Notes under the pieces: generated by a model
Seen by the model: only the letters and a program-made list of their open reading frames with translations
What the model was told of the DNA's origin: nothing
The model's database searches: none
Position numbers and translations under genes: made by a program
Assembly: GCA_014380365.1 (NCBI GenBank)
Contig: JACMJZ010000029.1
Coordinates: 1 to 64,000 of the forward strand
Origin: Pyrinomonadaceae bacterium
GTDB taxonomy: Bacteria; Acidobacteriota; Blastocatellia; Pyrinomonadales; Pyrinomonadaceae
Direction of reading: 5' to 3'
DNA length: 64,000 nt
In this document: positions 1-64,000 of the stretch, piece by piece
Layout of the letters: each line of letters opens with the position of its first letter
Position numbering within the stretch: the first letter of the stretch is position 1

Positions 1-62
1 CGACGTAACAGAAGCAGCATGCGGAACATGGTAGCTTCCCAATTTGCTAAGGACGTTTGGGA

Positions 63-1730
<1,668 letters not shown>

Positions 1731-1818
1731 TCAATGTTTAGTGACGAGTGAAAAGTGACGAATGACAAGTAAAACCGGAGAGTCCGGCTCTGTACTGCAC
1801 ACTGCTCACTGCTCACTG
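1731..1818. repeat. Short direct repeats in the groES-groEL spacer
   Basis: The spacer between groES and groEL holds a run of near-identical 7-8 base steps (ACTGCTC three times near 1800-1823) and, nearer groEL, AGTGACGAGTGAAAAGTGACGA-like steps. The two sides are partly complementary (GTGA versus TCAC), so an mRNA hairpin between the two cistrons is possible. A similar ATCACTCATCATTC stretch occurs near 5048. No function is known. Confidence 0.45.
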
Positions 1819-1819
1819 C

Positions 1820-2149
1820 TCACTTGCTTTTCTTTCCACCCGCAGCCGCGCCTGCGCGCGTGATGATTCCGAGAATCTCGTCCTCGCGCATGATCAAAAA
1901 CTCGTCGCCGTCGATCTTGATTTCCGAACTCGCATACTTGCCAAACAAAATGCGGTCGCCGGTCTTAACATCCAGCGCCTGGCGTGTGCCGTCTTCCTTG
2001 TACTTCCCCGCTCCGGCAGCAATCACTTCGCCTTCCTGCGGTTTCTCTTTAGCGCTGTCGGGAATAATGATCCCGCCGCGCACCTGTTCGCCTTCTTCAA
2101 TACGCTTCACGATCACGCGGTCATGTAATGGTGTGATATTCGTCTTCAT
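1820..2149 (-). CDS. groS: Co-chaperonin GroES (10 kDa subunit)
   Basis: Heptameric lid of the GroEL chamber. The protein has the canonical N-terminus ([16 protein letters not shown]), the mobile-loop region [20 protein letters not shown], and the later [14 protein letters not shown] and [12 protein letters not shown] segments. The longer in-frame start at 2191 would add 14 non-conserved residues. The start at 2149 is preferred because an AAGGAAGAG ribosome-binding site precedes it and the family N-terminus begins there. The resulting 109 residues include a Gly/Lys-rich C-terminal extension (AAAGGKKSK), slightly longer than usual. First gene of the groES-groEL operon. Confidence 0.97.
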
Positions 2150-2272
2150 AATCTGGTTCTCTTCCTTATCGGCGGTACGCTTGGCGGACAAAACTGATCC
2201 GAGGTTTGCTTGCCACTTCCATTCTCACCGCGGCTTCAGCCCGGTGACATGGAAGCTTCTGCTGAGACTCGG

Positions 2273-2288
2273 AACCGTTTCAACGGTT
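2273..2288. promoter_or_regulatory. Perfect 7-bp inverted repeat upstream of groES
   Basis: AACCGTT-TC-AACGGTT is a perfect dyad about 125 bp before the groES start. It could be an operator for the chaperonin operon or a leader hairpin. It does not resemble CIRCE (TTAGCACTC-N9-GAGTGCTAA). Only the symmetry is observed and the role is a guess. Confidence 0.35.
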
Positions 2289-2477
2289 TTCTCGATGAAC
2301 GTATGACGCCCTGGTTTCTTAGTTGTTGAGCTGTGAATTTCAGGTGATCTGGAAGATCCCAGAGGAGCTGAGAGCGGAGTAAGCTGGACTCGGTTCGACA
2401 CCCACCCTACGCGACGGCGGGGTATATGTCAAATGCAGGATATAGTTCGCAATGCCTCAGCTTGAGGATATTCGCAT

Positions 2478-2722
2478 TTTAACGCTAAAGGCGTTCGCGT
2501 TAACGCTGAAGGCGTTCGCGAACTTCAGCCCAGGGTTGGAGCACAGCGACAACCCTGGGTAGTAGGCCATCCCACATTCTCCAACGCTGAAAGCGTTGCG
2601 AGCGACGGCGGCCGAACTTTACACAACGCTTTCAGCGTTGCGCCCATGAATCTGACCTTGATCCCAGGGTTGACGCTTCGCTCCAACCCTGGCTGAAGTT
2701 AGCCAACGCCTTCGGCGTTCTT
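2478..2722. repeat. Cluster of GGCGTT / CCCAGGGTTG dispersed repeats
   Basis: Several short palindromic steps of the form AACGC-TGAA-GGCGTT alternate with copies of CCCAGGGTTG and its complement CAACCCTGG. The pieces at about 2525-2560 and 2660-2700 face each other, so the block forms a complex inverted repeat. The same vocabulary recurs at 3640-3865 and 49975-50156. The rest of 2722-3008 has no gene that I can support. Confidence 0.7.
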
Positions 2723-3008
2723 GCGATTTATTAGACCTTCATTTCAAAGTGACCCACCTACCATTAGTCTGCATGGGGTAAACCGGGCTGCGGATGTGCC
2801 TCACTGTCGGATTCCTACTGCATCAGAAAGATTTTTGAGCGGCCTGGTCTTTCCCTCCGCCGCCAATCCCTCCCTTTCGTGGGAATTTTCACCCGGGCAG
2901 GTGGCACCCTCATTGCACTTCCGCTCACCGCTCTAACAAAAGACCAGCGGCACGAGCGTCTCGCCCGTGCTCAAACTAAACCGCCCACAGAAAGTCGGAG
3001 AACTATTC

Positions 3009-3404
3009 ATGAAAAAGTATTTGACGTATTTACTCGCCAGCACGCTCGTGCTCGCTACCATCTCTTTGCCAGTCACCGCCAAACAGGGCGACACACAGGC
3101 AACAACAGTTGAGAGGATCAAGATCAAGATCGCCAAACTGGGAGTTGGTGCAAAGGCTAAAGCGACCGTCTTTCTAAAGGACGGAACCAAAAAGAAGGGC
3201 TACATCGCCCAGGCCGGCGATGACGATTTCGTGATTCGCGATCGGCAAACCGATGCAGCCACCACCATCCGCTACACAGACGTCGCGAAGGTGGATAACA
3301 ATAAAGGCCACTCCACCGCGCGTAACATCACCATCGGTGTCGCCGTCGGCGTGGGCGCAGTGCTCGCGGTGTTGGGTCTACTGATTGCCGGGCTCGACGA
3401 CTAA
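3009..3404 (+). CDS. Small exported or membrane protein with C-terminal TM helix
   Basis: Not assigned to a named family. The 131-residue product has an N-terminal signal-like segment (KKYLTYLLASTLVLATISLPVTA) and a central region of beta character (VFLKDGTKKKGYIAQAGDDDFVIRD), which resembles the small SH3/LSm-like barrel found in many short envelope proteins. A hydrophobic glycine/valine-rich helix lies near the end (ITIGVAVGVGAVLAVLGLLIAG). The ATG at 3009 is chosen because GGAG lies 8 nt upstream and the signal peptide begins there; an upstream in-frame ATG at 2967 would bury the signal. It stands alone between two repeat blocks. Confidence 0.7.
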   Translation: MKKYLTYLLASTLVLATISLPVTAKQGDTQATTVERIKIKIAKLGVGAKAKATVFLKDGTKKKGYIAQAGDDDFVIRDRQTDAATTIRYTDVAKVDNNKGHSTARNITIGVAVGVGAVLAVLGLLIAGLDD

Positions 3405-3419
3405 AGCAGGATCAAAACG

Positions 3420-3503
3420 ATCCACGAAATGTCACGAAGTACCACTAACACGAAGTACCACTAACAAGAGGTTCGTGTTAGTTCGTGTGGTTCGTGGATC
3501 GAT
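3420..3503. repeat. Inverted repeat of the CACGAA/TTCGTG type
   Basis: The left side reads ATCCACGAAATGTCACGAA and the right side TTCGTGTGGTTCGTGGAT, with a short ACGAAGTACCACTAAC duplication between. A second copy of this family is at 36939-37010. This one begins about 15 bp after the stop codon of the preceding gene. Confidence 0.65.
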
Positions 3504-3597
3504 TGTCGATTGTTCCGTCACACGTGTGACGCACCACCTGCGTCGGCATTGCGTCGCGCGTCTTGTCAAAACCACCTGCGTCAGCGGGTGGGCCCCC

Positions 3598-3640
3598 GCT
3601 GGGAGCGCAGGCATCCTGCCTGCAAATGAGCGCACAGCGC
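3598..3640. repeat. GCAGGCATCCTGCCTGC hairpin repeat
   Basis: Dispersed element made of a GCAGGCA/TGCCTGC hairpin followed by a GAGCGC...GCGCGAAC tail. Other full or partial copies in either orientation are at about 7815-7867, 40070-40097, 40672-40722 and 57187-57230. Confidence 0.65.
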
Positions 3641-3649
3641 GAACGGTGC

Positions 3650-3865
3650 CCGGAACGCCAAGGGCGTTCGCTAACTCCAGCCCAGGTTGCGCGTCGCGCT
3701 TTGTCAGAACCACCTGCGGTAACGCGTGCGCCGGAACGCCAACGGCGTTCGCTAACTTAGCCCAGGGTTGCGCTTTGTCAGAACCACCTGCGGTAGCGGG
3801 GGGCCGGAACGCCAACGGCGTTCGCTAACCTCAGCCCAGGGTTGCGCGTCGCGCGCTACCCTGGG
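3650..3865. repeat. Three tandem copies of a 73-81 bp repeat
   Basis: Units start near 3650, 3731 and 3804. Each opens with CCGGAACGCCAACGGCGTTC, continues GCTAAC..CAGCCCAGGGTTGCG, and the first two end in TTTGTCAGAACCACCTGCGG. Overlapping open frames here in both directions are produced by the repetition and are not credible genes. Confidence 0.75.
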
Positions 3866-4016
3866 AACACCAACCCCACAAGAATCTTTCGAACCCTGAA
3901 AGGGTTCGATAAGATCACATTCGCCTTTCAACGTGGGAGTCGTTGGTCACATCTCACCCCCACGTAGGGGCACGGCATGCCGTGCCCCTACAGGTCCCCT
4001 ATCTCCACCTCTCCGA

Positions 4017-4274
4017 GCAAAAAGCCCCGCGCGCCGAGCTACACCACTCCACCATTCCACCAAAAACCCTCGCGCGCCGAGCTACCGTGCTCCATCGTTC
4101 CACCAAAAACCCTCGCGCGCCGAGCTGATCAGCTCGGCAATCCGACCAAAATGCCTCACGCGCCGAGCTGATCAACTCGACAATCCGACCAAAAAGCCTC
4201 GCGCGCCGAGCTCCATAGCTCGGTCGTTCGACCAAAAAGCCGCAACGACGCAGCTCCTCAGGTGCATCGTCGCG
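4017..4274. repeat. Six-unit 43-bp tandem array, each unit able to form a hairpin
   Basis: Units begin at 4017, 4060, 4103, 4146, 4189 and 4232, each exactly 43 bp apart, opening CCAAAAA (or a variant) followed by GCGCGCCGAGCT. Unit three carries a perfect 20-bp palindrome, GCCGAGCTGATCAGCTCGGC. Unit five pairs CCGAGCT with AGCTCGG round CCAT. Others keep shorter or wobble-containing stems. Because 43 is not a multiple of three, a single reading frame cannot preserve the unit, so conservation is at the DNA/RNA level. The array lies immediately 3' of the minus-strand gene ending at 4322. A further GAGCTCC/GGAGCTC stem is at about 4280-4302. Confidence 0.8.
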
Positions 4275-4321
4275 GCCCTGAGCTCCACCACCGAGGAGCT
4301 CAACCTCAACATTTCAAACAC

Positions 4322-4816
4322 TTAGCCCGTGGTCGGGGGGGTATTGGGCGTGGGCGGCTGCGATTTTGGTTTGCTCGCCCGCTGAAAGCGCTCCCCGAGC
4401 TGGTCGGCCAGGGGCTTTAGTCCCGGCGTGGTCTTCGCCGCCGTCTTGATGTACTGGTAAGCCTGCATCGCCGCCTGCATCGCCTCCCCGCCAACCGCCG
4501 TGCGGGTGTCGTCGAGCTGTGAAACTACCGACTCGGCGAGCGCCTGGATTTCGGTGATGGCGGCAAACAAAGCGACGTCTTTCCCAAAGCCCAGCTGGTC
4601 GAAACTAGGCGGGAAGATCTTCGGATTCGCCTGCGCGCCTGCGAGCGCAGTTTGTACAAACGACAAACTGTCCGACCCGGTCTTAACGATCTTCTTGCGT
4701 TCGTCCACGGTCAGGTTAACGAGAAACGGAAGTTTGGTGAGCACGGCGGCAAATGCATCTTTCACAGCCTGTATGTCAGCCGCGGATAGTGTGGCGTCGA
4801 TATTTTGGTAAGGCAT
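4322..4816 (-). CDS. Hypothetical helical protein, 164 aa
   Basis: No family recognised. The product is soluble-looking and largely helical. The N-terminal half reads like LSAADIQAVKDAFAAVLTKL followed by TVDERKKIVKTGSDS, and the C-terminus is a short proline-rich tail (SQPPTPNTPPTTG). No signal peptide or TM segment is visible. It stands alone, with the 43-bp hairpin array directly downstream on its strand, which would make a long structured 3' untranslated region if cotranscribed. The start ATG is preceded by AAAGGAGTACTGATCT, containing a good ribosome-binding site (AAAGGAG). Confidence 0.7.
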   Translation of the reverse strand: MPYQNIDATLSAADIQAVKDAFAAVLTKLPFLVNLTVDERKKIVKTGSDSLSFVQTALAGAQANPKIFPPSFDQLGFGKDVALFAAITEIQALAESVVSQLDDTRTAVGGEAMQAAMQAYQYIKTAAKTTPGLKPLADQLGERFQRASKPKSQPPTPNTPPTTG

Positions 4817-4949
4817 AGATCAGTACTCCTTTGTTGAGGGTCACGAGCAGTTCACCCGAGAGGTTCACGGCCAGCGTGACGGGTTTCGTAGCAGATGTTT
4901 GACTGACCCGGGCGGTCAGCGCGTTCAAGTAAAATTATTCAGTAACAAA

Positions 4950-5005
4950 AGTGATTCGTTAACGGTCGTGAGCTTTAGTTAGTAACGGTTATGAGATATT
5001 CAGTT
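4950..5005. repeat. AT-rich imperfect direct repeat
   Basis: GTTAACGGTCGTGAG near 4958 and AGTAACGGTTATGAG near 4981 are imperfect copies about 23 bp apart, in a stretch that is visibly more AT-rich than the surroundings. It lies upstream of the 164-aa gene and could hold its regulatory region. The rest of 5006-5239 shows nothing that I can name. Confidence 0.3.
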
Positions 5006-5239
5006 AAAGTCTCGTGAGAAGGTGAGAAGCACTCTGCGAGTTCTTACTCATCACTCATCATTCTTAATTCATAATTTCCGCCAGCAGCCCTTCAGTGTGC
5101 CCGGACTTTACGCCCGCCCGAACCCCCAGTCAAGCACTTTTTCGACGCCCAGCTAACTCCTCGGATTCCGCAACTTCACAAAAGAGCGGATTCTCCGCAC
5201 GGAAACTATCGGATCCCAGCTCCGCCGAACCATCGAGGC

Positions 5240-5268
5240 TTGTCGGTGTTTTTTGAGTGATGTAATCT
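5240..5268 (+). promoter_or_regulatory. Possible promoter of the retron
   Basis: TTGTCG (5240-5245), a 17-bp spacer, and TAATCT (5263-5268) make a weak sigma-70-type promoter. The predicted start, about 5275, coincides with the first base of the retron a1 repeat at 5274, which is the main reason for proposing it. The -10 box matches only about half of the consensus. Confidence 0.35.
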
Positions 5269-5273
5269 CTTAC

Positions 5274-5436
5274 CGGTATGCGCGGCACGATTGACCTTCT
5301 GTCGTTGGTACAGCGATGGTTATGACAAGGTGCGCCGGAGATGCCTGTGATGTCTGGCCTATCCAACTTGGATTGTCAGTAGGTAACTAGTGACATTCTT
5401 TTCTCGGCAATAAGCAGAATCGTGTCGTGCATGCCG
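5274..5436 (+). ncRNA. Retron msr-msd non-coding RNA (putative)
   Basis: The RNA expected to template the retron's multicopy single-stranded DNA. Its two ends pair perfectly: a1 at 5274-5292 and a2 at 5418-5436 form 19 consecutive base pairs including three G-U pairs, the hallmark that closes a retron RNA. The base straight after a1 is a G (5293), a candidate for the branching guanosine. Inside, hairpins are visible at 5298-5312 (CTGT/ACAG), 5334-5358 (GCCGGA..AT with AT..TCTGGC), 5361-5373 (ATCCA/TGGAT) and 5375-5394 (GTCA.TAG with CTA.TGAC). The locus ends 13 bp before the start codon of a reverse transcriptase with retron motifs, which is the usual msr-msd-ret order. The exact msr/msd boundary was not assigned. 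Confidence 0.8.
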
Positions 5437-5449
5437 ACTATCAACACTT

Positions 5450-7111
5450 ATGACTGCCTCACCGCAGCGTGAAGAGATCAGAACACAGTTTACTTCTCTG
5501 AGAAGTAGATCAGATGTGGCGTCTCTTCTCGGCGTCACAGACAGAGCGCTGCGATATCGACTGTACGGCCTACCCATCCCGAGCCAATACGTAGTTTTTG
5601 AGATCCGGAAAAAGTCCGGAGGATTAAGGAGTATTGCCGCACCCATTCCTCCACTTAAGATCCTCCAGCGTCGCTTACGAAAAATCCTTGAATGTGTCTA
5701 CGAACCTAAGGACGTGGTTCACGGATTCACAGTCGAGCGCAGTATTAAGACAAATGCGACAAGGCACGAAAAGAGCAAGCATGTGCTTAATGTGGATATA
5801 TCTGAGTTCTTCCTTTCAATAAATCTTGGGCGAGTCCGTGGCATGTTTATGGCTGCTCCGTATAAATGCGAGAAAGAGGTCGCAACCGTTCTCGCGCAAA
5901 TCGCATGCTTAGAGGGTAAGCTTCCCCAAGGTGCGCCAACGTCTCCGATCATCTCAAATATGTTATGCGCGCGCCTCGATGCCCATATGAATAGACTGGC
6001 AGGTAGTTTTAAGTGCACGTACTCAAGGTATGCAGATGATTTAACGCTCTCGACTCTTCAAACAAAGTTTCCCAGAGAGGTCGCAGAGTTACGAATAGTG
6101 GACGGACAACCGAAATGTTTTGCAGGACCTAAGTTAATTCGGGTCCTGACTCGTCGTAATGGCTTCAAGATAAACCTCTCAAAAATTCGCCTCGCCAACC
6201 GCAGTCAACGTCAAGAAGTCACCGGTCTTGTTGTAAACGAAAAGGTCAATGTTCCTCGATTATTCGTACGAGAAATCCGAGCCATGCTTCATAACCTTCA
6301 CAAGAAGGGCGTAGAGAAATGCCAACAGGACTATGAAACAAATTACGCACGGCACCGGCGTCCTAGCTCTCCCGTGCCTCCCTTTCTGTGGGTACTTAGA
6401 GGCAAAGTTAGCTATGTCGGAATGATTCGGGGAGAAAACGACGAACTCTATCGGAAGCTCTTAAAACGTTTGGATGAATTGGCTCCGGGATTAGTGAAGG
6501 TTCCGGTGATCAAGGACGAACTCGATTCCATTTTCGAACATCTTTGGGCCATTCAGGTAGAGACGGAGGCGGGCGATGGTGGTCAGGGAACGGCTTTCAT
6601 GTTGCGAGGTGTTGGACTAGTTACTGCCTCACACGTGCTAGGAACCAAGAAAATTCTTGGTATCAAGATGCAATCAAGCGATGGAAGGGTAGAACGTGAA
6701 GCAACTGTCTTTCGGAGAGATGGCCTTCTGGATCTCGCAATCCTCGAATCTCCAGATCTTGATCCTAGCCGCGGCTTGGAAGCCAGCACGCTAAAATCCA
6801 CAAGGAAGATGGCAGTTACGCTATTGGGCTTTCCAAACCATAACACCGGAGATCCTGGGCATTTCGATCAGGGAATAGTTACCAGTATGCGAAGGAGCCC
6901 ACTTTCAGAGGATCAGATGTTCCTGATTAGCTGTCCTATTATTCACGGTCATAGTGGCGGACCTATTTTGGATAGTTCATCCAAGGTACTCGGTGTTGCA
7001 GTAAGGGGAGCTATTAGCCGGAAAGAAGCGGCGTTAACGGAATTTCACGCGGGGATGCCAATCGCGGCCATAGAAAAGTTGACTAACGAAATGGCTGAAC
7101 CTGAGAAGTAG
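5450..7111 (+). CDS. Retron-type reverse transcriptase fused to a trypsin-like serine protease
   Basis: A 553-residue two-domain protein. Residues 1-350 are a retron RT: an N-terminal region resembling the helical DNA/RNA-binding part of such RTs, KKSGGLR (54-60), the retron NAXXH motif as NATRH (102-106), first catalytic Asp in NVDISEFF (Asp116), LPQGAPTSP (158-166), the YADD active site (194-197), and the VTG triplet (257-259). Residues 365-545 are a trypsin-like peptidase domain: GQGTAFML, TASHV with His395, LLDLAIL with Asp428, and GHSGGP with Ser502, so the catalytic triad is complete. The RT should make msDNA from the RNA just upstream; the protease is presumably the effector or its trigger. 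The gene is visibly more AT-rich than its neighbours, which suggests acquisition. RT-protease fusions have, as I recall, been listed in retron surveys, but I know of no worked-out mechanism. Confidence 0.93.
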   Translation: MTASPQREEIRTQFTSLRSRSDVASLLGVTDRALRYRLYGLPIPSQYVVFEIRKKSGGLRSIAAPIPPLKILQRRLRKILECVYEPKDVVHGFTVERSIKTNATRHEKSKHVLNVDISEFFLSINLGRVRGMFMAAPYKCEKEVATVLAQIACLEGKLPQGAPTSPIISNMLCARLDAHMNRLAGSFKCTYSRYADDLTLSTLQTKFPREVAELRIVDGQPKCFAGPKLIRVLTRRNGFKINLSKIRLANRSQRQEVTGLVVNEKVNVPRLFVREIRAMLHNLHKKGVEKCQQDYETNYARHRRPSSPVPPFLWVLRGKVSYVGMIRGENDELYRKLLKRLDELAPGLVKVPVIKDELDSIFEHLWAIQVETEAGDGGQGTAFMLRGVGLVTASHVLGTKKILGIKMQSSDGRVEREATVFRRDGLLDLAILESPDLDPSRGLEASTLKSTRKMAVTLLGFPNHNTGDPGHFDQGIVTSMRRSPLSEDQMFLISCPIIHGHSGGPILDSSSKVLGVAVRGAISRKEAALTEFHAGMPIAAIEKLTNEMAEPEK

Positions 7112-7163
7112 CTCCCGGCACCCGTCGCAGTCGTTGGCCTAATCGAGGCCGGGCACTCCGCGC

Positions 7164-7457
7164 CTATTCCAAACGATCTCTCCAGTAACCGGGCCGGCGA
7201 TGTTGATGCATTACAGCGGCAACGAAGATTCGATCTGGCTGTATCTCGTAGAGAATTGTGAAGGGGAAACCGCTGACGAGTCGCTTGCGGATGTTTGCTC
7301 TGTCGATAGGTCCTGCTTCAGGAAATCGCTCGATGCGGCGAGTTGTTTCTTCTACTGCGGCCAGGAAATCCGAGCCGAGACCTTCGGACCTTTCTTCAAA
7401 AAGACGCGCCGACGCTATCATTTCATCGGAAGCTTCCGGATGAAAGATGGCCTTCAT
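7164..7457 (-). CDS. ParE/RelE-family toxin
   Basis: A 97-residue protein of the plasmid-stabilisation (ParE/RelE) toxin fold. It opens with the typical strand-helix (KAIFHPEASDEMIASARLFEE) and continues with the long helix ending in RIERFPEAGP. The characteristic RKRLVSGFPFTILYEIQPDRIFVAAVMHQHRRPGYW tail holds the basic and aromatic C-terminal residues of the family. Such toxins poison gyrase (ParE) or cut ribosome-bound mRNA (RelE); the target here is unknown. It overlaps the upstream antitoxin gene by 4 bp and lies convergent to the retron, 52 bp away. Confidence 0.88.
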   Translation of the reverse strand: MKAIFHPEASDEMIASARLFEERSEGLGSDFLAAVEETTRRIERFPEAGPIDRANIRKRLVSGFPFTILYEIQPDRIFVAAVMHQHRRPGYWRDRLE

Positions 7458-7687
7458 CGCTTGAGAGTTTCGCGAGCGTCACGAAAAGCATCCTTCGCCG
7501 GTATGCCCTGGACTTTTCCGCTGCGAAGCTCCTCAAGTCTCCGTTCAGCTTCTGCAAACCATAGCGCTTCAACGTTTGTCTCAACCTCATCGTCAAGAGT
7601 TGAAACCAGACGCTGGGCCAGCTGAACGCGATCCCTCAAAGGGAGCTTCATTGCATCGGCTGTGAGCTGTTCTAAGTGGGTGCTCAT
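7454..7687 (-). CDS. Antitoxin partner of the ParE-type toxin
   Basis: A 77-residue protein resembling the small addiction-module antitoxins with the motif LTADAMKLPLRDRVQLAQRLVSTLD, followed by a charged helix containing WFAEAERRLEELRSGKVQGIPAKDAF. This pattern (about 70-80 residues, 'LP..eR..La..L..SLd', then 'E...R..e...G') is typical of antitoxins paired with ParE. It is the first gene of a two-gene operon with a 4-bp overlap with the toxin, the usual antitoxin-toxin order. Expected to bind and neutralise the toxin and probably autoregulate the operon. Confidence 0.85.
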   Translation of the reverse strand: MSTHLEQLTADAMKLPLRDRVQLAQRLVSTLDDEVETNVEALWFAEAERRLEELRSGKVQGIPAKDAFRDARETLKR

Positions 7688-7734
7688 GCTTGTCTGAGAA
7701 TAGCAGAATGTGATGGGTTCGCTAAAGGAGTGGT

Positions 7735-7870
7735 GAGCCCTCCCTGACGGTCGGGCTAATGCCCCGGACTTTGCCCGCCCGCTGACGCAGGCGGTTCTGA
7801 CAAGCCCTTACGCGCGGGTTGTTCGCGCTACGCGCTCATTGCGGACAAGGATGTCCGCGCTCCCAGCCTG
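7735..7870. repeat. Dispersed repeat block between the TA pair and nrdJ
   Basis: Contains TCCCTGACGGTCGGGCT, a GCAGGCGGTTCTGACAAG stretch, and a TTCGCGCTACGCGCTCATTGC / GATGTCCGCGCTCCCAG copy of the GCAGGCATCCTGCCTGC element family. The CCCTGACGG..GGGCT motif recurs near 46798-46818 and 61358-61384. No gene is visible. Confidence 0.5.
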
Positions 7871-7883
7871 AGAGCTTCCAGCT

Positions 7884-10640
7884 TCACTTACACTTGCTAT
7901 AACCGCAATCCCTGCACATGTCGCAGCCGCTGGCGTGTTCGAGTTGGCCGTGGCACTCGGGGCAGATGCCGATCATGTTGGACATGATGGCGCCCGTGAC
8001 GCCGGTCAGGCCGGGTGTTGATGTCCCCTTCGAGCCGACTCCAGTGGGGGCTGTTCCCAGAGCGCCCGCAAGGCCAGTCGCGCCAAGGCCGCCGGCAATA
8101 CCAGCGGTGCCGGTTGAATCGCTGAGCGGAATCTGCGGAGCGCCGAGGTGCTGTTTCGCAACTGCGCGGGCGGAGTCGGGAAGGTTCTGCACGCGGCGGT
8201 TGGTGATCATGATGCACTCGGCCACCGCTTGTTCCGGCGAAGTCAACAGACGCTCGTTGAACCAGACAGCGTGTGTGCCCGTCACTTTGTTCAAGCTGTA
8301 GGCGACTTCCGCCGCGTCGAAACCGCCGCGCAGCATCTTCGAAGCGAGCAGTCCCACGCCGCCGCTGATAGGGCCGGTGGCAAACACTTCCTGAATCATG
8401 CGGCCATCGTGGTTGACTGTGACGTAAAGGTTTTGGCCGTCAAACGGAATTTGCCAGGTAGCGCCGCGCAACTCACGCGGCCGCTCGATGCGCAGCGCAG
8501 TTAACTTGGCTTCGGCGTCTGCCTGTTCCCTGATTGCCGCGCCAGCCTCAGCGCGCGCCAGACCTTCACTCTCAGGGTCGGCAGTAACAACAGGAACGAT
8601 ATGCGCGGCATCGGCATGGCTCGCCGGCGGATCGTCAACTATTTCAATGCCCGCGTCGGCGACGACATCGGTCTTCGCGTCTGCCACAGGAGCTTTCATC
8701 GAGGTCAGCACCTGATTGTCGCGCGAGCCGTCGCGGTAGTAGCTGACGGCCTTGCAACCAAGCTGGCGCCCAAGCCGGTAAAGACTGTCAACTGACTCAA
8801 TCGTGTCATCGACCGCGCCGTTGCAGGTCTTCGACACGCTGTTGTCTACATGACGCTGGGCGGCGGCGAGCACGTGCACATGCTGGTCGGCGCTGATGTT
8901 CATGGCCGAAATGAAATACTGCGGCAACTCATTCTCATGTTCGCAAACGTATTCCGACGCAGAATTAATTGAATCCTGCTCCGTCTGGTCCACGTCCAAA
9001 CCCAGAGCCTGGGCGGCGAGGGGATGAACGTAGGTCCGTGTGCCGAGCGTGTCCTTGCGCACGTAGGCCCAGGAGAAGTTTGGCTCGATGCCCGACGAAG
9101 TTTCCGCGACGAGCGAAATCGTTCCCGTAGGCGCGATGGTCGTCACTTCATAATTGCGCGGGGTTAGCGGCACATCGCGCGAGATGCCAATCGTGTTGTA
9201 GAGAAACTCTTCGTAAGCCTCGCGATTCGGCTCAAACTCGGGGAACGTGCCCTTCTCGGCGCCAATCTTGATGCTGGCGTTCCAGGCCTCGCGGCGAATG
9301 AAGCCCATCATCTCTTCCATCAAATCGATTGAAGCAGGCGAGCCGTAAGTCACCTTCAGATTCAGGCAGAGATCGGCAAAGCCCATGATGCCCAGGCCCA
9401 CGGGGCGCGTGCGGGTGACGACATCGTTGATTTCCGGCAGCGGCCAGGCGCAGGTGTCGATCACGTTGTCGAGGAAACGCGTGCAGAGATGGGTGACTTC
9501 ACGCAGCCGGTCCCAGTCGACGCGGTTCTCAGCGTCGTAGAACTTGTTCAAGTCGATCGAGCCGAGGTTGCAGGAGTTTGAGAAGTGGAGAAACTGCTCG
9601 CCGCAGGGGTTACACGAATAGATCGGCCCCATCGACTTCATCATGTGATTGTGACGATTCACTTCATCGATGAACGCGATTCCCGGCTCCGCATACTTGT
9701 GTGCGCTGGCAATGATCCGGTTCCAGATGTCGGGGGCGTAAACCATGCCCGGACGCGGCGGTTCCTCGATCGAAGTGTTCGAAAGATCAGCGGTCAGGAA
9801 TGACTGGCGATCGCAGAAAGTAACTGTAGAACCATCTGGGCGTCGGTAAACTACATACTCGTCATCGCGTACTGGATCGTAGATAGGATCGGTCCACGAC
9901 TCGCCGTTGAAATCGAGTTGAAACCATTCGTTGTTATCGACAGCCTTGAGAAATTTGTCGGTCACGTTAACCGAGATATTGAAGTTAGTCAGTGAATGCT
10001 GATCGTTTTTCGCGTGAATGAAACGCAGCACGTCGGGATGGGTCACGCGCATCATGCCCATGTTAGCGCCGCGACGAACGCCGCCCTGCTTCACCACGTC
10101 AGTCACCTGATTGACGATGTTCATGAACGATACGGGGCCCGACGCCACGCCGCGCGTGGAACCAACTAAGGCGCCGTGGGGTCGCAGGAACTCATAGGTC
10201 ATTCCGGTACCGCCGCCAGTCTGATGAATCGTCGCGGCAGCTTTGGCGTGATCCATGATTCCAGTAATCGAATCGGGCACATCGAGTACAAAGCAGGCGG
10301 CGAGCTGGCCGTTGGCTTTGCCGGCGTTAACCAGGCAGGGCGTGTTTGGCACAAACTCACGCGCCAGCATCACCTCGCTCATTGCATCAAAAAACTGATC
10401 GCGCTTCTGCGAATCCTTCTCCGCAGCCGAAACATGTCCCACCACGCGACGAACGATATCCGGCCACTCCTCGAGCGCTCGCCCCTTCGCGTCCTTGAGC
10501 GAGTAGCGCTTGCTTACGACACGTTGAGCGTTGAGTCCCATTGGCTGCGTCTTGCGACGCACAGCTGGATTGGCCGGCTCGGTTGTGTGGGAAGAAACGT
10601 TTGCTGCTGCGGGGGTTGTTTTGCCAATGGCTGCGCTCAT
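7884..10640 (-). CDS. nrdJ: Adenosylcobalamin-dependent (class II) ribonucleoside-diphosphate reductase
   Basis: Makes deoxyribonucleotides from ribonucleotides using a B12-generated thiyl radical, so no oxygen-dependent subunit is needed. The 918-residue protein shows the redox Cys in AACFVLD (Cys116), a Gly-rich HQTGGGTGM segment (139-147), the catalytic SCNPCGE (Asn344, Cys346, Glu348), and [21 protein letters not shown] Gly/Ala/Thr-rich linker leads to a C-terminal zinc-ribbon-like segment with CPECHG and [12 protein letters not shown]; such Cys pairs re-reduce the active site. It is a single-gene transcript with a strong promoter and a structured leader of about 210 nt. No class I nrdAB genes lie in the window. 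Confidence 0.97.
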
Positions 10641-10701
10641 CTTATTTGCCTTTCTCGCGTCCGGCCAGGGGACCCGGCGCGAGTCAAAGTCGGGAGTTTT
10701 G

Positions 10702-10742
10702 GAGACGGTTCTACAACTACATTATAGTAGGCGCGCCGTCTC
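10702..10742 (-). promoter_or_regulatory. Hairpin in the nrdJ 5' leader near the start codon
   Basis: GAGACGG (10702-10708) pairs with CCGTCTC (10736-10742), and an inner CTAC/GTAG dyad surrounds ATTATA at 10715-10728. The inner dyad is loosely like the NrdR operator (ACACTATATATAGTGT-type), but the match is too weak to call. It lies about 60 nt before the nrdJ start, downstream of the terminator-like stem. Confidence 0.4.
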
Positions 10743-10784
10743 TTTTCATGTGTAGCGGAAACTTCGGTTGGCTTTTTCGAAGTG

Positions 10785-10857
10785 AAAAAACCCTTGTGAA
10801 GAGCAACACAGGGGGCCTGCCGCTGCTCCAACTTACCCGTCTCGTCTCAAGCGGAGC
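10785..10857 (-). promoter_or_regulatory. Attenuator-like leader of nrdJ (terminator / antiterminator / anti-antiterminator)
   Basis: Read in the nrdJ direction, three mutually exclusive stems are visible. (1) A terminator, CCCTGTG (10813-10807) with CACAAGGG (10798-10791), is followed by six U residues (10790-10785). (2) An antiterminator pairs GAGCAGCGGCAGG (10828-10816) with CCTGTGTTGCTC (10812-10801), 12 pairs with one bulge, consuming the terminator's left arm. (3) GCTCC at the 5' end (10857-10853) can pair with GGAGC (10829-10825), which would free the terminator. This is the layout of a transcription attenuator. I recall that a cis-regulatory 'nrdJ' RNA motif has been reported, but I cannot tell whether this is it. 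No B12-box of a cobalamin riboswitch was seen. Confidence 0.65.
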
Positions 10858-10859
10858 GC

Positions 10860-10888
10860 AATATACTCCCTTGGCAAGCCAATGTCAA
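10860..10888 (-). promoter_or_regulatory. Sigma-70 promoter of nrdJ
   Basis: On the minus strand TTGACA (10888-10883) is separated by exactly 17 bp from TATATT (10865-10860). Transcription should start near 10857-10853, just at the 5' arm of the leader structure. One of the best promoter matches in the window. Confidence 0.75.
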
Positions 10889-11099
10889 TATCTTGTGGTC
10901 ATCTTTTTTTTCAACGCCTTATAGTGTGTTAATTGAGACTCTACGTTAAGTCGTAAACTACTGATATGCGGTCGCTTCGAGGGGTGTATCACACACCACA
11001 GTGACGCCACCCCAAGAAGATAGTCAGAGCAAGAGGGGCGTTAGCGAAGGAAAATATTCGGAATTTCCATATTGCCAGCGGGGGCGCTGAAGGCGCTTT

Positions 11100-11213
11100 C
11101 AGAGCGAAACCGCAAAGAGCGCAAAGATGGACGCTAAGAGACGCAAAGGAAGCTTCGCTTGGCGGACCTTTGCGGGGTCACCTTTGCGACCTTTGCGGTT
11201 GGGATTCAGACTA
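11100..11213. repeat. CTTTGCGG-type inverted repeat, copy 1
   Basis: A long imperfect hairpin built from AACCGCAAAGAGCGCAAAG on the left and CTTTGCGACCTTTGCGGTT on the right. Further copies are at 16174-16270, 18715-18855, 38126-38220, 40567-40613 (one arm only), 54804-54919 and 58817-58962. In 10925-11100 nothing else could be identified. Confidence 0.75.
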
Positions 11214-11223
11214 ATTGAAGGGG

Positions 11224-12069
11224 CTATTTCGAGCTGTTGGAGAGAAGGAGTTCGAATTTGCCTACGTCGCGGTTGTGGCTATCGAGGGCAGCGAAGGTAT
11301 CGGAAGTTTCTTCCAGCATTTGTTTGGTCATCGCGATTGAGTCGCTTAGTTGCTCAAAATCGAGGGAAGAAACTCGCTCTGGAGTTGGCAGAGTTACCAC
11401 CTGATCGTTAACCAGGCCGAAGAAGTTTTCAATCGATTGCAATTGTCCCTCGACCAGCTTCACCGAACGCTCGATATCCTGAAACGCGGCCACTCTCCTC
11501 CGGAGTATCTCTACATTCGACTGCTGTATGCGTCTTTCGCGATCGTCCTTTGAAAACTCGACGGAGCGCTCAGCCTGCACGAGTTGATTCTGCACAGCCT
11601 GACGATTTATTGATCGAAGATGATGTTTGCGCCGTCGGTAGACGTCGAGGAGATCGACGAAATCTTCCCAGCGCTGATCCAGGCTCTGAATGTTTGCGGG
11701 GATTTGTTTGGTGTTCGTAAACTTCTTGTAGTTTGAATAGATTTGATTCTTCATCCAGCGCAGGTACTCAACCGCCTCGCGTTCGCGCGGGTCAAACGAC
11801 TTTATCGCGGATTCGCGCTGCTGATCACGCAGCTTTAGCAGGCGCTGCTTCTCGCGGCGGTCAACAAGTCGACGATAGATTGAGCTGGCTGGCACGGTGA
11901 CTAGGTAAACTGTTTCGGCGGCGAGTCCCGCGGCGAGTGGGATTACGTCCTGCGCGGAAGCGAGCGTATAAGCTCCCACCACGCCAAAGGTCAGCAATCC
12001 CAAAAAGTTTAAGGGTTCGTTGAACGCCTCTTTTAAATACTTAAAATCAATCTTAGGGAACTCGGGCAT
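11224..12069 (-). CDS. Membrane-anchored coiled-coil protein next to PspA
   Basis: No named family recognised. The 281-residue protein has one or two hydrophobic segments near the N-terminus (about residues 21-38 and 43-62, NFLGLLTFGVVGAYTLASA and AAGLAAETVYLVTVPASSI). A long charged, heptad-rich region follows (RRLVDRREKQRLLKLRDQQR onward), predicted to be a cytoplasmic coiled coil. It lies 58 bp downstream of a PspA-family gene on the same strand and is probably cotranscribed. A role in envelope stress with PspA is an inference from the context only. Confidence 0.75.
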   Translation of the reverse strand: MPEFPKIDFKYLKEAFNEPLNFLGLLTFGVVGAYTLASAQDVIPLAAGLAAETVYLVTVPASSIYRRLVDRREKQRLLKLRDQQRESAIKSFDPREREAVEYLRWMKNQIYSNYKKFTNTKQIPANIQSLDQRWEDFVDLLDVYRRRKHHLRSINRQAVQNQLVQAERSVEFSKDDRERRIQQSNVEILRRRVAAFQDIERSVKLVEGQLQSIENFFGLVNDQVVTLPTPERVSSLDFEQLSDSIAMTKQMLEETSDTFAALDSHNRDVGKFELLLSNSSK

Positions 12070-12127
12070 AACACAGAAAGAACTAAGAACCTTGGGCTTT
12101 CAGACATGGGCACATGGGGCCGAAATC

Positions 12128-12901
12128 TTAATTTGACCGATTAACGTGATTGATAACTTCCCCGCTCTCTTCGTTCACGCTGGTCTCGCCTCTCGCCGGC
12201 AGAGCCTGGGGACTACTGCCCGTGGAGGCCGGTAAAAGACCCATGTCCTGTTTATACGCAAGCAGCTTGTCCTGTAGTTGCATGTCCAGCGCTTCGCGTT
12301 CGATGTCCTGCATCTGGTTGTCTACCGATGCCGAACCAAGCTGCAACTTCGCTTCGGCCGCTGCGGCACGACGATCAATCTTGTCGCGCATCTCATCAAA
12401 GGTCGACGCATCGTCGCCAATTTGGAACGACTCCATCGTCTGCGCCAACTGCTCCTGCAGCCTGGCCTGCTTCGACTGATTTATCAACTGCATAGCCTCA
12501 GCCGTACGCCGCTGCATCTGCAGTACATAATTGTCGCGCGCTTTAAGTGCCTGCTTCGAGGCCAACGTCGCGTGTTCGAGCTGCTGGGAAGTTTTTTGCA
12601 GGTCTATCTGAGCCTGCTGAAGCTGGCCAATGTACGCCGTGGCAATATCATCGCGGCTTAACTTTACCGAGGCCCGGATCTTGGAATCCAGATCGACTAC
12701 CTGATTTTCCAGGCGCTCTTTACTCTTTGCCAGCAACTTCTCGGTGGCCATTACCTGCGCTACAGAGTTATTTAACTCGGGCACGCGGTCGCGCATGTCC
12801 CGGATGGTTTGCTGCAAAATGAGTTCGGGGTTCTCCGTTGACTCGACTATTCCGCCAAAGAGCGCGCGCAACGAACGGCTGATTCTGCTCATTAGTCCCA
12901 T
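12128..12901 (-). CDS. pspA: PspA/IM30 (Vipp1) family membrane-stress protein
   Basis: Peripheral membrane protein of the ESCRT-III-like PspA family, which coats and protects damaged inner membrane. The 257-residue product begins MGLMSRISRSLRALFGGIVE, the amphipathic helix that binds lipid. The family segment NPELILQQTIRDMRDRVPEL follows, then long coiled-coil helices (VAQVMATEKLLAKSKERLEN, DMQLQDKLLAYKQDMGLLP). A Ser/Glu-rich tail is unstructured. First gene of a probable two-gene operon with the coiled-coil membrane protein. Confidence 0.93.
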   Translation of the reverse strand: MGLMSRISRSLRALFGGIVESTENPELILQQTIRDMRDRVPELNNSVAQVMATEKLLAKSKERLENQVVDLDSKIRASVKLSRDDIATAYIGQLQQAQIDLQKTSQQLEHATLASKQALKARDNYVLQMQRRTAEAMQLINQSKQARLQEQLAQTMESFQIGDDASTFDEMRDKIDRRAAAAEAKLQLGSASVDNQMQDIEREALDMQLQDKLLAYKQDMGLLPASTGSSPQALPARGETSVNEESGEVINHVNRSN

Positions 12902-13144
12902 TTTAGGCTCAGTCCTCCAGCAATCGGATGTTAGACCTTACTTAGCGATATTCAGCGGTCTTATAAAACCAGCGGGCAAATCACCCTCAGCGCGTCTTCT
13001 TACTTCTGCTCTGGCGCATGTGTTTGTACGTTGAATTACTTCCGAGGGTTCAAAATACGAGTGCCAAGGTGGCTGGAAGTATAACAGTAGCCGGCGCTCC
13101 CTTCCAGAAGCGGAGCAGAGCGTGGTCGTGCAGATTGAAGCCGG

Positions 13145-13217
13145 TAGTTCAGAGTTCAGCCTTCAGGCTGGGGACTTGGCACAACTCCAACGCAAGCTAA
13201 AGCTTGAACTCTAAACT
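13145..13217. repeat. GAGTTCA...TGAACTC inverted repeat at the end of purD
   Basis: TAGTTCAGAGTTCAGCCT on the left faces AGCTTGAACTCTAAACTA on the right, so the element runs up to and over the purD stop codon at 13211. A second copy is at 58757-58815. The rest of 12902-13144 (pspA upstream region) shows nothing specific. Confidence 0.6.
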
Positions 13218-14536
13218 ACTTTCTCCTTGCTCTCCTTGAATTGTCCGATGTCGCGCCGGTATTGCATCCCGTCCCAGGCAATCTCCTTCACCGTTCGATA
13301 ACAATCGTCGAGAGCGTTCTTAAGCGTTTCGCCGGTAGCTGTAACTCCCAACACTCGTCCTCCCGCTGTCAAGAATCCGCCGCCGTCAGAAATGGAGGTC
13401 CCGGCGTGAAAAACATGTAACCGCGGTTCATTGTCGTTTGCGGCTATGTCCTCCAAACCCTCGATGGAAACGCCAGTACTGTAGTCGCCGGGATAACCTC
13501 CGCTCGCCAACACCACACAAGCTGAAGAGTGCCGACTCCATTCAACAGAAATGCTTCGAAGCGTACCATCCACGATGGTTTGGAAAATTCCGAAGAGGTC
13601 CGACTCCAGTCTCACCAAAATTGCCTGGGTTTCCGGATCACCAAACCGTACGTTGTACTCAAGCACCTTGGGACCTGCCGCCGTTAACATGAGGCCAACA
13701 AACAGCACTCCGCGAAATGGAAATCCCTCCAGCCGCGCTCCTTCTAGAGTGGGTTCGATAACTTCCCTCACAATGCGATCAAGCGTTTCCTTATCGAGAA
13801 CGGACGCATCGGTGACGGCCCCCATTCCACCGGTATTGGGTCCGGTATCATCTTCACCTACACGCTTATGGTCACGCGCGGGCGGCATGAGCGCGTAATG
13901 GCGCCCGTCCGCAAACAACAAGACAGAAACCTCGCGACCCTCCAGCGCTTCTTCGATCAGTATTTGTTTTGCAGCGTCTCCGGGAACCAAAGCGCCACTG
14001 CTGAGGTCCTCCACCGCGCGTTCAGCTTCCCCGCGCGAGCCAGCTACGACTACGCCTTTGCCGGCCGCCAGCCCGTCTGCCTTGACCACTACAGGCGACT
14101 CAGGCGAGCCAGGCGAGCCAAATCTGCCACCGCGCAGCACAGACAAAGCTTCCGCTGCTGAATGTGCCACGGAGTAATCAGCCGTCGGTATGCCATGTCG
14201 CCGCATAAAATCCTTGGCAAACGCTTTGCTCGACTCCAAACGTGAAGCAGCACGGTTGGGACCGACAATTTTTAACCCGGCGCGGTCGAAGTCATCGACT
14301 AGCCCATCAGCGAGGGGGCCTTCGGGGCCCACGATCGTCAGCTCGATGTCTCGCGTGCGCGCGAATTCGATTAACGAGGCGTGGTCCCCGATCGAAATAG
14401 GGACGCATTCGGCGAGCTGAGAAATTCCTCCGTTACCCGGCGCGCAGTAAAGCTCAAGCGGAACCCTCGAAGTGCGCTTCAACGCCCAGAGGATTGCATG
14501 CTCTCGACCTCCCGAACCGATTACTAACGCACGCAT
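13211..14536 (-). CDS. purD: Phosphoribosylamine-glycine ligase
   Basis: Second step of purine biosynthesis: joins glycine to phosphoribosylamine with ATP. The 441-residue protein has the GAR-synthetase N-terminus MRALVIGSGGREHAILW, the ATP-grasp motifs VVVKADGLAAGKGVVVAG and PARDHKRVGEDDTGPNTGGMGA, and VLEYNVRFGDPETQAIL near the C-terminus. The ATG at 14536 is preferred over an upstream in-frame ATG at 14572, since the conserved N-terminus starts there. It is not next to other pur genes, and its stop codon lies inside an inverted repeat. Confidence 0.96.
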   Translation of the reverse strand: MRALVIGSGGREHAILWALKRTSRVPLELYCAPGNGGISQLAECVPISIGDHASLIEFARTRDIELTIVGPEGPLADGLVDDFDRAGLKIVGPNRAASRLESSKAFAKDFMRRHGIPTADYSVAHSAAEALSVLRGGRFGSPGSPESPVVVKADGLAAGKGVVVAGSRGEAERAVEDLSSGALVPGDAAKQILIEEALEGREVSVLLFADGRHYALMPPARDHKRVGEDDTGPNTGGMGAVTDASVLDKETLDRIVREVIEPTLEGARLEGFPFRGVLFVGLMLTAAGPKVLEYNVRFGDPETQAILVRLESDLFGIFQTIVDGTLRSISVEWSRHSSACVVLASGGYPGDYSTGVSIEGLEDIAANDNEPRLHVFHAGTSISDGGGFLTAGGRVLGVTATGETLKNALDDCYRTVKEIAWDGMQYRRDIGQFKESKEKVV

Positions 14537-14587
14537 GGCTTGTTTATGTCCTCCCGCTGTCAGTGACCCCATTCCCTACCTCGTCCA

Positions 14588-14634
14588 AGAATATGATGGT
14601 TTTTACCTTGACACAATTTCGCCATAGTTATACT
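14588..14634. promoter_or_regulatory. Overlapping divergent promoters of purD and the zinc-ribbon gene
   Basis: Minus strand: TTGTGT (14616-14611), 17-bp spacer, TATTCT (14593-14588), which would start purD mRNA near 14581 with a 45-nt leader. Plus strand: TTGACA (14608-14613) and TATACT (14629-14634), with a short 15-bp spacer, facing the zinc-ribbon gene. The two -35 boxes overlap. Confidence 0.5.
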
Positions 14635-14782
14635 TTTTGACGCGCAAACCTGAGCGAGGGTAGCCGACGCTCACCCTGATTACTCGCCAGGAAGAACCGC
14701 TCCTTAGAATAGGCTGAACCGCTCCTTAGTGGCCCCGCCAGGTAGCCGGATCAATCAATGACGATCCCAGGGAGAAGTCATC

Positions 14783-15160
14783 ATGTCAGAAAGGCAAGAA
14801 ATCTTTGAATCGGCAGCGGGCTCCGAAGTTGAGCATCCAGATCGCGCAATCCAATGTGTCGATTGTAATGAGAATTTCATCTGGACGTCGGGGGAGCAAA
14901 CATTTTTTCACGACAAGGGATTGAAGAATGAGCCGAAGCGCTGCAAGCCATGCAAGCAGGCAAAGAATGAGCGGCTGGCCGCGATCACCGCGGCGCAAAC
15001 CTCTGGCGTTCGTCAGCGTATTGAGGTTTCAGTCCAATGCGCCCAATGTGGACAACAAACCACCGTTCCTTTTTATCCCTCGCAGGGCCGCCCGGTCTAC
15101 TGCCGCTCATGTTTCCTCGCCGGGAAAACCCAGGGAGCCAATAACTCCGCCAACGCCTAA
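14783..15160 (+). CDS. Double zinc-ribbon protein
   Basis: A 125-residue protein with two treble-clef/zinc-ribbon units. The first reads CVDCNENFIWTSGEQTFF then KNEPKRCKPCKQAKNERL, which matches the 'probable zinc-ribbon' family found in many bacteria. The second is CAQCGQQTTVPFYPSQG then VYCRSCF. Eight cysteines in four CxxC pairs should bind two zinc ions. Function unknown; a nucleic-acid or protein-binding role is likely for such small ribbons. The ATG follows AGGGAGAAGTCATC, a reasonable ribosome-binding site. Confidence 0.85.
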   Translation: MSERQEIFESAAGSEVEHPDRAIQCVDCNENFIWTSGEQTFFHDKGLKNEPKRCKPCKQAKNERLAAITAAQTSGVRQRIEVSVQCAQCGQQTTVPFYPSQGRPVYCRSCFLAGKTQGANNSANA

Positions 15161-15344
15161 CGACAGGTGAGCACCTAGCCAGCTCTAACAAACTCCCATT
15201 ACGGAAAGTGAGGGACGTGTGAATAAACCCCTCTCCACGGTCACTCGTTCGTCTCCTATTGACAGGGTTTGGTATAAGAGCGTTCCATTGATTTTGGAAG
15301 CTACTGGAGATTTCTTAACCTGACCACGGGAGATTCAATAAATT

Positions 15345-16112
15345 ATGGAATGGCTGGCTGACCCGCAAATCTGGATTGCGTTCTTAACTCTATCGCTCTT
15401 GGAACTTGTTCTCGGAATTGACAACATCGTCTTCATCTCGATTCTGGCGGGCAAGTTGCCGCCCGAGCAACAGGCCAAAGCGCGTTATGTCGGATTAGCA
15501 TTGGCGCTCGGGATGCGCGTGATCTTGCTATTCTCTCTATCCTGGGTCATCGGTTTGACCGCTCCACTTTTTACGGTCATTGGGCAGGAAATATCGGGAC
15601 GCGACCTCGTCTTGCTCATCGGAGGATTGTTTCTTCTCGCGAAAAGCACTCACGAAATCCACGGATCACTCGAAGGCGAAGAAGGCCATCGTTCAGCGAA
15701 AGTTTATCCATCGTTGGCTGGCGTCCTTATTCAGATTGCACTTCTCGACATGGTTTTCTCCCTCGATTCAGTGATTACTGCGGTCGGGATGGTCGAGAAT
15801 CTATGGGTCATGATTGCGGCGGTGGTCGTTTCCATAGCTTTTATGATGACCTTTGCTGGAAGCATAGGCGCGTTCGTCCAAAAACATCCGACTATCAAGA
15901 TGCTGGCTCTGTCTTTCTTGATTCTGATCGGCGTAACGCTAATCGCCGAAGGTTTAGACCAGCACATCCCCAAAGGTTACATCTATTTCGCGATGGCGTT
16001 TTCAGTTCTCGTCGAAATTTTGAATCTGCGCCTACGCAAAGTGAAAGCTCAGCCGGTGCATTTGCATAACCCTTACGACGATGAAGACGAAGCCGCGGCG
16101 TTGCAGCGGTAA
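15345..16112 (+). CDS. terC: TerC-family integral membrane protein
   Basis: 255-residue protein of the TerC/Alx/MeeF family, whose studied members export manganese or supply it to secreted proteins. It starts MEWLADPQIWIAFLTLSLLELVLGIDNIVF, with the family-typical acidic residues inside TM1 (LELVLGIDN). The matching LLDMVFSLDSVITAVGM is in a middle helix, and about seven TM segments are visible. A short acidic tail ends it. It is convergent with the kimA operon and separated from it by a CTTTGCGG-type hairpin. I looked for a yybP-ykoY manganese riboswitch upstream and did not recognise one. Confidence 0.92.
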   Translation: MEWLADPQIWIAFLTLSLLELVLGIDNIVFISILAGKLPPEQQAKARYVGLALALGMRVILLFSLSWVIGLTAPLFTVIGQEISGRDLVLLIGGLFLLAKSTHEIHGSLEGEEGHRSAKVYPSLAGVLIQIALLDMVFSLDSVITAVGMVENLWVMIAAVVVSIAFMMTFAGSIGAFVQKHPTIKMLALSFLILIGVTLIAEGLDQHIPKGYIYFAMAFSVLVEILNLRLRKVKAQPVHLHNPYDDEDEAAALQR

Positions 16113-16173
16113 TAGTTGTTTGTCAATAAATTAAGGCGGAGAGGTACTGCGGTTTGCTCAATTGACCATGTCT

Positions 16174-16270
16174 TTCTTTGCGACTCTTTGCGCGTTCTTG
16201 GCGTCCCTTTGCGGTAAAACAAATAGCGAAACCGCAAAGCGCGCAAAGGGGACGCAAAGATCGCAAAGCT
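16174..16270. repeat. CTTTGCGG-type inverted repeat, copy 2
   Basis: Arms at about 16176-16215 and 16229-16269 can form a long hairpin (CCCTTTGCGGT against ACCGCAAAG at the inner end). It lies between the convergent terC and kimA genes, where a bidirectional terminator or mRNA-end structure would be expected. Confidence 0.75.
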
Positions 16271-16309
16271 CTCTTAACAATCCCGCTCAGTAACAATTTC
16301 GCGCAAGCT

Positions 16310-18337
16310 CTATTTCTCCAGATGATAAGGCACGCTGGTCACGATAACGCCCTTCTTAAAGAGCAGCGCTCCTTTAAGCATCAGCGAACTCTGATTGTGC
16401 AACAGATGTTGCCACCACTTCGCCGGAACGAACTCAGGTAGCACAACCGTCACCACATCATTGCCATTCTTCACCTCGAGTCGAGCGATGTAACGCAGCA
16501 ACGGCCGCGTCAACTCACGGTAGGGTGATGGCAGGACAACGAGTTGCACGCCAGCTCCCCAACGTTCCCACTTCTCGCGCAGTTTGGCTGTCGCTTCCTC
16601 ATCGAAATCTACGTAGACAGCCTTGACATGCTCTGGCGCAATCGATTTTGCGTATTGCAAGGCCCCGATGACACCGCGGTGAATGCCGGAAATGGGCACG
16701 ATTACGGTGTGTTTGATGGGCCGTAGGTCTTGCAACCCTTCCGTGGAAAGCTGTTTCGCAACGCCAATGTAGTGCTTGTGTATGGCGCGAAACATGAATA
16801 CAAGGAGAGGAACCACCACCACTACGATCCAGGCGCCGTGTAGGAACTTGGTGGCGACGAAGACGCAGAGAACAATGAAGGTAGCGACGGCGCCAATGGC
16901 ATTGATCGCGATAGACTTCTTCCAATGCGAGGTATCGGTCACCTCGTCCGTGATGAAGGTCGATCCTCGTTCCTCGGACGCTGCCAGTTCCGCATCAGGC
17001 AAGGCCTCTGCATCGACGGTACTTTCTGTAAAGTGGATACTGGCCTCCTCGCGAGCATTGGCGTCTCCGTTTTTCTTCCGCACCTGAATCCGCTCTTTCA
17101 GCCAGTGGCGGACCATGCCCGACTGCGAAAGAGTGAACGAGAGAAAGACCCCAACGGCATAAAGTGGGATCAGTCGGCTCGTGTTCCCGGCAAAAGCGAT
17201 CACAAGAAGGCCGGCAAAAATTGCCAGGATGACGATCCCGTTCGAGAAGACCAGCTTGTCACCACGAGTGGCAAACTGGCGCGGCAGGAATCGGTCGCGC
17301 GCGAGCAAGCTCGACAGGCGCGGGAAGTCTGCGAAGGAGGTGTTTGCCGCCAACACGAGAATTAATGCCGTTGCGATTTGCACTACGTAGTAGAACCAGG
17401 CCATCGGACCTGTAAACATGATGCGCGCGAACTGCGAGATGACTGTTTCACTATCGTGCGGATGCACGCCGTAGAGGTAGGCCAGGACACTCGTGCCAAG
17501 GAACATCACCGTCAGCAGCCCTGCCATGACGACGAGGGTGGTGGCGGCGTTCGTCGCCTCCGGCTTCTTGAAGGCCGGGACGCCATTTGAGATGGCTTCG
17601 ATTCCTGTCAGTGCAGTGCAACCGTTTGAGAATGCTCCGAGTATCAGGAAAAGTGTCAAAGGCTGCAGTGAATATCCCTCAGCCGTCTTAATCTCTTCAG
17701 GGCCGGGGACGGGTGCGACCCCTCCGTACGCAGAGTAACTGTAGAAGCCATAACCGATCATGAAGAGAAAGCTGACGAGGAAGGCGTAAGTTGGCGCCGC
17801 GAACAACGCGCCCGATTCACGCACCCCGCGCAGGTTAGCGATGGCGATTAGAGCGATGAAGATCAGACAGAGCAGGACCTTGTGTTCGTCCAGCCAGGCG
17901 TAACGGGTTCCCTGCACCATCGAAGTGATAGCCGCGACGCCGGCGGCAATTGACACCGCGACTGTCAACACATAGTCAACGAGAAGCGATGCGCCGGCGA
18001 CGAGTCCCGCATTCGTTCCGAGGTTCTCTTTGGCAACAATGTACGCGCCGCCGCCCGAAGGGTAGGCGTGAATGGTCTGCCGGTAGCTAATGGCAACAAT
18101 GACGAGTAACACGGCAATACCGATCGAGATCGGCACCACATACTTGAAAGCGCCCGCTTGTCCGTAGACCGCGGCAACCGCCAACACCAACAAGATTTCT
18201 TCAGTCGCGTAAGCTGTCGAAGAAAGCGCGTCGGACGAGAAAACTGCCAGGGCCGTTTTCTTTGAGAGACGCTCGTGAGACGCTTGCTCAGTCCTGAGCG
18301 CGCGACCGATGAAAAAGCGTTTGAGTTCTGCGGCCAT
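16310..18337 (-). CDS. kimA: KimA-type potassium/proton symporter (APC superfamily)
   Basis: The 675-residue protein closely follows Bacillus KimA as I remember it: FIGRALRTEQASHERLSKKTAL at the N-terminus, then FSSDALSSTAYATEEIL, YRQTIHAYPSGGGAYIVAKENLG and the LTGIEAISNGVPAFKKPEATNA loop. There are about 12 TM segments. A soluble C-terminal domain of about 150 residues follows, resembling a universal-stress fold (HTVIVPISGIHRGVIGALQYAKSI). KimA imports K+ at low external concentration and is inhibited by c-di-AMP in Bacillus. It ends LPYHLEK-like, as the homologue does. Downstream of an 88-aa membrane protein in the same operon and close to a KdpDE-like pair, which supports a potassium role. 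Confidence 0.88.
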   Translation of the reverse strand: MAAELKRFFIGRALRTEQASHERLSKKTALAVFSSDALSSTAYATEEILLVLAVAAVYGQAGAFKYVVPISIGIAVLLVIVAISYRQTIHAYPSGGGAYIVAKENLGTNAGLVAGASLLVDYVLTVAVSIAAGVAAITSMVQGTRYAWLDEHKVLLCLIFIALIAIANLRGVRESGALFAAPTYAFLVSFLFMIGYGFYSYSAYGGVAPVPGPEEIKTAEGYSLQPLTLFLILGAFSNGCTALTGIEAISNGVPAFKKPEATNAATTLVVMAGLLTVMFLGTSVLAYLYGVHPHDSETVISQFARIMFTGPMAWFYYVVQIATALILVLAANTSFADFPRLSSLLARDRFLPRQFATRGDKLVFSNGIVILAIFAGLLVIAFAGNTSRLIPLYAVGVFLSFTLSQSGMVRHWLKERIQVRKKNGDANAREEASIHFTESTVDAEALPDAELAASEERGSTFITDEVTDTSHWKKSIAINAIGAVATFIVLCVFVATKFLHGAWIVVVVVPLLVFMFRAIHKHYIGVAKQLSTEGLQDLRPIKHTVIVPISGIHRGVIGALQYAKSIAPEHVKAVYVDFDEEATAKLREKWERWGAGVQLVVLPSPYRELTRPLLRYIARLEVKNGNDVVTVVLPEFVPAKWWQHLLHNQSSLMLKGALLFKKGVIVTSVPYHLEK

Positions 18338-18370
18338 TGGTTCGTGATGGTGTGAAAGAGGCCCGAAGTC

Positions 18371-18637
18371 TTAGCGATGCGAAGTTGGACGAAGCGTCTT
18401 TTTCGAGTCGCGCTCCATCCAGTCCATGCAATAGCCGGCAAAGATAAGCAGGGGAATTGTGACGACCAGAAGCGCCGTGCCGAGGCCGCGTACCCACGGG
18501 TGCTGTTCCGCTCCCAGGATCCAGGCACTTGCGGTTAGTAAAGTTCCTACAACTCCAGCGAGCAGTCCTCCAACGAAACAGATGATTGCGCCGGTCGCTT
18601 CAAGAGTCACCAGGCGGGGTTTGATTCTTCGTTCCAT
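18371..18637 (-). CDS. Small two-helix membrane protein in the kimA operon
   Basis: 88 residues with two hydrophobic segments (about residues 14-38 and 52-70), a short loop between them, and a basic tail (MERDSKKTLRPTSHR). It starts 34 bp before kimA on the same strand and is surely cotranscribed. No family recognised. It could be an accessory or regulatory subunit of the transporter, judged only from its position and size. Confidence 0.75.
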   Translation of the reverse strand: MERRIKPRLVTLEATGAIICFVGGLLAGVVGTLLTASAWILGAEQHPWVRGLGTALLVVTIPLLIFAGYCMDWMERDSKKTLRPTSHR

Positions 18638-18670
18638 AAGAAGAATCTACGCTGGCGCGCATAAGGATGG

Positions 18671-18687
18671 GGTAAGGGGTCTATAAA
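18671..18687 (-). promoter_or_regulatory. KdpE-box-like site upstream of the kimA operon
   Basis: Read toward the kimA operon the sequence is TTTATA-GACCC-CTTACC. The E. coli KdpE site, as I recall it, is TTTATA-N5-TTTACA, so the first half matches fully and the second half at four of six bases with the same spacing. It lies about 35-50 bp before the start codon of the 88-aa gene. Suggestive only. Confidence 0.35.
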
Positions 18688-18714
18688 AAGATTGTAAGGA
18701 TTGAAGAAACCGTT

Positions 18715-18855
18715 ACTGATGCGGTTTTGCCTTTTGCGACTCTTTGCGTTCACTTTGCGGTCTTTGCGGTTTCGCTGTTGGTTTTACCGCAAAGGACGCC
18801 AAGAGTGCGCAAAGAGCGCAAAGGAAGACTTGTTGAATCTGGCAACTGCACCAGT
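18715..18855. repeat. CTTTGCGG-type inverted repeat, copy 3
   Basis: Arms at about 18728-18770 and 18785-18823. The right end continues to TGCACCAGT (18847-18855) and the left end has a decayed counterpart ACTGATGC (18715-18722), matching the outer ends of copy 58817-58962. Confidence 0.7.
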
Positions 18856-18876
18856 ACGAAAATGCAGGGCACCTGA

Positions 18877-19581
18877 CTAGCGTTCGTCAGAGTTGAAGCG
18901 GTAGCCAACCCAGGGCTCAGTAAGGATATAACGCGGAGAAGCGGGATCGGTCTCGATCTTTTTTCGCAACTGACCGACGAAAACGCGCAGGTACTCATTT
19001 TGCTCCACGTAGTCACCACCCCAAACCGCCGCCAGCAGCGCGCGATGCGTTAGCACCTTGCCGGGATTGCGCATGAAGTGGAGCAGGAGGTCAAATTCTT
19101 TTGGGGTGAGACGAACCTCCCGCTCTCGCACGGTCACTAAGCGGGTTTCCAGGTCGATGAGGAGTTCGCCGGCTTTTAGAATCGTTTGCGGCGGCTCAGT
19201 TGAGGACTCGGTCTTGGCGCGTCGCAAACCCGCCCGCACGCGTGCCAGTAGTTCATCGATTCCAAAAGGCTTGGTGACATAATCATCAGCCCCGAGATCC
19301 AGCGCTTCAACTTTGGTTTTCTCTTCACCTCGCGCGGAAAGAACCAGGATTGGCACGGTTGAGATCTCGCGCAGCCGCCGGCAAAGTTCCAGTCCGTCGA
19401 CGTTAGGCATAGCCAGGTCGGTAACGACGAGGTCGGGGTGCCAATCGCCAAAAGTTTCCAGCGCGGAAAGACCGTCGGCGGCAACCCGCACTTCATATCC
19501 GTGCGAAGATAATCCTGTTCTGAGCACGCGCGTAAGCTGCGGCTCATCGTCTACCACCAGGATTCGTGGTTTACACTCCAT
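18877..19581 (-). CDS. kdpE: OmpR/KdpE-type response regulator
   Basis: A 234-residue two-domain DNA-binding response regulator. The receiver domain has the acidic pair Asp11/Asp12, the phosphorylated Asp55 in VVTDLAMP, Ser82 and Lys104 in YVTKPFG. The winged-helix domain follows with VRLTPKEFDLLLHFMRNPGKVLTH and the C-terminal GVGYRF-like WVGYRF. This ending, with the upstream histidine kinase of KdpD C-terminal type, points to KdpE. No kdpFABC operon is present here. The likely targets are unknown; the neighbouring kimA operon is the obvious candidate. Confidence 0.88.
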   Translation of the reverse strand: MECKPRILVVDDEPQLTRVLRTGLSSHGYEVRVAADGLSALETFGDWHPDLVVTDLAMPNVDGLELCRRLREISTVPILVLSARGEEKTKVEALDLGADDYVTKPFGIDELLARVRAGLRRAKTESSTEPPQTILKAGELLIDLETRLVTVREREVRLTPKEFDLLLHFMRNPGKVLTHRALLAAVWGGDYVEQNEYLRVFVGQLRKKIETDPASPRYILTEPWVGYRFNSDER

Positions 19582-19599
19582 ATCAGGAACCGGATGTCA

Positions 19600-19655
19600 T
19601 GGTCTTCGCTACGCTACGACCACCGGCTACTTTCTGACAACCTTCCAGGCTGTCG
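19600..19655. repeat. GCTACGACCACCGGCTACTTTCTG-type repeat, copy 1
   Basis: The short spacer between the kinase and regulator genes contains GCTACGCTACGACCACCGGC followed by TACTTTCTGACAACCTTCCAG. Two more copies are at 20997-21058 (opposite orientation) and 21170-21232. The copy here interrupts what would normally be an overlapping kdpD-kdpE junction. Confidence 0.7.
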
Positions 19656-19676
19656 TCAGCTTTGCAAATCAACGCC

Positions 19677-20897
19677 TCAGTCCTTCTCAGGGCTACTTGG
19701 TGATGGTGTTTCCCCATCTCCAATTGGCAGAGTGAAGACCACTCGCGTTCCTTTGCCCGTTTGCCCACTTTCTATCCGAATCTTTCCGTCGTGCGCTTCC
19801 ACAATTCCCTTCGCAATCGCCAGGCCCATGCCCGTCCCGGAAAGTCGGCTCGTGCTGACATCACCATCGCGAGCTGATCGAAAGAACCTGTCGAAGACCC
19901 TTTCGCGCAGCTCAACGTTAATTCCCTTTCCCTCATCTTCCACGCTCATTTGAATCTCCTCAGCCCCCGCACGAGTGGCGGTGATCCGAATCACTGTACC
20001 TGCCGGTGAATACTTGGCTGCATTGTCCAGCAGAGAGTAAACCACTTCGCTCACAGCGCGCTCATCAACTCGAGCCGCAGGCAGATCGTCTTCCAGTTCG
20101 ACTTCGACCCTGTGACTCTTTGTCAGCGAAGACGCGCGGGAAAGTGCCGCCGAAACGATCTCTTCAATCGATCCCCAGCTTCGCCGCAAGTGCATCTCGC
20201 CCGCTTCGATTCGCGCGAGTTCCATCATTCCACCGATAAACCGGTCGAGACGATCCGCCTCTTCGTCGATCACTTCCAGCATTTCCTGGCGTCCCACATC
20301 ATCCAGCAGCGTTGGACTTTGACCGTTCCTAATCGATCGTTGATCGTCGAGGAGGGTGGTGATCGATGCTTTGATGGAAGTTAGCGGAGTGCGCAGGTCG
20401 TGTGTCACGGCGTCGAGTAAGGCAGACTTCAACCGCTCGCTCTGCTTGAGTGCTTTCGCCTGGCTTGCTTGCTCAAACGATTCCTGCAGCTCGCGGAAGA
20501 GCAACTCGATCTCGCGGCGCGCTGCGGTGGCTTCCTCCGCTCGTCGTCTGGCCCGCGCTGAAAGCTGCCCCGCGGTTATGGCGGTCACAAGGAATGAAAG
20601 AAACGCTATCCAATTCTCAGGTTCAGCAATATGGAAGGTGCCGACGGGAGGGAGAAAGAAAAGGTTGAAGCAGACGCCGCCGACGAGCGCTGCCAGCACC
20701 GCGGGTTTCGATCCCCACGCAGCGGCGACAAAAAGAACGATTAGCAAAAACGCGAGCGCAACTGTGGTCGGATTGATGTGACCGCCGAAGACTCTGAGAA
20801 CAGCGGTCGCGGCAGCAATGACAATGACAGCTACAATGTATCCGAGGATCTGTTTACGCACCGCCGCTTTCCACACGAGGAGATTGTAAGCCCACAT
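19677..20897 (-). CDS. KdpD-like sensor histidine kinase lacking the N-terminal KdpD/USP domains
   Basis: 406 residues: three to four TM helices in the first 110 residues (DUF4118-type sensor), a linker, then HisKA with the phospho-acceptor His166 in THDLRTPL, and HATPase with DNAAKYSP (291-298), DEGKGI (321-326) and GTGMGLAIAKGI. It corresponds to the C-terminal half of KdpD only; the cytoplasmic KdpD and universal-stress-like domains are absent. It should phosphorylate the KdpE-type regulator 95 bp downstream. Orphan short KdpD proteins are common outside Proteobacteria; the signal sensed here is not known. Confidence 0.88.
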   Translation of the reverse strand: MWAYNLLVWKAAVRKQILGYIVAVIVIAAATAVLRVFGGHINPTTVALAFLLIVLFVAAAWGSKPAVLAALVGGVCFNLFFLPPVGTFHIAEPENWIAFLSFLVTAITAGQLSARARRRAEEATAARREIELLFRELQESFEQASQAKALKQSERLKSALLDAVTHDLRTPLTSIKASITTLLDDQRSIRNGQSPTLLDDVGRQEMLEVIDEEADRLDRFIGGMMELARIEAGEMHLRRSWGSIEEIVSAALSRASSLTKSHRVEVELEDDLPAARVDERAVSEVVYSLLDNAAKYSPAGTVIRITATRAGAEEIQMSVEDEGKGINVELRERVFDRFFRSARDGDVSTSRLSGTGMGLAIAKGIVEAHDGKIRIESGQTGKGTRVVFTLPIGDGETPSPSSPEKD

Positions 20898-20996
20898 GCG
20901 GCCGGATCAACAATTCTTCGGGGACGAATCCCTGCCGATGGTAGTGGAATGTAAGATTCAAGGAATGAGACAAACAAGGCGGCTCGCGAAACTACT

Positions 20997-21232
20997 CAGC
21001 CTGGAAGGCTGACAGAGAGTAGCCGGTGGTCGTAGCGTAGCGGCGACCACCGGAACAGGATAGACAACAACTCGCAACCTGAAGGGTTGCCAGAAAGAGC
21101 GGTGGCACTCCTATGAAAGCGTGTCAGGAAACCGTGGCACCCCGCCGGGGTGCGGGCCAACTGTTCGCGACCTTCCGGTAGTCTTCGCTACGCTACGACC
21201 ACCGGCTACTTTCTGACAGCCTTCCAGGCTGA
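20997..21232. repeat. Inverted pair of GTAGCCGGTGGTCG repeats with nested hairpins
   Basis: AGCCTGGAAGGCTGACAGAG and GTAGCCGGTGGTCGTAGCGT at 20997-21045 are mirrored at 21170-21232 by CTACGACCACCGGCTAC then TTCTGACAGCCTTCCAGGCT. Between them lie ACCTGAAGGGTTGCC and a GTGGCACCCCGCCGGGGTGC hairpin. Together these make a composite inverted element of about 235 bp without any gene. Confidence 0.7.
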
Positions 21233-21275
21233 ATCCACTTGCGGTTCTGATACCGGGTGAGAAAATACTAATCAA

Positions 21276-21612
21276 GATCAAGCGGGTCACGACTAGTCTG
21301 CTACCGATCACGAGAAAGAACCCGGTGATCTTGATGGAACTGCGCTGATCTCTTCGGGATCCCGTAGATCACGATTCATATCAGGTCGATCACACTGGTG
21401 ATCAGAAAAACTTACAAATAGATAGACCCGATCCTTACTGATTCGGACGCAATGTTTACCGTGATCGCGACGATCTCAATCGTGATCGGAGCGATCCAAA
21501 TCGTGATCGAAAGAGAATTCATCGTGATCGGCATGATCAAAGTCAGAATGGTAGTAATCAGCGCAAAACTGTAGCGATCTCAGTCGTTCTGGGCCTTAGC
21601 GTAGCTTCGATC
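21276..21612. repeat. Dense GATC cluster with a 21-bp periodicity
   Basis: Eighteen GATC tetramers lie in 337 bp, starting at 21276, 21306, 21327, 21347, 21358, 21367, 21388, 21400, 21430, 21463, 21472, 21484, 21493, 21505, 21526, 21535, 21576 and 21609. About one or two would be expected by chance. In 21463-21538 the spacing alternates 9 and 12, i.e. a 21-bp period, carried by repeats of ATCGTGATCG. No gene, DnaA box or replication gene is adjacent. Meaning unknown. Confidence 0.85.
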
Positions 21613-21746
21613 ACTCCAACGCCGTTCCCGTTCCTTCAATAAAAATTTTACTTGCGGGTTGTGCCGCCTGGTAATACTCTCCGCCCGATTGGCCTCGCCA
21701 ATCCAACGACTCATTCCAGCCTGAAAGAAAGAATGGAGGACCTCAG

Positions 21747-22373
21747 ATGCCACGAATCAAGCTCAATTTTCACCAGTTAAGTATTACCGACAAGATTGCC
21801 AAAGCGCGACAAATTGTTTCGTCGCTCACCGGCAATCCTGCTTTTGTTACTCCCACTCCGGCGTTAGCTACAGCTACTGCAGCAATCGACAATTTGGAGA
21901 CGGCGCATGCCGAGTCTCAAACAGCCAAGCAAGTTGCCAAGACAAAAACCAGCGCTCAGAACGAGAAGGAAGACGTGCTCGACAAAATCATGTCCCAAGT
22001 GGCCGCATATGTTGAAAGCGTTGCCGGAGACAATGAGGAAACGATCAGAAGCGCGGGCATGGACACCAGAGCGGCGGCTGCCTCAACCAGCGGCGCACCT
22101 GCCCAACCCCAGGGGTTGAATGCGACTGCCGGAGATCGTGAGGGCGAAGTCGATTTAGCCTGGGACACGGTAGCGGGCGCGCGCAGCTACTTAGCCGAGA
22201 AGAGTCCCGATCCACCAGGCAACACCAGTTGGACGCACGCTGGGGTTTCTACCAAGTCTCGGACCACGATTAGCGGCCTGACGTCAGGAACGAAGTATTG
22301 GTTCCGCGTCGCAGCCGTCGGCACGAATGGCCAGAGCGGTTGGAGCGATCCAGCCAGCCGCATGGCTCCCTAA
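21747..22373 (+). CDS. Fibronectin type III domain protein
   Basis: 208 residues. The N-terminal 110 residues form a helical domain (ITDKIAKARQIVSSLTGNPAF, then an Ala-rich helix) that I have seen in front of FN3 domains in other bacteria but cannot name. Residues about 120-208 are a single FN3 fold: PQGLNATAGDREGEVDLAW, YLAEKSPDPP, and the signature TISGLTSGTKYWFRVAAVG followed by NGQSGWSDPAS. No signal peptide is visible. A good GGAGG ribosome-binding site precedes the ATG. First of a run of plus-strand genes without housekeeping functions. Confidence 0.85.
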   Translation: MPRIKLNFHQLSITDKIAKARQIVSSLTGNPAFVTPTPALATATAAIDNLETAHAESQTAKQVAKTKTSAQNEKEDVLDKIMSQVAAYVESVAGDNEETIRSAGMDTRAAAASTSGAPAQPQGLNATAGDREGEVDLAWDTVAGARSYLAEKSPDPPGNTSWTHAGVSTKSRTTISGLTSGTKYWFRVAAVGTNGQSGWSDPASRMAP

Positions 22374-22410
22374 GCCTGCATCATTTCAACTGCTAAGAAA
22401 GGAGACTGTA

Positions 22411-22935
22411 ATGGGACAATTCGATACCTTCGTCGAGAGATATTTCAACCGCGGTTTCGTCGGCCAGGGAACTACATTTGAAGCGACGTGTTGGCTTACG
22501 ACAATTCAAGAGGGTGGCGGTGTTAGTTACGTTCGATCCCCTCTCCGCTACCAACACGGGGCCTCCGCCGATGCCTGGCCTATTTTGACTGGAGTAGTGG
22601 ATCATCGCTTCGACGACAGGACTGCGGCACAAAACTTCGATCCTAACAGCGCCGACCAGACGCGCATCACCTTCAGACCGATAATTCCGCTTGATTTTTC
22701 GCGGAGCATTTCGGTACCAGGAGGAGTTGGGGGAGGAGGTGGAGGAATTCCGGGCGAATTAACGATGCAGGTAGAGTTGGAGAGTATCACGTGGGGTGGG
22801 CGCTATCGTTTGCAGGGTCTCAAGTGTCGCGCCAATGTGATAAGTGGCTACGGCTCACCGATCGGTAACCCACCCGGAGTGTCCGAGGCGTTATATGCGC
22901 TAAGCCTCGGTCCGCCAACAGCATTGCCTGGCTAA
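22411..22935 (+). CDS. Hypothetical protein, 174 aa
   Basis: No family recognised. A soluble, probably beta-rich protein (FVERYFNRGFVGQGTTFEAT...), with a glycine run at about residues 106-113 (GGVGGGGGG) and a Gly/Pro-rich end. The ATG at 22411 is chosen because AAAGGAGACTG precedes it closely; the longer in-frame reading from 22327 would overlap the FN3 gene by 47 bp and has no such site. It follows the FN3 gene by 37 bp and is likely cotranscribed. Confidence 0.7.
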   Translation: MGQFDTFVERYFNRGFVGQGTTFEATCWLTTIQEGGGVSYVRSPLRYQHGASADAWPILTGVVDHRFDDRTAAQNFDPNSADQTRITFRPIIPLDFSRSISVPGGVGGGGGGIPGELTMQVELESITWGGRYRLQGLKCRANVISGYGSPIGNPPGVSEALYALSLGPPTALPG

Positions 22936-23166
22936 CGACGGCGGATTCGAATGATTGGGCTTGCTCGGAGAGCAACATGCTTCTGCAATCCGTATCGCGC
23001 CGTTTACGGGCTGCTCGGGCGAGGCAAACGCCGTTGCCATCCGATTCATGAGCGCGAGCTCATGTTGACAGGCGCGTTTCGTCGGTTAATAAGTAAGCCG
23101 GCCCGTTCATCCGGCTTCACCTCCAAGGACCGACGCAGCGCGCCTGATTTGTCTTTCACAAGAAGT

Positions 23167-23250
23167 CAGAACCGGGAGCGGTAGCGACCGGGTCAGATTT
23201 CAAGATACCTCGTCGTCACGAATACCCGGTCGCTAGCGCTCCCGGTTCTG
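23167..23250. repeat. AGAACCGGGAGCG inverted repeat
   Basis: Arms 23167-23193 and 23224-23250 are 27 bp each with one mismatch and a 30-bp spacer. A related element with 31-bp arms is at 39257-39372. Apart from this repeat I see nothing supported in 22936-23455; a 77-codon open frame at 22951 lacks a ribosome-binding site and protein-like composition. Confidence 0.75.
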
Positions 23251-23455
23251 ATTTCATCTGGCCCCGGCTCCGAATCTTTACAGTGTCGGAGAGAGAAACA
23301 CTCTGGTCGGAAGCGGGCCAATTCGTATATGCTGCGCTTCTCAACCATCCATCGTCGATCTCAAGAAGGATACTCACATGGTTTTACACGGAAATTGCAC
23401 TGACTAAATTCTCATACTCGAACCCCCAACTTTACCTCTAAAGGAGACCTATTCG

Positions 23456-24349
23456 ATGACCAAAGCTGAATTGCTCAAGCAGTACACGGATGCAGCCAAG
23501 GAGTCCACGGATCGCACGAGAAGAATCCTGCTGATTATGGTTGTTGCTAGTATTTTGATGGCTACCGCCTGCTGGAATTCCCGTAGTGGAGGCTGGGTAA
23601 ACTCTCGTCTTGCGATGGCAAAAGCGGTGGACGACATTTTGAACCCAAACCACAACATACCTCCGTCCGGAATTCCAAACGCAACTCTCATAGCAGAAGG
23701 CAAGTTGCCCGTAGGACAGGAAACTCTCTATAAGAACGCGCAAAGATTTATCAAGGAAACGGGACGGACCCCCAACCAGGCTCATCAGAGTCTCCTTTGG
23801 GCTCAAAAGGTTCGGGTCGAGCAAACAAGTCAGATTCACGTTCCTGTTTTGGGTATCAGCTTTGACGTTAATGACTTAGGGCTTTTGGGCGGGGTTACGT
23901 TTATAGTTCTGTTAATGTGGGTCAACTACTCCCTTTGGCATCACTCGAACAATCTGAAGTTGGCCTTCGAATATGCACGGCAGCTAGAGACTGATAAAGA
24001 TAACCCACGTGTGCTTTATCACACGTACCAAAATCTGGCTATGCATCAGGTATTAACGATCCCCCCGAGACCTGCGAGCGTCAAAGCGACAAATCCTGGA
24101 GCGCGAAAACTCTGGATGCGGAAATTGTCGAAGTTCTTATACGCCTTACCTCTTATAGTTCAAGCCGCCGTCGTTGGGCATGACTGGTATACCAGTCCGG
24201 TTGGATTAGAAGTAAATTGGGCAGCGACTTGGATAGTTCTGATTGCTGGTACAGTTTTCCTGGTTTTTATTGCAGCCCTGACTGTGACCTGCTTTATTAG
24301 GTGGAAGGAAACCTTTAAAACATGGAAGACGGTAGCGGACGATATCTAA
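23456..24349 (+). CDS. Membrane protein of unknown function, 297 aa
   Basis: Four hydrophobic segments: about residues 23-40 (RILLIMVVASILMATACW), 141-160 (LGLLGGVTFIVLLMWVNYSL), 222-240 (LYALPLIVQAAVVG) and 258-280 (WIVLIAGTVFLVFIAALTVTCF). A periplasmic-size loop of about 100 residues lies between the first two, and a charged region of about 60 residues (FEYARQLETDKDNPRVLYHTYQN) between the second and third. No named family. The start follows CTAAAGGAGACC, a strong ribosome-binding site. Its codon use looks less GC-rich than that of flanking housekeeping genes. Confidence 0.75.
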   Translation: MTKAELLKQYTDAAKESTDRTRRILLIMVVASILMATACWNSRSGGWVNSRLAMAKAVDDILNPNHNIPPSGIPNATLIAEGKLPVGQETLYKNAQRFIKETGRTPNQAHQSLLWAQKVRVEQTSQIHVPVLGISFDVNDLGLLGGVTFIVLLMWVNYSLWHHSNNLKLAFEYARQLETDKDNPRVLYHTYQNLAMHQVLTIPPRPASVKATNPGARKLWMRKLSKFLYALPLIVQAAVVGHDWYTSPVGLEVNWAATWIVLIAGTVFLVFIAALTVTCFIRWKETFKTWKTVADDI

Positions 24350-24519
24350 CACAGTCAAAGCGGAATTGGGATTACCGACGAATAGTCGTTCCCCTTCTCT
24401 TGATGATCGTTCTGACGTTGATTGGTTGTGGCAAGCCAATCAATGAAATTGAACTCACCGTAGATGAGGGACTCTGGCACGATACCAATCTCACCAATCG
24501 GTCCGCAGCGGACGCATAA
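24322..24519 (+). CDS. Possible small lipoprotein overlapping the previous gene
   Basis: 65 codons starting inside the last 28 bp of the upstream membrane-protein gene, in another frame. The product has a basic stretch (SKRNWDYRR), a hydrophobic core (IVVPLLLMIVLTLIGC) ending in a lipobox-like LIGC with Cys36, then a short acidic tail. An AAGGAAACC site lies a little far upstream. The overlap suggests translational coupling. It may equally be a chance frame, so the call is tentative. Confidence 0.4.
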   Translation: MEDGSGRYLTQSKRNWDYRRIVVPLLLMIVLTLIGCGKPINEIELTVDEGLWHDTNLTNRSAADA

Positions 24520-24661
24520 TTAGCAGGCCTCTCATGCGAGACTTGTCCCAGGCTGCGGTTCGCGCGGCCGCTGAGATATTTGCTGCTTCAACACGTGTTG
24601 GTCAACATACAATGGTCAGCGTTAGGTGCTATAGGTAAACAACGTAAAGAAGGAGACTGAA

Positions 24662-25531
24662 ATGACTAATGGATATAACGCCGCCCTGTATGGGTCAGGT
24701 TTGTTCCAGTCTGACAACCCATCCATAAACCAAGAGCAGCTTGAGGCGATTCAGGGTTCAGGGTTCACCACGGTCATCTTGTGGACGCTCCACGTCGACG
24801 CTGTTGGCAACTTCAATTTCAATGGCCCGCCAGCCATCGTTTCGGTCGGCTCTACGGGCAGTGAATTCAATAGCACTGACTTTGGCTACCTGCCGCAGCT
24901 TATCACCGACCTGAAGTCTGGCGGTGTCGGTAAGGTGCTGTTTTGCATCGGCAGCGCCGATGTCTCGGATTTCCATAACATCGCAGCACTACTATCCACA
25001 GAGAGTGGGACGCAGACCCTCAAGAACAGTTTCGGCGCCCTGGTCAACGCGCTTCCCATTGACGGGTTCGACTTTGATTTGGAGGAATTCGACCAGGACT
25101 ACACCGATACCATCGTACAGTTGACGTTCATGCTGAATCAGAACTACGGGAGCTTGATAACCTATTGCCCATTTACCAATATCGGTTTCTGGACAAATTG
25201 TTTGGCAGAAGTGTACCAGCAGAACAATAACCAGCAGATTGTCAGTTGGTTTAATCTACAGTGCTATTCGGGCGGGGCCGGCAACGACCCAAATAGCTGG
25301 GTAGACGACATAAATTCGCAGTATGGAGTCAGCGATCCGAACGCCTTCATTATGCCGGGCTACGACGCCGATGCCGATGGCCCGCCGTCCAACATTTGCC
25401 AAATCTTCAACACAGTGGGTGTCAAGGGCGGGTTCATCTGGAACTCCTCCGAGATTTTTGGCGGTTCCTATACGCCCGCAGATTTCGCCAGTGCCATCAC
25501 CGATGGATTGAACAAGGATTGCCCGCATTAG
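24662..25531 (+). CDS. Glycoside hydrolase family 18-like protein
   Basis: 289 residues with a chitinase-like (GH18) barrel. The strand-4 signature DGFDFDLEEFD corresponds to the family's DGxDxDxE, and its Glu would be the catalytic acid. Other barrel parts are VSVGSTGSE, KVLFCIGSADVSDFHN, VSWFNLQCYSGG and FIMPGYDADADGP. No signal peptide is visible, which is unusual for a secreted chitinase and may point to an intracellular or non-classically exported role. The ATG follows AAGAAGGAGACTGAA, almost the same leader as the 174-aa gene. Activity is not proven, as the strand-4 motif is slightly variant. Confidence 0.78.
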   Translation: MTNGYNAALYGSGLFQSDNPSINQEQLEAIQGSGFTTVILWTLHVDAVGNFNFNGPPAIVSVGSTGSEFNSTDFGYLPQLITDLKSGGVGKVLFCIGSADVSDFHNIAALLSTESGTQTLKNSFGALVNALPIDGFDFDLEEFDQDYTDTIVQLTFMLNQNYGSLITYCPFTNIGFWTNCLAEVYQQNNNQQIVSWFNLQCYSGGAGNDPNSWVDDINSQYGVSDPNAFIMPGYDADADGPPSNICQIFNTVGVKGGFIWNSSEIFGGSYTPADFASAITDGLNKDCPH

Positions 25532-25567
25532 AGCGACCTCAGAGCACAATCAATTTGAGACCGCGGG

Positions 25568-27547
25568 CTAGCCGCCGACGTGGACGATAGGCCGGCGTGC
25601 AGGATCCTTTTCCGCCTGGCGCAATACCTCGTGCGTAACGGGAGCCGTGTCGCCTTCGCCGAAGGCTATGTACTTGAGTAAATAGGAAAGTGGATTTCCT
25701 TCGCTCCAGCCGAAGTAGGCGTGCGGCAGTTTACCGGTTTCGTCACGCAGGAAGAGCAGGAAAGCTGCAATAGCATTGGGCACCGCCGGCGAGTCGGCCC
25801 TTAAGACACGATACCCGTCCACCCTCTCACCATAGATGTGCAGCACACCTGAGAACTCCGAGGCGTCGCCGGGCGTGACTTCAAAGAAAAGTATGGGCTC
25901 GTCGGCGGGAATATGATTGTCGGTGCGTTTTTCGCTTTCTTTGATCTGGTACTCGAGCGCATCTCCGGTGTCGCGGCGGTTGGCGACGATGCGCACCGTG
26001 CCCACTGCGGCCCGGCGAACGAACTCGCGCGCAACGTCGTCAAGCACTACGCGCTCTACTCTTAATTCGGTTGAACGCCAAACGCGGGAGACTAACGAGG
26101 CAACTACGATTGCGAGGATAAATAACGACGCGATCTTGATGCCCTCTGGCCGCTCATGAATGTTTTGAATAGTCGTGTAAGCAAAAACCAGCGAAATCAG
26201 CAAGAATGGAATCCAGGTTTTACCCCGCTTGCGCATTGACAGCGTGACGGCAATCGCTGCAGAACTCATAAGCACCAGGACGCCCGTGGCGTAAGCGCCT
26301 CCCTGTGCATCAACGTCGGCGTTAAAAATCAACGTCACGGCGATAGCAATCAGCGTGAAGACGAGCGCGAGCGGTCTGGTGGCCCGGGCCCACTCCGGAG
26401 CCATGCCGTAGCGGGGCAGATAACGCGGGACAATATTCAATAAACCCGCAAGGGCGGAGGCGCCGGCAAACCAGAGAATCGCGATCGTGCTGAGGTCGTA
26501 GACCGTTCCGAAGATGTCGCCAAAGAAATGATGAGCCAGGTAGGCTATGGCGCGCCCATTGGCCTCGCCCCCTTCCTGAAATTTCTCCGCCGGAATCAGC
26601 GTCGCCGTCACCATGCTGCTGGTAATAAGCATAACGCTCATGATCAACGCGGCGGTCCGCAAGAGTTTGCGCGTGTTTTGAATTCGTCCTTCGAGCAACC
26701 TCTGTGTGCGTGGTTCAGGCGGAGCTCCGGTGCGGGTTGAATGGATGCCTTCCCAATCGGCTTCGCTTAAATCTTCGTCGCCGCGAACCAGTGGCATTAC
26801 CGCCACGCCAGTTTCAAATCCTGAAAGGCCGAGTGCGAGTTTTGGAAAAAGCACTAGCGAAACGCCCACGACCAGCCAGGCGTTGCCGTTGACCCGTGGA
26901 TGTTGAAATAGAGCTTGTTTCCATTCGGGAAAATGGTGAGGGTGCGAAAGCAACTCGTATAAACCAAAACCGACGACAATCAGGTTGAGCAGGAGGTAGA
27001 CTGCAACCAGTATTACGGCGATGCCGATGGCTTCCTTGAAGCCACGCAGAAAGACAGCGCCCAGCAGGGCGACCAGGATTAGAGTGGTTCCTACCTGATG
27101 TTTCAGCAGCTCGGGCGTAAATGGGTTTTCGATGATGTGTGCCGTGGCATCCGCGGCGGAGAGAGTGATAGTAATAATGAAGTCTGTGGCTACGAAGCCA
27201 AGCAGGGCGAGAACAAACAGCTTGCCTTTCCAGCGCGGAAGCAGGTGCTCCAGCATGGAGATCGAACCTTCGCCGTGGGGACTCTCCGCCGCAACCCGGT
27301 TGTAAATTGGCAAGGCGCCGAAGAGCGTGAGGAGTACGAGAATGAGGGTAGCTACGGGAGAAAGTGCGCCTGCCGCCAGGAAAGCGATGCCGGGTTGGTA
27401 GCCCAGCGTCGAGAAATAGTCGACGCCGGTCAAACACATTACCTGCCACCAGGAGTGCTGCCGGTGAGCAGTTTGACCGCGAGAGCCTTTCTCTCGGTCA
27501 TCCCTAAATAACCAAAGCTTGAAGCGTCTACTAAACTTCGCGTTCAT
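25568..27547 (-). CDS. APC-superfamily permease with C-terminal soluble domain (paralogue 2)
   Basis: 659 residues. An N-terminal Arg-rich leader is followed by [27 protein letters not shown] and some 12 TM helices, with [28 protein letters not shown] and [20 protein letters not shown] as recognisable loops. A soluble domain of about 170 residues ends the protein ([19 protein letters not shown] ... [15 protein letters not shown] ... RPIVHVGG). It is a close paralogue of the gene 312 bp upstream. Distantly like KimA/amino-acid permeases; the substrate is unproven, with potassium or amino acids the candidates. Confidence 0.8.
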
Positions 27548-27570
27548 AGGTGCCGTACGCCAAAAACGGA

Positions 27571-27598
27571 AAGGCGTGGAGCATGTGCTCCACGCCTA
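27571..27598. terminator. Hairpin between the two APC permease genes
   Basis: AGGCGTGGAGCA and TGCTCCACGCCT form 12-bp perfect arms with a 2-base loop. In the minus direction the stem is followed by TTTCCGTTTTT, so it may act as a weak terminator for the upstream permease transcript. It sits only about 24 bp before the start of the next gene. Nothing else is seen in 27548-27859. Confidence 0.5.
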
Positions 27599-27859
27599 AA
27601 TGAGTTCGTGGCACTGCCCTTCCTGTGGGCCTACGAGGTTAGCTGACGGGCTCGAACTGGAAGTGTTCTACACAAAGCGCCCTGTCGAGTGCTTTATGAT
27701 TCGCCCCGGGTTTCGACTGCGCGAAACCTGTGGTTCCCCCGCGTTGCGCGCGCTTTGAGCGATGGGCAACTTCGGCAGACATTAAATTTTCAACACCGGA
27801 ATACTACTCCTCGAACATCTTCGAATCAACTCGAAAGATTATTCTTCAACTCCTCGTTT

Positions 27860-29884
27860 TCACCCGCCCACGTGCACCACCGGACGTTGCTCGGGGTCCT
27901 TCTCCGCCTGGCGCAAAACCTCGTGAGTGACGGGCGCCGTGTCGCCTTCTCCGAAAGCAATGTACTTCATCAGATAGGAAACCGGGTTGCCCTCGCTCCA
28001 GCCAAAGTATACGTGCGGCAGCTTCCCGGTCTCGTTGCGCAAGTAGAGCAGGAACGCAGCAATCGCATTCGGTACCGCCGGAGACTCTGCGCGCAGGACC
28101 CTGTAACCGTCCACCTTCTCCCCCGCGATCCTCAAAACGCCCGAAAACTCCGACGCGTCTCCCGGCGTAACTTCAAAGAACAATATAGGCTCGTTGGGTG
28201 GAATGTGATTGTCTTCCCGTTTTTCCTTTTCCTTAAGTTCGTACTCCAACGGGGTGCCGCTGTCGCAGCGATTGGTAATGATCCGAATCGTGCCCTTCGC
28301 TGCCTGGCGAATAAACTCCCGAGCATTATCGTCAAGCTCGACGCTTTCGACTCGCAACTCAGTCGAGCGGTAAACCCGCGAGATTAGTGAGCTAATGATG
28401 ATCGCCACAATAAATATCGCCGCAATCTTTATCCCTTCCGGTTGCTCGATGATGTTGACGACGGTCGTGTAGCTGAAGACGAGCGAAATCAGCATGAACA
28501 CCCACTGAATCTTTTCCCCGCGCCGGCGCGCCGAAAGCGTGACGGCGATTGCCGCCGAGGTCATGAGCGCCAACACACCGGTCGCATATGCTCCGCCCTG
28601 CGCGTCAACGTCAGCGCGGAACAGGATAGTCACAAGGAAGCAGATCAAGGTGAAGACTACGACAAGGGGGCGGGTCGCGCGTGCCCATGCCGGCGCCATT
28701 CCAAATCGGGGCAGATAGCGCGGAACAATATTGAGCAGACCCGCCAACGCTGAAGAACCGGCAAACCAAAGAATCAAAATTGTGCTGATGTCGTAGGCGG
28801 TGCCGAAGATATCCCCTAAGTAAAGATGAGCCAGATAAGCGAGCGCACGACCGTTGGCCTTGCCCGCCTCTTGGGTGAGCGTTTCGGGTCGAAATTCCTC
28901 CGCTGGAATCAAGAGAGTGGTGGAGATGCTGCTGGCTACAAGTAGCAAACTCATGATCACCGCTGCGGTCGTCAGCAACTTTCGCGTGTTTTGTATGCGA
29001 CCGCGCAATAGTTCCTGCGCGGTAGGATCATTCACGCGCGCGCTACGAGTTGTGTGAATGGCTTCCAGTTCGTCCTTGCTTAGTTCGTGGTCGCCACGCA
29101 CCAACGGCATGACCACCACTCCAGTCTCAAAACCCGACAGGCCCAACGCAAGTTTAGGGAAGAGTACCAGGGCAGTACCAATCATCAGGAAAGGACTTCG
29201 GTAAGTTTGGAAGAGCGTCGCTTTCCAACTCCACACCACGGCAGGGTTGGTGGCGATTTCGTAAAGGCAAGTAACCAGCACTGCGACATTGAGCACCAAA
29301 TATATCGCCACCAGCACAACCGCAATTCCCACAGCCTCCTTGAACCCTTTCAGAAAAATGGCGCCCAACGCTGCTATCAGAAATATGGTGACCGTAATCC
29401 GGTGATGCAGGAAATGAAGATGATCGATGACAAACGGGTTCTCGATAATGTGGGCCGTAGCGTCTGCTGCTGACAGTGTGATCGTAATAATAAAACTGGT
29501 GGCAACGAATCCGAGCAGCGCCAGGACAAACAACTTTCCCTTCCAGCGGGAAAGCAAATTCTCCAGCATTGAAATGGAACCGTCGCCGTGAGGGCTCTCG
29601 GCGGCCACGCGCCGGTACATAGGCAACGCACCAAAAAGAGTAAGGAGCACCAGAACTAAAGTTGCAATTGGTGAGAGTGCGCCGGCGGCGAGGAAAGCAA
29701 TACCTGGTTGGTAACCGAGAGTCGAAAAATAATCGACTCCGGTCAGACACATGACCTTCCACCATGAATGTTGTTTGTGAGGAGAGGACTCAGAAACGCC
29801 CGGGGCCTCGCGCGACCCCGTTTCCTTTGCACCCCTAAACAACCACAGCTTGAACTTTCGCCTTGTTCTCTCGGAAAGGAACAT
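27860..29884 (-). CDS. APC-superfamily permease with C-terminal soluble domain (paralogue 1)
   Basis: 674 residues, the same architecture as its downstream neighbour: Arg-rich N-terminus ([19 protein letters not shown]), [20 protein letters not shown], about 12 TM helices, then the soluble tail with [37 protein letters not shown] and VVHVGG. The two proteins are alike along their whole length and clearly arose by tandem duplication. The combination of an APC core and a cytoplasmic tail resembles KimA in outline but not in sequence detail. Confidence 0.8.
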
Positions 29885-30258
29885 CTCATTTGCCCGCGCG
29901 TGCCGGCTAATTCGTGCCTGACCTTTTCCCTGTGCTTTAGTCGTGAAATTCTACGCTGATTGAGCCTAACGTCAAGAGAGATGTAACGCCTTTTAGGAGG
30001 CCGAGATCCTCCTTTTGACAAAAAAGCGGGCGGGAGCCTCCCACAGCTCCCACCCTAAGGCCACGTGTCCTCACCCCCACGCGACCACTTCGTCCACCGG
30101 GGAGGCGGACGCAGGCGGATTATGCATCAGACCCATCAAAGTTTCAACCGACATTTCTGCGTTAGCGATTTATTTATCTGGGAGCCCGAGAGGAGGGCGT
30201 AACATTTCTTACAAGTGATCTAACCGATATGAGTCTCTGCAAATGATGAGGCGTTCAA
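29885..30258. other. Gene-free stretch with a short hairpin
   Basis: Holds an AGGAGG...CCTCCT stem near 29995-30014 next to TTTGACAAAAAAG, and the Pro-type repeat GGGCGGGAGCCTCCCACAGC. No coding potential, tRNA or named RNA was recognised. Confidence 0.4.
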
Positions 30259-30540
30259 CTATGGTTTATTGGTTCCATAAGTGGAAACTATACCGCTGCC
30301 AATTGCGGCGGAATCGTCCGCCTGAGCGGGTACATTCAAGGGTTTTTCTCCGCGGGCGAGGTCTGAGGCCGCAACAATCACCAAAATAGCCGTAACCCCA
30401 AGCGTTGCCAGAATGTAAAGCAGGGCGGTCTGTTCGAAATACAGGAGCAGCATCGTGCCGATCGCAACGAGCGCGGACCAGAGAATTGCAGACATTCTTC
30501 TGCGGCGCTTGGTGTTGGAGACGTTTCTGGTACTTTTCAC
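30259..30540 (-). CDS. Small two-helix membrane protein
   Basis: 93 residues: a basic N-terminus (NTKRRRRM), two adjacent hydrophobic helices (about residues 17-35 and 38-57), then a polar tail (LARGEKPLNVPAQADDSAA). It lies 42 bp downstream of the polysaccharide-export gene on the same strand and is probably cotranscribed. Family not recognised. Confidence 0.65.
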   Translation of the reverse strand: MKSTRNVSNTKRRRRMSAILWSALVAIGTMLLLYFEQTALLYILATLGVTAILVIVAASDLARGEKPLNVPAQADDSAAIGSGIVSTYGTNKP

Positions 30541-30582
30541 TGGCTACAAACTCCCGAAATATGACTGAAGTGAAAGGCGTTC

Positions 30583-31620
30583 TTAATAGATAACCTTGTT
30601 TGCAATGTTGGTGCCGCCGCTGGTCACGATGCTACCTAAGCTACCGGTCACCAAGCCTAGCAGGTTTGGACCGATCCTGCCTGAGGAGAAGAAGCTTGCT
30701 TCGCCGACTTCGACGATGTCGTAGGGCTGGAGAAAAAAGTCGGGCTTTTTATTCTTCTTAATCGCGGCATAGTCCACGCTTATGATTTCCTGATCCTTTG
30801 CACCGGGTTTCTGCCTGTAGATGCGAACATCGCTACTCTTTGCTTCTTTCTTGACACCGCCGACCATTGCAATGGCTCGGCTCAAAGTCAACTGGTCGCG
30901 CAGGAAAATTCCTTGTGGCGCATTTACGCTGCCAATCATGTAAACAGGTTCAGCTTCGGTCACTATAATGTAATCGCCTGGGCGAATTGTAGGATTAGCC
31001 TGCGGTAATCCAGCGCGCAGGTCGGCCAGCTTGATCAGTTGAAAATTGATTTTGGTATCGTCAATGGGCAACGCATCCGCTTCCTCGCCGGGCAGAGGGC
31101 ACATCAACGGCTCTGTATGCCAGATCTGAATCGTACCGGCGGCACGTTCCGTAAATCCACCGGAGGCCGTCATTAACTCATTGAGTCGTACCCGCCGCTT
31201 CATCGTAACCTGCGTCGGTACTCTGACCGCGCCGAAGACTGTTGCTGGCGGGCGGCTCTTCCTTTCGGCGATCCGAACACTCACCTGAGCATTCTTTATG
31301 TACTTCGAGTAGGCTTTCGCGATGTCCCTTTGAACTTCCTTCTCGTTGCGACACCTTGCTGGAATTGGCGCTTCCAGAAACGGCAGGGAGCTGACATTGC
31401 CATCGGTGTCAATCTCGACGGTCGCGTTCAAATCAGGTTGCCCAAATACGCGTACGTCCAACACGTCTCCGGGCCCGAGCAGGTAATTCTTGATTCCCTG
31501 GCCATCCAAACCAGCAGGGGCCTGGCTCCCCGGCGAAGAGCTTTGCTGCTCTTGAGTGTGGACGAGGGTGGGTAAACTCAAACTAGCGAGGATTGCAATC
31601 AACAGCAAATTTCTTTTCAT
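30583..31620 (-). CDS. Polysaccharide export protein (Wza-type, SLBB domain)
   Basis: 345 residues with a signal peptide (MKRNLLLIAILASLSLPTLVHTQ). The polysaccharide biosynthesis/export domain begins YLLGPGDVLDVRVFGQPDLN and continues VEIDTDGNVSSLPFLEAPIPARC. An SLBB-like part follows (TIRPGDYIIVTEAEPVYMIG then GSVNAPQGIFLRDQLTLSRAIAM). Such proteins form the outer-membrane channel for exopolysaccharide. No glycosyltransferase, Wzc kinase or Wzx/Wzy gene accompanies it here, so its polymer and partners are elsewhere. Confidence 0.88.
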   Translation of the reverse strand: MKRNLLLIAILASLSLPTLVHTQEQQSSSPGSQAPAGLDGQGIKNYLLGPGDVLDVRVFGQPDLNATVEIDTDGNVSSLPFLEAPIPARCRNEKEVQRDIAKAYSKYIKNAQVSVRIAERKSRPPATVFGAVRVPTQVTMKRRVRLNELMTASGGFTERAAGTIQIWHTEPLMCPLPGEEADALPIDDTKINFQLIKLADLRAGLPQANPTIRPGDYIIVTEAEPVYMIGSVNAPQGIFLRDQLTLSRAIAMVGGVKKEAKSSDVRIYRQKPGAKDQEIISVDYAAIKKNKKPDFFLQPYDIVEVGEASFFSSGRIGPNLLGLVTGSLGSIVTSGGTNIANKVIY

Positions 31621-31724
31621 ATCAACCTCAAAAAGCTTAAATCGGAGCGTGACTGACCTCTCACAGATGAAGGGTCGGTCGTGATAGATGCCTTCGCACC
31701 TCAGATAATCAAGTCCTGGTGTCC

Positions 31725-31961
31725 TTAGCCGCCTGGGAAAACTCGTTCACCCGGACGCTTGCCTTCGTCGGACCCTTTACGATTCGTGGCCTTTTTGTTG
31801 GGACTTCCCATAGTCCCGGGAACGGCGAAACCGGTGAAAAGCAAGTTGCAATGATTGCACAAAAGGTGATGGATGCCAACCAGACGAAAGAGCAGCGGAG
31901 TGGGCTTGTAGCCTTTCCTGATTCGCGAACTACGACATTTTGGACAGCGTTGAGAAATCAT
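31725..31961 (-). CDS. Small zinc-ribbon protein
   Basis: 78 residues beginning ISQRCPKCRSSRIRKGYKP and later LCNHCNLLF, i.e. two CxxC pairs that should bind zinc. The C-terminus is basic and Gly/Pro-rich. The start overlaps the stop of the upstream gene as ATGA (31961-31958), which shows translational coupling. The family is not named, but the pattern 'RCPkC.s..i.rgy.....L.rl.g' is a common short hypothetical type. Confidence 0.72.
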   Translation of the reverse strand: MISQRCPKCRSSRIRKGYKPTPLLFRLVGIHHLLCNHCNLLFTGFAVPGTMGSPNKKATNRKGSDEGKRPGERVFPGG

Positions 31962-32881
31962 TCTCCCTCCCTCCTGGGTTCATTCCCTTGCTCAGTCGAC
32001 ATCTCACCTCGGCCGTTTCTCTGATTACCCAGACGAGACTGTAACGATTCAATCTCACGAGCAATTCGCTCAACTCCAGGTTTTCGGAGTTCTTCCTTTA
32101 CCGTCTCGCGGTTGAGATAGAAAAGCGCGTCCTTGTAGCGTTCAATCGCGCGGCGGTAGTGGCCCTTAAAGGCCGAACGCTCTGCCAACTCGACCCAGTG
32201 TGCGACCTTGACCGACCCGACAAATTCCTGAATGGCGAGGCTCGATTCCTTCAGTTCCAGCTCATCCGGGTAAAACTTCAAGGCTGACTCCAGGCAATGC
32301 AAAGCGCGATTTGCCGCTTCGATTTTGTCTGATGTACGAGCGCGTTGTTGGGCGTCGTAAGTCAACGAACGCGACGAATCTCTGGCCCAGGTGAGCAAGT
32401 GATGCTTTTGCAGTGCCCTGACACGTTCCTGACCGGCCCGAATCGCAATCCGCTTCTCGGCGGGTAAGCTGTTCGCTCGTAATGCTTCGTCGGTGCTGGT
32501 TAGGTAATCCTGGCAGAGGTGAAAGACATCGAAGTGGGACTCGGGGTTTGATTCGGAGTCGGCCTCCAACGACTGCTTCTGGATCACTCGCCAAGCAGCT
32601 GAAAGCAATGAAGCCGACTGAGACCTCCTCGACGAACTCTTTCTTTCACCGCTCGTTCTCGCCGCCGGTTCACTTCCCTGATCGAGTAGGTAACGCGTCC
32701 AGGCTCTTCGCATGATAACTTCGCGCGCGGAAAGCGCCACGAGGAGCACCACGCTGGCAGCTAGTCCTGCGGGAATCCAGGGAGCTTCGTCGCCCCCGCT
32801 AACCAGCATCCACCAGAGTGCGAAAAATAATGCTAGAGCCGCTACAAACGCACCCACAAGATACCCTGCGCTGGAGGGCAT
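31958..32881 (-). CDS. Membrane protein with TPR-like cytoplasmic domain
   Basis: 307 residues from the ATG at 32881: two TM helices at the N-terminus (SAGYLVGAFVAALALFFALWWML and IPAGLAASVVLLVALSA), then a long helical region with TPR-like spacing (ANRALHCLESALKFYPDELEL and ERSAFKGHYRRAIERYKDALF). A longer reading from a TTG at 32980 has no ribosome-binding site and adds unstructured residues. It forms an overlapping pair with the zinc-ribbon gene. Function unknown. Confidence 0.72.
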   Translation of the reverse strand: MPSSAGYLVGAFVAALALFFALWWMLVSGGDEAPWIPAGLAASVVLLVALSAREVIMRRAWTRYLLDQGSEPAARTSGERKSSSRRSQSASLLSAAWRVIQKQSLEADSESNPESHFDVFHLCQDYLTSTDEALRANSLPAEKRIAIRAGQERVRALQKHHLLTWARDSSRSLTYDAQQRARTSDKIEAANRALHCLESALKFYPDELELKESSLAIQEFVGSVKVAHWVELAERSAFKGHYRRAIERYKDALFYLNRETVKEELRKPGVERIAREIESLQSRLGNQRNGRGEMSTEQGNEPRREGE

Positions 32882-33151
32882 TCGGCCTCGAGGTGCGTGC
32901 CTGCGGTAAGCTTCGCCGGAATTGTGCCCATGGGACCGTACGGCCCTCGGGAAAACATCATGCGCGGAGTTGTTGCCCAATTGCGATTATCTCAGGGAAC
33001 GATTCGAACCCAACCAACACTGAAAATGTAGGGGTGCCGGAGAAGCTTGTCGGGAATGCCGACTGTCCCAAAGCCTTGAGACCGGCGTCATAATCAGCCT
33101 TTTACTAGTATGCTGTCAATTATATCATTGCGGCTAATCAGGGAGGAACGC

Positions 33152-33946
33152 GTGGCAGCAAAAGGAACACAAATGGACGAAGAGTTTGCTAGAAAAACCG
33201 TGCTTGTAACCGGTGCCACATCGGGAATCGGAAAAGCGACCGCGCTGCGGTTCGGCCGATCAGGGGCGAGTGTCGCCGCAGTCGGCAGGGATCGATCTGC
33301 GCTCATTGAACTAAAGGCAACAATGGACGAAACTGCGGGAAAATGCCTGACCATTGAAGCAGACTTATCCATACGTGCTGAAATCGCAGCGGTTGTTTCG
33401 AAGACGGTTGAGCATTTTGGTGGAATCGATGTCCTGGTGAATGCCGCGGGACATCTTTCGTCCGGCACGATCGAAACCACTTCGGAAGAAGCCTGGGACG
33501 CGATGATGAATATAAACCTGCGCACGGCCTTCCTGCTTATGCAGCAGGCCCTGCCTCTTATCATTGAGAGGCAGGGAAACATCGTGAATGTGTCGAGCGT
33601 GACCGGCCTGCGTGCATTTCCCGGCGTGCTGGCCTACTGCGTTTCAAAAGCAGGCCTTGACCAGTTGACGCGATGCGCCGCGCTCGAGCTGGCGGGTAGG
33701 CATGTGCGCGTGAATGCAGTCAACCCGGGTGTGGTGGTAACTGAGATTCACAAACGAGGCGGCATGTCGGAAGAACAGTACGCGGCATTTCTGCAGCATT
33801 CTAAGGATACGCATCCGTTAGGGAGAGTTGGCGACGCAAGTGAAATAGCCGAGTTGATCTTCTTCCTGGCGTCTGAACGCGCCTCGTGGATCACCGGGGC
33901 CACGTACTCGATTGACGGCGGACGCGCTCAGACGTGCGCACGCTAG
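33152..33946 (+). CDS. Short-chain dehydrogenase/reductase (SDR)
   Basis: NAD(P)-dependent oxidoreductase of the classical SDR family, 264 residues: nucleotide motif TGATSGIG (20-27), NAAG (97-100), catalytic Ser in NVSSVTG, and the Tyr162-Lys166 pair in YCVSK, with NPGVVVTEIH and the C-terminal GATYSIDGG. The GTG at 33152 is chosen because GGGAGGAAC lies just upstream; an ATG at 33173 is the alternative. The substrate cannot be told from sequence. It precedes the PrsW gene by about 130 bp. Confidence 0.9.
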   Translation: MAAKGTQMDEEFARKTVLVTGATSGIGKATALRFGRSGASVAAVGRDRSALIELKATMDETAGKCLTIEADLSIRAEIAAVVSKTVEHFGGIDVLVNAAGHLSSGTIETTSEEAWDAMMNINLRTAFLLMQQALPLIIERQGNIVNVSSVTGLRAFPGVLAYCVSKAGLDQLTRCAALELAGRHVRVNAVNPGVVVTEIHKRGGMSEEQYAAFLQHSKDTHPLGRVGDASEIAELIFFLASERASWITGATYSIDGGRAQTCAR

Positions 33947-34075
33947 TCATTGCCCGTCAACCTTCTCGCGCGCATCAAAGCTCGCTCTTGATGGTCCGCC
34001 TCTATATACTCTGCGGCGATAAAAGGACTGGAGATTAACTGAACTGACCAGGGCGATTCTGAAAGTCTGACTTGA

Positions 34076-35245
34076 ATGCTTAACAATCCACCTCCGCACG
34101 CCATTAATCGCAGTCTCGCCGCGAATGCAAAGGTCGCTGGTCCGGGCAAGAACGCGATCAAGATCATCTTCAGCATTATCGCCGCACTGGTTGCTCTGCT
34201 TCTCGGCCTCATCGTGCTTCTATTGATCGGCTTCGAGACCGGCCCGGTAAATTTATTGATCGGGCTGGTGTCCGCCACGCTTCCGGTGCCGATATATTTG
34301 GTTTTGGTTATTTGGATCGATCGTTACGAGTCCGAACCCATCTGGATGCTGGCCACCGCGTTTTTTTGGGGAGCTTTCGTTGCCGTCTTCTTTGCCTTCC
34401 TGATTAACACCGCGAGCGGGCTGGCGGTGACCGTGCTCACCAACGATGTCAACGCGGGCAGGACTTTTGGCGCCGTCGTTTCCGCGCCCATTGTTGAGGA
34501 GATATCTAAGGCCCTAATTCTCTTCGTGTTTTTCTTTTGGAAGAAGGATGAGTTTGACGGCGTCCTGGACGGAATTGTTTACGCCGCAATGGTAGGACTC
34601 GGCTTTGCGATGACGGAAAATATCCAGTACTACGGCAAAGCCGTATTGCAGGCAGGAGGCGCCGGCCTGACCCTTGTCATCATTATTCGCGGCGCGTTGT
34701 CTCCTTTCGCGCACCCCATGTTCACGAGTTTGACCGGAATTGGACTTGGCCTCGCGCATCAAACACGCAATCTGTTCGTAAAGCTTATTGCCCCGGTTGT
34801 TGGTCTCCTCGCCGCTATTTCCATGCACAGTATCTGGAACGCATCGGCAGTCTTTTTTGGCGGCGAGGGATTCATACTGATGTATGTCCTAATCATGATT
34901 CCGGCTTTCTTTATTATGTTCGTGGTGATTGCTCTCGCGCTTCGTCGTGAAGGACAGGTAATCCGTGAATATCTAACGCCAGACTTTCAAGGTGGACTTT
35001 TGACCCAGGAAGAGTACAACCAACTCGGTACAATTCGTGGTCGCATGGGCGCTTCATACAATGCGTTTTCGCGCGGCGGCCTCAATCATTGGCAAGCTCG
35101 CAGACAGTTGAACCAGACTGCAAGTGAACTCGCCTTTCATCGCAGCAGGCTGGCCCGAGGAATTTCCGCCGCTGATGCGCGCGAGCGCGAAGCGGCCTAC
35201 CGGATGTCGTTGGAGAACCTCTTAAGGCACCTGCGCGGTAAATGA
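34076..35245 (+). CDS. PrsW-family intramembrane metalloprotease
   Basis: 389 residues, eight or so TM helices, with the PrsW signatures: EEISK (Glu141-Glu142), FAMTEN with Glu181, FAHPMFT with His213 and MHSIWN with His251. PrsW in Bacillus cleaves the anti-sigma factor RsiW; related to the CAAX/APH-1 type proteases. The C-terminal 80 residues are soluble and Arg-rich (GRMGASYNAFSRGGLNHWQARRQL). A link to the ECF/anti-sigma pair at 58996-60503 is conceivable, but that anti-sigma factor shows at most one TM segment. Confidence 0.88.
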   Translation: MLNNPPPHAINRSLAANAKVAGPGKNAIKIIFSIIAALVALLLGLIVLLLIGFETGPVNLLIGLVSATLPVPIYLVLVIWIDRYESEPIWMLATAFFWGAFVAVFFAFLINTASGLAVTVLTNDVNAGRTFGAVVSAPIVEEISKALILFVFFFWKKDEFDGVLDGIVYAAMVGLGFAMTENIQYYGKAVLQAGGAGLTLVIIIRGALSPFAHPMFTSLTGIGLGLAHQTRNLFVKLIAPVVGLLAAISMHSIWNASAVFFGGEGFILMYVLIMIPAFFIMFVVIALALRREGQVIREYLTPDFQGGLLTQEEYNQLGTIRGRMGASYNAFSRGGLNHWQARRQLNQTASELAFHRSRLARGISAADAREREAAYRMSLENLLRHLRGK

Positions 35246-35346
35246 TTACCGCAGCCAGATAACAAAAATTCGCCCAATTTCGAGCGATTGACTTATACTT
35301 GCCGCCGGCATTCGCAAACCCGGTCTTCGCCCTTCGAGCTGACCCC

Positions 35347-36123
35347 GTGAGAATTCAACTCTTACCCAGCACCTTTGACAGCAACGGCCACGCTACTCCC
35401 GAACAACGGCTCACTTGTTTTCTGATCGACGAAAGTGTCGCGGTTGACGCCGGTAGTATTGCGCTGGCTGTGAACGGGGAACAGCGAGAGAAAGTGCGCG
35501 ACATAATCGTCACCCATCCGCACATGGATCACATCGCAAGCCTGCCGATTTTTATCGACGATCTCTTTCCGACGCTAAAAACGCCGGTGCGCGTTCATGC
35601 CACTCCCGAAGTTATTTCTTCTTTGGAACGAGACATATTCAATTGGAATATCTACCCGCGCTTCTCAGAACTGGAAAATGACTTTGGAAGGGTAATGGAG
35701 TACGTTCCCATTCCCGTCGGCCAGGAATTTGAGGTCGCTCATCTGACCGTCACAGCCGTCGCAGTCAACCATATTGTTCCCACCGTGGGATTGGTTATTT
35801 CAAACGGCAAGACAACTGTTGCGTTTAGTTCTGACACGTCGGAGACCGAAGAGTTTTGGCACTTACTCAACCGCGCTCCAAGTCTGCAAGCTCTTTTAAT
35901 TGAAGCGTCGTTTCCAGATTCGATGGCTCAACTGGCGGAAGTCTCCCGTCACTTTACCCCTGCCTCGCTCAAACGCGAACTGAGCAAGCTTAGTCACAAT
36001 GAACTCGACATCCTTGCGGTTCATATTAAGCCGGCCTATCGCGAAATAGTTATTCAGGAACTTAATGCGCTGAACATACCGGGGCTGGGTGTGATGGAGT
36101 CCGGGAAGATTTATGAATGGTAG
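35347..36123 (+). CDS. Metallo-beta-lactamase-fold hydrolase, class II cyclic-nucleotide phosphodiesterase-like
   Basis: 258 residues from the GTG at 35347, giving MRIQLLPSTFDSNGHATPEQRLTCFL. The zinc motif HPHMDH is in VTHPHMDHIASLP, followed by VNHIVPTVGLVI and FSSDTSETEEFW, typical of the cAMP phosphodiesterase class II branch of MBL proteins. A longer frame from a TTG at 35299 exists, but the family starts with the strand RIQLLPS. Whether the substrate is a cyclic nucleotide is inferred from motif layout only. Confidence 0.85.
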   Translation: MRIQLLPSTFDSNGHATPEQRLTCFLIDESVAVDAGSIALAVNGEQREKVRDIIVTHPHMDHIASLPIFIDDLFPTLKTPVRVHATPEVISSLERDIFNWNIYPRFSELENDFGRVMEYVPIPVGQEFEVAHLTVTAVAVNHIVPTVGLVISNGKTTVAFSSDTSETEEFWHLLNRAPSLQALLIEASFPDSMAQLAEVSRHFTPASLKRELSKLSHNELDILAVHIKPAYREIVIQELNALNIPGLGVMESGKIYEW

Positions 36124-36168
36124 TTCGGTCAGCCGTTGCGACCGAAGTGTCAGTTCGGTGAGACTTAC

Positions 36169-36474
36169 TCAGGACCTAATCGCGTCGAACTCATTTTGCG
36201 CGTGCTCGCCCGCCACTTCGTGCAACAACACTCGGCCACTCGGCAATAGCTCTTTTACTCGCGCCGTCCTCGCTTCCCTGTCACGGCCCGGCATCAACTC
36301 GGCACGAAAAGTAACAGTCATTCCCGGGCGCGCCCAAACGCTTCCTTCCTTGTTCGCTGCTCGTTGTGGTTGAGTTCCCATCAGTTTGTTTTTCTTTATG
36401 AAGGCGCCCGCTGCGCCGAGAGCACCGGCGGCCAGGGCAATGCCGCCCAGCATGCGCTTTGTGCCTTTTTTCAT
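36169..36474 (-). CDS. Hypothetical protein with N-terminal TM helix
   Basis: 101 residues: basic start and a Gly/Ala-rich helix (MLGGIALAAGALGAAGAFI), then a beta-rich domain (GMTVTFRAELMPGRDREARTARVKELLPSGRVLLHEV). The second part resembles a small SH3-like barrel. Its stop lies only about 45 bp from the end of the convergent hydrolase gene. It follows the ferredoxin gene by 13 bp on the same strand. Confidence 0.65.
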   Translation of the reverse strand: MKKGTKRMLGGIALAAGALGAAGAFIKKNKLMGTQPQRAANKEGSVWARPGMTVTFRAELMPGRDREARTARVKELLPSGRVLLHEVAGEHAQNEFDAIRS

Positions 36475-36487
36475 TTCGAGCCCATCG

Positions 36488-36778
36488 CTAATGCGCTACC
36501 GATTCACAAAGCGGATCAAGCCTCGCCGTGATTGTGGGTAAACCGCTGAGAGACTTCTCCGCGTTCATCTGCGTGAAGTGGGCCCACTCGGGCGGCACGT
36601 TGGCCTCCGCGAAGACGGCCTCCACGGGACACTCAGGAACGCAGGCATCACAGTCGATGCACGTCTCGGGGTTGATGTGGAGCATCTCGTCATCGAGGTG
36701 AAAGGCTTCAACCGGACAGACGAGCGCGCAATCGGTGTAACGGCAGTTCACACAGGGTTCAGCAACGACGTAGGTCAT
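36488..36778 (-). CDS. fdxA: Seven-iron ferredoxin, FdxA type
   Basis: 96 residues with the FdxA arrangement MTYVVAEPCVNCRYTDCALVCPVEAFH and CIDCDACVPECPVEAVF, giving the cysteines for one [3Fe-4S] and one [4Fe-4S] cluster. The C-terminal tail (EWAHFTQMNAEKSL) is the usual extension of this class. It carries electrons in the cytosol; partner enzymes are not in the window. Confidence 0.93.
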   Translation of the reverse strand: MTYVVAEPCVNCRYTDCALVCPVEAFHLDDEMLHINPETCIDCDACVPECPVEAVFAEANVPPEWAHFTQMNAEKSLSGLPTITARLDPLCESVAH

Positions 36779-36938
36779 TCAGCTTGGAATCTCCTCTGGC
36801 TTGATGTTGGATAGGCATTCCTGCTTGTCGCTTCTTACCTAATACGAGTGCCGCATATCTTAAACGCTAAAGGCAGAGTTTTGAAAGATCGAAATGAAGT
36901 CGACATTGAAAGCTGATGGATCACTGCCCAATCAAAGA

Positions 36939-37012
36939 CATCCACGAATCACACGAAATGGCACGAACTAAGCGTTCTTTTTCGTGGTGCTTCGGGTGTT
37001 TCGTGGATCATT
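36939..37012. repeat. CACGAA/TTCGTG inverted repeat at the end of the DinB gene
   Basis: ATCCACGAATCACACGAAAT on the left, TTCGGGTGTTTCGTGGAT on the right, ending within a few bases of the stop codon at 37014. Related to the element at 3420-3503, and a third partial relative is at about 37620-37680. Confidence 0.65.
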
Positions 37013-37013
37013 C

Positions 37014-37568
37014 TTAGTCTTCTGCAGCCTCGCGCCAGGTGTGAACCGGCTTGCCAGTCGAAAAGTCGTAGAAAACCAAATCGAAGTTAGCCAACATTTT
37101 AGTAAGCAATATGATCTGACCGGTGTGCATGGAGAAATGTTCGGTCACATGAAAGATTGCCGCGAGGGCCGTGGACTGCGTTCCTTGTATCGGATAACTC
37201 TCAAGAAGCCGCCGCGAATCAAACCCGGCCAGCACTTCATCCACATCTGCGATTGTCCTCCTAAGCAGCGTAAGCAGTTGATCGCGGGCGATCGGCTTCC
37301 GCTCATCAAACTCCGCCTGGCGCTCACGTCTATCCGTTTCCTGACCCAACCCGCAAACAATCCACTGACGCGCGTTGCCGCAAAGGTGCAGTATCAGATT
37401 TCCGATGCTGTTTGATTCGGGATTCGCACGCCACCAGATCTGTTCGCCGGTGAGCTGTTGGAGGCACCGCTCAATCTTTGGGAAATACTCGTCCCGGAGA
37501 AACTCGCGAGCATTTTGAATGAACGCGCAGGAAAGGCTCTCCTCCGAGCCTGCGTTTGGAGTTGTCAT
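37014..37568 (-). CDS. DinB/YfiT-superfamily protein
   Basis: 184 residues, four-helix-bundle metal-binding type. It shows FLRDEYFPKIERCLQQLTGEQIWWR, NSIGNLILHLCGNARQWI with the first metal-ligand His, and ALAAIFHVTEHFSMHTGQIILL with the second and third His. This corresponds to the DUF1572 branch. Members bind Zn or Ni, and some are thiol-dependent transferases, which would suit an organism using bacillithiol (see the YtxJ-like gene). Confidence 0.85.
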   Translation of the reverse strand: MTTPNAGSEESLSCAFIQNAREFLRDEYFPKIERCLQQLTGEQIWWRANPESNSIGNLILHLCGNARQWIVCGLGQETDRRERQAEFDERKPIARDQLLTLLRRTIADVDEVLAGFDSRRLLESYPIQGTQSTALAAIFHVTEHFSMHTGQIILLTKMLANFDLVFYDFSTGKPVHTWREAAED

Positions 37569-37704
37569 GGCGGAAAGCTATCGCCGCCACGAGCGGCTGT
37601 CAATCACAACCAGGTGATCTACAAATCACACCAAAACCCGAACCGCATTCGTGCCAATTCGTGTAATTTTAGTGGAGCGTGTTTGAAATTCAGGAAGAGG
37701 CTGG

Positions 37705-37920
37705 TTAGGCCTCGCTGGCGCGAGGGTTCTCCGGCAGCATCAGTTTGATGGCGTTGGCGGTTTCGACGCGACGCTTCTGCTGAAGCTCATTAACCCAATT
37801 GGTGACGGTTTGAACCATTTCACGCGCCGTCTGGCGCGGGGTGACTTCCTTGACAACGGGCTTCTGCTTGCGCGTCCGCTCGTCTTTCTTAATTACTCGT
37901 ATTGTTTTCTTTTCTGACAT
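37705..37920 (-). CDS. Small basic helical protein
   Basis: 71 residues starting MSEKKTIRVIKKDERTRKQK; an in-frame ATG four codons upstream is less likely. The first third is strongly basic and the remainder is helical with VTNWVNELQQKRRVETANAIKLML. The size and charge suggest a nucleic-acid-associated or ribosome-associated protein, but no family was recognised. Confidence 0.6.
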   Translation of the reverse strand: MSEKKTIRVIKKDERTRKQKPVVKEVTPRQTAREMVQTVTNWVNELQQKRRVETANAIKLMLPENPRASEA

Positions 37921-38125
37921 TTCTACACCCACTTGCTGGGCCCTTTACTGTTTACTTGTTTCAATTAAACGATCTTGCTGGAGAAGAGTTCCGTGATTCT
38001 CGATGCTGTCTCGGTCGCTGTAAGGAACGTTCGTTACCTACAGTCTTGCATTTTTTTCAACAAACGTCACCTTGCAAAAGCCAAGCCACGACCGCCCGCT
38101 GCCGCCGCGAGGTCCTGAGGCAGGT

Positions 38126-38220
38126 CCTTTGCGGCTCTTTGCGCCTCCTTTGCGTGCTCTGCGGTTTGGCTTTTGATCAACCGCAAAGGACGCCAAGTAT
38201 GCGCAAAGAACCGCAAAGAA
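38126..38220. repeat. CTTTGCGG-type inverted repeat, copy 4
   Basis: CTTTGCGGCTCTTTGCGCC on the left and CCGCAAAGGACGCCAAG with GCGCAAAGAACCGCAAAG on the right. It occupies the middle of an otherwise gene-free stretch (37933-38338). Confidence 0.7.
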
Positions 38221-38338
38221 ATACTCATGGAAATCAGCAAACCTCAGTCCCCTACCCCAGATTTTGCGGGCGTAAACTACTGAAGTCCCTGAGCTAAACG
38301 GATTGATTTTCGCGAATGAGGAACCGGACCAAATGCTG

Positions 38339-39067
38339 TTAATACGTACACTCTTTGGCGGCCACGTACGGTTTTTCCAGCCTTGGACTAACCGTCACGA
38401 CCGTCTGTGACTCTCGGCCGCCCATATCCAGCCGCCAAATTTTCTTCTGTGTCGTATAGACAAGGACACACAAGCCAACCGCTGCGCCTGCATTAACCCA
38501 CTTCAGCGCGCCAATCATGTGCCTGGTGCCAAAGGAAACCAGCAGCCCGTTAATGACGATTAACGCCAGCCGAAACTCGGTAGGCCCAAATTTGAGGTAG
38601 CTAATCTGAAGTTTGTCCATGGCCGCAAACGCGAGAAAGGTGCTGAAGTCGTAGGCGGCAAACAGAGCCAGCATCAATAGCAGTTGGAAACGCGAACTCT
38701 CCGGGAGAATAAACGAGTAGCCGATTAGGATTGAGCAAAGGAAGACGTAGTCGAGCAGGTGATCCATATAGTAGCCCCACCTGACCAGCCCCGTGTTTCG
38801 ATACTTCCCAATCTTGCCATCGTAATGATCAGTCGCCCACTGCAGCGCAATCATCCCGGACACCGCCCAGAGCCAGCGCAGGTCCTTCGCCGCCATAAAA
38901 CTAAACAGGACAATCAGCAGCGACCAAACGAGCGTGAGCATTGTCAGATGGTAAGTCTCCAGCCAGTTCGGGATTTTGGGCAACACGATGGGCGCCAGGC
39001 GGCGCTCCAGTGGCGATAAGAATGACGTGTTGACCTTGCTGGCTCCAGCGAATTCTTCGTTTTGCAT
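38339..39067 (-). CDS. CDP-alcohol phosphatidyltransferase family protein
   Basis: 242 residues, about six TM helices. The active-site motif is DHYDGKIGKYRNTG followed by RWGYYMDHLLDYVF, which preserves all four catalytic aspartates of DxxDGxxAR...GxxxDxxxD, but has Gly-Lys where most members have Ala-Arg and one extra residue before the Gly. Such enzymes move a phospho-alcohol head group from a CDP-lipid or CDP-alcohol. The lipid made is unknown. Confidence 0.83.
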   Translation of the reverse strand: MQNEEFAGASKVNTSFLSPLERRLAPIVLPKIPNWLETYHLTMLTLVWSLLIVLFSFMAAKDLRWLWAVSGMIALQWATDHYDGKIGKYRNTGLVRWGYYMDHLLDYVFLCSILIGYSFILPESSRFQLLLMLALFAAYDFSTFLAFAAMDKLQISYLKFGPTEFRLALIVINGLLVSFGTRHMIGALKWVNAGAAVGLCVLVYTTQKKIWRLDMGGRESQTVVTVSPRLEKPYVAAKECTY

Positions 39068-39256
39068 TACAGTCTCCCGTGTACCTTAAACTGACCTGGA
39101 CTCGCAGCCACTGTCAGTGCAAAGTCTACGCCACTGGCAGCTGTCGATTATTCAAGGGATATTGAGACTGAACTCCAGGGTGAACGGACAATTTGTCACT
39201 GCCAGCTGTCAGGTGAAGGAATTTTACGACTGCCGCTCAACATGATGCGCCCGCAA

Positions 39257-39372
39257 TGCAGAACCGCGAGCGGTAGCGAGCGGATGCTGGAAATAATACG
39301 GAAACGAAAGACAAGTCTCTCGGCGGGTGGATTGTATGGAGGCATCCGCTCGCTACAGCTCGCGGTTCTGCA
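39257..39372. repeat. AGAACCGCGAGCGG inverted repeat with 31-bp arms
   Basis: Arms 39257-39287 and 39342-39372, 30 of 31 bases complementary. Second member of the family also seen at 23167-23250. Upstream, 39068-39256 holds short CACTGTCAGTGC / CTGGCAGCTGTC steps but no gene. Confidence 0.75.
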
Positions 39373-39385
39373 AGGTCAGCGGGGC

Positions 39386-39652
39386 CTAAATAAACACCAC
39401 TGACTGCGAGCTGGGAATATCAAATCGCCGGCGGCAACTCCTGCAAGCCAGCATATCGTCAATCCGAACCATGTAATCACGGGACTTCTGAAATCGCATG
39501 CGGTCCTGCTCGTTGCCGCCTCGCGGAGGACTGGCCTTCTTGGTTCGTTTCAACCAGCGCACATCATACTCGGCGCGCTCGCGACAGTGAGGACAACTAA
39601 ACGTGGCCTTTTTCAATTCCTGCTTTTCGTTAAAGAAGTCTTGTTCGTTCAT
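39386..39652 (-). CDS. Hypothetical zinc-ribbon protein, 88 aa
   Basis: Two Cys pairs, CPHC in KKATFSCPHCRERAEYDVRW and CRSC in DDMLACRSCRRRFDIP, should bind one zinc. Between them lies a basic loop (RTKKASPPRGGNEQDRMRFQ). No family named. It is monocistronic. Confidence 0.65.
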   Translation of the reverse strand: MNEQDFFNEKQELKKATFSCPHCRERAEYDVRWLKRTKKASPPRGGNEQDRMRFQKSRDYMVRIDDMLACRSCRRRFDIPSSQSVVFI

Positions 39653-39737
39653 ATGAGCTATCTTGCCAAAAAAGTGTAGAGATATAAAGCCGTTTGTCCG
39701 TCACGGTCAACGGCTGCGGGCATCGGTCTGCGGTCGT

Positions 39738-40061
39738 TTATCTGTCTCCCAGTTCCCGTAGGTACCGAAAGCTGTAGATTCCCGTCTCGTGTCCATCGCT
39801 CCAGCGGAAGTTGAGCGCGTAACGCCCTACCACACTGAGGTCCGATATCGTGAGTTCGTCCGAAACAGCCTCAGGCTTCAGCACCCTCTGGCCAGTCCAC
39901 TCGTTGACACACTGCGCGCAGGGACAGGCACGTCGCAGTTCAGCCGCCGTGTAAACGCAGACGCAATCATCGCCCCAGGTAATGCGCAGGCCCGACTCAC
40001 CTTCCTGCTTGATCTCGCGCGGCTCAATCGCCGGCCCGCGTCTTTCCGTAGTCGTAATCAT
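39738..40061 (-). CDS. DUF971 (GBBH-like) domain protein
   Basis: 107 residues from the ATG at 40061. The family core is LRITWGDDCVCVYTAAELRRACPCAQCVNEWTGQRVL then VVGRYALNFRWSDGHETGIYSFRYLREL. Standalone DUF971 proteins are linked with Fe-S cluster or ApbC/Mrp functions in other bacteria. An in-frame ATG at 40082 would code seven residues out of a GCAGGCATCCTGCCTGC repeat, so the downstream start is preferred. It is 58-79 bp downstream of the YtxJ-like gene. Confidence 0.85.
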   Translation of the reverse strand: MITTTERRGPAIEPREIKQEGESGLRITWGDDCVCVYTAAELRRACPCAQCVNEWTGQRVLKPEAVSDELTISDLSVVGRYALNFRWSDGHETGIYSFRYLRELGDR

Positions 40062-40139
40062 CTTTACGCTGGGAGCAGGCATCCTGCCTGCCTTGGTTCT
40101 CGCTTGTCAGATGACAGACAAGAATGTCTATCCTACTGC

Positions 40140-40490
40140 CTACTGCTCCTGCTGACTGCCTTCTGCTTTTTTCACCGCCTCCGCTACCGCCTCTGCGGTA
40201 ATTTTGTAGTGCGAAGCGTTCCACGCAACCTGGCCTTTATTCAAGACGATGACCTGTGGCGACTCATGCCGCACACCCAACTTCGCCTCAATTTCTCTTG
40301 ATAGCTGGCGGGCGACCTGCACTTCAATCAACGCCACTTCGCCATCGAAACGCGCCATCTGTTCATACGCTGCCGAGCTGATAGGACAAGTCAAACTGTG
40401 CTTGAAAATCACAAGAGGACCGTCTTTTGAGCGGGCAGTTAACGCCTCGAGCGATTCCGTATCTTTGACCCTGACAAAATGATTTCCCAT
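40140..40490 (-). CDS. ytxJ: YtxJ-like bacillithiol-system redox protein
   Basis: 116 residues of thioredoxin fold: LVIFKHSLTCPISSAAYEQM carries the single active-site Cys in a TCPIS motif, followed by VALIEVQVARQLSREIEAKLGVRHESPQVIVLNKGQ. This is the monothiol bacilliredoxin YtxJ pattern, so the organism probably uses bacillithiol. Likely role: removing bacillithiol from S-thiolated proteins. Followed on the same strand by the DUF971 gene. Confidence 0.85.
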   Translation of the reverse strand: MGNHFVRVKDTESLEALTARSKDGPLVIFKHSLTCPISSAAYEQMARFDGEVALIEVQVARQLSREIEAKLGVRHESPQVIVLNKGQVAWNASHYKITAEAVAEAVKKAEGSQQEQ

Positions 40491-40566
40491 AGCACCGTGA
40501 CCTCGGTGCTTGGATAGTAGCGTACAGACAGAGCAGCGCCAAACGGGCTGAAGCGGCTGGACAGTT

Positions 40567-40722
40567 GGCCTTTGCGACTCTTTGCGTCCACTTTGCGGAC
40601 TTTGCGGTTCGTTGTTTGTTTACGCTAGGAACGCGTAAATGCCGGGTTTGTGCGCTGCGCACGGAGGGTAGGAACGCTGTTCGCGCTTCGCGCTCATTGC
40701 AGGCAAGATGCCTGCGCTCCCA
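40567..40722. repeat. Single CTTTGCGG arm plus GCAGGCATCTTGCCTGC element
   Basis: 40570-40613 carries only one arm of the CTTTGCGG family (CTTTGCGACTCTTTGCGTCC ... CTTTGCGGTT). It is followed by TTCGCGCTTCGCGCTCATTG and the GCAGGCA/TGCCTGC hairpin at about 40698-40715, close to the stop of the CHAT gene. Confidence 0.65.
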
Positions 40723-40725
40723 GCT

Positions 40726-43632
40726 TTAGCGCCAGTCGCCGACGAGGACAAAGGGCGCCCAGTAGAATGGAGCGCTGTATTTTTTGCCGGCGATCATCGC
40801 GAGTTGAGCGTCGCGCATCGCCGCTGATGGAGAAATAGCCGCGGAGGGAGAAACGGCGGCGTTGGCTGAAGAAGGAGGCGACGACAGCAAGCGCTTATAA
40901 AAGTCCGTCATCAGATCCGCGGTCGATTTGTCAGCCACGGACCACAAACTAACACCCACCGTGGGCGCGCCGGCGTACATGAACGCGCGCGTCAGGCCCA
41001 TAACGCCTTCGCCGCGCTTTTCTTTACCCAGCCCCGTTTCGCAGGCGGAAAGCATCACCAGCGGTGAGCCCAGGCGAAGATTGAAAACCTCGTCCGTACG
41101 CAGAAATCCATCGTCGCTTTTGTTGCCCACCAGCGACAGCACAATTCCGGTGAACTGCGGACGCTCGGCATTCAGTAGTCCATGAGTGGCGATATGCAGA
41201 AACTGATACTTACTGATGTCGCGTGTTTCCAGATTATTTTCACTTGCCTCGAGATCAAGCCAGGCGTCAGCCTGCGAGCCGGACGCCTTTACCAGTTTGC
41301 CAATTTGATCTGCTTCGACTTTAGTGCCTCCGAGCCGGGCCAGTGGTAAGCCCTGCATCTTCGTCGGCGGAACAGCCGCAGCATCCTTGCCCGCCACATC
41401 CGTTAACGCGCTTGCTATCCCCAAGCCGCGAGTCTCTGAAGTCCCTGCCGCGGAACTGGCGCCGCGCGCGCGCGCATCGTTTGAATTAAACACGGGGTCT
41501 GCCACAATCAGCATCGTGCGACCCGATCGGCGTTTCTCCTGTTTTCGAATTGCGCCAATCACTGAGGCGGAGGGCGAATAGACAACTTCGTTCGACTTGA
41601 TCAGGTATGGAAGCGAAGAATAATCCGCCGGCCCCGCAGACTTCACCAGGGCTTCAAACGGCACGTAATTCAACGCGCCATCGGCTACCACCAGCAAACG
41701 CTTCTCGCCAATCACCGATGCGGCCGGCTCGACCACAGCTTTGTAAAGCGCGCTGGAGGCAGCGACAAACCCGGCGGCGTCTTCGGCAAAGGGCGTGGCG
41801 CTAATGCCCAGCCCGCGCGTGTCGGCCATCACATCGATGCCGACGATGCGTCGCTGCAGTTTCGTAGGGATTAGTTGAGCACGCAGATCGGTAGCCAGCT
41901 TCTCGATCGTAGCCCGCGGCGCAAGCTTGAATATTGAGGTGCCGGACTTTGTTATCGCCCAAAGATAAGAAGCGTCCGTCCCGAGGCTGTACTCGAGCAA
42001 CACCGTCTGGTCGTCGAGCACTTGCTGCTGCACATCGGAAAGCGAAAGAGGTTGTCCAGCGGTCAAATTCGCATAGCGCGGGCTGGCAATCCTGATCTTG
42101 TTTTCCAGATCGTCAAATTCAGTTTGCAGCTTGTCGAGCTCACCTTCCAGCTCCGAAGGCTTCTTCTTGCCTCCATCGTCCGACAAACTAATTCCCATCA
42201 GATCTTCAGCGATCTCCTGCTGACGATCGAGGTTGTCCTGCTTGCGTTTAAGCAAGTCGGCGGGAATGCCCTCAGTTATTGAGGCGCCGGTTTCAGTTAG
42301 GAGATCAAGTAACGAACGCGCGCGCGATTGCTCGACAACCTTGAACGCCTCCGCTGCATACTCCAGACCTTTGCCTTCAAGTGGCCCGCCGGCAGACGCC
42401 GGAGCGAGCAACGCCATCTCGGCCAGAGCGCTGGCTGTTTCGTCGAAGACGTCTTTGGTGGTGGCGAGAAAAGTTGTGCGAGCTTCGTCCGCCCGCAGGC
42501 TGCCGGCCCGCAGCGTCTCAATGGTATTGATCGCGTCCCGATAGTGGGCCACAGCCGTTTGCCGCATGGACGCCGTCTTCTTGGCATCTTTCTCAAGGGC
42601 AGCCTGCGACCAAAGACTCCGGCCCTGCCCGCGTTGCGCTGGCCACATCAGATCGAGCTGCTTGTCTTCCTTGGCGCCTTTCGCTGCCTGTTCGTATTGT
42701 TTGCCGGCCTCTTTGTAGTTCCCCTGCCGCCAGACAACGTCGGCAAGACTGGTGCGCGCAGCTGCGCGGAAGCGGCGCGTCTGGCCGAGGTTCGCAATCA
42801 TTGGCAACGCACCTTTGCCTGCGTCGGCGGCGTTCTTGAAATGTGTTTGCGCGGTTAGCAGATCGTTACTGGCAAAGGCGATGCGGCCCATCCCCACTTC
42901 ATAAGTCATGTAAACGATCGCGGTGCGATATTGGTCAAGCTCTTTCTTCACTACCAACGCGCCGCCGATCGCCTCAGCGGCCGAGCCTAACGCGATGCTG
43001 TCGGTGGCGCTGCCAATCGCTATACCCGAGGCCAACTTGCCAAACATTCCACCGGCCTTCTTGGCCGCGCTCTCGGGCTTTTTGGGATCCATGCGCGAAT
43101 AAGCCGACGCTGCCTCAGCCATCCGGCCCAGCCGGTAGTTAGTGTCACCAATCTTCGCCAGGAGGAGTTTGGCGTTGAAGCTGGTGTCCCTTACGCCCGC
43201 CGCCGTTTCGGCCACTGTGCCGGCCTTCGAATCCACCATGCGCGCCGCGCTGCTGCCGGCGGCGCCTTCCCTCTGTTCTTTAACGAGCACGCCGGTCAGA
43301 GACTGATACGCTTGTTGGTAATGATCCAGTGCGGTCTTGTCCTGCCCCTGCCGCAAATAGAGATCGCCGAGTTCCTTGTGGGCCGCGGCAGTTCCGTGCT
43401 TGTTGTTGGAGTTGGTGTAGAGGGTGAGCGCGGTTTGAAGTTGACTAAGCGCCTGATCGGCTTTGCCTCGTTTGAGCAGTCGCCTTCCCTCGTGCAGCGC
43501 GACTGAAGCTTGATCGGCCTGTGGGGTCGCCGTCAACGAGGCATACTCTGAAGCGCGTGCAAGAGAATGGAAGCCGGGCAATAAACTCGCACTTAAAACG
43601 AAAGCGATGAGTTGCTTTCCGGTCGCGTTCAT
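40726..43632 (-). CDS. TPR-repeat CHAT-domain (caspase-like) protein, exported
   Basis: 968 residues. A signal peptide (QLIAFVLSASLLPGFHSLARA) is followed by TPR repeats (GKADQALSQLQTALTLY, GQDKTALDHYQQAYQSL, GNYKEAGKQYEQAAKGA), a long helical middle, and a C-terminal CHAT peptidase domain of about 330 residues. The catalytic dyad is visible: His about 817 in HIATHGLL and Cys about 864 in LSACETGLG. CHAT proteases are caspase relatives; several act in defence or signalling after proteolytic triggers. The strong GTAGGAGGTT site lies just before the start. Third gene of an operon with a kinase and a DUF4384 protein. Confidence 0.92.
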   Translation of the reverse strand: MNATGKQLIAFVLSASLLPGFHSLARASEYASLTATPQADQASVALHEGRRLLKRGKADQALSQLQTALTLYTNSNNKHGTAAAHKELGDLYLRQGQDKTALDHYQQAYQSLTGVLVKEQREGAAGSSAARMVDSKAGTVAETAAGVRDTSFNAKLLLAKIGDTNYRLGRMAEAASAYSRMDPKKPESAAKKAGGMFGKLASGIAIGSATDSIALGSAAEAIGGALVVKKELDQYRTAIVYMTYEVGMGRIAFASNDLLTAQTHFKNAADAGKGALPMIANLGQTRRFRAAARTSLADVVWRQGNYKEAGKQYEQAAKGAKEDKQLDLMWPAQRGQGRSLWSQAALEKDAKKTASMRQTAVAHYRDAINTIETLRAGSLRADEARTTFLATTKDVFDETASALAEMALLAPASAGGPLEGKGLEYAAEAFKVVEQSRARSLLDLLTETGASITEGIPADLLKRKQDNLDRQQEIAEDLMGISLSDDGGKKKPSELEGELDKLQTEFDDLENKIRIASPRYANLTAGQPLSLSDVQQQVLDDQTVLLEYSLGTDASYLWAITKSGTSIFKLAPRATIEKLATDLRAQLIPTKLQRRIVGIDVMADTRGLGISATPFAEDAAGFVAASSALYKAVVEPAASVIGEKRLLVVADGALNYVPFEALVKSAGPADYSSLPYLIKSNEVVYSPSASVIGAIRKQEKRRSGRTMLIVADPVFNSNDARARGASSAAGTSETRGLGIASALTDVAGKDAAAVPPTKMQGLPLARLGGTKVEADQIGKLVKASGSQADAWLDLEASENNLETRDISKYQFLHIATHGLLNAERPQFTGIVLSLVGNKSDDGFLRTDEVFNLRLGSPLVMLSACETGLGKEKRGEGVMGLTRAFMYAGAPTVGVSLWSVADKSTADLMTDFYKRLLSSPPSSANAAVSPSAAISPSAAMRDAQLAMIAGKKYSAPFYWAPFVLVGDWR

Positions 43633-43650
43633 TGTGAAACCTCCTACCCG

Positions 43651-44601
43651 TTAACGCCTCGGCTGCTCTTCGACCTGAACCAGGCCAGGGCCCACTTCAT
43701 CATCGTCCACCAAACTTGCGACTTTGTGTACTAACTCCAAAGTTGCCACCAGCATGTCTTTGCTGGTTAACGCCGTGAGCATGATCAGCGACGGTTCCGC
43801 ATCATCTCGGTTGAGGCCGATTCCCCGCGTGGCCGCCTGCCGCTCGGCATGGGTTTGGGCTTTGCCGAGCCCGGTTGGTCTGGCAATTTGGACTGACTCG
43901 CCTGCTTCCTTTTGGATTCTGGCCCAGACTTCGGTCCCGGGAGTCCAGGGACACTTGCCTTGATTCGCGCGGCAATAAGCGATCAAGTCGTCTTCGATGG
44001 GGACGGTGGCCAGCGGTTCGCGCGTGAACACAAAATGCAGTTTCTCGACGCCGGAATTCGCGTCGAAAGTGAACCACTTCAGTCTCTCTTCAGCAGCGAG
44101 GCTTGAGGGGATTTCCACCGGCACATGCGATTGCAGGTAATTGCCCGCCTCGTCAAGCTCGGGATCGGGGTAAATCATCAGCGGCGCACCGCCGTCGGTC
44201 GTGTTGAAGATGTATAGGTAGCCATCAACATTTGTTTCCAGCAAGACGCGCACGTGATCGCCTTTACGAAACTCACGACTTGGATCAACGCGAACCGAGA
44301 GACCATTCGAATCCCGCATGAAAAGCGTTAGGCCAAGACCAATGCGTTGAGTGACCACCTTCGGAGGAATCGGCGCCGCAGTTTTTGGGTTGCCCGTCGC
44401 AACGACCTTTCCTCCCGATGGAGTCGGGGTGGCGACTTTTGGCCGGCGCCTACTTGTTCCGGCGGTTTTCTTTTTGTCCGACGCCTTGGGCCGGGTGGTG
44501 AGAAATGACCCACGGACGTCCTCTTCCTGTAGGGCAAAGGTCAGCGGTGCAAGACCTGCGAAAGCAATCGCTAACCCCAAAAATATTACGTGACGTTTCA
44601 T
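43651..44601 (-). CDS. Exported DUF4384-domain protein
   Basis: 316 residues: signal peptide (KRHVIFLGLAIAFAGLAPLTFA), a low-complexity Lys/Thr/Pro linker, then a DUF4384 domain (FRKGDHVRVLLETNVDGYLYIFNTTDGGAPLMIYPDPE cut into its usual strands). It ends with a Glu/Gln/Arg tail. It lies 18 bp before the CHAT gene and 36 bp after the kinase gene, and the kinase carries a similar domain at its own C-terminus. The domain may bind a shared ligand, which is an inference. Confidence 0.85.
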   Translation of the reverse strand: MKRHVIFLGLAIAFAGLAPLTFALQEEDVRGSFLTTRPKASDKKKTAGTSRRRPKVATPTPSGGKVVATGNPKTAAPIPPKVVTQRIGLGLTLFMRDSNGLSVRVDPSREFRKGDHVRVLLETNVDGYLYIFNTTDGGAPLMIYPDPELDEAGNYLQSHVPVEIPSSLAAEERLKWFTFDANSGVEKLHFVFTREPLATVPIEDDLIAYCRANQGKCPWTPGTEVWARIQKEAGESVQIARPTGLGKAQTHAERQAATRGIGLNRDDAEPSLIMLTALTSKDMLVATLELVHKVASLVDDDEVGPGLVQVEEQPRR

Positions 44602-44637
44602 TGCAACAACTTCTCCTTAAAACCAACCACAATGAGA

Positions 44638-46653
44638 TTACTTGTGTTGGATGCGAACTTCAAATGCGATAGGCACACCGGATTCCTTTAGCACGTCTGA
44701 TGCCGGCAGCTTCACCGCGACAAACGGCGCCTTCCCATCTTTGTCGTTTAGCTCAGTGACGGGATCACTGGTTTTGTGCTTCGCCAGAAAACTCGCCAAC
44801 GCCGCCTGTTCGGAATCGCTCAGGGGCTTTCGCGTTACCGGCTCCCTAAGAAAGGCAGGTTCGGTTATTGGGCTCGAAGAAAAGATGATGGTGTACGTTT
44901 CGGTGCCCGGCTTCTTGTCCAGTTCCATCCAATGTTCTATCCCATTTGGAAAACTGAAGTCCTCGGCCTTGGTCACCAGATTACTGTCCAGGCCGGAGAT
45001 CTCTGCCGGATACAGGGTCAGGAATGCCATCGGTCGATTTCCGTCACCTGGCCCGACGATGTAGAGGTAGCCACCCTCCTCAAACTGAAAGTGAAACTTG
45101 AAGGCCTGTCCTGAAGTCAGCGGCACTGCACCCGCAACGCGTATCGGCTCGGATGAGTCTGGCAATACTTCGAGCCAATAGCGACCAACTTCAACCGGAG
45201 CCAACGTCGCGGGATTCGCTGGAGTGGTAATACCATTCGCGGCGTCGCCCGACTGCACAGGCGATTTAGCCTTTAACCAGTTGACTGCAAAAAATCCGCC
45301 GCCTCCTACCACCGCCAGGATCAACAGAAGCGCGCCCGCGCCAATCAACGCGACCGACTTGCCCCGAGCTTTCTTTTCCGCCACCTCACTAGCCGGAGTT
45401 CTCGGCGGCTGTACCACCGTCACGCTCGAGCCCAGATCAGCGACTGGCGCATAGGCTGGCGATACTGAAGAAGGTGGCGGCGCCGCCGGCGAAACTGGAA
45501 GCGGTTTGGGTGGCAATCCCGTGCTGGGAGGAGAAGTGGGAATTGAGTCAACCGTAATAATCGTCGGTGCGTTGACGTCTGTCTTAGTCTCCAAATCGCC
45601 CGCCGCGCCTCGTGTGTGAGCATGCGAGCTTTGCGCATGCGGAATGTCAGGGAGCGTGCGGTCGACGCTGGGGGTTCCCTCTCCACCTGCAATCACAGCC
45701 GAACGCAATTGCCCGGCAAGTTCGCCCGCCGTCGCCTGGCGGTCATCACGATCTTTTGAAATCGCGCGGTCGATAGCGTCGCTGAAACTCTGGGAAACGT
45801 CCGGCATCTTTTCCCGCAACGGAGGGGGAGTAACGTGAATATGATCACGCCTCAACTCGTGCAGCGTGGTTGCCGAATATGGACGCTTCCCGCTAATCAT
45901 TTGGTAAGCGACCAGCCCCAGACTGTAAATATCTGCGCGCCCGTCGATCTCCGGATTTCCGTCGCGCGACGGCTCGCCCCACTGTTCCGGCGACATGTAG
46001 TAAGGCGTGCCGAGCACCTGGCCGGCCATCGTTAGTTCAGTAGTGCCGGTACTCTCTCCGGCGATTTCCCGCATCTTCGCGATTCCCAGGTCGAGCAGCT
46101 TTACCGAGGACTCTTTCCCGGCGCTCCCTTTGGCAATCATGATGTTTTCTGGTTTTAGATCGCGGTGGACAACGCCCATCGAGTGCGCCGTGTTTAAGAC
46201 ACTCATGATTGGTTCGAGGATTTCAAACGCTTCCGCGGGGGTGAACCGCCCTCTTTGCTTCAATTCCGCGTCGAGCGTTTGGCCCTCGACATATTCCATC
46301 ACCATGTAAATAGTGCCGTCAGCCGATGTCCTTAAGTCGTGGACCGCAACAGCATTGGCGTGACGGAGCCGGCGCGCGGCCTGGCCTTCACGACGGAAGC
46401 GACGCAGCCAGTCTGCGTTGTTTCGCACTTCCGGCGGAAGAATCTTGATTGCTACCCGATCGCCCAGCAGAATGTGACGAGCTAGATAAACTGCGCCCAT
46501 CCCGCCCTTGCCCAGCAGGGACTCAATTTGATACTGACCATCGAGCACCGTGCCCACGATTGAAGACGGGTCGTCTTCGAGGACCTCTCCGTCCGTGGGA
46601 CAGAAGCTCACACCGTCTTCATACTTTGATTTGCAAATGGTGCAGTATTTCAT
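44638..46653 (-). CDS. Transmembrane Ser/Thr protein kinase with N-terminal zinc ribbon and C-terminal DUF4384-like domain
   Basis: 671 residues. Residues 1-25 are a zinc ribbon (CTICKSKYEDGVSFC). The kinase domain has GKGGMG (49-54), Lys70 in VAIKIL, HRDLKPEN (163-170) and DLG (188-190, in place of DFG), with APE-like SPEQWGEPSR. A Pro/Ser-rich linker leads to a TM helix (VALIGAGALLLILAVVGGGGFFAV) and an extracytoplasmic domain (YWLEVLPDSSEPIRVAGAVP, FHFQFEEGGYLYIVGPGDGN) like DUF4384. First gene of the operon; it presumably senses an envelope signal and may control the DUF4384 and CHAT proteins. Confidence 0.92.
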   Translation of the reverse strand: MKYCTICKSKYEDGVSFCPTDGEVLEDDPSSIVGTVLDGQYQIESLLGKGGMGAVYLARHILLGDRVAIKILPPEVRNNADWLRRFRREGQAARRLRHANAVAVHDLRTSADGTIYMVMEYVEGQTLDAELKQRGRFTPAEAFEILEPIMSVLNTAHSMGVVHRDLKPENIMIAKGSAGKESSVKLLDLGIAKMREIAGESTGTTELTMAGQVLGTPYYMSPEQWGEPSRDGNPEIDGRADIYSLGLVAYQMISGKRPYSATTLHELRRDHIHVTPPPLREKMPDVSQSFSDAIDRAISKDRDDRQATAGELAGQLRSAVIAGGEGTPSVDRTLPDIPHAQSSHAHTRGAAGDLETKTDVNAPTIITVDSIPTSPPSTGLPPKPLPVSPAAPPPSSVSPAYAPVADLGSSVTVVQPPRTPASEVAEKKARGKSVALIGAGALLLILAVVGGGGFFAVNWLKAKSPVQSGDAANGITTPANPATLAPVEVGRYWLEVLPDSSEPIRVAGAVPLTSGQAFKFHFQFEEGGYLYIVGPGDGNRPMAFLTLYPAEISGLDSNLVTKAEDFSFPNGIEHWMELDKKPGTETYTIIFSSSPITEPAFLREPVTRKPLSDSEQAALASFLAKHKTSDPVTELNDKDGKAPFVAVKLPASDVLKESGVPIAFEVRIQHK

Positions 46654-46846
46654 GCGGGCATTGATGGAGGTTAACTCTGGATCGAAGCTTTTGCGCAGCG
46701 GTAGTTTACCACACGGTGAAGGTGACGATTATACGTCGCCTCCCAGCGGAAGCCCGCGCGTAAGCAAGGGCTCTTTACGCGCAAGCAGGTCTAGGCCCTC
46801 CCTAACGGTCGGGCTTCCGCTTGCCGCTCCGCCGGCGCAGAAAAGT

Positions 46847-47344
46847 TTACGGCATCGATTTCACGGTGTCACCGCGTTTGAATACCAGGCTGGCCCTCTT
46901 ACCGGGCTTGACCACGTTGACGATGTTGACCTGATCGGCGAAGAGTTCGAAAAGAAGTCTATTGCTTAAGGTAAGTCTTGAAAGACCCTCGGGCGCTTTT
47001 GCTTGCAGAAAGAACCAAACCGAGTGGCCCTTCAGTTCCATGCCTATCCACTGAAGCTCTAATCCCGCATCGCCGGTTTTTAGCTGAATTACATTTCGCA
47101 GATAGTCCAGCAGCAACGCGTTTGTCTTCGCACTCGAATCCAGCCGCACGCCTCCTGCGCCTGTCCGCTTGCTAAGAGCGGCCTCGATGTCATCGGCGAA
47201 TGTTTGCACCGTGATTTCAACCAGACTCTCTTCCGCGTTATGTTCGATCCGAGTAACACTGGTGTGGTAGCGATGCGCCGAGGCGACGGACGCAAGCCCC
47301 ATTACCATTAGCGACAAAATCAAAATGCGGATTGCGTTTCTCAT
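46847..47344 (-). CDS. DUF6702-type exported protein
   Basis: 165 residues from the ATG at 47344, which GAGGAGCTGAA precedes. A signal peptide (RNAIRILILSLMVMGLASVASA) is followed by HRYHTSVTRIEHNAEESLVEITVQTFADDIEAAL, matching the DUF6702 pattern. It lies 58 bp downstream of the M1 peptidase on the same strand, an arrangement I remember from related genomes. Function unknown. Confidence 0.85.
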   Translation of the reverse strand: MRNAIRILILSLMVMGLASVASAHRYHTSVTRIEHNAEESLVEITVQTFADDIEAALSKRTGAGGVRLDSSAKTNALLLDYLRNVIQLKTGDAGLELQWIGMELKGHSVWFFLQAKAPEGLSRLTLSNRLLFELFADQVNIVNVVKPGKRASLVFKRGDTVKSMP

Positions 47345-47402
47345 TTCAGCTCCTCTGTGCAACAGAGAATAGTTCAATCTGGGTTGCCAGCCCCTTTCCA
47401 GC

Positions 47403-49847
47403 CTATCTCCTGCCGGGCGTAGGTGTGGGCGAAGCGCTTCCACTGCCTGGCGCAGGCTCAATGTTCTTGCGCTCCTGTTGCTGCATTGGGTTCATCGGCG
47501 CCTGTTGATCTCGGAATAGCTGCAAGCGCGTCTTGATCGGACGCCGCGGAAAATAATTGTTCGACAGGTCAACGTCGGCAGTTTCCAGATGCGGATCCAG
47601 CGTCAGGTAGCGAACCTCTTTCCTGGTCATAATCAGCTTTGAGATCGCGCTCTGGTTGTAACGCCAGATTTCCGCCGGGATGCGCAACTCTTCCTTCGTC
47701 CCATCGGTGTATTCAATCAGGAAAATAACCGGCATCACCAGGCCGCCGATATTCTTCAGATCAACTACGTAGAAATTCATCCCCAGCCGGATGAGTTCCC
47801 GTTGCCTATCATTGAGCCCGGCGAGAAATGCCTGATAATCTTCGCGTTCCTGGGCAGTCACATCCAAAGGATCGTAGGCGTTATAGAAATCGCGCAACGA
47901 CGGATACTGATCCGTGCGCTTTGGGAGCGCGCGATTGCGTTTTTGCGAAAGCGTCTCCGGCTCCGCCTCACGCTCTGCCCGACGCTTCGCCTTGTCGGTT
48001 TCCGGGTTCGCCGTGTCTGCATTGTAGAGGCGCACGTTTTCGATCGAGATGTCTGTGTGGTCGGTGGTGTAAAACCAGCCGCGCCAAAACCAATCCAAGT
48101 CGACGCCCGAAGCGTCTTCCATCGTGCGGAAAAAATCCGCGGGCATTGGTCGCTTAAACTTCCAGCGCCGCCCATACTCACGAAACGCAAAGTCGAAAAG
48201 CTCACGTTCCAGAATCGTTTCCCGCAAAATGTTCAGCGCGGTGGCGGGTTTTGCATAGGCATTGTTGCCAAACTGCAAAAGCGATTCGGAGTTTGTCATG
48301 ATCGGCACTTGCGCATCAGACAACATGTATTCCGTGATGTCCTTAGGCTCACCGCGTCGCGAAGGGTAGTTTGTCTCCCACTCCTGTTCGGCGAGGTACT
48401 GTAGAAACGTGTTCAGTCCCTCATCCATCCAGGTCCATTGGCGCTCATCTGAGTTGACGATCATCGGAAAGTAATTGTGACCAACTTCGTGGATGACGAC
48501 CGAGATGAGTCCATACTTTGTGCGCGCTGGATAGGTGCCATCGGGTTCGGGCCGCGGTCCGTTGAAGCAAATCATCGGATACTCCATGCCCCCAACCGGC
48601 CCATTGATCGACTGGGCAACCGGATACGGATAAGCGAAGGAGTAACGCGAATAGACATTCAATGTGTGGATGATTGCGTGGGTTGAGTACCTTGCCCAAA
48701 GCGGATTGCCTTCGTTGGGATAGAAGGACATGGCCATCACGCGATTGCCTTCTACGTTGTGTCCCTGGGCGTCCCAGATGAACTTGCGCGACGAGGCAAA
48801 GGCGAAGTCGCGCACATTCTCGGCGCCAAAAATCCAGGTCTTCTTCGGTCCGCTCGCGGAGTTTCTGGTCTTCTCCGCGCCGTTACTTTCGTTTGCTTTC
48901 GCTTCTGCCGGCGTAACCACGAGCGCAGGTTCTTTGGCAGTGCGGGACTGTTCAAGACGCTGGCGCTGGGCCGAGGTGAGAACTCTTTCAGGGTTCTGAA
49001 GGACTCCGGTGGCGGAAACGATGTGATCGGCGGGCGCAGTTATCGCAACGTTGTAGTTGCCGAATTCGAGCGTAAACTCGCCCGCACCCAGGAACTGCTT
49101 ATGTTGCCAGCCCGAGACATCGTTGTAAGCGGCCAGGCGCGGGAACCAGTGCGCAATCTCGTAAAGGTAGTTTCCATCCTTCGGGAAAAACTCGTAGCCA
49201 GTGCGGCCCCCCAGTTTCCTCTGGTCGTTGATGTTGTAATTCCAATCGACCGAAAAGACGGTGGACTGACCAGGCGCGAGCGGCAGGGGCAAATCGATCC
49301 GCATCATTGTTTTGACAATCGTGTGCCGCAGCGGATTGCCGCGACCATCGCGCACTGCGGTGATTTTGACCGCGCCATCAAACGCTTCCCTGGCGAGCAA
49401 CTGGTCCAGCGTGTTGTAGGGTAACTGCGGCTGGCCGGCCGGCGGCGGGTTCCGAGTATCGAAACTAATCGGTGGCGGCTCTCGCTTGAACTCCGGGGCA
49501 GTGGAAGTGCTGTTGGCGTCGGAAGCAGCGGCGAAAATGTTTTGGTCGAGTTGCAACCAGAGATAGCTGAGCGTATCTGGCGAGTTGTTGAAGTAAGTAA
49601 TGGTTTCGGAGCCGATGATCCGCTGCTTCGCGTCGTCAAGCTCCACCGCAATTTTGTAATCGGCGCGTTGTTGCCAATATCGCGGGCCCGGCGCACCCGA
49701 ACCTGAGCGCTGATCGTTTGGCGTCGGCAGCAGCTCTTCGAGCTGGCGAAACTTGTCGACTGGATCTGTTTTAGATTGCGCAAAGAGAAGCGGATTTACA
49801 GACAAACAAAGAGCTAACAGCAGAAACCGGCTTATGAGTGATGGCAC
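47403..49847 (-). CDS. Exported M1-family zinc aminopeptidase-like protein
   Basis: 814 residues from the GTG at 49847, which GGAGGAAGCAA precedes; a longer reading from 49979 lacks this and would hide the signal peptide (LISRFLLLALCLSVNPLLFAQ). An M1 N-terminal beta-domain is followed by the active site: GGMEYP in place of the classical GxMEN, HEVGH (453-457) and the third zinc ligand Glu476 in MDEGLNTF. It probably trims peptides outside the cytoplasm. Gene pair with DUF6702. Confidence 0.9.
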   Translation of the reverse strand: MPSLISRFLLLALCLSVNPLLFAQSKTDPVDKFRQLEELLPTPNDQRSGSGAPGPRYWQQRADYKIAVELDDAKQRIIGSETITYFNNSPDTLSYLWLQLDQNIFAAASDANSTSTAPEFKREPPPISFDTRNPPPAGQPQLPYNTLDQLLAREAFDGAVKITAVRDGRGNPLRHTIVKTMMRIDLPLPLAPGQSTVFSVDWNYNINDQRKLGGRTGYEFFPKDGNYLYEIAHWFPRLAAYNDVSGWQHKQFLGAGEFTLEFGNYNVAITAPADHIVSATGVLQNPERVLTSAQRQRLEQSRTAKEPALVVTPAEAKANESNGAEKTRNSASGPKKTWIFGAENVRDFAFASSRKFIWDAQGHNVEGNRVMAMSFYPNEGNPLWARYSTHAIIHTLNVYSRYSFAYPYPVAQSINGPVGGMEYPMICFNGPRPEPDGTYPARTKYGLISVVIHEVGHNYFPMIVNSDERQWTWMDEGLNTFLQYLAEQEWETNYPSRRGEPKDITEYMLSDAQVPIMTNSESLLQFGNNAYAKPATALNILRETILERELFDFAFREYGRRWKFKRPMPADFFRTMEDASGVDLDWFWRGWFYTTDHTDISIENVRLYNADTANPETDKAKRRAEREAEPETLSQKRNRALPKRTDQYPSLRDFYNAYDPLDVTAQEREDYQAFLAGLNDRQRELIRLGMNFYVVDLKNIGGLVMPVIFLIEYTDGTKEELRIPAEIWRYNQSAISKLIMTRKEVRYLTLDPHLETADVDLSNNYFPRRPIKTRLQLFRDQQAPMNPMQQQERKNIEPAPGSGSASPTPTPGRR

Positions 49848-49953
49848 TTGCTTCCTCCGTGTGCGACGAGACTGGTTGTGCGGGAGATATGAGAATACTA
49901 CATCGACCGGCTTGGAACCGCATAGCTGAGGGGGAAGGTTGAAAGCAGTACAC

Positions 49954-50178
49954 GAGCCCGCGCAAGCGGGCGAAAGCATAAAGCCCAGGGTGGAGCGAAG
50001 CGGAACCCTGGGTGTGCTGCCGACATATCGATCAGCCCGCGTAGCGGGCGACAGCGGCGTTGTTATTGATCAAATTCTGTCGCCCGTTCCACGGGCTCGA
50101 ATTCATTTCGAGAAGTGCCCCAGGGTTTCGCTTCGCTCCACCCTGGGCTTTATGCTTCCGCCTGCTCCGCAGGCTCGG
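49954..50178. repeat. Composite inverted repeat with 38-bp arms and nested palindromes
   Basis: Arms 49975-50012 and 50119-50156 match at 37 of 38 bases. Nested inside and around are GCCCGCGCAAGCGGGC (49956-49971), AGCCCGCGTAGCGGGCGA (50034-50051) and GCCTGCTCCGCAGGC (50160-50174). It occupies most of the 49848-50191 spacer, between the M1 gene and the end of glgP. Confidence 0.8.
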
Positions 50179-50191
50179 GAAAGAGTTCTTC

Positions 50192-52378
50192 TCAGGAATA
50201 GATCCGGCGGGCGTACTCCTCGACCATTCGATCACTATTGAACTCGGGCCCAAGCGTAGCGATGGAGCGTTTCATCATCGCAATCCATCTGCGCGGCAGG
50301 CCGTGCACATCGCGGTCGTAATAGAGCGGCGCCACGTCCTGCTCCAGCAATCGGTAGAGCGATTCAGCATCGCCGGCATCTGACTCCGGATTTCCGGCGG
50401 CCGTAATCGTCTGCGGAGTGGCGTCGTCATTCGCATCGCCAACCGCGAAGCCGTTCGTCCCGTCGTAGCCTTCGAGCCACCACCCGTCCAAAATAGACAA
50501 GTTTAGCCCGCCGTTAATCGCCACCTTCTCGCCGCTCGTTCCCGAAGCCTCAAGCGGCCGCCGCGGAACGTTGAGCCAAACATCGACGGACTGCACGAGT
50601 TGGCGTGCGATCTCGTGATCGTAATCTTCAATAAAAACCGCCCTGTCGCGAACGCGCAGGTCATACTTCCATTTGGCTACTTGCTGCAACACCAGCTTCG
50701 CCTCACCATCCTGCGGGTGCGCCTTGCCGGCAAATACAAACTGAACCGGCCGTTCCTCGTTATTGATAATCTGGCGGAGACGAGCCGCATCTTTCAGCAA
50801 CAGGTTCCAGCGTTTGTAACCAGCCACGCGACGCGCGAAGCCGATTGTAAGCACCCCGGGTTCGAATATCTTCTTCGCAGCTTCTGTGTGATCCAAAGCG
50901 TCGCCGCGAGTAATCCGCGCCTCAAAAGAACGTTGCCGAATAAACGCCACCAGCCGCGCTTTCAAAAGCGAATGCGCTGCCCAAAGTTCCTCGTCGGAGA
51001 TGCGAGCAATTCCCTGCTCCCATTCGTTGCGTCGCAGCAATCTATCCGGCCAGTCGGCGCCGACGTGCGTTTCATAAAGCGAGCGGATCAGCGGCGCTAC
51101 CCAGGTGGGCGCGTGAACGCCGTTCGTCACATGTGTAATCGGAACACGTTCGACCCGGCTGTCTCCGGTGAGCTTCTGCCAAAGCGCGCGCGAAACTTCG
51201 CCGTGCTTCCGACTGACGCCGTTTGTCGATCGACACATCCGGATCGCCAGTGGCGTTAGCCCAAAAGGCTCGCGCGGGTTCACAGCATCAATGCGCCCGA
51301 GCGCCAGGAACTCCTCATGACTTAGTCCCAACTCCTTTTCGTAACTCACCCCCAGGGCACGGGTCAGAAGGTCCACATCAAACTCATCATTACCGGCGGC
51401 AACCGGAGTGTGGGTGGTAAACACTGCGCGCTGCTTCACCTGCTTCGCGGCTTCCGCGAAAGTTAATCCTTGCGATTGAATCAGCTCGCGGGCCAGCTCA
51501 ATCGTCAGGAAAGCCGAGTGGCCCTCGTTGAGGTGAAAGACGTGCGGCTTGATTCCGAGTTTTCCGAGCAAACGCACGCCGCCAATGCCGAGAAGCATTT
51601 CCTGAACGATGCGTGTCTCGCGATCGCCGCCATAAAGGTGGCCGGTAACCCAGCGATCTGTCTCCTCATTCTCAGGAATGTTCGTGTCCAAAAGATAAAG
51701 CGCCACTCGGCCGACATCCGCGCGCCAGACTTGCGCGCGCACCGGACGATTGCGAATTAACACCTCGACCGTGAGCGAGGCGCCGTCTTCGTTCTGGACC
51801 AAATGCAGTGGCAGCTCCGCCGGATCAGTGTCCACGTAAACCTCTTCTTGCCAGCCTTCGAGACTCAGCCGTTGGCGAAAGTATCCCTTGCGATAAAGGA
51901 GCCCAACGGCGACCAGTGGCAGACGCAGATCGCTTGCCGACTTCAGATGGTCGCCGGCGAGTACGCCGAGGCCGCCCGAATAAACTGGAAGTGAATTGTG
52001 AACGCCGTACTCGGCACAGAAATAAGCAACCGGACTTTCAGCGGTGATAGGCGTCGCGCCCTCGGCGTTCGACCAATTGATGGCATCCGTCATGTAGCGA
52101 TCGAAGTCCCTGGCGAGCTTAGCTACTCTGGCCAGGTAGATCGGGTCCGTAGCCATCTCGGCAAGGCGGTATTCAGAAACTCGCGTCAACAGGAATCGCG
52201 GGTTGTGGCCGCACTCCTCCCAGATAACCGGGTCGAGGTCGCGAAAACAACTTTCGCCATCAGTCGCCCAACTCCACCAATAATTCCAGGAGAGCCGCGC
52301 GAGCGGTTGGAGAGGGAAAGGTAGTGCTGGTGCTGGCACGGACGGTTTTTTGTTTAGTGGTTCAATCGTTTCAATCAT
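50192..52378 (-). CDS. glgP: Alpha-glucan (glycogen/maltodextrin) phosphorylase, short DUF3417 type
   Basis: 728 residues, alpha-glucan phosphorylase family. The DUF3417 N-terminus PLQPLARLSWNYWWSWATDGE is followed by YFCAEYGVHNSLPVYSGGLGVLAGDH, HLNEGHSAFL, ITHVTNGVHAPTWVAP and the pyridoxal-phosphate lysine region EASGTSGEKVAINGGLNLSILDGWW. It releases glucose-1-phosphate from storage glucan. An inverted repeat (52389-52410) lies where the ribosome-binding site would be expected. Monocistronic here, with no other glg gene in view. Confidence 0.94.
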   Translation of the reverse strand: MIETIEPLNKKPSVPAPALPFPLQPLARLSWNYWWSWATDGESCFRDLDPVIWEECGHNPRFLLTRVSEYRLAEMATDPIYLARVAKLARDFDRYMTDAINWSNAEGATPITAESPVAYFCAEYGVHNSLPVYSGGLGVLAGDHLKSASDLRLPLVAVGLLYRKGYFRQRLSLEGWQEEVYVDTDPAELPLHLVQNEDGASLTVEVLIRNRPVRAQVWRADVGRVALYLLDTNIPENEETDRWVTGHLYGGDRETRIVQEMLLGIGGVRLLGKLGIKPHVFHLNEGHSAFLTIELARELIQSQGLTFAEAAKQVKQRAVFTTHTPVAAGNDEFDVDLLTRALGVSYEKELGLSHEEFLALGRIDAVNPREPFGLTPLAIRMCRSTNGVSRKHGEVSRALWQKLTGDSRVERVPITHVTNGVHAPTWVAPLIRSLYETHVGADWPDRLLRRNEWEQGIARISDEELWAAHSLLKARLVAFIRQRSFEARITRGDALDHTEAAKKIFEPGVLTIGFARRVAGYKRWNLLLKDAARLRQIINNEERPVQFVFAGKAHPQDGEAKLVLQQVAKWKYDLRVRDRAVFIEDYDHEIARQLVQSVDVWLNVPRRPLEASGTSGEKVAINGGLNLSILDGWWLEGYDGTNGFAVGDANDDATPQTITAAGNPESDAGDAESLYRLLEQDVAPLYYDRDVHGLPRRWIAMMKRSIATLGPEFNSDRMVEEYARRIYS

Positions 52379-52388
52379 TGCATAAGTA

Positions 52389-52410
52389 GGACAGGCATTC
52401 CTGCCTGTCC
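52389..52410. repeat. GGACAGGCA/TGCCTGTCC hairpin just before glgP
   Basis: Nine-base perfect arms round TTCC, about 10-30 bp upstream of the glgP start codon. Related steps (AGGCATTCCTGCTTGTC) are at 36810-36830, and (CAGACAAGATGTCTGTC) at about 55022-55042. Confidence 0.65.
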
Positions 52411-52515
52411 AATTTGAAGAATCAAAGAGTCAACTCAAAAACAAAGCGGTTCTTATAACACAGAATGCATTAGTCCGCAGGTTACACCGATTACACCGAA
52501 CTGACGGGGTTGTAG

Positions 52516-52627
52516 TGAAGTCAGTACCACCACGCGGTAGCGGGTGGTTCCCGACTAGCAGCGACTCATCACCGAACTTAGATGCGCAACGAGACCCACC
52601 CGCCACCGCGTGGTGGTACTGACTTCA
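52516..52627. repeat. TGAAGTCAGTACCACCACG inverted repeat overlapping a stop codon
   Basis: Arms 52516-52547 and 52596-52627 match at 31 of 32 bases. The right arm ends exactly at the stop codon of the macrodomain gene (52625-52627). A second copy is at 60570-60676. Confidence 0.8.
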
Positions 52628-53191
52628 TTTCTGCTCAAGTTCCTGATGTTTAAGGAATACCTCGGCGTCGCGGCGCTGAAAGAAAATGAGCCGAACTTCC
52701 TTCACCTCTTGCGCAGCGGTCAGAAATCGGGCGACTGCTTGTGAGGAGACTTGAGCGGCTTCGTCCTGAGGATATCCGAACACGCCAGTAGAAATTGCTG
52801 GAAAGGCGATTGAATCGAGCGAATGTCTTTCAGCGAGCGTCAACGAACTCTCATAACACGCCGCGAGCAATTCGGATTCGCGTCCACCCGCCTGGCCATA
52901 GACGGGTCCCACCGTGTGAATGACAAATCGCGCCGGGAGATCTCCCGCCGTAGTGATAACCGCTTCGCCGGTCGGTAACCCATCGGGAAACTGTGCTCGC
53001 CTGATTTCCCTGCACGCCTCCAGAATTGCCGGCCCACCCGCGCGATGAATCGCGCCATCCACTCCGCCGCCGCCAAGCAGCGAGGAGTTGGCTGCGTTCA
53101 CGATTGCACCGACATTCTGGCGGGTGATATCTCCAACGACGATCCCCACGCGACCGCCGAGGAAAGTCTCTTCTGGTTTGGAGTCCATCAT
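52625..53191 (-). CDS. Macrodomain ADP-ribose hydrolase
   Basis: 188 residues. VGDITRQNVGAIVNAANSSL and GGGGVDGAIHRAGG carry the ADP-ribose-binding signature, followed by FPAISTGVFGYPQDEAA. It matches the O-acetyl-ADP-ribose deacetylase (YmdB/MacroD) branch; likely removes ADP-ribose or its acetyl derivative. The C-terminus (EVRLIFFQRRDAEVFLKHQE) is normal for the family. Its stop codon sits inside an inverted repeat. Confidence 0.92.
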   Translation of the reverse strand: MMDSKPEETFLGGRVGIVVGDITRQNVGAIVNAANSSLLGGGGVDGAIHRAGGPAILEACREIRRAQFPDGLPTGEAVITTAGDLPARFVIHTVGPVYGQAGGRESELLAACYESSLTLAERHSLDSIAFPAISTGVFGYPQDEAAQVSSQAVARFLTAAQEVKEVRLIFFQRRDAEVFLKHQELEQK

Positions 53192-53257
53192 GAAGACAAC
53201 GAAACTTGGAGTGCGGCGGCAAGCGTAGCGCGACGCCGCGCTCCAAAAACCGCTTCG

Positions 53258-53614
53258 CTAGCTTTCGACCTCGTCATCAATCAACTCTTCGTCCAGATCC
53301 TCATCGCAAGGTTTGACTTTAATCTCTTCAAACATATCCTGGCGGCGCAGCGCCTCAGCTACTCCCTTCGCTTTCAGCTCAGTCAAGGGATGGCTGGGGT
53401 CGGTGCTGGCAATCTCGAAGAGCCGGTCATCAAGCATGACGACACCCAGAGAGCCAAGGGTGACCCCCGGCGTAATCTGGATCTCGTCCATGTTGTGGAT
53501 TTTGAAGTGACCTGTTTGTTCGACCCAGTCTTCGATGAACGGGTCGCGCAGGGCATGTTCAGCTTCGGGCTCCGAAAGATACGCACCCTCGACAATGAGA
53601 CAATATTCGCGCAC
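53258..53614 (-). CDS. Hypothetical acidic protein, 118 aa
   Basis: No family recognised. Starts MREYCLIVEGAYLSEPEAEHAL and ends with a strongly acidic tail (DEDLDEELIDDEVES). The middle has a regular helix-strand pattern (GVTLGSLGVVMLDDRLFEI). It lies 66 bp upstream of the macrodomain gene on the same strand and may be cotranscribed with it. Confidence 0.65.
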   Translation of the reverse strand: MREYCLIVEGAYLSEPEAEHALRDPFIEDWVEQTGHFKIHNMDEIQITPGVTLGSLGVVMLDDRLFEIASTDPSHPLTELKAKGVAEALRRQDMFEEIKVKPCDEDLDEELIDDEVES

Positions 53615-53861
53615 GTTGCTAGTCAGTCAAAAGTGAAGCTTGGAAGAGTTATATCTAAATCACCTGTACCTGTCGACGAGGTAGTTTACCGTAACGTCTG
53701 CGCTGCTTTAACCTGTTTTCGGCTCTCAACTCTATCACCGCCGTTCTGAACAAACCAAGGAAAAAATGGGCGACGCAAACTGTTAATCTTCCGAATTCCC
53801 GCCAATTGCCCGGACAGCTGACTAGCAAGCAAATCTCCACTGACAGCCGGCGTTTGCAAAC

Positions 53862-53896
53862 AAAAAAGCCGCCGGGAGTTTGCACTCCCTGGCGGC
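53862..53896 (-). terminator. Rho-independent terminator of the VWA gene
   Basis: A GCCGCC.GGGAGT/ACTCCC.GGCGGC stem (53868-53896) is followed, in the minus direction, by six U residues (53867-53862). It begins 24 bp after the stop codon of the VWA-domain gene. Nothing further is seen between it and 53614. Confidence 0.85.
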
Positions 53897-53920
53897 GTAT
53901 TAAGGTCTTGAAACAACAGT

Positions 53921-54688
53921 TCAGCCAGCTCTGTCATACTGGCCGTTCAGCGTCTGTTTCAAGTTTTCGAAATAGGAATCAAACGTGACGAAGCCGCTAA
54001 TTCCCTGAAAGAAGGCCTTACCACCAGTTTCCTCAGCCAAAAGATTGAGTGAACTCTGACCGTAGCTGGCTGCCAGGCGGCTCTTGCCCGTCAGCCCAAC
54101 CGAGGGCGCGTAGAACGTATAGACCGCAACGTCGCGATCATTGGCGTGCTTGATGGCCCGGTCAAGATCCAACGTTCGGGGCGAAGCGCTGTCAAAGCCC
54201 CGCGAGACATCTAATCCATCCGAAATCAGCAGAACAGCTCTTCGTCCTTTCAGATTGTTGAAACCACGGAGCGCTTCAATCACCTCGACATAAGGATTGA
54301 ACGCGGATGCGGATGTGCTTGACCTGACTATCCGCAGCGAGCGCGCGGCCTGGTCAAGATCATTAGTGAACGGCTGACGCACCTGGAGCGTTCCCGACGT
54401 GATGTAACCAACCATGACCTGCGAGCCCCTGGGAAGCGACTTTATGAAGTCGCGAGTGGCGCCGAGTTCATTGCTCACCTGCGTGGTCAGATCGTCCTGA
54501 ATCAGGATGGCTAGATTTACGGGCTGCAATACCCGGACGCTACGATGGTTGCGAGAGGCTTTGTCAGTCGTGTCTACTTCAATTGAGACACTTGGGCGTG
54601 TTGAGAAGGTGGCAGCGGAAGCTGTCATAGTGGCCCCCAGCGCCAATACTGACACCGCTGCGAACGCGATTATTTTCCGGTAAAACAT
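53921..54688 (-). CDS. Exported von Willebrand factor A-like protein
   Basis: 255 residues with a signal peptide (IIAFAAVSVLALGATMTASA) and a VWFA-like Rossmann domain: NLAILIQDDLTTQ, the strand VLLISDGLDVSRG and VAVYTFYAPSVG. The first metal-site motif DxSxS is not intact (IQDDLT), so metal binding may be lost. It is comparable to VWA proteins common in Acidobacteria. Followed by a strong terminator; monocistronic. Confidence 0.82.
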   Translation of the reverse strand: MFYRKIIAFAAVSVLALGATMTASAATFSTRPSVSIEVDTTDKASRNHRSVRVLQPVNLAILIQDDLTTQVSNELGATRDFIKSLPRGSQVMVGYITSGTLQVRQPFTNDLDQAARSLRIVRSSTSASAFNPYVEVIEALRGFNNLKGRRAVLLISDGLDVSRGFDSASPRTLDLDRAIKHANDRDVAVYTFYAPSVGLTGKSRLAASYGQSSLNLLAEETGGKAFFQGISGFVTFDSYFENLKQTLNGQYDRAG

Positions 54689-54803
54689 ATTCTTTTCTCC
54701 CCTTGTTAGTTAATTGATCGTCTATTCTGTTCACCGACTTCGATGCGGAGTTAAGTCGAAAAGATCGCTGATTCGTGGCGTTCAGGTGTCATAAACCCCA
54801 CAT

Positions 54804-54919
54804 TCTCTCTGCGGACCTTTGCGTCTTTCCTTCGCGGACTTTGCGGTCCATCTGAATTGTGTTCGACCGCAAAGATCGCAAAGTAAGACGCAAAGGGCCG
54901 CAGAGCAAACTGCACCAGT
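54804..54919. repeat. CTTTGCGG-type inverted repeat, copy 6
   Basis: Arms at about 54804-54850 and 54868-54906, the right one continued by AAACTGCACCAGT. Left outer end not seen. The rest of 54689-55075 carries a GACAGACAAGATGTCTGTCC step before the EF-G2 start and no gene. Confidence 0.7.
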
Positions 54920-55075
54920 TCCCTCCGGGCTCGCTAACTTGCCATTCGCCTTCCCGCTCAGATAAATTACGTGTCCCGGAAAAACAATCGGATAGGCGTT
55001 CAAGCCTGTCCCCAAGACAAAGACAGACAAGATGTCTGTCCTACATAATCCGCTCTTCGGAAAGGAACTGCCCTT

Positions 55076-57184
55076 ATGAAAGCCTACGCTACGGAATCGA
55101 TTCGCAACCTTGCGGTCATTGGACACGGCGATGCAGGGAAGACGCAACTAGTCAGTTCTCTTCTCTACGTCGCCGGCGCAACGCCCCGTTGGGGGAAAGT
55201 GGACGAAGGCACCACTGTTACCGATCACGAAGAAGATTCCATTGCCCGCAAGATCACCCTCAATATCGGACTTGCTCATTTAGAACATCGGGAAACCAAA
55301 TTCAATTTTATCGACACACCCGGATACGCAGCGTTTATAACGCATGCGCGCCCGGCTTTGCGCGTCGCTGACTGCGCCCTCGCAGTGATCGACGGCGTGA
55401 AGGGCGTCGAAGTGCAAACTGAAAAGACGTGGGGCTATGCAAACGAGTTTATCGTTCCCCGCATGATGGTTGTGACCAAGCTCGATAAGGAGCATTCAGA
55501 TTTTGGCATGGCGGTCGAGAGCGCGCAGAAGGCTTTTAGTCGGGCTATCATTCCTTTCACATTACCTATCGGCAAAGAGAAAGACTTTCGCGGCGTAGTC
55601 GATGTCTTACACCTGAAGGCTTACGAATTTGGCGCCGACGGGCGGGCCAAAGAAATAGAAATTCCCGCCGAGGGCCGCGACTTTGTTGACAAGACCCGCG
55701 AGCGGCTTATCGAACTGGTCGCCGAATCCGACGACGCATTGATGGTGAAATATTTTGATAACGGAACGCTCGAAGAGTCGGACATCATTCCCAACATCAA
55801 CCGGGCCATCGCGCAGAGTAAGCTTTGTCCTGTGTTCGCAGCTTCGGGCGCGACCCTCGTCGGATTGCAAGCTCTGCTGAACGCTATCGTTGATTATGCT
55901 CCCGACCCGGCCCACCATGAGGCGGAGTATGGTCTCCCGGTTGACGCGGCTCCTGACGCAGAAAAGATTGCGCGCAAGTACAGCGACAGCGAACCATTCT
56001 CGGCGTATTGCTTCCGCACCGTGGCCGATCCGTTTGCCGGTCGCATCAACGTGATGAAGGTCATCAGCGGCAAATTACAGACTGACGCCAACGTGCTGAA
56101 TTCCTCGAAAGGAACCATGGAGCGCCTCGGCGCTTTACACGTCGTGCAGGGCAAGCAACTCGACAAAGTAACTGAGGCCCACGCCGGCGACATCATCGCC
56201 TGCGTCAAGCTCAAGGAAACTCAAACCGGTGACACGCTTTGCGATAAGCAGTCGCCGATAGTTCATAACGCCGTCGAGTATCCCGAAGCGGCTATCGCTT
56301 TTGCCATTGAGCCGAAGTCTCGACAGGACGAGGAAAAGATCAGCGTGGCGCTGCACAAGATCCTGGAGGAGGATCAGGCACTCCATTTCACGCGTGACGT
56401 GCAGACGAAGGAGTTTCTGCTCTCCGGCTCGGGACAGGTTCATGTGGAAACGGTGGTTGAGAAACTAAAGAAGCGTTATGGCGTCGAAGTGACGCTGCAC
56501 CCGCCGAAGGTTCCCTACAAGGAAACGATTACCCAGCGCGCTGAGGTCCAGGGTCGTCACAAGAAACAGACTGGCGGACGCGGGCAGTTTGGCGATTGCA
56601 AGGTTGTGTTTGAGCCAATGCCGCGCGGCGGCGGGTTTGTCTTCGAAGACAAGATCTTTGGCGGGGCCGTGCCGCAGCAGTTTCGCCCGGCGATTGAAAA
56701 AGGCATCGTCGAAGCCGCGCAGTCAGGCGCCATCGCGGGCTATCCGCTGGTGGATTTCAAAGTACAACTGATCGATGGGTCGTATCACAACGTCGACTCG
56801 GATGAGCACTCGTTTCGGGCCGCCGGCCGTAAGGCGTTTCGCGCGGCGATGGAAAAGGTGAAGCCATCGATTCTGGAACCGATTATGGACGTCGAGATCC
56901 ACGCGCCGCAGGAAAATAGCGGCGACATCATGGGCGACCTCAACTCGCGGCGAGGGCGCGTGCAGGGTATGGAGACCAGCGGCAAGGATCAGGTTATCAA
57001 GGCCCAGGTGCCCATGTCCGAAATGCTCAATTACCAATCGACGCTCAACTCGATCACGGCGGCGCGCGGTTCGTTTCACATGCAATTTTCTCACTACGAC
57101 CCGCTTCCCGGGAATCTGTCTCATAAGGTTGTTGAGCAGTCGAGAGCGGAGGGAAGAATTCGCGGCGGCGAAGAAGACGACTAA
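55076..57184 (+). CDS. fusA2: Elongation factor G-like GTPase, EF-G2 type
   Basis: 702 residues with the EF-G domain order I-V. G1 is GHGDAGKT (16-23), the effector region is DEGTTVTDHEEDSIARKITL, G3 is DTPGY (80-84), and G4 is TKLD (134-137). G3 has Tyr84 where canonical EF-G has the catalytic His (DTPGH); a similar DTPGY is found, as I recall, in Thermus EF-G2. Domain IV and the C-terminus are intact (QFGDCKVVFEPMPRGGGFVF, RGSFHMQFSHYDPLP). Role of EF-G2 in translation or stress is not settled; ribosome binding is likely, with slow GTPase. Confidence 0.92.
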   Translation: MKAYATESIRNLAVIGHGDAGKTQLVSSLLYVAGATPRWGKVDEGTTVTDHEEDSIARKITLNIGLAHLEHRETKFNFIDTPGYAAFITHARPALRVADCALAVIDGVKGVEVQTEKTWGYANEFIVPRMMVVTKLDKEHSDFGMAVESAQKAFSRAIIPFTLPIGKEKDFRGVVDVLHLKAYEFGADGRAKEIEIPAEGRDFVDKTRERLIELVAESDDALMVKYFDNGTLEESDIIPNINRAIAQSKLCPVFAASGATLVGLQALLNAIVDYAPDPAHHEAEYGLPVDAAPDAEKIARKYSDSEPFSAYCFRTVADPFAGRINVMKVISGKLQTDANVLNSSKGTMERLGALHVVQGKQLDKVTEAHAGDIIACVKLKETQTGDTLCDKQSPIVHNAVEYPEAAIAFAIEPKSRQDEEKISVALHKILEEDQALHFTRDVQTKEFLLSGSGQVHVETVVEKLKKRYGVEVTLHPPKVPYKETITQRAEVQGRHKKQTGGRGQFGDCKVVFEPMPRGGGFVFEDKIFGGAVPQQFRPAIEKGIVEAAQSGAIAGYPLVDFKVQLIDGSYHNVDSDEHSFRAAGRKAFRAAMEKVKPSILEPIMDVEIHAPQENSGDIMGDLNSRRGRVQGMETSGKDQVIKAQVPMSEMLNYQSTLNSITAARGSFHMQFSHYDPLPGNLSHKVVEQSRAEGRIRGGEEDD

Positions 57185-57186
57185 AC

Positions 57187-57228
57187 CTGGGAGCGCAGGC
57201 ATCCTGCCTGCAATGAGCGCGCAGCGCG
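57187..57228. repeat. GCAGGCATCCTGCCTGC hairpin after fusA2
   Basis: CTGGGAGCGCAGGCATCCTG and CCTGCAATGAGCGCGCAGCG, a copy of the element at 3598-3640, directly between the fusA2 stop and the terminator. Confidence 0.65.
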
Positions 57229-57270
57229 AACAATGGGCCACAAGTCTGAAACTTGTGGCCCATTGTTTTT
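57229..57270. terminator. Strong hairpin terminator between convergent fusA2 and TonB-like genes
   Basis: 17-bp perfect arms (57229-57245 and 57251-57267; AACAATGGGCCACAAGT and its complement) with a five-base loop, followed by T residues on the plus strand. Works as a Rho-independent terminator for fusA2; the reverse side has fewer U residues. Confidence 0.85.
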
Positions 57271-57293
57271 ACCGAATTAAATGTGAGAGCCGC

Positions 57294-58652
57294 TTACTGC
57301 TGTCCGAAGGTGTAAGCCAACACTCCCGTGACCTTCACTGCCTGACCACTCAGCTTCGTCGGCGAAAACTTCGCCGCCCGCGCCGCGGTGACAGCAGCGG
57401 CCCGCAGTAGTGGGTGGCCAGACACGGCGTTCGCAGAAATCACGTTTCCCTCTTCATCAATCGTGATCTGAACTGTGACGGTTCCAGACGCATTGGCCTG
57501 CCTGGCAATTTCAGGATATACCGGCACTGGCAGGTTGATTGCTTTGCCGTTAAGCATGCCACCGGTGATGGGCGCACTCCCTGTCCCAGTTCCTGTCCCT
57601 ATCCCAATTCCTGGCCCGGTTCCTGCCACGGGCGTGTGCGCTTCGGTCACGGTGTAGCCTGTGGGAACTTCAAACAACTCGCGCGCCGGCTCGTTGCGGC
57701 TGATGTTGATCAACTTATAGCTGTTTTCACCAAAGCGCGGATCGGTATGCCGCGTCATCACGATGATCTGCAACTCCGGAGAGTACCAACGCTCGGCCAC
57801 TATACTGATGGGCAGCTCGTTGCCAATCTTGCCGGCCGGGATGGTCACGGTGGTCCGGGTTCCTTCAGCCTGAACTCCTTCAATATTCTGTTTGCCGAGA
57901 GCTTCGCTATGGGCCGAGGGGTTGCGCGCGTCGAGCCAGCCCATGGCGATACCTGCCTCAAGCTGCCTCTTGTCGGTCATCGCATCCGACCCGATTGCTA
58001 TGCGGTACTGTTTGCCATCCTGCTTAGCGCTCAATCCTTCAACTCCCATCGGGAAGACTGCCGGCGGCGAAACTTGAGGATCGAGGGACTTCGACCCCAA
58101 GACCTTGACACGCAAGGGCGGCATTTTCCGCGCGGTCTGCGTGCGCGGATCCAGGGTGTAACTAGTCCCGGCGACCGGATCGCTAATGAAAATTGTTTGC
58201 GCGGGCTCACCACCATTTGCGAGTGGCCCAATCGCCCTTAGCGTCTGCTCGCGGCGGGTGCGGCCTTCGCTGTCGCGATAAACTGACGCCGTCCACTTAT
58301 TTATGATGCGATTGCCGTCAGTCAGGGTCTGCGTACTCTCGGTAACCGCCTGTGCCGAGTAGGGAGCGCCCTTTACCAGCAACCCGCCGAAGCTCATTTC
58401 CGTGGCCAGGAAGGTAAAGTCGCCCGGCGCGGGCACGGGCATTATGAGCTCACGCTCGAAGTAATCCTGGCCAGGCGCCGGCGTCGCGGGCCTCGACTCT
58501 TGCATCGTTCGCTCACGTTCGATAAGTACGCGCTTCGCCTCCGATTGCGGCGTCTGTTCCGGCTGACGCTGCTGCGCTAGTGTTGAGATACCGTTTGATC
58601 CAACGAGGGCCATCAGGGTGATGACACACAATCCTCGAAATTCTTTTTTCAT
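57294..58652 (-). CDS. Exported protein with C-terminal TonB domain
   Basis: 452 residues: signal peptide (RGLCVITLMALVGSNGISTLA), a large central beta region with repeated strand motifs (AVTESTQTLTDGNRIINKWTA; RTTVTIPAGKIGNELPISIV), a Gly/Thr-rich linker, and a C-terminal TonB-type domain (PVPVYPEIARQANASGTVTV, DEEGNVISANAVSGHPLL). Unlike true TonB there is no N-terminal membrane anchor linked to ExbBD, so it is not a classical energy transducer. It is downstream of the anti-sigma/sigma pair on the same strand, but separated by 343 bp with repeats. Confidence 0.85.
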   Translation of the reverse strand: MKKEFRGLCVITLMALVGSNGISTLAQQRQPEQTPQSEAKRVLIERERTMQESRPATPAPGQDYFERELIMPVPAPGDFTFLATEMSFGGLLVKGAPYSAQAVTESTQTLTDGNRIINKWTASVYRDSEGRTRREQTLRAIGPLANGGEPAQTIFISDPVAGTSYTLDPRTQTARKMPPLRVKVLGSKSLDPQVSPPAVFPMGVEGLSAKQDGKQYRIAIGSDAMTDKRQLEAGIAMGWLDARNPSAHSEALGKQNIEGVQAEGTRTTVTIPAGKIGNELPISIVAERWYSPELQIIVMTRHTDPRFGENSYKLINISRNEPARELFEVPTGYTVTEAHTPVAGTGPGIGIGTGTGTGSAPITGGMLNGKAINLPVPVYPEIARQANASGTVTVQITIDEEGNVISANAVSGHPLLRAAAVTAARAAKFSPTKLSGQAVKVTGVLAYTFGQQ

Positions 58653-58756
58653 GGCAATCTTCCTTTTCTGCGGGCCCTACGGCCCAGTAAAATATTGGTT
58701 CCGCGTATTTCTTCGATTCAAGCCAATCGTAGGGCAACCTTGGGCAACCTCAAGAA

Positions 58757-58815
58757 GTTCAGAGTTCAAACTTTAGTTTGCTGTTCGGAGGCACAAGCTA
58801 GAGTTTGAACTCTGT
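58757..58815. repeat. GAGTTCA...TGAACTC inverted repeat, copy 2
   Basis: AGTTCAGAGTTCAAACTTTAG faces CTAGAGTTTGAACTCTG. Same family as the element at 13145-13217. Confidence 0.6.
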
Positions 58816-58816
58816 T

Positions 58817-58962
58817 ACTGGTGCATTGTGAATTTGAAAGAGTATTCCTTTGCGTGACTTTGCGTCTTAACTTCGCGACCTTTGCGGTCTTGCCTTGATT
58901 TTTACCGCAAAGGCCGCAAAGGTCTCGCAAAGAGACGCAAAGGCAAAGCAAACTGCACCAGT
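58817..58962. repeat. CTTTGCGG-type inverted repeat, copy 7 (best-preserved)
   Basis: The outer ends are ACTGGTGCA (58817-58825) and TGCACCAGT (58954-58962), a perfect 9-bp dyad. Inside are CTTTGCGTGACTTTGCG and the mirrored CGCAAAGAGACGCAAAGG. This copy defines the element ends used to interpret copies at 18715-18855 and 54804-54919. Confidence 0.8.
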
Positions 58963-58995
58963 ACCTGAACTCTGAACTGCTTGACTAAAACAGCG

Positions 58996-59820
58996 TCACT
59001 GCACAAAACGAATTGCGCGAGCGAAACCATCCGCGCCTACCCAGACGTCCGCTTTGACTCTTTCGTCGTAACGTTCTTCGTTGACGGGGACGCCAAACCT
59101 GGCCATGGCGTAACGCGGTAACTCAAGCCGCACGACCTGCCCGCCTTCCTGAACGTTTGACGCGTTCCCGAAAGCGATGGGAATAAAATCAGTGGTGACC
59201 TCCAAGTCCGGAGCCATGATGTTGAGGCTCTGTACTGTCACCGTGTTCTTTGCAACCCGGAGTCGTTTGGCATTTCGACGCGGTGTGTGCTCGACCGGAT
59301 TCTCCTGATTCTCCACTGAGCCTCGCACCGTGGCAGTGACGGGCGCTGCCGAATCCGTGTGATTTGCAACGTTGTCTGGCGACGGAGTTTTCCCAGAACT
59401 TTCCACCGGCTCGGACACGGCTGTCGCATTCCTAAAACGCACCGCGGTCACACCCAGCGCAATCACCACCCCCACCACTAACGCCGCTGCCACCCCTGCA
59501 TAAACCCAATAAGACCCGCGACTCTCACCGCCACCAGCAGCAATAGGAAGGAACCCGTTCGGGCTCGAAGCGCGTTGCCCAGGCCGTCGGCTGCGAAACT
59601 CAGCGACGAGACTCGCTTCAATGCTCTCAGGCGTCGTTTCTGCCTGCATCAGAACCGCTAGCTCGCGCAGACCGTGTGTCAGAGTTTGCTCGTCGCGAAA
59701 TCTGACAGCACACGTCTCGCAGCTGGTACTGTGAAGCAGCGCTTGCTCTCGCACCGTTGCGTCCATGATCTGGTCGCGGGCGAGATCGTTGACAATGATT
59801 TCAAAACTCTGGCAGTTCAT
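58996..59820 (-). CDS. Anti-sigma factor with zinc-finger (HXXXCXXC-type) domain
   Basis: 274 residues from the ATG at 59820, which overlaps the stop of the sigma gene as ATGA. The N-terminus MNCQSFEIIVNDLARDQIMD plus HSTSCETCAVRF gives the zinc-binding anti-sigma pattern. A single TM helix lies at about residues 120-140 (VYAGVAAALVVGVVIALGVT), followed by an extracytoplasmic part ending FVQ. It should hold the ECF sigma factor at the membrane. The frame can be read from 59991, but those extra residues overlap the sigma gene. Confidence 0.88.
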   Translation of the reverse strand: MNCQSFEIIVNDLARDQIMDATVREQALLHSTSCETCAVRFRDEQTLTHGLRELAVLMQAETTPESIEASLVAEFRSRRPGQRASSPNGFLPIAAGGGESRGSYWVYAGVAAALVVGVVIALGVTAVRFRNATAVSEPVESSGKTPSPDNVANHTDSAAPVTATVRGSVENQENPVEHTPRRNAKRLRVAKNTVTVQSLNIMAPDLEVTTDFIPIAFGNASNVQEGGQVVRLELPRYAMARFGVPVNEERYDERVKADVWVGADGFARAIRFVQ

Positions 59821-60503
59821 GCAAAACACCTCGTTGATTTCGCTGCGGCCGACGTCGCCTGCTCTTTGCGAGCGGGTCGCAGCTTCTCGATCAAAAGTGC
59901 ACGGCCACGATGGAGGCGAGAACGGACGGTACCCACGGCGCACCCGAGGACTTCGGCCGCCTCGACATAACTGATCTCCTGCAAGTCGCAAAGCACGACC
60001 ACTTCCCGGTAACGCGTGGGCAGCGCCGACACCGCCGCTCTCAGCGACGCGATGGCCTCCGTCCGGGACAGATCTTCCAATGGTTCCACATTCGCCGAAT
60101 TGTAAATGGGCGTCTGCTCCGCCTCATCTTCTTCCAGTGGCGCGTAGAACCGTTCGCGCCGAAGACGTTGCAACAGAAGATTGCGAGCTACACCCACCAG
60201 AAAACTATTCAACGAACCACGGGCAGGATCAAAAGTCTGTGCATCACGAATCAAGACTATGAAAACTTCCTGCGTAACGTCTTCGGCCAGCACACGAGAG
60301 CCACACATCTGCATAACGAAGCGATAGATGCCGCCCTGTCGCCGGCGGTAAAGCGTCGTCAAAGCCTCTTCGTCTCCAGCCAACATCCGCTGGAGCAACT
60401 CGGTGTCGTTCGCGTCTGTGTGCGGGATCATCCGTAATGCGCTTCGGTGAACTGTTCGTGGCCGATAATCTTTAGATTGTCGCGGTGGTTCGATGTCGCT
60501 CAT
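59817..60503 (-). CDS. ECF-family RNA polymerase sigma factor
   Basis: 228 residues with sigma-70 region 2 (EALTTLYRRRQGGIYRFVMQ, EDVTQEVFIVLIRDAQTFD) and region 4 (LPTRYREVVVLCDLQEISYVEAAEVLGCAVGTVRSRLHRGRALL). The first 24 residues are not conserved, and the start may instead be the ATG at 60431 (MIPHTDANDTELLQRML). Coupled by a 4-bp overlap to the anti-sigma gene, which is the usual arrangement. Confidence 0.92.
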   Translation of the reverse strand: MSDIEPPRQSKDYRPRTVHRSALRMIPHTDANDTELLQRMLAGDEEALTTLYRRRQGGIYRFVMQMCGSRVLAEDVTQEVFIVLIRDAQTFDPARGSLNSFLVGVARNLLLQRLRRERFYAPLEEDEAEQTPIYNSANVEPLEDLSRTEAIASLRAAVSALPTRYREVVVLCDLQEISYVEAAEVLGCAVGTVRSRLHRGRALLIEKLRPARKEQATSAAAKSTRCFA

Positions 60504-60569
60504 TGTTAATTAGCACCAAGCTCAGGAAAAGTTCCAATACCTGCAGCTGAACACTCTAGCCGCAACATT

Positions 60570-60676
60570 GAGGTCAGTACCACCTGCGGTAGCGGGTGGG
60601 TCGCTGGGCAATGACGTCCGAAACACGAGCGATTGTGAGCAGCCCACCCGCTACCGCTGGGTGGTACTGACTTCAT
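60570..60676. repeat. GGTCAGTACCACC inverted repeat, copy 2
   Basis: GGTCAGTACCACCTGCGGTA on the left and CCGCTGGGTGGTACTGACTT on the right. Same family as 52516-52627; here it lies between the sigma gene and the hypothetical gene at 60717. Confidence 0.75.
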
Positions 60677-60716
60677 GCGTCCACAGGCCATTCTTTGGGA
60701 GCGCCGGCGGTGATCA

Positions 60717-61277
60717 CTAATCGCCAAACTTCTTTACGAATTCCGCGGACCGCCGGCGCAGGTCAAGCCAATCGAGGAACAGTTCGGGTGACTCCAACCA
60801 GACTCGGAGGCAGTTTGATACTTCTTTCGCTTCATCGCGTTCTGCGGGACCGACGATCTTGCTTTGAGCGCGTAGTTGCGAATCCGCTCGGACCTCGACG
60901 ACGAAATCGCGCAAGCGCTTGAGACCCTTCTCGTCGTTGGCGCCCTCGAGCCGTTGTCGCCGCTCGTCCAGCTTCACAAACGATTCCAACGCTTCCTTCA
61001 AAGTCGCGAAACTCAACTGGTCGGGCGAACTCATTTTCCGCTCACGCCATTCAGCGTCGAAGTCAAAAACTTCCGGATGCCTTAAGACCGCGCCTTCGTC
61101 TGCCACTGTTCTCGCGATCGAAGCGGGACTCGCGAACGCTCCCTCGCCAAACCTTTCCAGGAGCGCTTGTTGGATTTGCTCCAGTTCGCGCGCCCCAACA
61201 GATTCACAATCGAGGGCCTCCCAGACCTCAATAATCAGATCGGGAATCGTCCGTGCACGCCACCTGGTTGCGCTCAT
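60717..61277 (-). CDS. Hypothetical protein, 186 aa
   Basis: No family recognised. An all-helical soluble protein (TIPDLIIEVWEALDCESVGARELEQIQQALLE, SFATLKEALESFVKLDERRQRLEG, cut at natural helix breaks), with no signal or TM segment. The ATG at 61277 (MSATRW) is chosen over 61289; either is possible. It looks like a stable single-domain protein. Confidence 0.7.
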   Translation of the reverse strand: MSATRWRARTIPDLIIEVWEALDCESVGARELEQIQQALLERFGEGAFASPASIARTVADEGAVLRHPEVFDFDAEWRERKMSSPDQLSFATLKEALESFVKLDERRQRLEGANDEKGLKRLRDFVVEVRADSQLRAQSKIVGPAERDEAKEVSNCLRVWLESPELFLDWLDLRRRSAEFVKKFGD

Positions 61278-61418
61278 AATAATGTTCACCGAGGAACTCG
61301 GGGTAGTAGCCCGACTGTCAAGGAGGGCTCCACCGCTAACCCATCAAAGCTTGTCCCGCGCCCTCCCTGACGGTTGGGCTACTGCCCCGCTCCATAGTTA
61401 AGTTAGACTACGTCTCTC

Positions 61419-62723
61419 ATGACGCGCCTGACAAATCATTTACTAATACTTTTCATACTCACCGCTGTCGCTACACTTGCGTCCGCGCAAGACACGCGTG
61501 TAATTTCCCGCATCGAATTCGAAGGGCTCAACCAGATCGCGGCTGACGAAGCGCTAGCCACCAGCGGATTGAAGGCCGAACGGCCGTTCAAGATCGAAGA
61601 GGTTGATGCCGCGGCGCAACGCTTGTTGGACAGCGGTCTCTTCAAACAGATCGGCTATCGCACTCGCACCGTCGGAAACAAGGTAACAATCACTTTCCAG
61701 GTTGAAGAGGCCAGCGGCGGCGACTCGCCCGTCATCTTCGACAATTTCATCTGGTTCACCGAAGAACAACTGATGGAAGCTGTACGCCGGGAAGTGCCGC
61801 TGTTTGCCGGTCGGGCTCCCAATATAGGCAAGATGCCGGAAGCGATCACGCGCGCATTGCAGCAACTCCTGACCGAGCGAAAGATTCCCGGCACGGTGGA
61901 ATACCTTGCATCAGGGGATCTCTCGGGCCGCATACTCGCACATCTGTTTAGCGTTACCGGCGTGAGGATGCCTATCTGCACTCTCCATTTTCCCGGCGCA
62001 AAAAACATTTCTGAAGCGAAGTTGGCCGGCATCGCGAAAGAATTGTCTGATAACGACTACTCGAGTGAACTGGTGCGCGGGTTTGCCGGCATGAAACTCG
62101 TCGCGGCCTATCGAGAAGTGGGGCAGTTGCGCGCGAAGTTTGCAGCGCCGGTTGGTAAACCGGATCCGACATGCAAGGACGGAGTCGATCTAACTCTACC
62201 CGTCGAGGAAGGTTTGATTTATTCGTGGGGACAGATTGACTGGGCCGGAGCAAACGCGTTGACTCCGGATCAGTTGAACGCGGCTCTGGGAACAAAACAG
62301 GGCGACGTCGCCAACGGGTTGAAATTTGATAGGGGCCTCATTGATGTGTCGAAAGCTTACGGGCGCCAGGGCTACCTCGAGGCGCGAGTGAGACCGGCGG
62401 CTGAGTTTGACGACAGTGCGCGGAAGGTTTCGTACAAAATTGAAGTTCGCGAGGGTCCGCAGTATCGGATGGGCGGTCTGCTCTTCAAGGGCCTTGCGGA
62501 GAGAGACGCGCGAGCCCTCAGGGACGGCTGGAGAATGAAGCGCGGCGAAATCTTCGATCAAGGTTACCTGGAAGAGTTTTTCAAGCGGGATGTGGCCGGC
62601 GCCATGCAACGTCTCTTCATTGAGCGACGAGACGCGGGCAAGCCGCCGCCGCGAATTGGTTTTACGCTTACTCCAAACAAACAGACCCTGACCGTAGACG
62701 TCACCCTTGAACTGGCAAACTAG
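61419..62723 (+). CDS. Exported POTRA-domain protein (BamA/Omp85-like without barrel)
   Basis: 434 residues: signal peptide (HLLILFILTAVATLASA), a first POTRA-like unit (VISRIEFEGLNQIAADEALATSG ... IGYRTRTVGNKVTITFQVEE), a helical middle, and further POTRA-like units (EGLIYSWGQIDWAGANALTPDQLN; EGPQYRMGGLLFKGLAERDARA). The usual Omp85 C-terminal beta-barrel is absent, so this is a periplasmic partner or scaffold. A long inverted repeat begins just 4 bp after its stop. Confidence 0.85.
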   Translation: MTRLTNHLLILFILTAVATLASAQDTRVISRIEFEGLNQIAADEALATSGLKAERPFKIEEVDAAAQRLLDSGLFKQIGYRTRTVGNKVTITFQVEEASGGDSPVIFDNFIWFTEEQLMEAVRREVPLFAGRAPNIGKMPEAITRALQQLLTERKIPGTVEYLASGDLSGRILAHLFSVTGVRMPICTLHFPGAKNISEAKLAGIAKELSDNDYSSELVRGFAGMKLVAAYREVGQLRAKFAAPVGKPDPTCKDGVDLTLPVEEGLIYSWGQIDWAGANALTPDQLNAALGTKQGDVANGLKFDRGLIDVSKAYGRQGYLEARVRPAAEFDDSARKVSYKIEVREGPQYRMGGLLFKGLAERDARALRDGWRMKRGEIFDQGYLEEFFKRDVAGAMQRLFIERRDAGKPPPRIGFTLTPNKQTLTVDVTLELAN

Positions 62724-62726
62724 AAG

Positions 62727-62880
62727 TTCACCACAGAGGGCGCAGAGGAACACAGAGGATGAATTCGGTATATCAGGCAGTTCGCGACGGATGTTCGTCC
62801 AGGATGGAATCCACCGGTTTGTCATTCATGCTATCAGTCCAAATGCAGCCTCTGTGTTCCTCTGTGTCCTCTGTGGTGAA
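62727..62880. repeat. CACAGAGG inverted repeat with 32-bp arms
   Basis: Arms 62727-62758 and 62849-62880 match at 30 of 32 bases (TTCACCACAGAGG and AACACAGAGG steps). It fills the spacer between the POTRA gene and the hydrolase gene. Confidence 0.8.
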
Positions 62881-62884
62881 ATAG

Positions 62885-63952
62885 TTGCAAACGCCAATTA
62901 AGCCCCCGCCCAACATCGCCACCGCCAGATCCTTCCTCGCGAGAGCCGCCAAGGCGTTTGCGAGTCATCCTTTCAAGCCACACACCTTTTTTCAGAACGG
63001 CCATGCGCAAACGCTCGCCGCGTTCGCCTGGCCCAGACGCAGGCGCTTTCGTTCGACGGGCGACGAGGAGCGTGTTTTCCAGGTTGCTCCAGACGTTCAG
63101 CTGCTGGCTCACTGCCGTTGGCAACCGAACCGGAACGAGCACCTGACGGTCGTCATCTGGCACGGCATCGAAGGCTCGAGCGCATCCACCTACATGCTGA
63201 GCACCGCGCATAAGGCGTTTCAGGCCGGTCTAAACGTGATTCGCATGAACCTGCGCTCGTGCGGCGGGACGGAACATCTGACCCCAACGATCTATCACGG
63301 GGGTTTGAGCCACGACCTCCGCGTAGTCGTCGACCAACTTATCAAACGGGATGGCCTGTCCAGGATAGTCATGGTGGGCTTCTCTTTGGGCGGGAATCAG
63401 GTATTGAAGCTGGCGGGCGAATACGGCGAGCATCCACCGCCGCAAGTGTTGGGTATCTGCGCTGTGTCGCCTTCAGTTGATCTAAGCGCGAGTGCCGACC
63501 TGATCATGAAGCGTTCCAATTGGCTCTATCATCGCGACTTCGTGCGCCGTTTGAAGAACAAAGTTCGCAGTAAAGAAAAGTTGTTTCCGGAGCTTTACGA
63601 CATTAGCCGCCTCGACGTAATTCGCACCATTAAGGAGTTTGACGATCGCTTCACTTCCCGCGCGCATGGCTTCGCTGACGCCGACGACTATTATCAACGT
63701 GCCAGCTCCCTCCGCGTCATCGATAGGATCAGCATACCGACGCTTATCATCCACGCCGAGGACGACCCCTTCATCCCCTTCGCCCCTCTGCGCGACCCGG
63801 CAGTATCGAACAATCCTTTCATACTGCTCCTGGCCCCCAAGCAAGGCGGCCACGTCGCCTTCATCCAAGCCGACGAACGAGCCGACCCCGATCGCTTCTG
63901 GGCCGAGAACCGCGCCATCCAATTCTGCAGCCTCGCAAGTGATTTCGTTTGA
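62885..63952 (+). CDS. YheT-type alpha/beta hydrolase
   Basis: 355 residues of the alpha/beta-hydrolase fold: FKPHTFFQNGHAQTLAAF (the family N-terminus), VVIWHGIEGSSASTYML, the nucleophile elbow GFSLGG with its Ser, then IPTLIIHAEDDPFIPF (Asp) and GGHVAFI (His), so the triad is complete. The start is a TTG at 62885 directly against the repeat; no clear ribosome-binding site is seen. The substrate is unknown; relatives are described as hydrolases of small esters or lipids. Confidence 0.88.
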   Translation: MQTPIKPPPNIATARSFLARAAKAFASHPFKPHTFFQNGHAQTLAAFAWPRRRRFRSTGDEERVFQVAPDVQLLAHCRWQPNRNEHLTVVIWHGIEGSSASTYMLSTAHKAFQAGLNVIRMNLRSCGGTEHLTPTIYHGGLSHDLRVVVDQLIKRDGLSRIVMVGFSLGGNQVLKLAGEYGEHPPPQVLGICAVSPSVDLSASADLIMKRSNWLYHRDFVRRLKNKVRSKEKLFPELYDISRLDVIRTIKEFDDRFTSRAHGFADADDYYQRASSLRVIDRISIPTLIIHAEDDPFIPFAPLRDPAVSNNPFILLLAPKQGGHVAFIQADERADPDRFWAENRAIQFCSLASDFV

Positions 63953-64000
63953 CTAATTCCGCACCGCAAGTTCGCAATAACACGCCGGGGCGCACATCCG

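What the first reader, a model, noticed from the sequence alone, without database searches (positions are those of the whole stretch)
5274..5436. Retron msr-msd locus with a 19-bp a1/a2 stem, 13 bp from the RT start
Seen: 5274-5292 and 5418-5436 pair over 19 consecutive positions with three G-U pairs, with a G straight after a1, four internal hairpins and a weak promoter whose predicted start is at the a1 end. Known: retron RNA is closed by a1/a2 pairing and lies upstream of the RT gene. Inference: this is the msDNA template. The internal hairpins do not look like one single long msd stem, which may be a feature of protease-type retrons.
Basis: partly seen in the sequence, partly recalled or inferred. 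Interest (0 to 1): 0.85.

Follow-up and report, generated by a model that had tools for sequence, protein, structure and literature searches.

The report
Protease-type (type XI) retron with its msr-msd
An acidobacterium carries a retron, a small immune element that copies a piece of its own RNA into DNA, whose copying enzyme is fused to a trypsin-like protease; the stretch found here is the RNA template, and its key stem is conserved by compensating changes across dozens of distant relatives.

Summary
The gene (5450-7111) is an RT fused to an HtrA-like serine protease and hits PADLOC RT-Protease_XI at 1e-159, i.e. a type XI retron. The refutation test was run. In 45 non-redundant type XI homologues the upstream arms pair with their own partner far better than with partners from other loci (28/45 beat all 88 swaps; 0/20,000 permutations; window z = 8.9). 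A covariance model built from relatives without the window finds 5279-5432(+) and nothing else in 64 kb (E 2e-4). The RNA shares a core with type I-C (Ec67) retrons: a1/a2 ending AUU/AAU, a covarying hairpin, an AAGGU-type element, the msd, and AAGCNG just before a2. By analogy with Ec67, G5293 is the likely priming base and A5416 the first copied base. The internal folding does not set protease-type retrons apart. This is a new member of a known kind. The more interesting by-product: about half of the type XI RNAs have A, not G, at the priming position. msDNA production, trigger and protease target are untested.

The parts
5240..5268 (+). Putative promoter: TTGTCG (5240-5245), 17-nt spacer, TAATCT (5263-5268), 5 nt before a1; predicted start at the 5' end of a1
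   Evidence: Sequence; weak by itself, but -10-like boxes a few nt upstream of a1 are enriched across relatives
5274..5292 (+). a1, 5' arm of the closing stem
   Evidence: 19 pairs with 5418-5436; swap test z 8.9
5293..5293 (+). Predicted branching (priming) guanosine, directly after the AUU/AAU end of the stem
   Evidence: Same place as rG15 of Ec67/Eco2; G in 16/41 type XI and 13/21 type I-C RNAs. Inferred, not mapped
5299..5319 (+). msr hairpin HP1, core stem CUGUCG/CGAUGG
   Evidence: Same hairpin in type I-C and XI relatives with covariation at 6 of 7 pairs
5327..5331 (+). Conserved AAGGU-type element after HP1; can also pair with ACCUU 5294-5298
   Evidence: Alignments; MFE
5332..5417 (+). 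Predicted msd (template) domain, closed by GCC-GGAGA (5334-5341) / UCUCGGC (5402-5408) in one of two near-equal folds; ends AAUAAGCAG (5409-5417)
   Evidence: Fold; 3' motif RUAAGCNG conserved. First copied base predicted A5416 by analogy with Ec67; the 3' end of the cDNA is not predictable
5418..5436 (+). a2, 3' arm of the closing stem, 13 nt before the RT start
5450..7111 (+). Retron RT (NAxxH 102-106, YADD 194-197, VTG 257-259) fused to HtrA-like serine protease (about 365-545; H395, D428, S502), 553 aa
   Evidence: PADLOC RT-Protease_XI 1.2e-159; Pfam RVT_1 and Trypsin_2; triad and RT motifs invariant or nearly so in 62 homologues; AlphaFold pLDDT 92.8, best PDB matches retron Eco2 RT and Deg/HtrA proteases

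Best explanation
5274-5436 is the msr-msd RNA of a type XI (RT-protease) retron. It is probably transcribed from a promoter just upstream of a1, together with the RT-protease gene. The a1/a2 stem closes the RNA and presents G5293 to the RT, which primes from its 2'-OH and copies the msd from about A5416 towards the msr, giving branched msDNA that stays bound to the RT. As in the related RT-Toprim retron Eco2, the msDNA-RT complex most likely keeps the fused effector, here an HtrA-like protease, inactive until phage infection disturbs it; the freed protease then cleaves proteins and stops the infected cell. Shown: anatomy, covariation, family membership, intact catalytic residues. Inferred: msDNA synthesis, branch point, inhibition and release, proteolytic killing, antiphage role. 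The confidence given is for the msr-msd/type XI identification; for the inhibit-and-release protease mechanism I would say about 0.6.
For: RT-Protease_XI hit; Trypsin_2; triad H395/D428/S502 in 62/62 homologues; confident model matching Eco2 RT plus Deg/HtrA proteases. a1/a2 fold z -4.6; cognate versus swapped arms: 28/45 better than all 88 swaps, 0/20,000 permutations. Independent covariance model hits only here in the window, E 1.8e-4. HP1 covariation 0/500 shuffles. Promoter position in relatives. Ec67 branch rG15 directly after a1. Patchy distribution: absent from the searched congeners and sitting in a ~4.5-kb stretch missing from two congeners, as expected of a defence gene.
Against: No msDNA, transcript or phage assay. 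The priming context AUUGA differs from the described AGC/CAGA contexts (PMC6868368). The -10 box is poor (3/6). The msd fold is ambiguous. No conserved partner or substrate gene was found near 44 type XI loci, so the protease target is unknown.
Confidence: 0.93

Rival explanations
1. The stem is a transcription attenuator, terminator or translation-control structure of the RT-protease mRNA, or one of the genome's many inverted repeats, not a reverse-transcription template.
For: a2 lies 13 nt before the start codon; the genome has many dispersed repeats and the window has four stronger inverted repeats with similar spacing.
Against: Arms covary across phyla at the same place next to retron RTs; conserved HP1 and AAGCNG elements inside; same architecture as Ec67, where msDNA is proven; no T-run after a2.
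Confidence: 0.03
2. Genuine msr-msd, but the locus is decayed or makes RT-DNA for a role outside phage defence.
For: No searched congener keeps it; weak -10 box.
Against: RT and protease active-site residues intact, no stops; a1/a2 intact; lies in a variable stretch with a ParE-type toxin-antitoxin pair.
Confidence: 0.12
3. The protease acts by cleaving the neighbouring antitoxin (7454-7687), freeing the ParE-like toxin.
For: The pair lies directly downstream in the same variable stretch.
Against: Opposite strand; no toxin-antitoxin pair recurs near other type XI retrons, only integrases and resolvases do.
Confidence: 0.03

Closest known systems
Type XI retrons (RT-Protease_XI in PADLOC; type system of Mestre et al. 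2020, paper not held here)
   Same: RT fused to trypsin-like protease, single gene; msr-msd upstream in the relatives examined here
   Different: Only 48% identical to the nearest homologue found (Pyrinomonadaceae, L013); no experimentally studied member found in the searchable literature
Retron Eco2 (Ec67), type I-C, RT-Toprim
   Same: RT (solved structures 9lm3, 9i2f are the best matches), a1/a2 stem, G right after a1, HP1 hairpin, effector fused to the C-terminus
   Different: Effector is a protease, not Toprim; priming context AUUGA instead of CAGA; AUU/AAU end of the stem
RT-Toprim retrons of Cyanobacteria and Chloroflexota (PADLOC I-C, some XII)
   Same: Nearly the same RNA core: AAUUGA, hairpin with UUGAUCCUGC loop, AAGG, RUAAGCNGAAU
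   Different: Different effector domain
Nuclease-protease pairs in Hachiman, Avs, Lamassu and DRT (PMC12799240)
   Same: Trypsin-like protease fused to a defence enzyme
   Different: There an MBL-fold nuclease gene sits upstream and is activated by the protease; no such gene here and no recurring partner near other type XI loci

Membership tests
Retron | RT of the retron clade with YADD, NAxxH (region X) and VTG (region Y) | tested here: met
   Foldseek best hits are retron RTs
Retron | Structured RNA upstream of the RT closed by a1/a2 inverted repeats | tested here: met
Retron | Priming guanosine at the inner end of a1 | tested here: met
   G5293 present; its use as primer is not mapped; context is AUUGA, not AGC/CAGA
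Retron | msDNA with 2'-5' branch made in cells | not testable with these tools
   needs nucleic-acid extraction from cells
Type XI retron | RT fused at its C-terminus to a trypsin-like protease with intact triad | tested here: met
Type XI retron | RT groups with other type XI RTs | tested here: met
   Quick tree: sister to L013 (support 99) within the main type XI group; deeper forks have modest support and a few protease fusions fall among Toprim RTs
Type XI retron | Antiphage activity | not testable with these tools
   no assay
Rfam RNA families | Match to an Rfam retron RNA model | tested here: not met
   No Rfam retron hit in the window at gathering score; an Ec67-family locus also has none even at E<=1, so the library does not cover this group
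Nuclease-protease pair systems | Upstream MBL-fold nuclease gene | tested here: not met
   Neighbours are an unknown 164-aa gene and a toxin-antitoxin pair; no recurring partner

The most novel reading that the evidence does not exclude
Type XI retrons fall into two RNA classes by the base right after the AUU/AAU end of the a1/a2 stem: G (this one, most Bacillota, most RT-Toprim relatives) or A (most proteobacterial members). 11 type XI RNAs, chiefly proteobacterial, have no G at all between a1 and the first hairpin. If the A is the branch point, these retrons prime reverse transcription from an adenosine, against the textbook priming guanosine.
Probability: 0.35. Interest if true: 0.7.

Novelty: new member of a known kind. 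Interest (0 to 1): 0.45.

Why it matters
Protease-effector retrons are a catalogued type, but no experimental study or structure of one turned up in the literature and PDB searches made here. This gives a defined template RNA, a predicted branch point and first copied base, an intact triad and a structural model, so msDNA mapping and a catalytic-serine test can be done at once. The cross-phylum alignment shows that RT-Toprim and RT-protease retrons share one RNA core while effectors change, and it exposes a class of retron RNAs without the usual priming G, which makes the 'always guanosine' rule directly testable.

Tried and rejected
Single-protein scans of genome contigs and viral contigs found nothing; the alignment query solved it. 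Duplex energies over long windows were too noisy and were replaced by ungapped-helix swaps. MAFFT plus RNAalifold on full-length proteobacterial RNAs missed a1/a2 because arm lengths differ. The MSA-free structure job gave a useless model. Rejected: conserved partner gene; branched msd as a hallmark of protease retrons; nuclease-protease pair. Mestre et al. 2020 is not held and the retron census paper was not found in the library, so whether type XI ncRNAs were drawn before could not be checked.

Full report
WHAT IS THERE. The fold of 5265-5445 contains the complete stem, -72.1 kcal/mol, z -4.6 against dinucleotide shuffles, 0 of 200 as good. An inverted repeat of this strength is not by itself remarkable in this window, where four stronger ones with similar spacing exist, so the case has to rest on context and conservation.

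THE GENE. 5450-7111 encodes 553 aa: RT (RVT_1, 52-260) and a trypsin-like peptidase (Trypsin_2, 380-516). The best PADLOC families are the two RT-Protease_XI models, 1.2e-159 and 2.4e-159. The triad H395, D428, S502 and the RT residues N102, H106, YADD, VTG are invariant or nearly so in 62 homologues. An AlphaFold model from 42 homologues has mean pLDDT 92.8. Its nearest solved structures are retron Eco2 (Ec67) for the RT half and Deg/HtrA proteases for the other half (sequence profile). No PDB entry of an RT-protease retron was found.

REFUTATION TEST. The finding would fail if a1/a2 did not covary. I collected homologues from genome contigs, viral contigs and plasmids, 62 of them complete RT-proteases. 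A closing helix at the same place was found in 52 of the type XI loci examined, spanning about 115-180 nt and ending from some 50 nt before to some 25 nt past the RT start, with arms of unrelated sequence. To avoid circularity, arm regions were fixed relative to the RT start and each 5' region was paired with its own and with every other locus's 3' region: in 28 of 45 non-redundant loci the own partner beats all 88 swaps, in 33 it is among the top three, no permutation of 20,000 reaches the sum, and the window scores z 8.9. A covariance model was then built from 24 relatives without the window (A5, R1). Searched over both strands of the 64 kb it gives one hit up to E = 10: 5279-5432 (+), E 1.8e-4.

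ANATOMY BY COMPARISON. Type XI RNAs and RT-Toprim (I-C) RNAs share the order: -10 box, a1, a short AUU-type end of the stem, a base that is usually a purine, msr hairpin HP1, an AAGGU-like element, msd, an AAG motif (AAGCNG or AAGAG), AAU, a2. HP1 is supported by covariation: helix 2 has 92% paired cells and changes on both sides at 6 of 7 pairs; for the whole structure 0 of 500 shuffles reach the covariation score, and slid versions are far lower. In Ec67 the branching rG15 is joined to dT1 (PMC12405507) and by sequence follows the a1 arm directly, with AAGGAG before a2; the Ec67 sequence used was confirmed at 100% in E. coli genomes annotated as Ec67 family. The window has G5293 after a1 and AAGCAG (5412-5417) before a2, which predicts priming at G5293 and first copying at A5416.

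THE MSD. Folded alone, the window's msd has two folds within 0.3 kcal/mol, one of which closes the whole domain with GCC-GGAGA/UCUCGGC. Across relatives 23 of 45 type XI RNAs have an unbranched msd hairpin of at least 40 nt, against 18 of 24 RNAs of the Toprim group; the window's longest is 35 nt. So the remark describes this sequence's minimum-energy fold and is not a property of the type.

SURROUNDINGS. The genome carries one copy and the congeners searched have none. Relative to two congeners, about 4.5 kb between the gene at 2967-3404 and the ribonucleotide reductase gene at 7884 is extra. It holds a tandem repeat, a 164-aa gene, the retron and a ParE/antitoxin pair, flanked by inverted copies of a dispersed genomic repeat. 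The closest homologue lies beside a tyrosine-recombinase-like gene. This pattern fits a mobile defence gene. In 44 type XI loci no partner gene recurs except integrases, resolvases and one small unidentified cluster, so the module appears to be one gene plus one RNA.

HOW IT PROBABLY WORKS. Shown: structure, conservation, family, intact active sites. Inferred: RT-made branched msDNA stays on the RT and, as in Eco2 (PMC12405507), the complex holds the effector in an inactive form; a phage factor that alters the msDNA or RT frees the HtrA-like protease, which cleaves cell or phage proteins and aborts infection. The substrate is unknown. A literature search found no experimental work on this type; the paper that defined the types is not held.

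A SIDE RESULT. In 41 type XI RNAs that could be scored, the base after the inner end of the stem is A in 20 and G in 16. In 11 type XI RNAs, chiefly proteobacterial, there is no G at all between a1 and HP1. The published rule is a priming guanosine, with Se72 noted as lacking an apparent one (PMC6868368). Whether the A-class primes from A is open and easy to test. The inner-helix assignment is rule-based and can err in single loci.

VERDICT. A well-supported msr-msd of a type XI retron, a new member of a known kind; interest comes from the untested effector type and the A/G priming question.

Noticed in passing
L063, L008, L060, L138, L093, L075, L094, L038, L048 (upstream of RT-protease genes): Type XI retron RNAs with no G between a1 and the first msr hairpin; the base after the stem is mostly A. 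Possible non-guanosine priming.
   Followed up: partly
L047 (Corallococcus), L015 (Anaerolineae): Protease-fused RTs that fall among RT-Toprim RTs in a quick tree, suggesting that effector domains were swapped more than once on a common RT/RNA core.
   Followed up: no
window 3405-7875: About 4.5 kb absent from two congeners between a 145-aa gene and the ribonucleotide reductase gene; flanked by inverted copies (3562-3644, 7773-7867) of a dispersed repeat with about 45 matches in the genome.
   Followed up: partly
window 4012-4284: Tandem 43-bp repeat, about five diverged copies, with inner palindromes such as CGAGCTGATCAGCTCG.
   Followed up: no
window 7164-7687 (-): ParE-like toxin and addiction-module antitoxin pair directly downstream of the retron.
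   Followed up: no
window 4322-4816 (-): 164-aa protein without Pfam or NCBIfam match, upstream neighbour of the retron.
   Followed up: no
window 27613-27787 (-): c-di-AMP riboswitch (ydaO/yuaA), Rfam E 1.1e-13.
   Followed up: no
window 49974-50157, 62727-62880, 21013-21215, 52514-52629: Long inverted repeats (25-39 uninterrupted pairs) with 100-200 nt span, stronger than a1/a2.
   Followed up: no
L173 about 470-1453: Tyrosine-recombinase-like gene convergent with the closest homologous retron.
   Followed up: no
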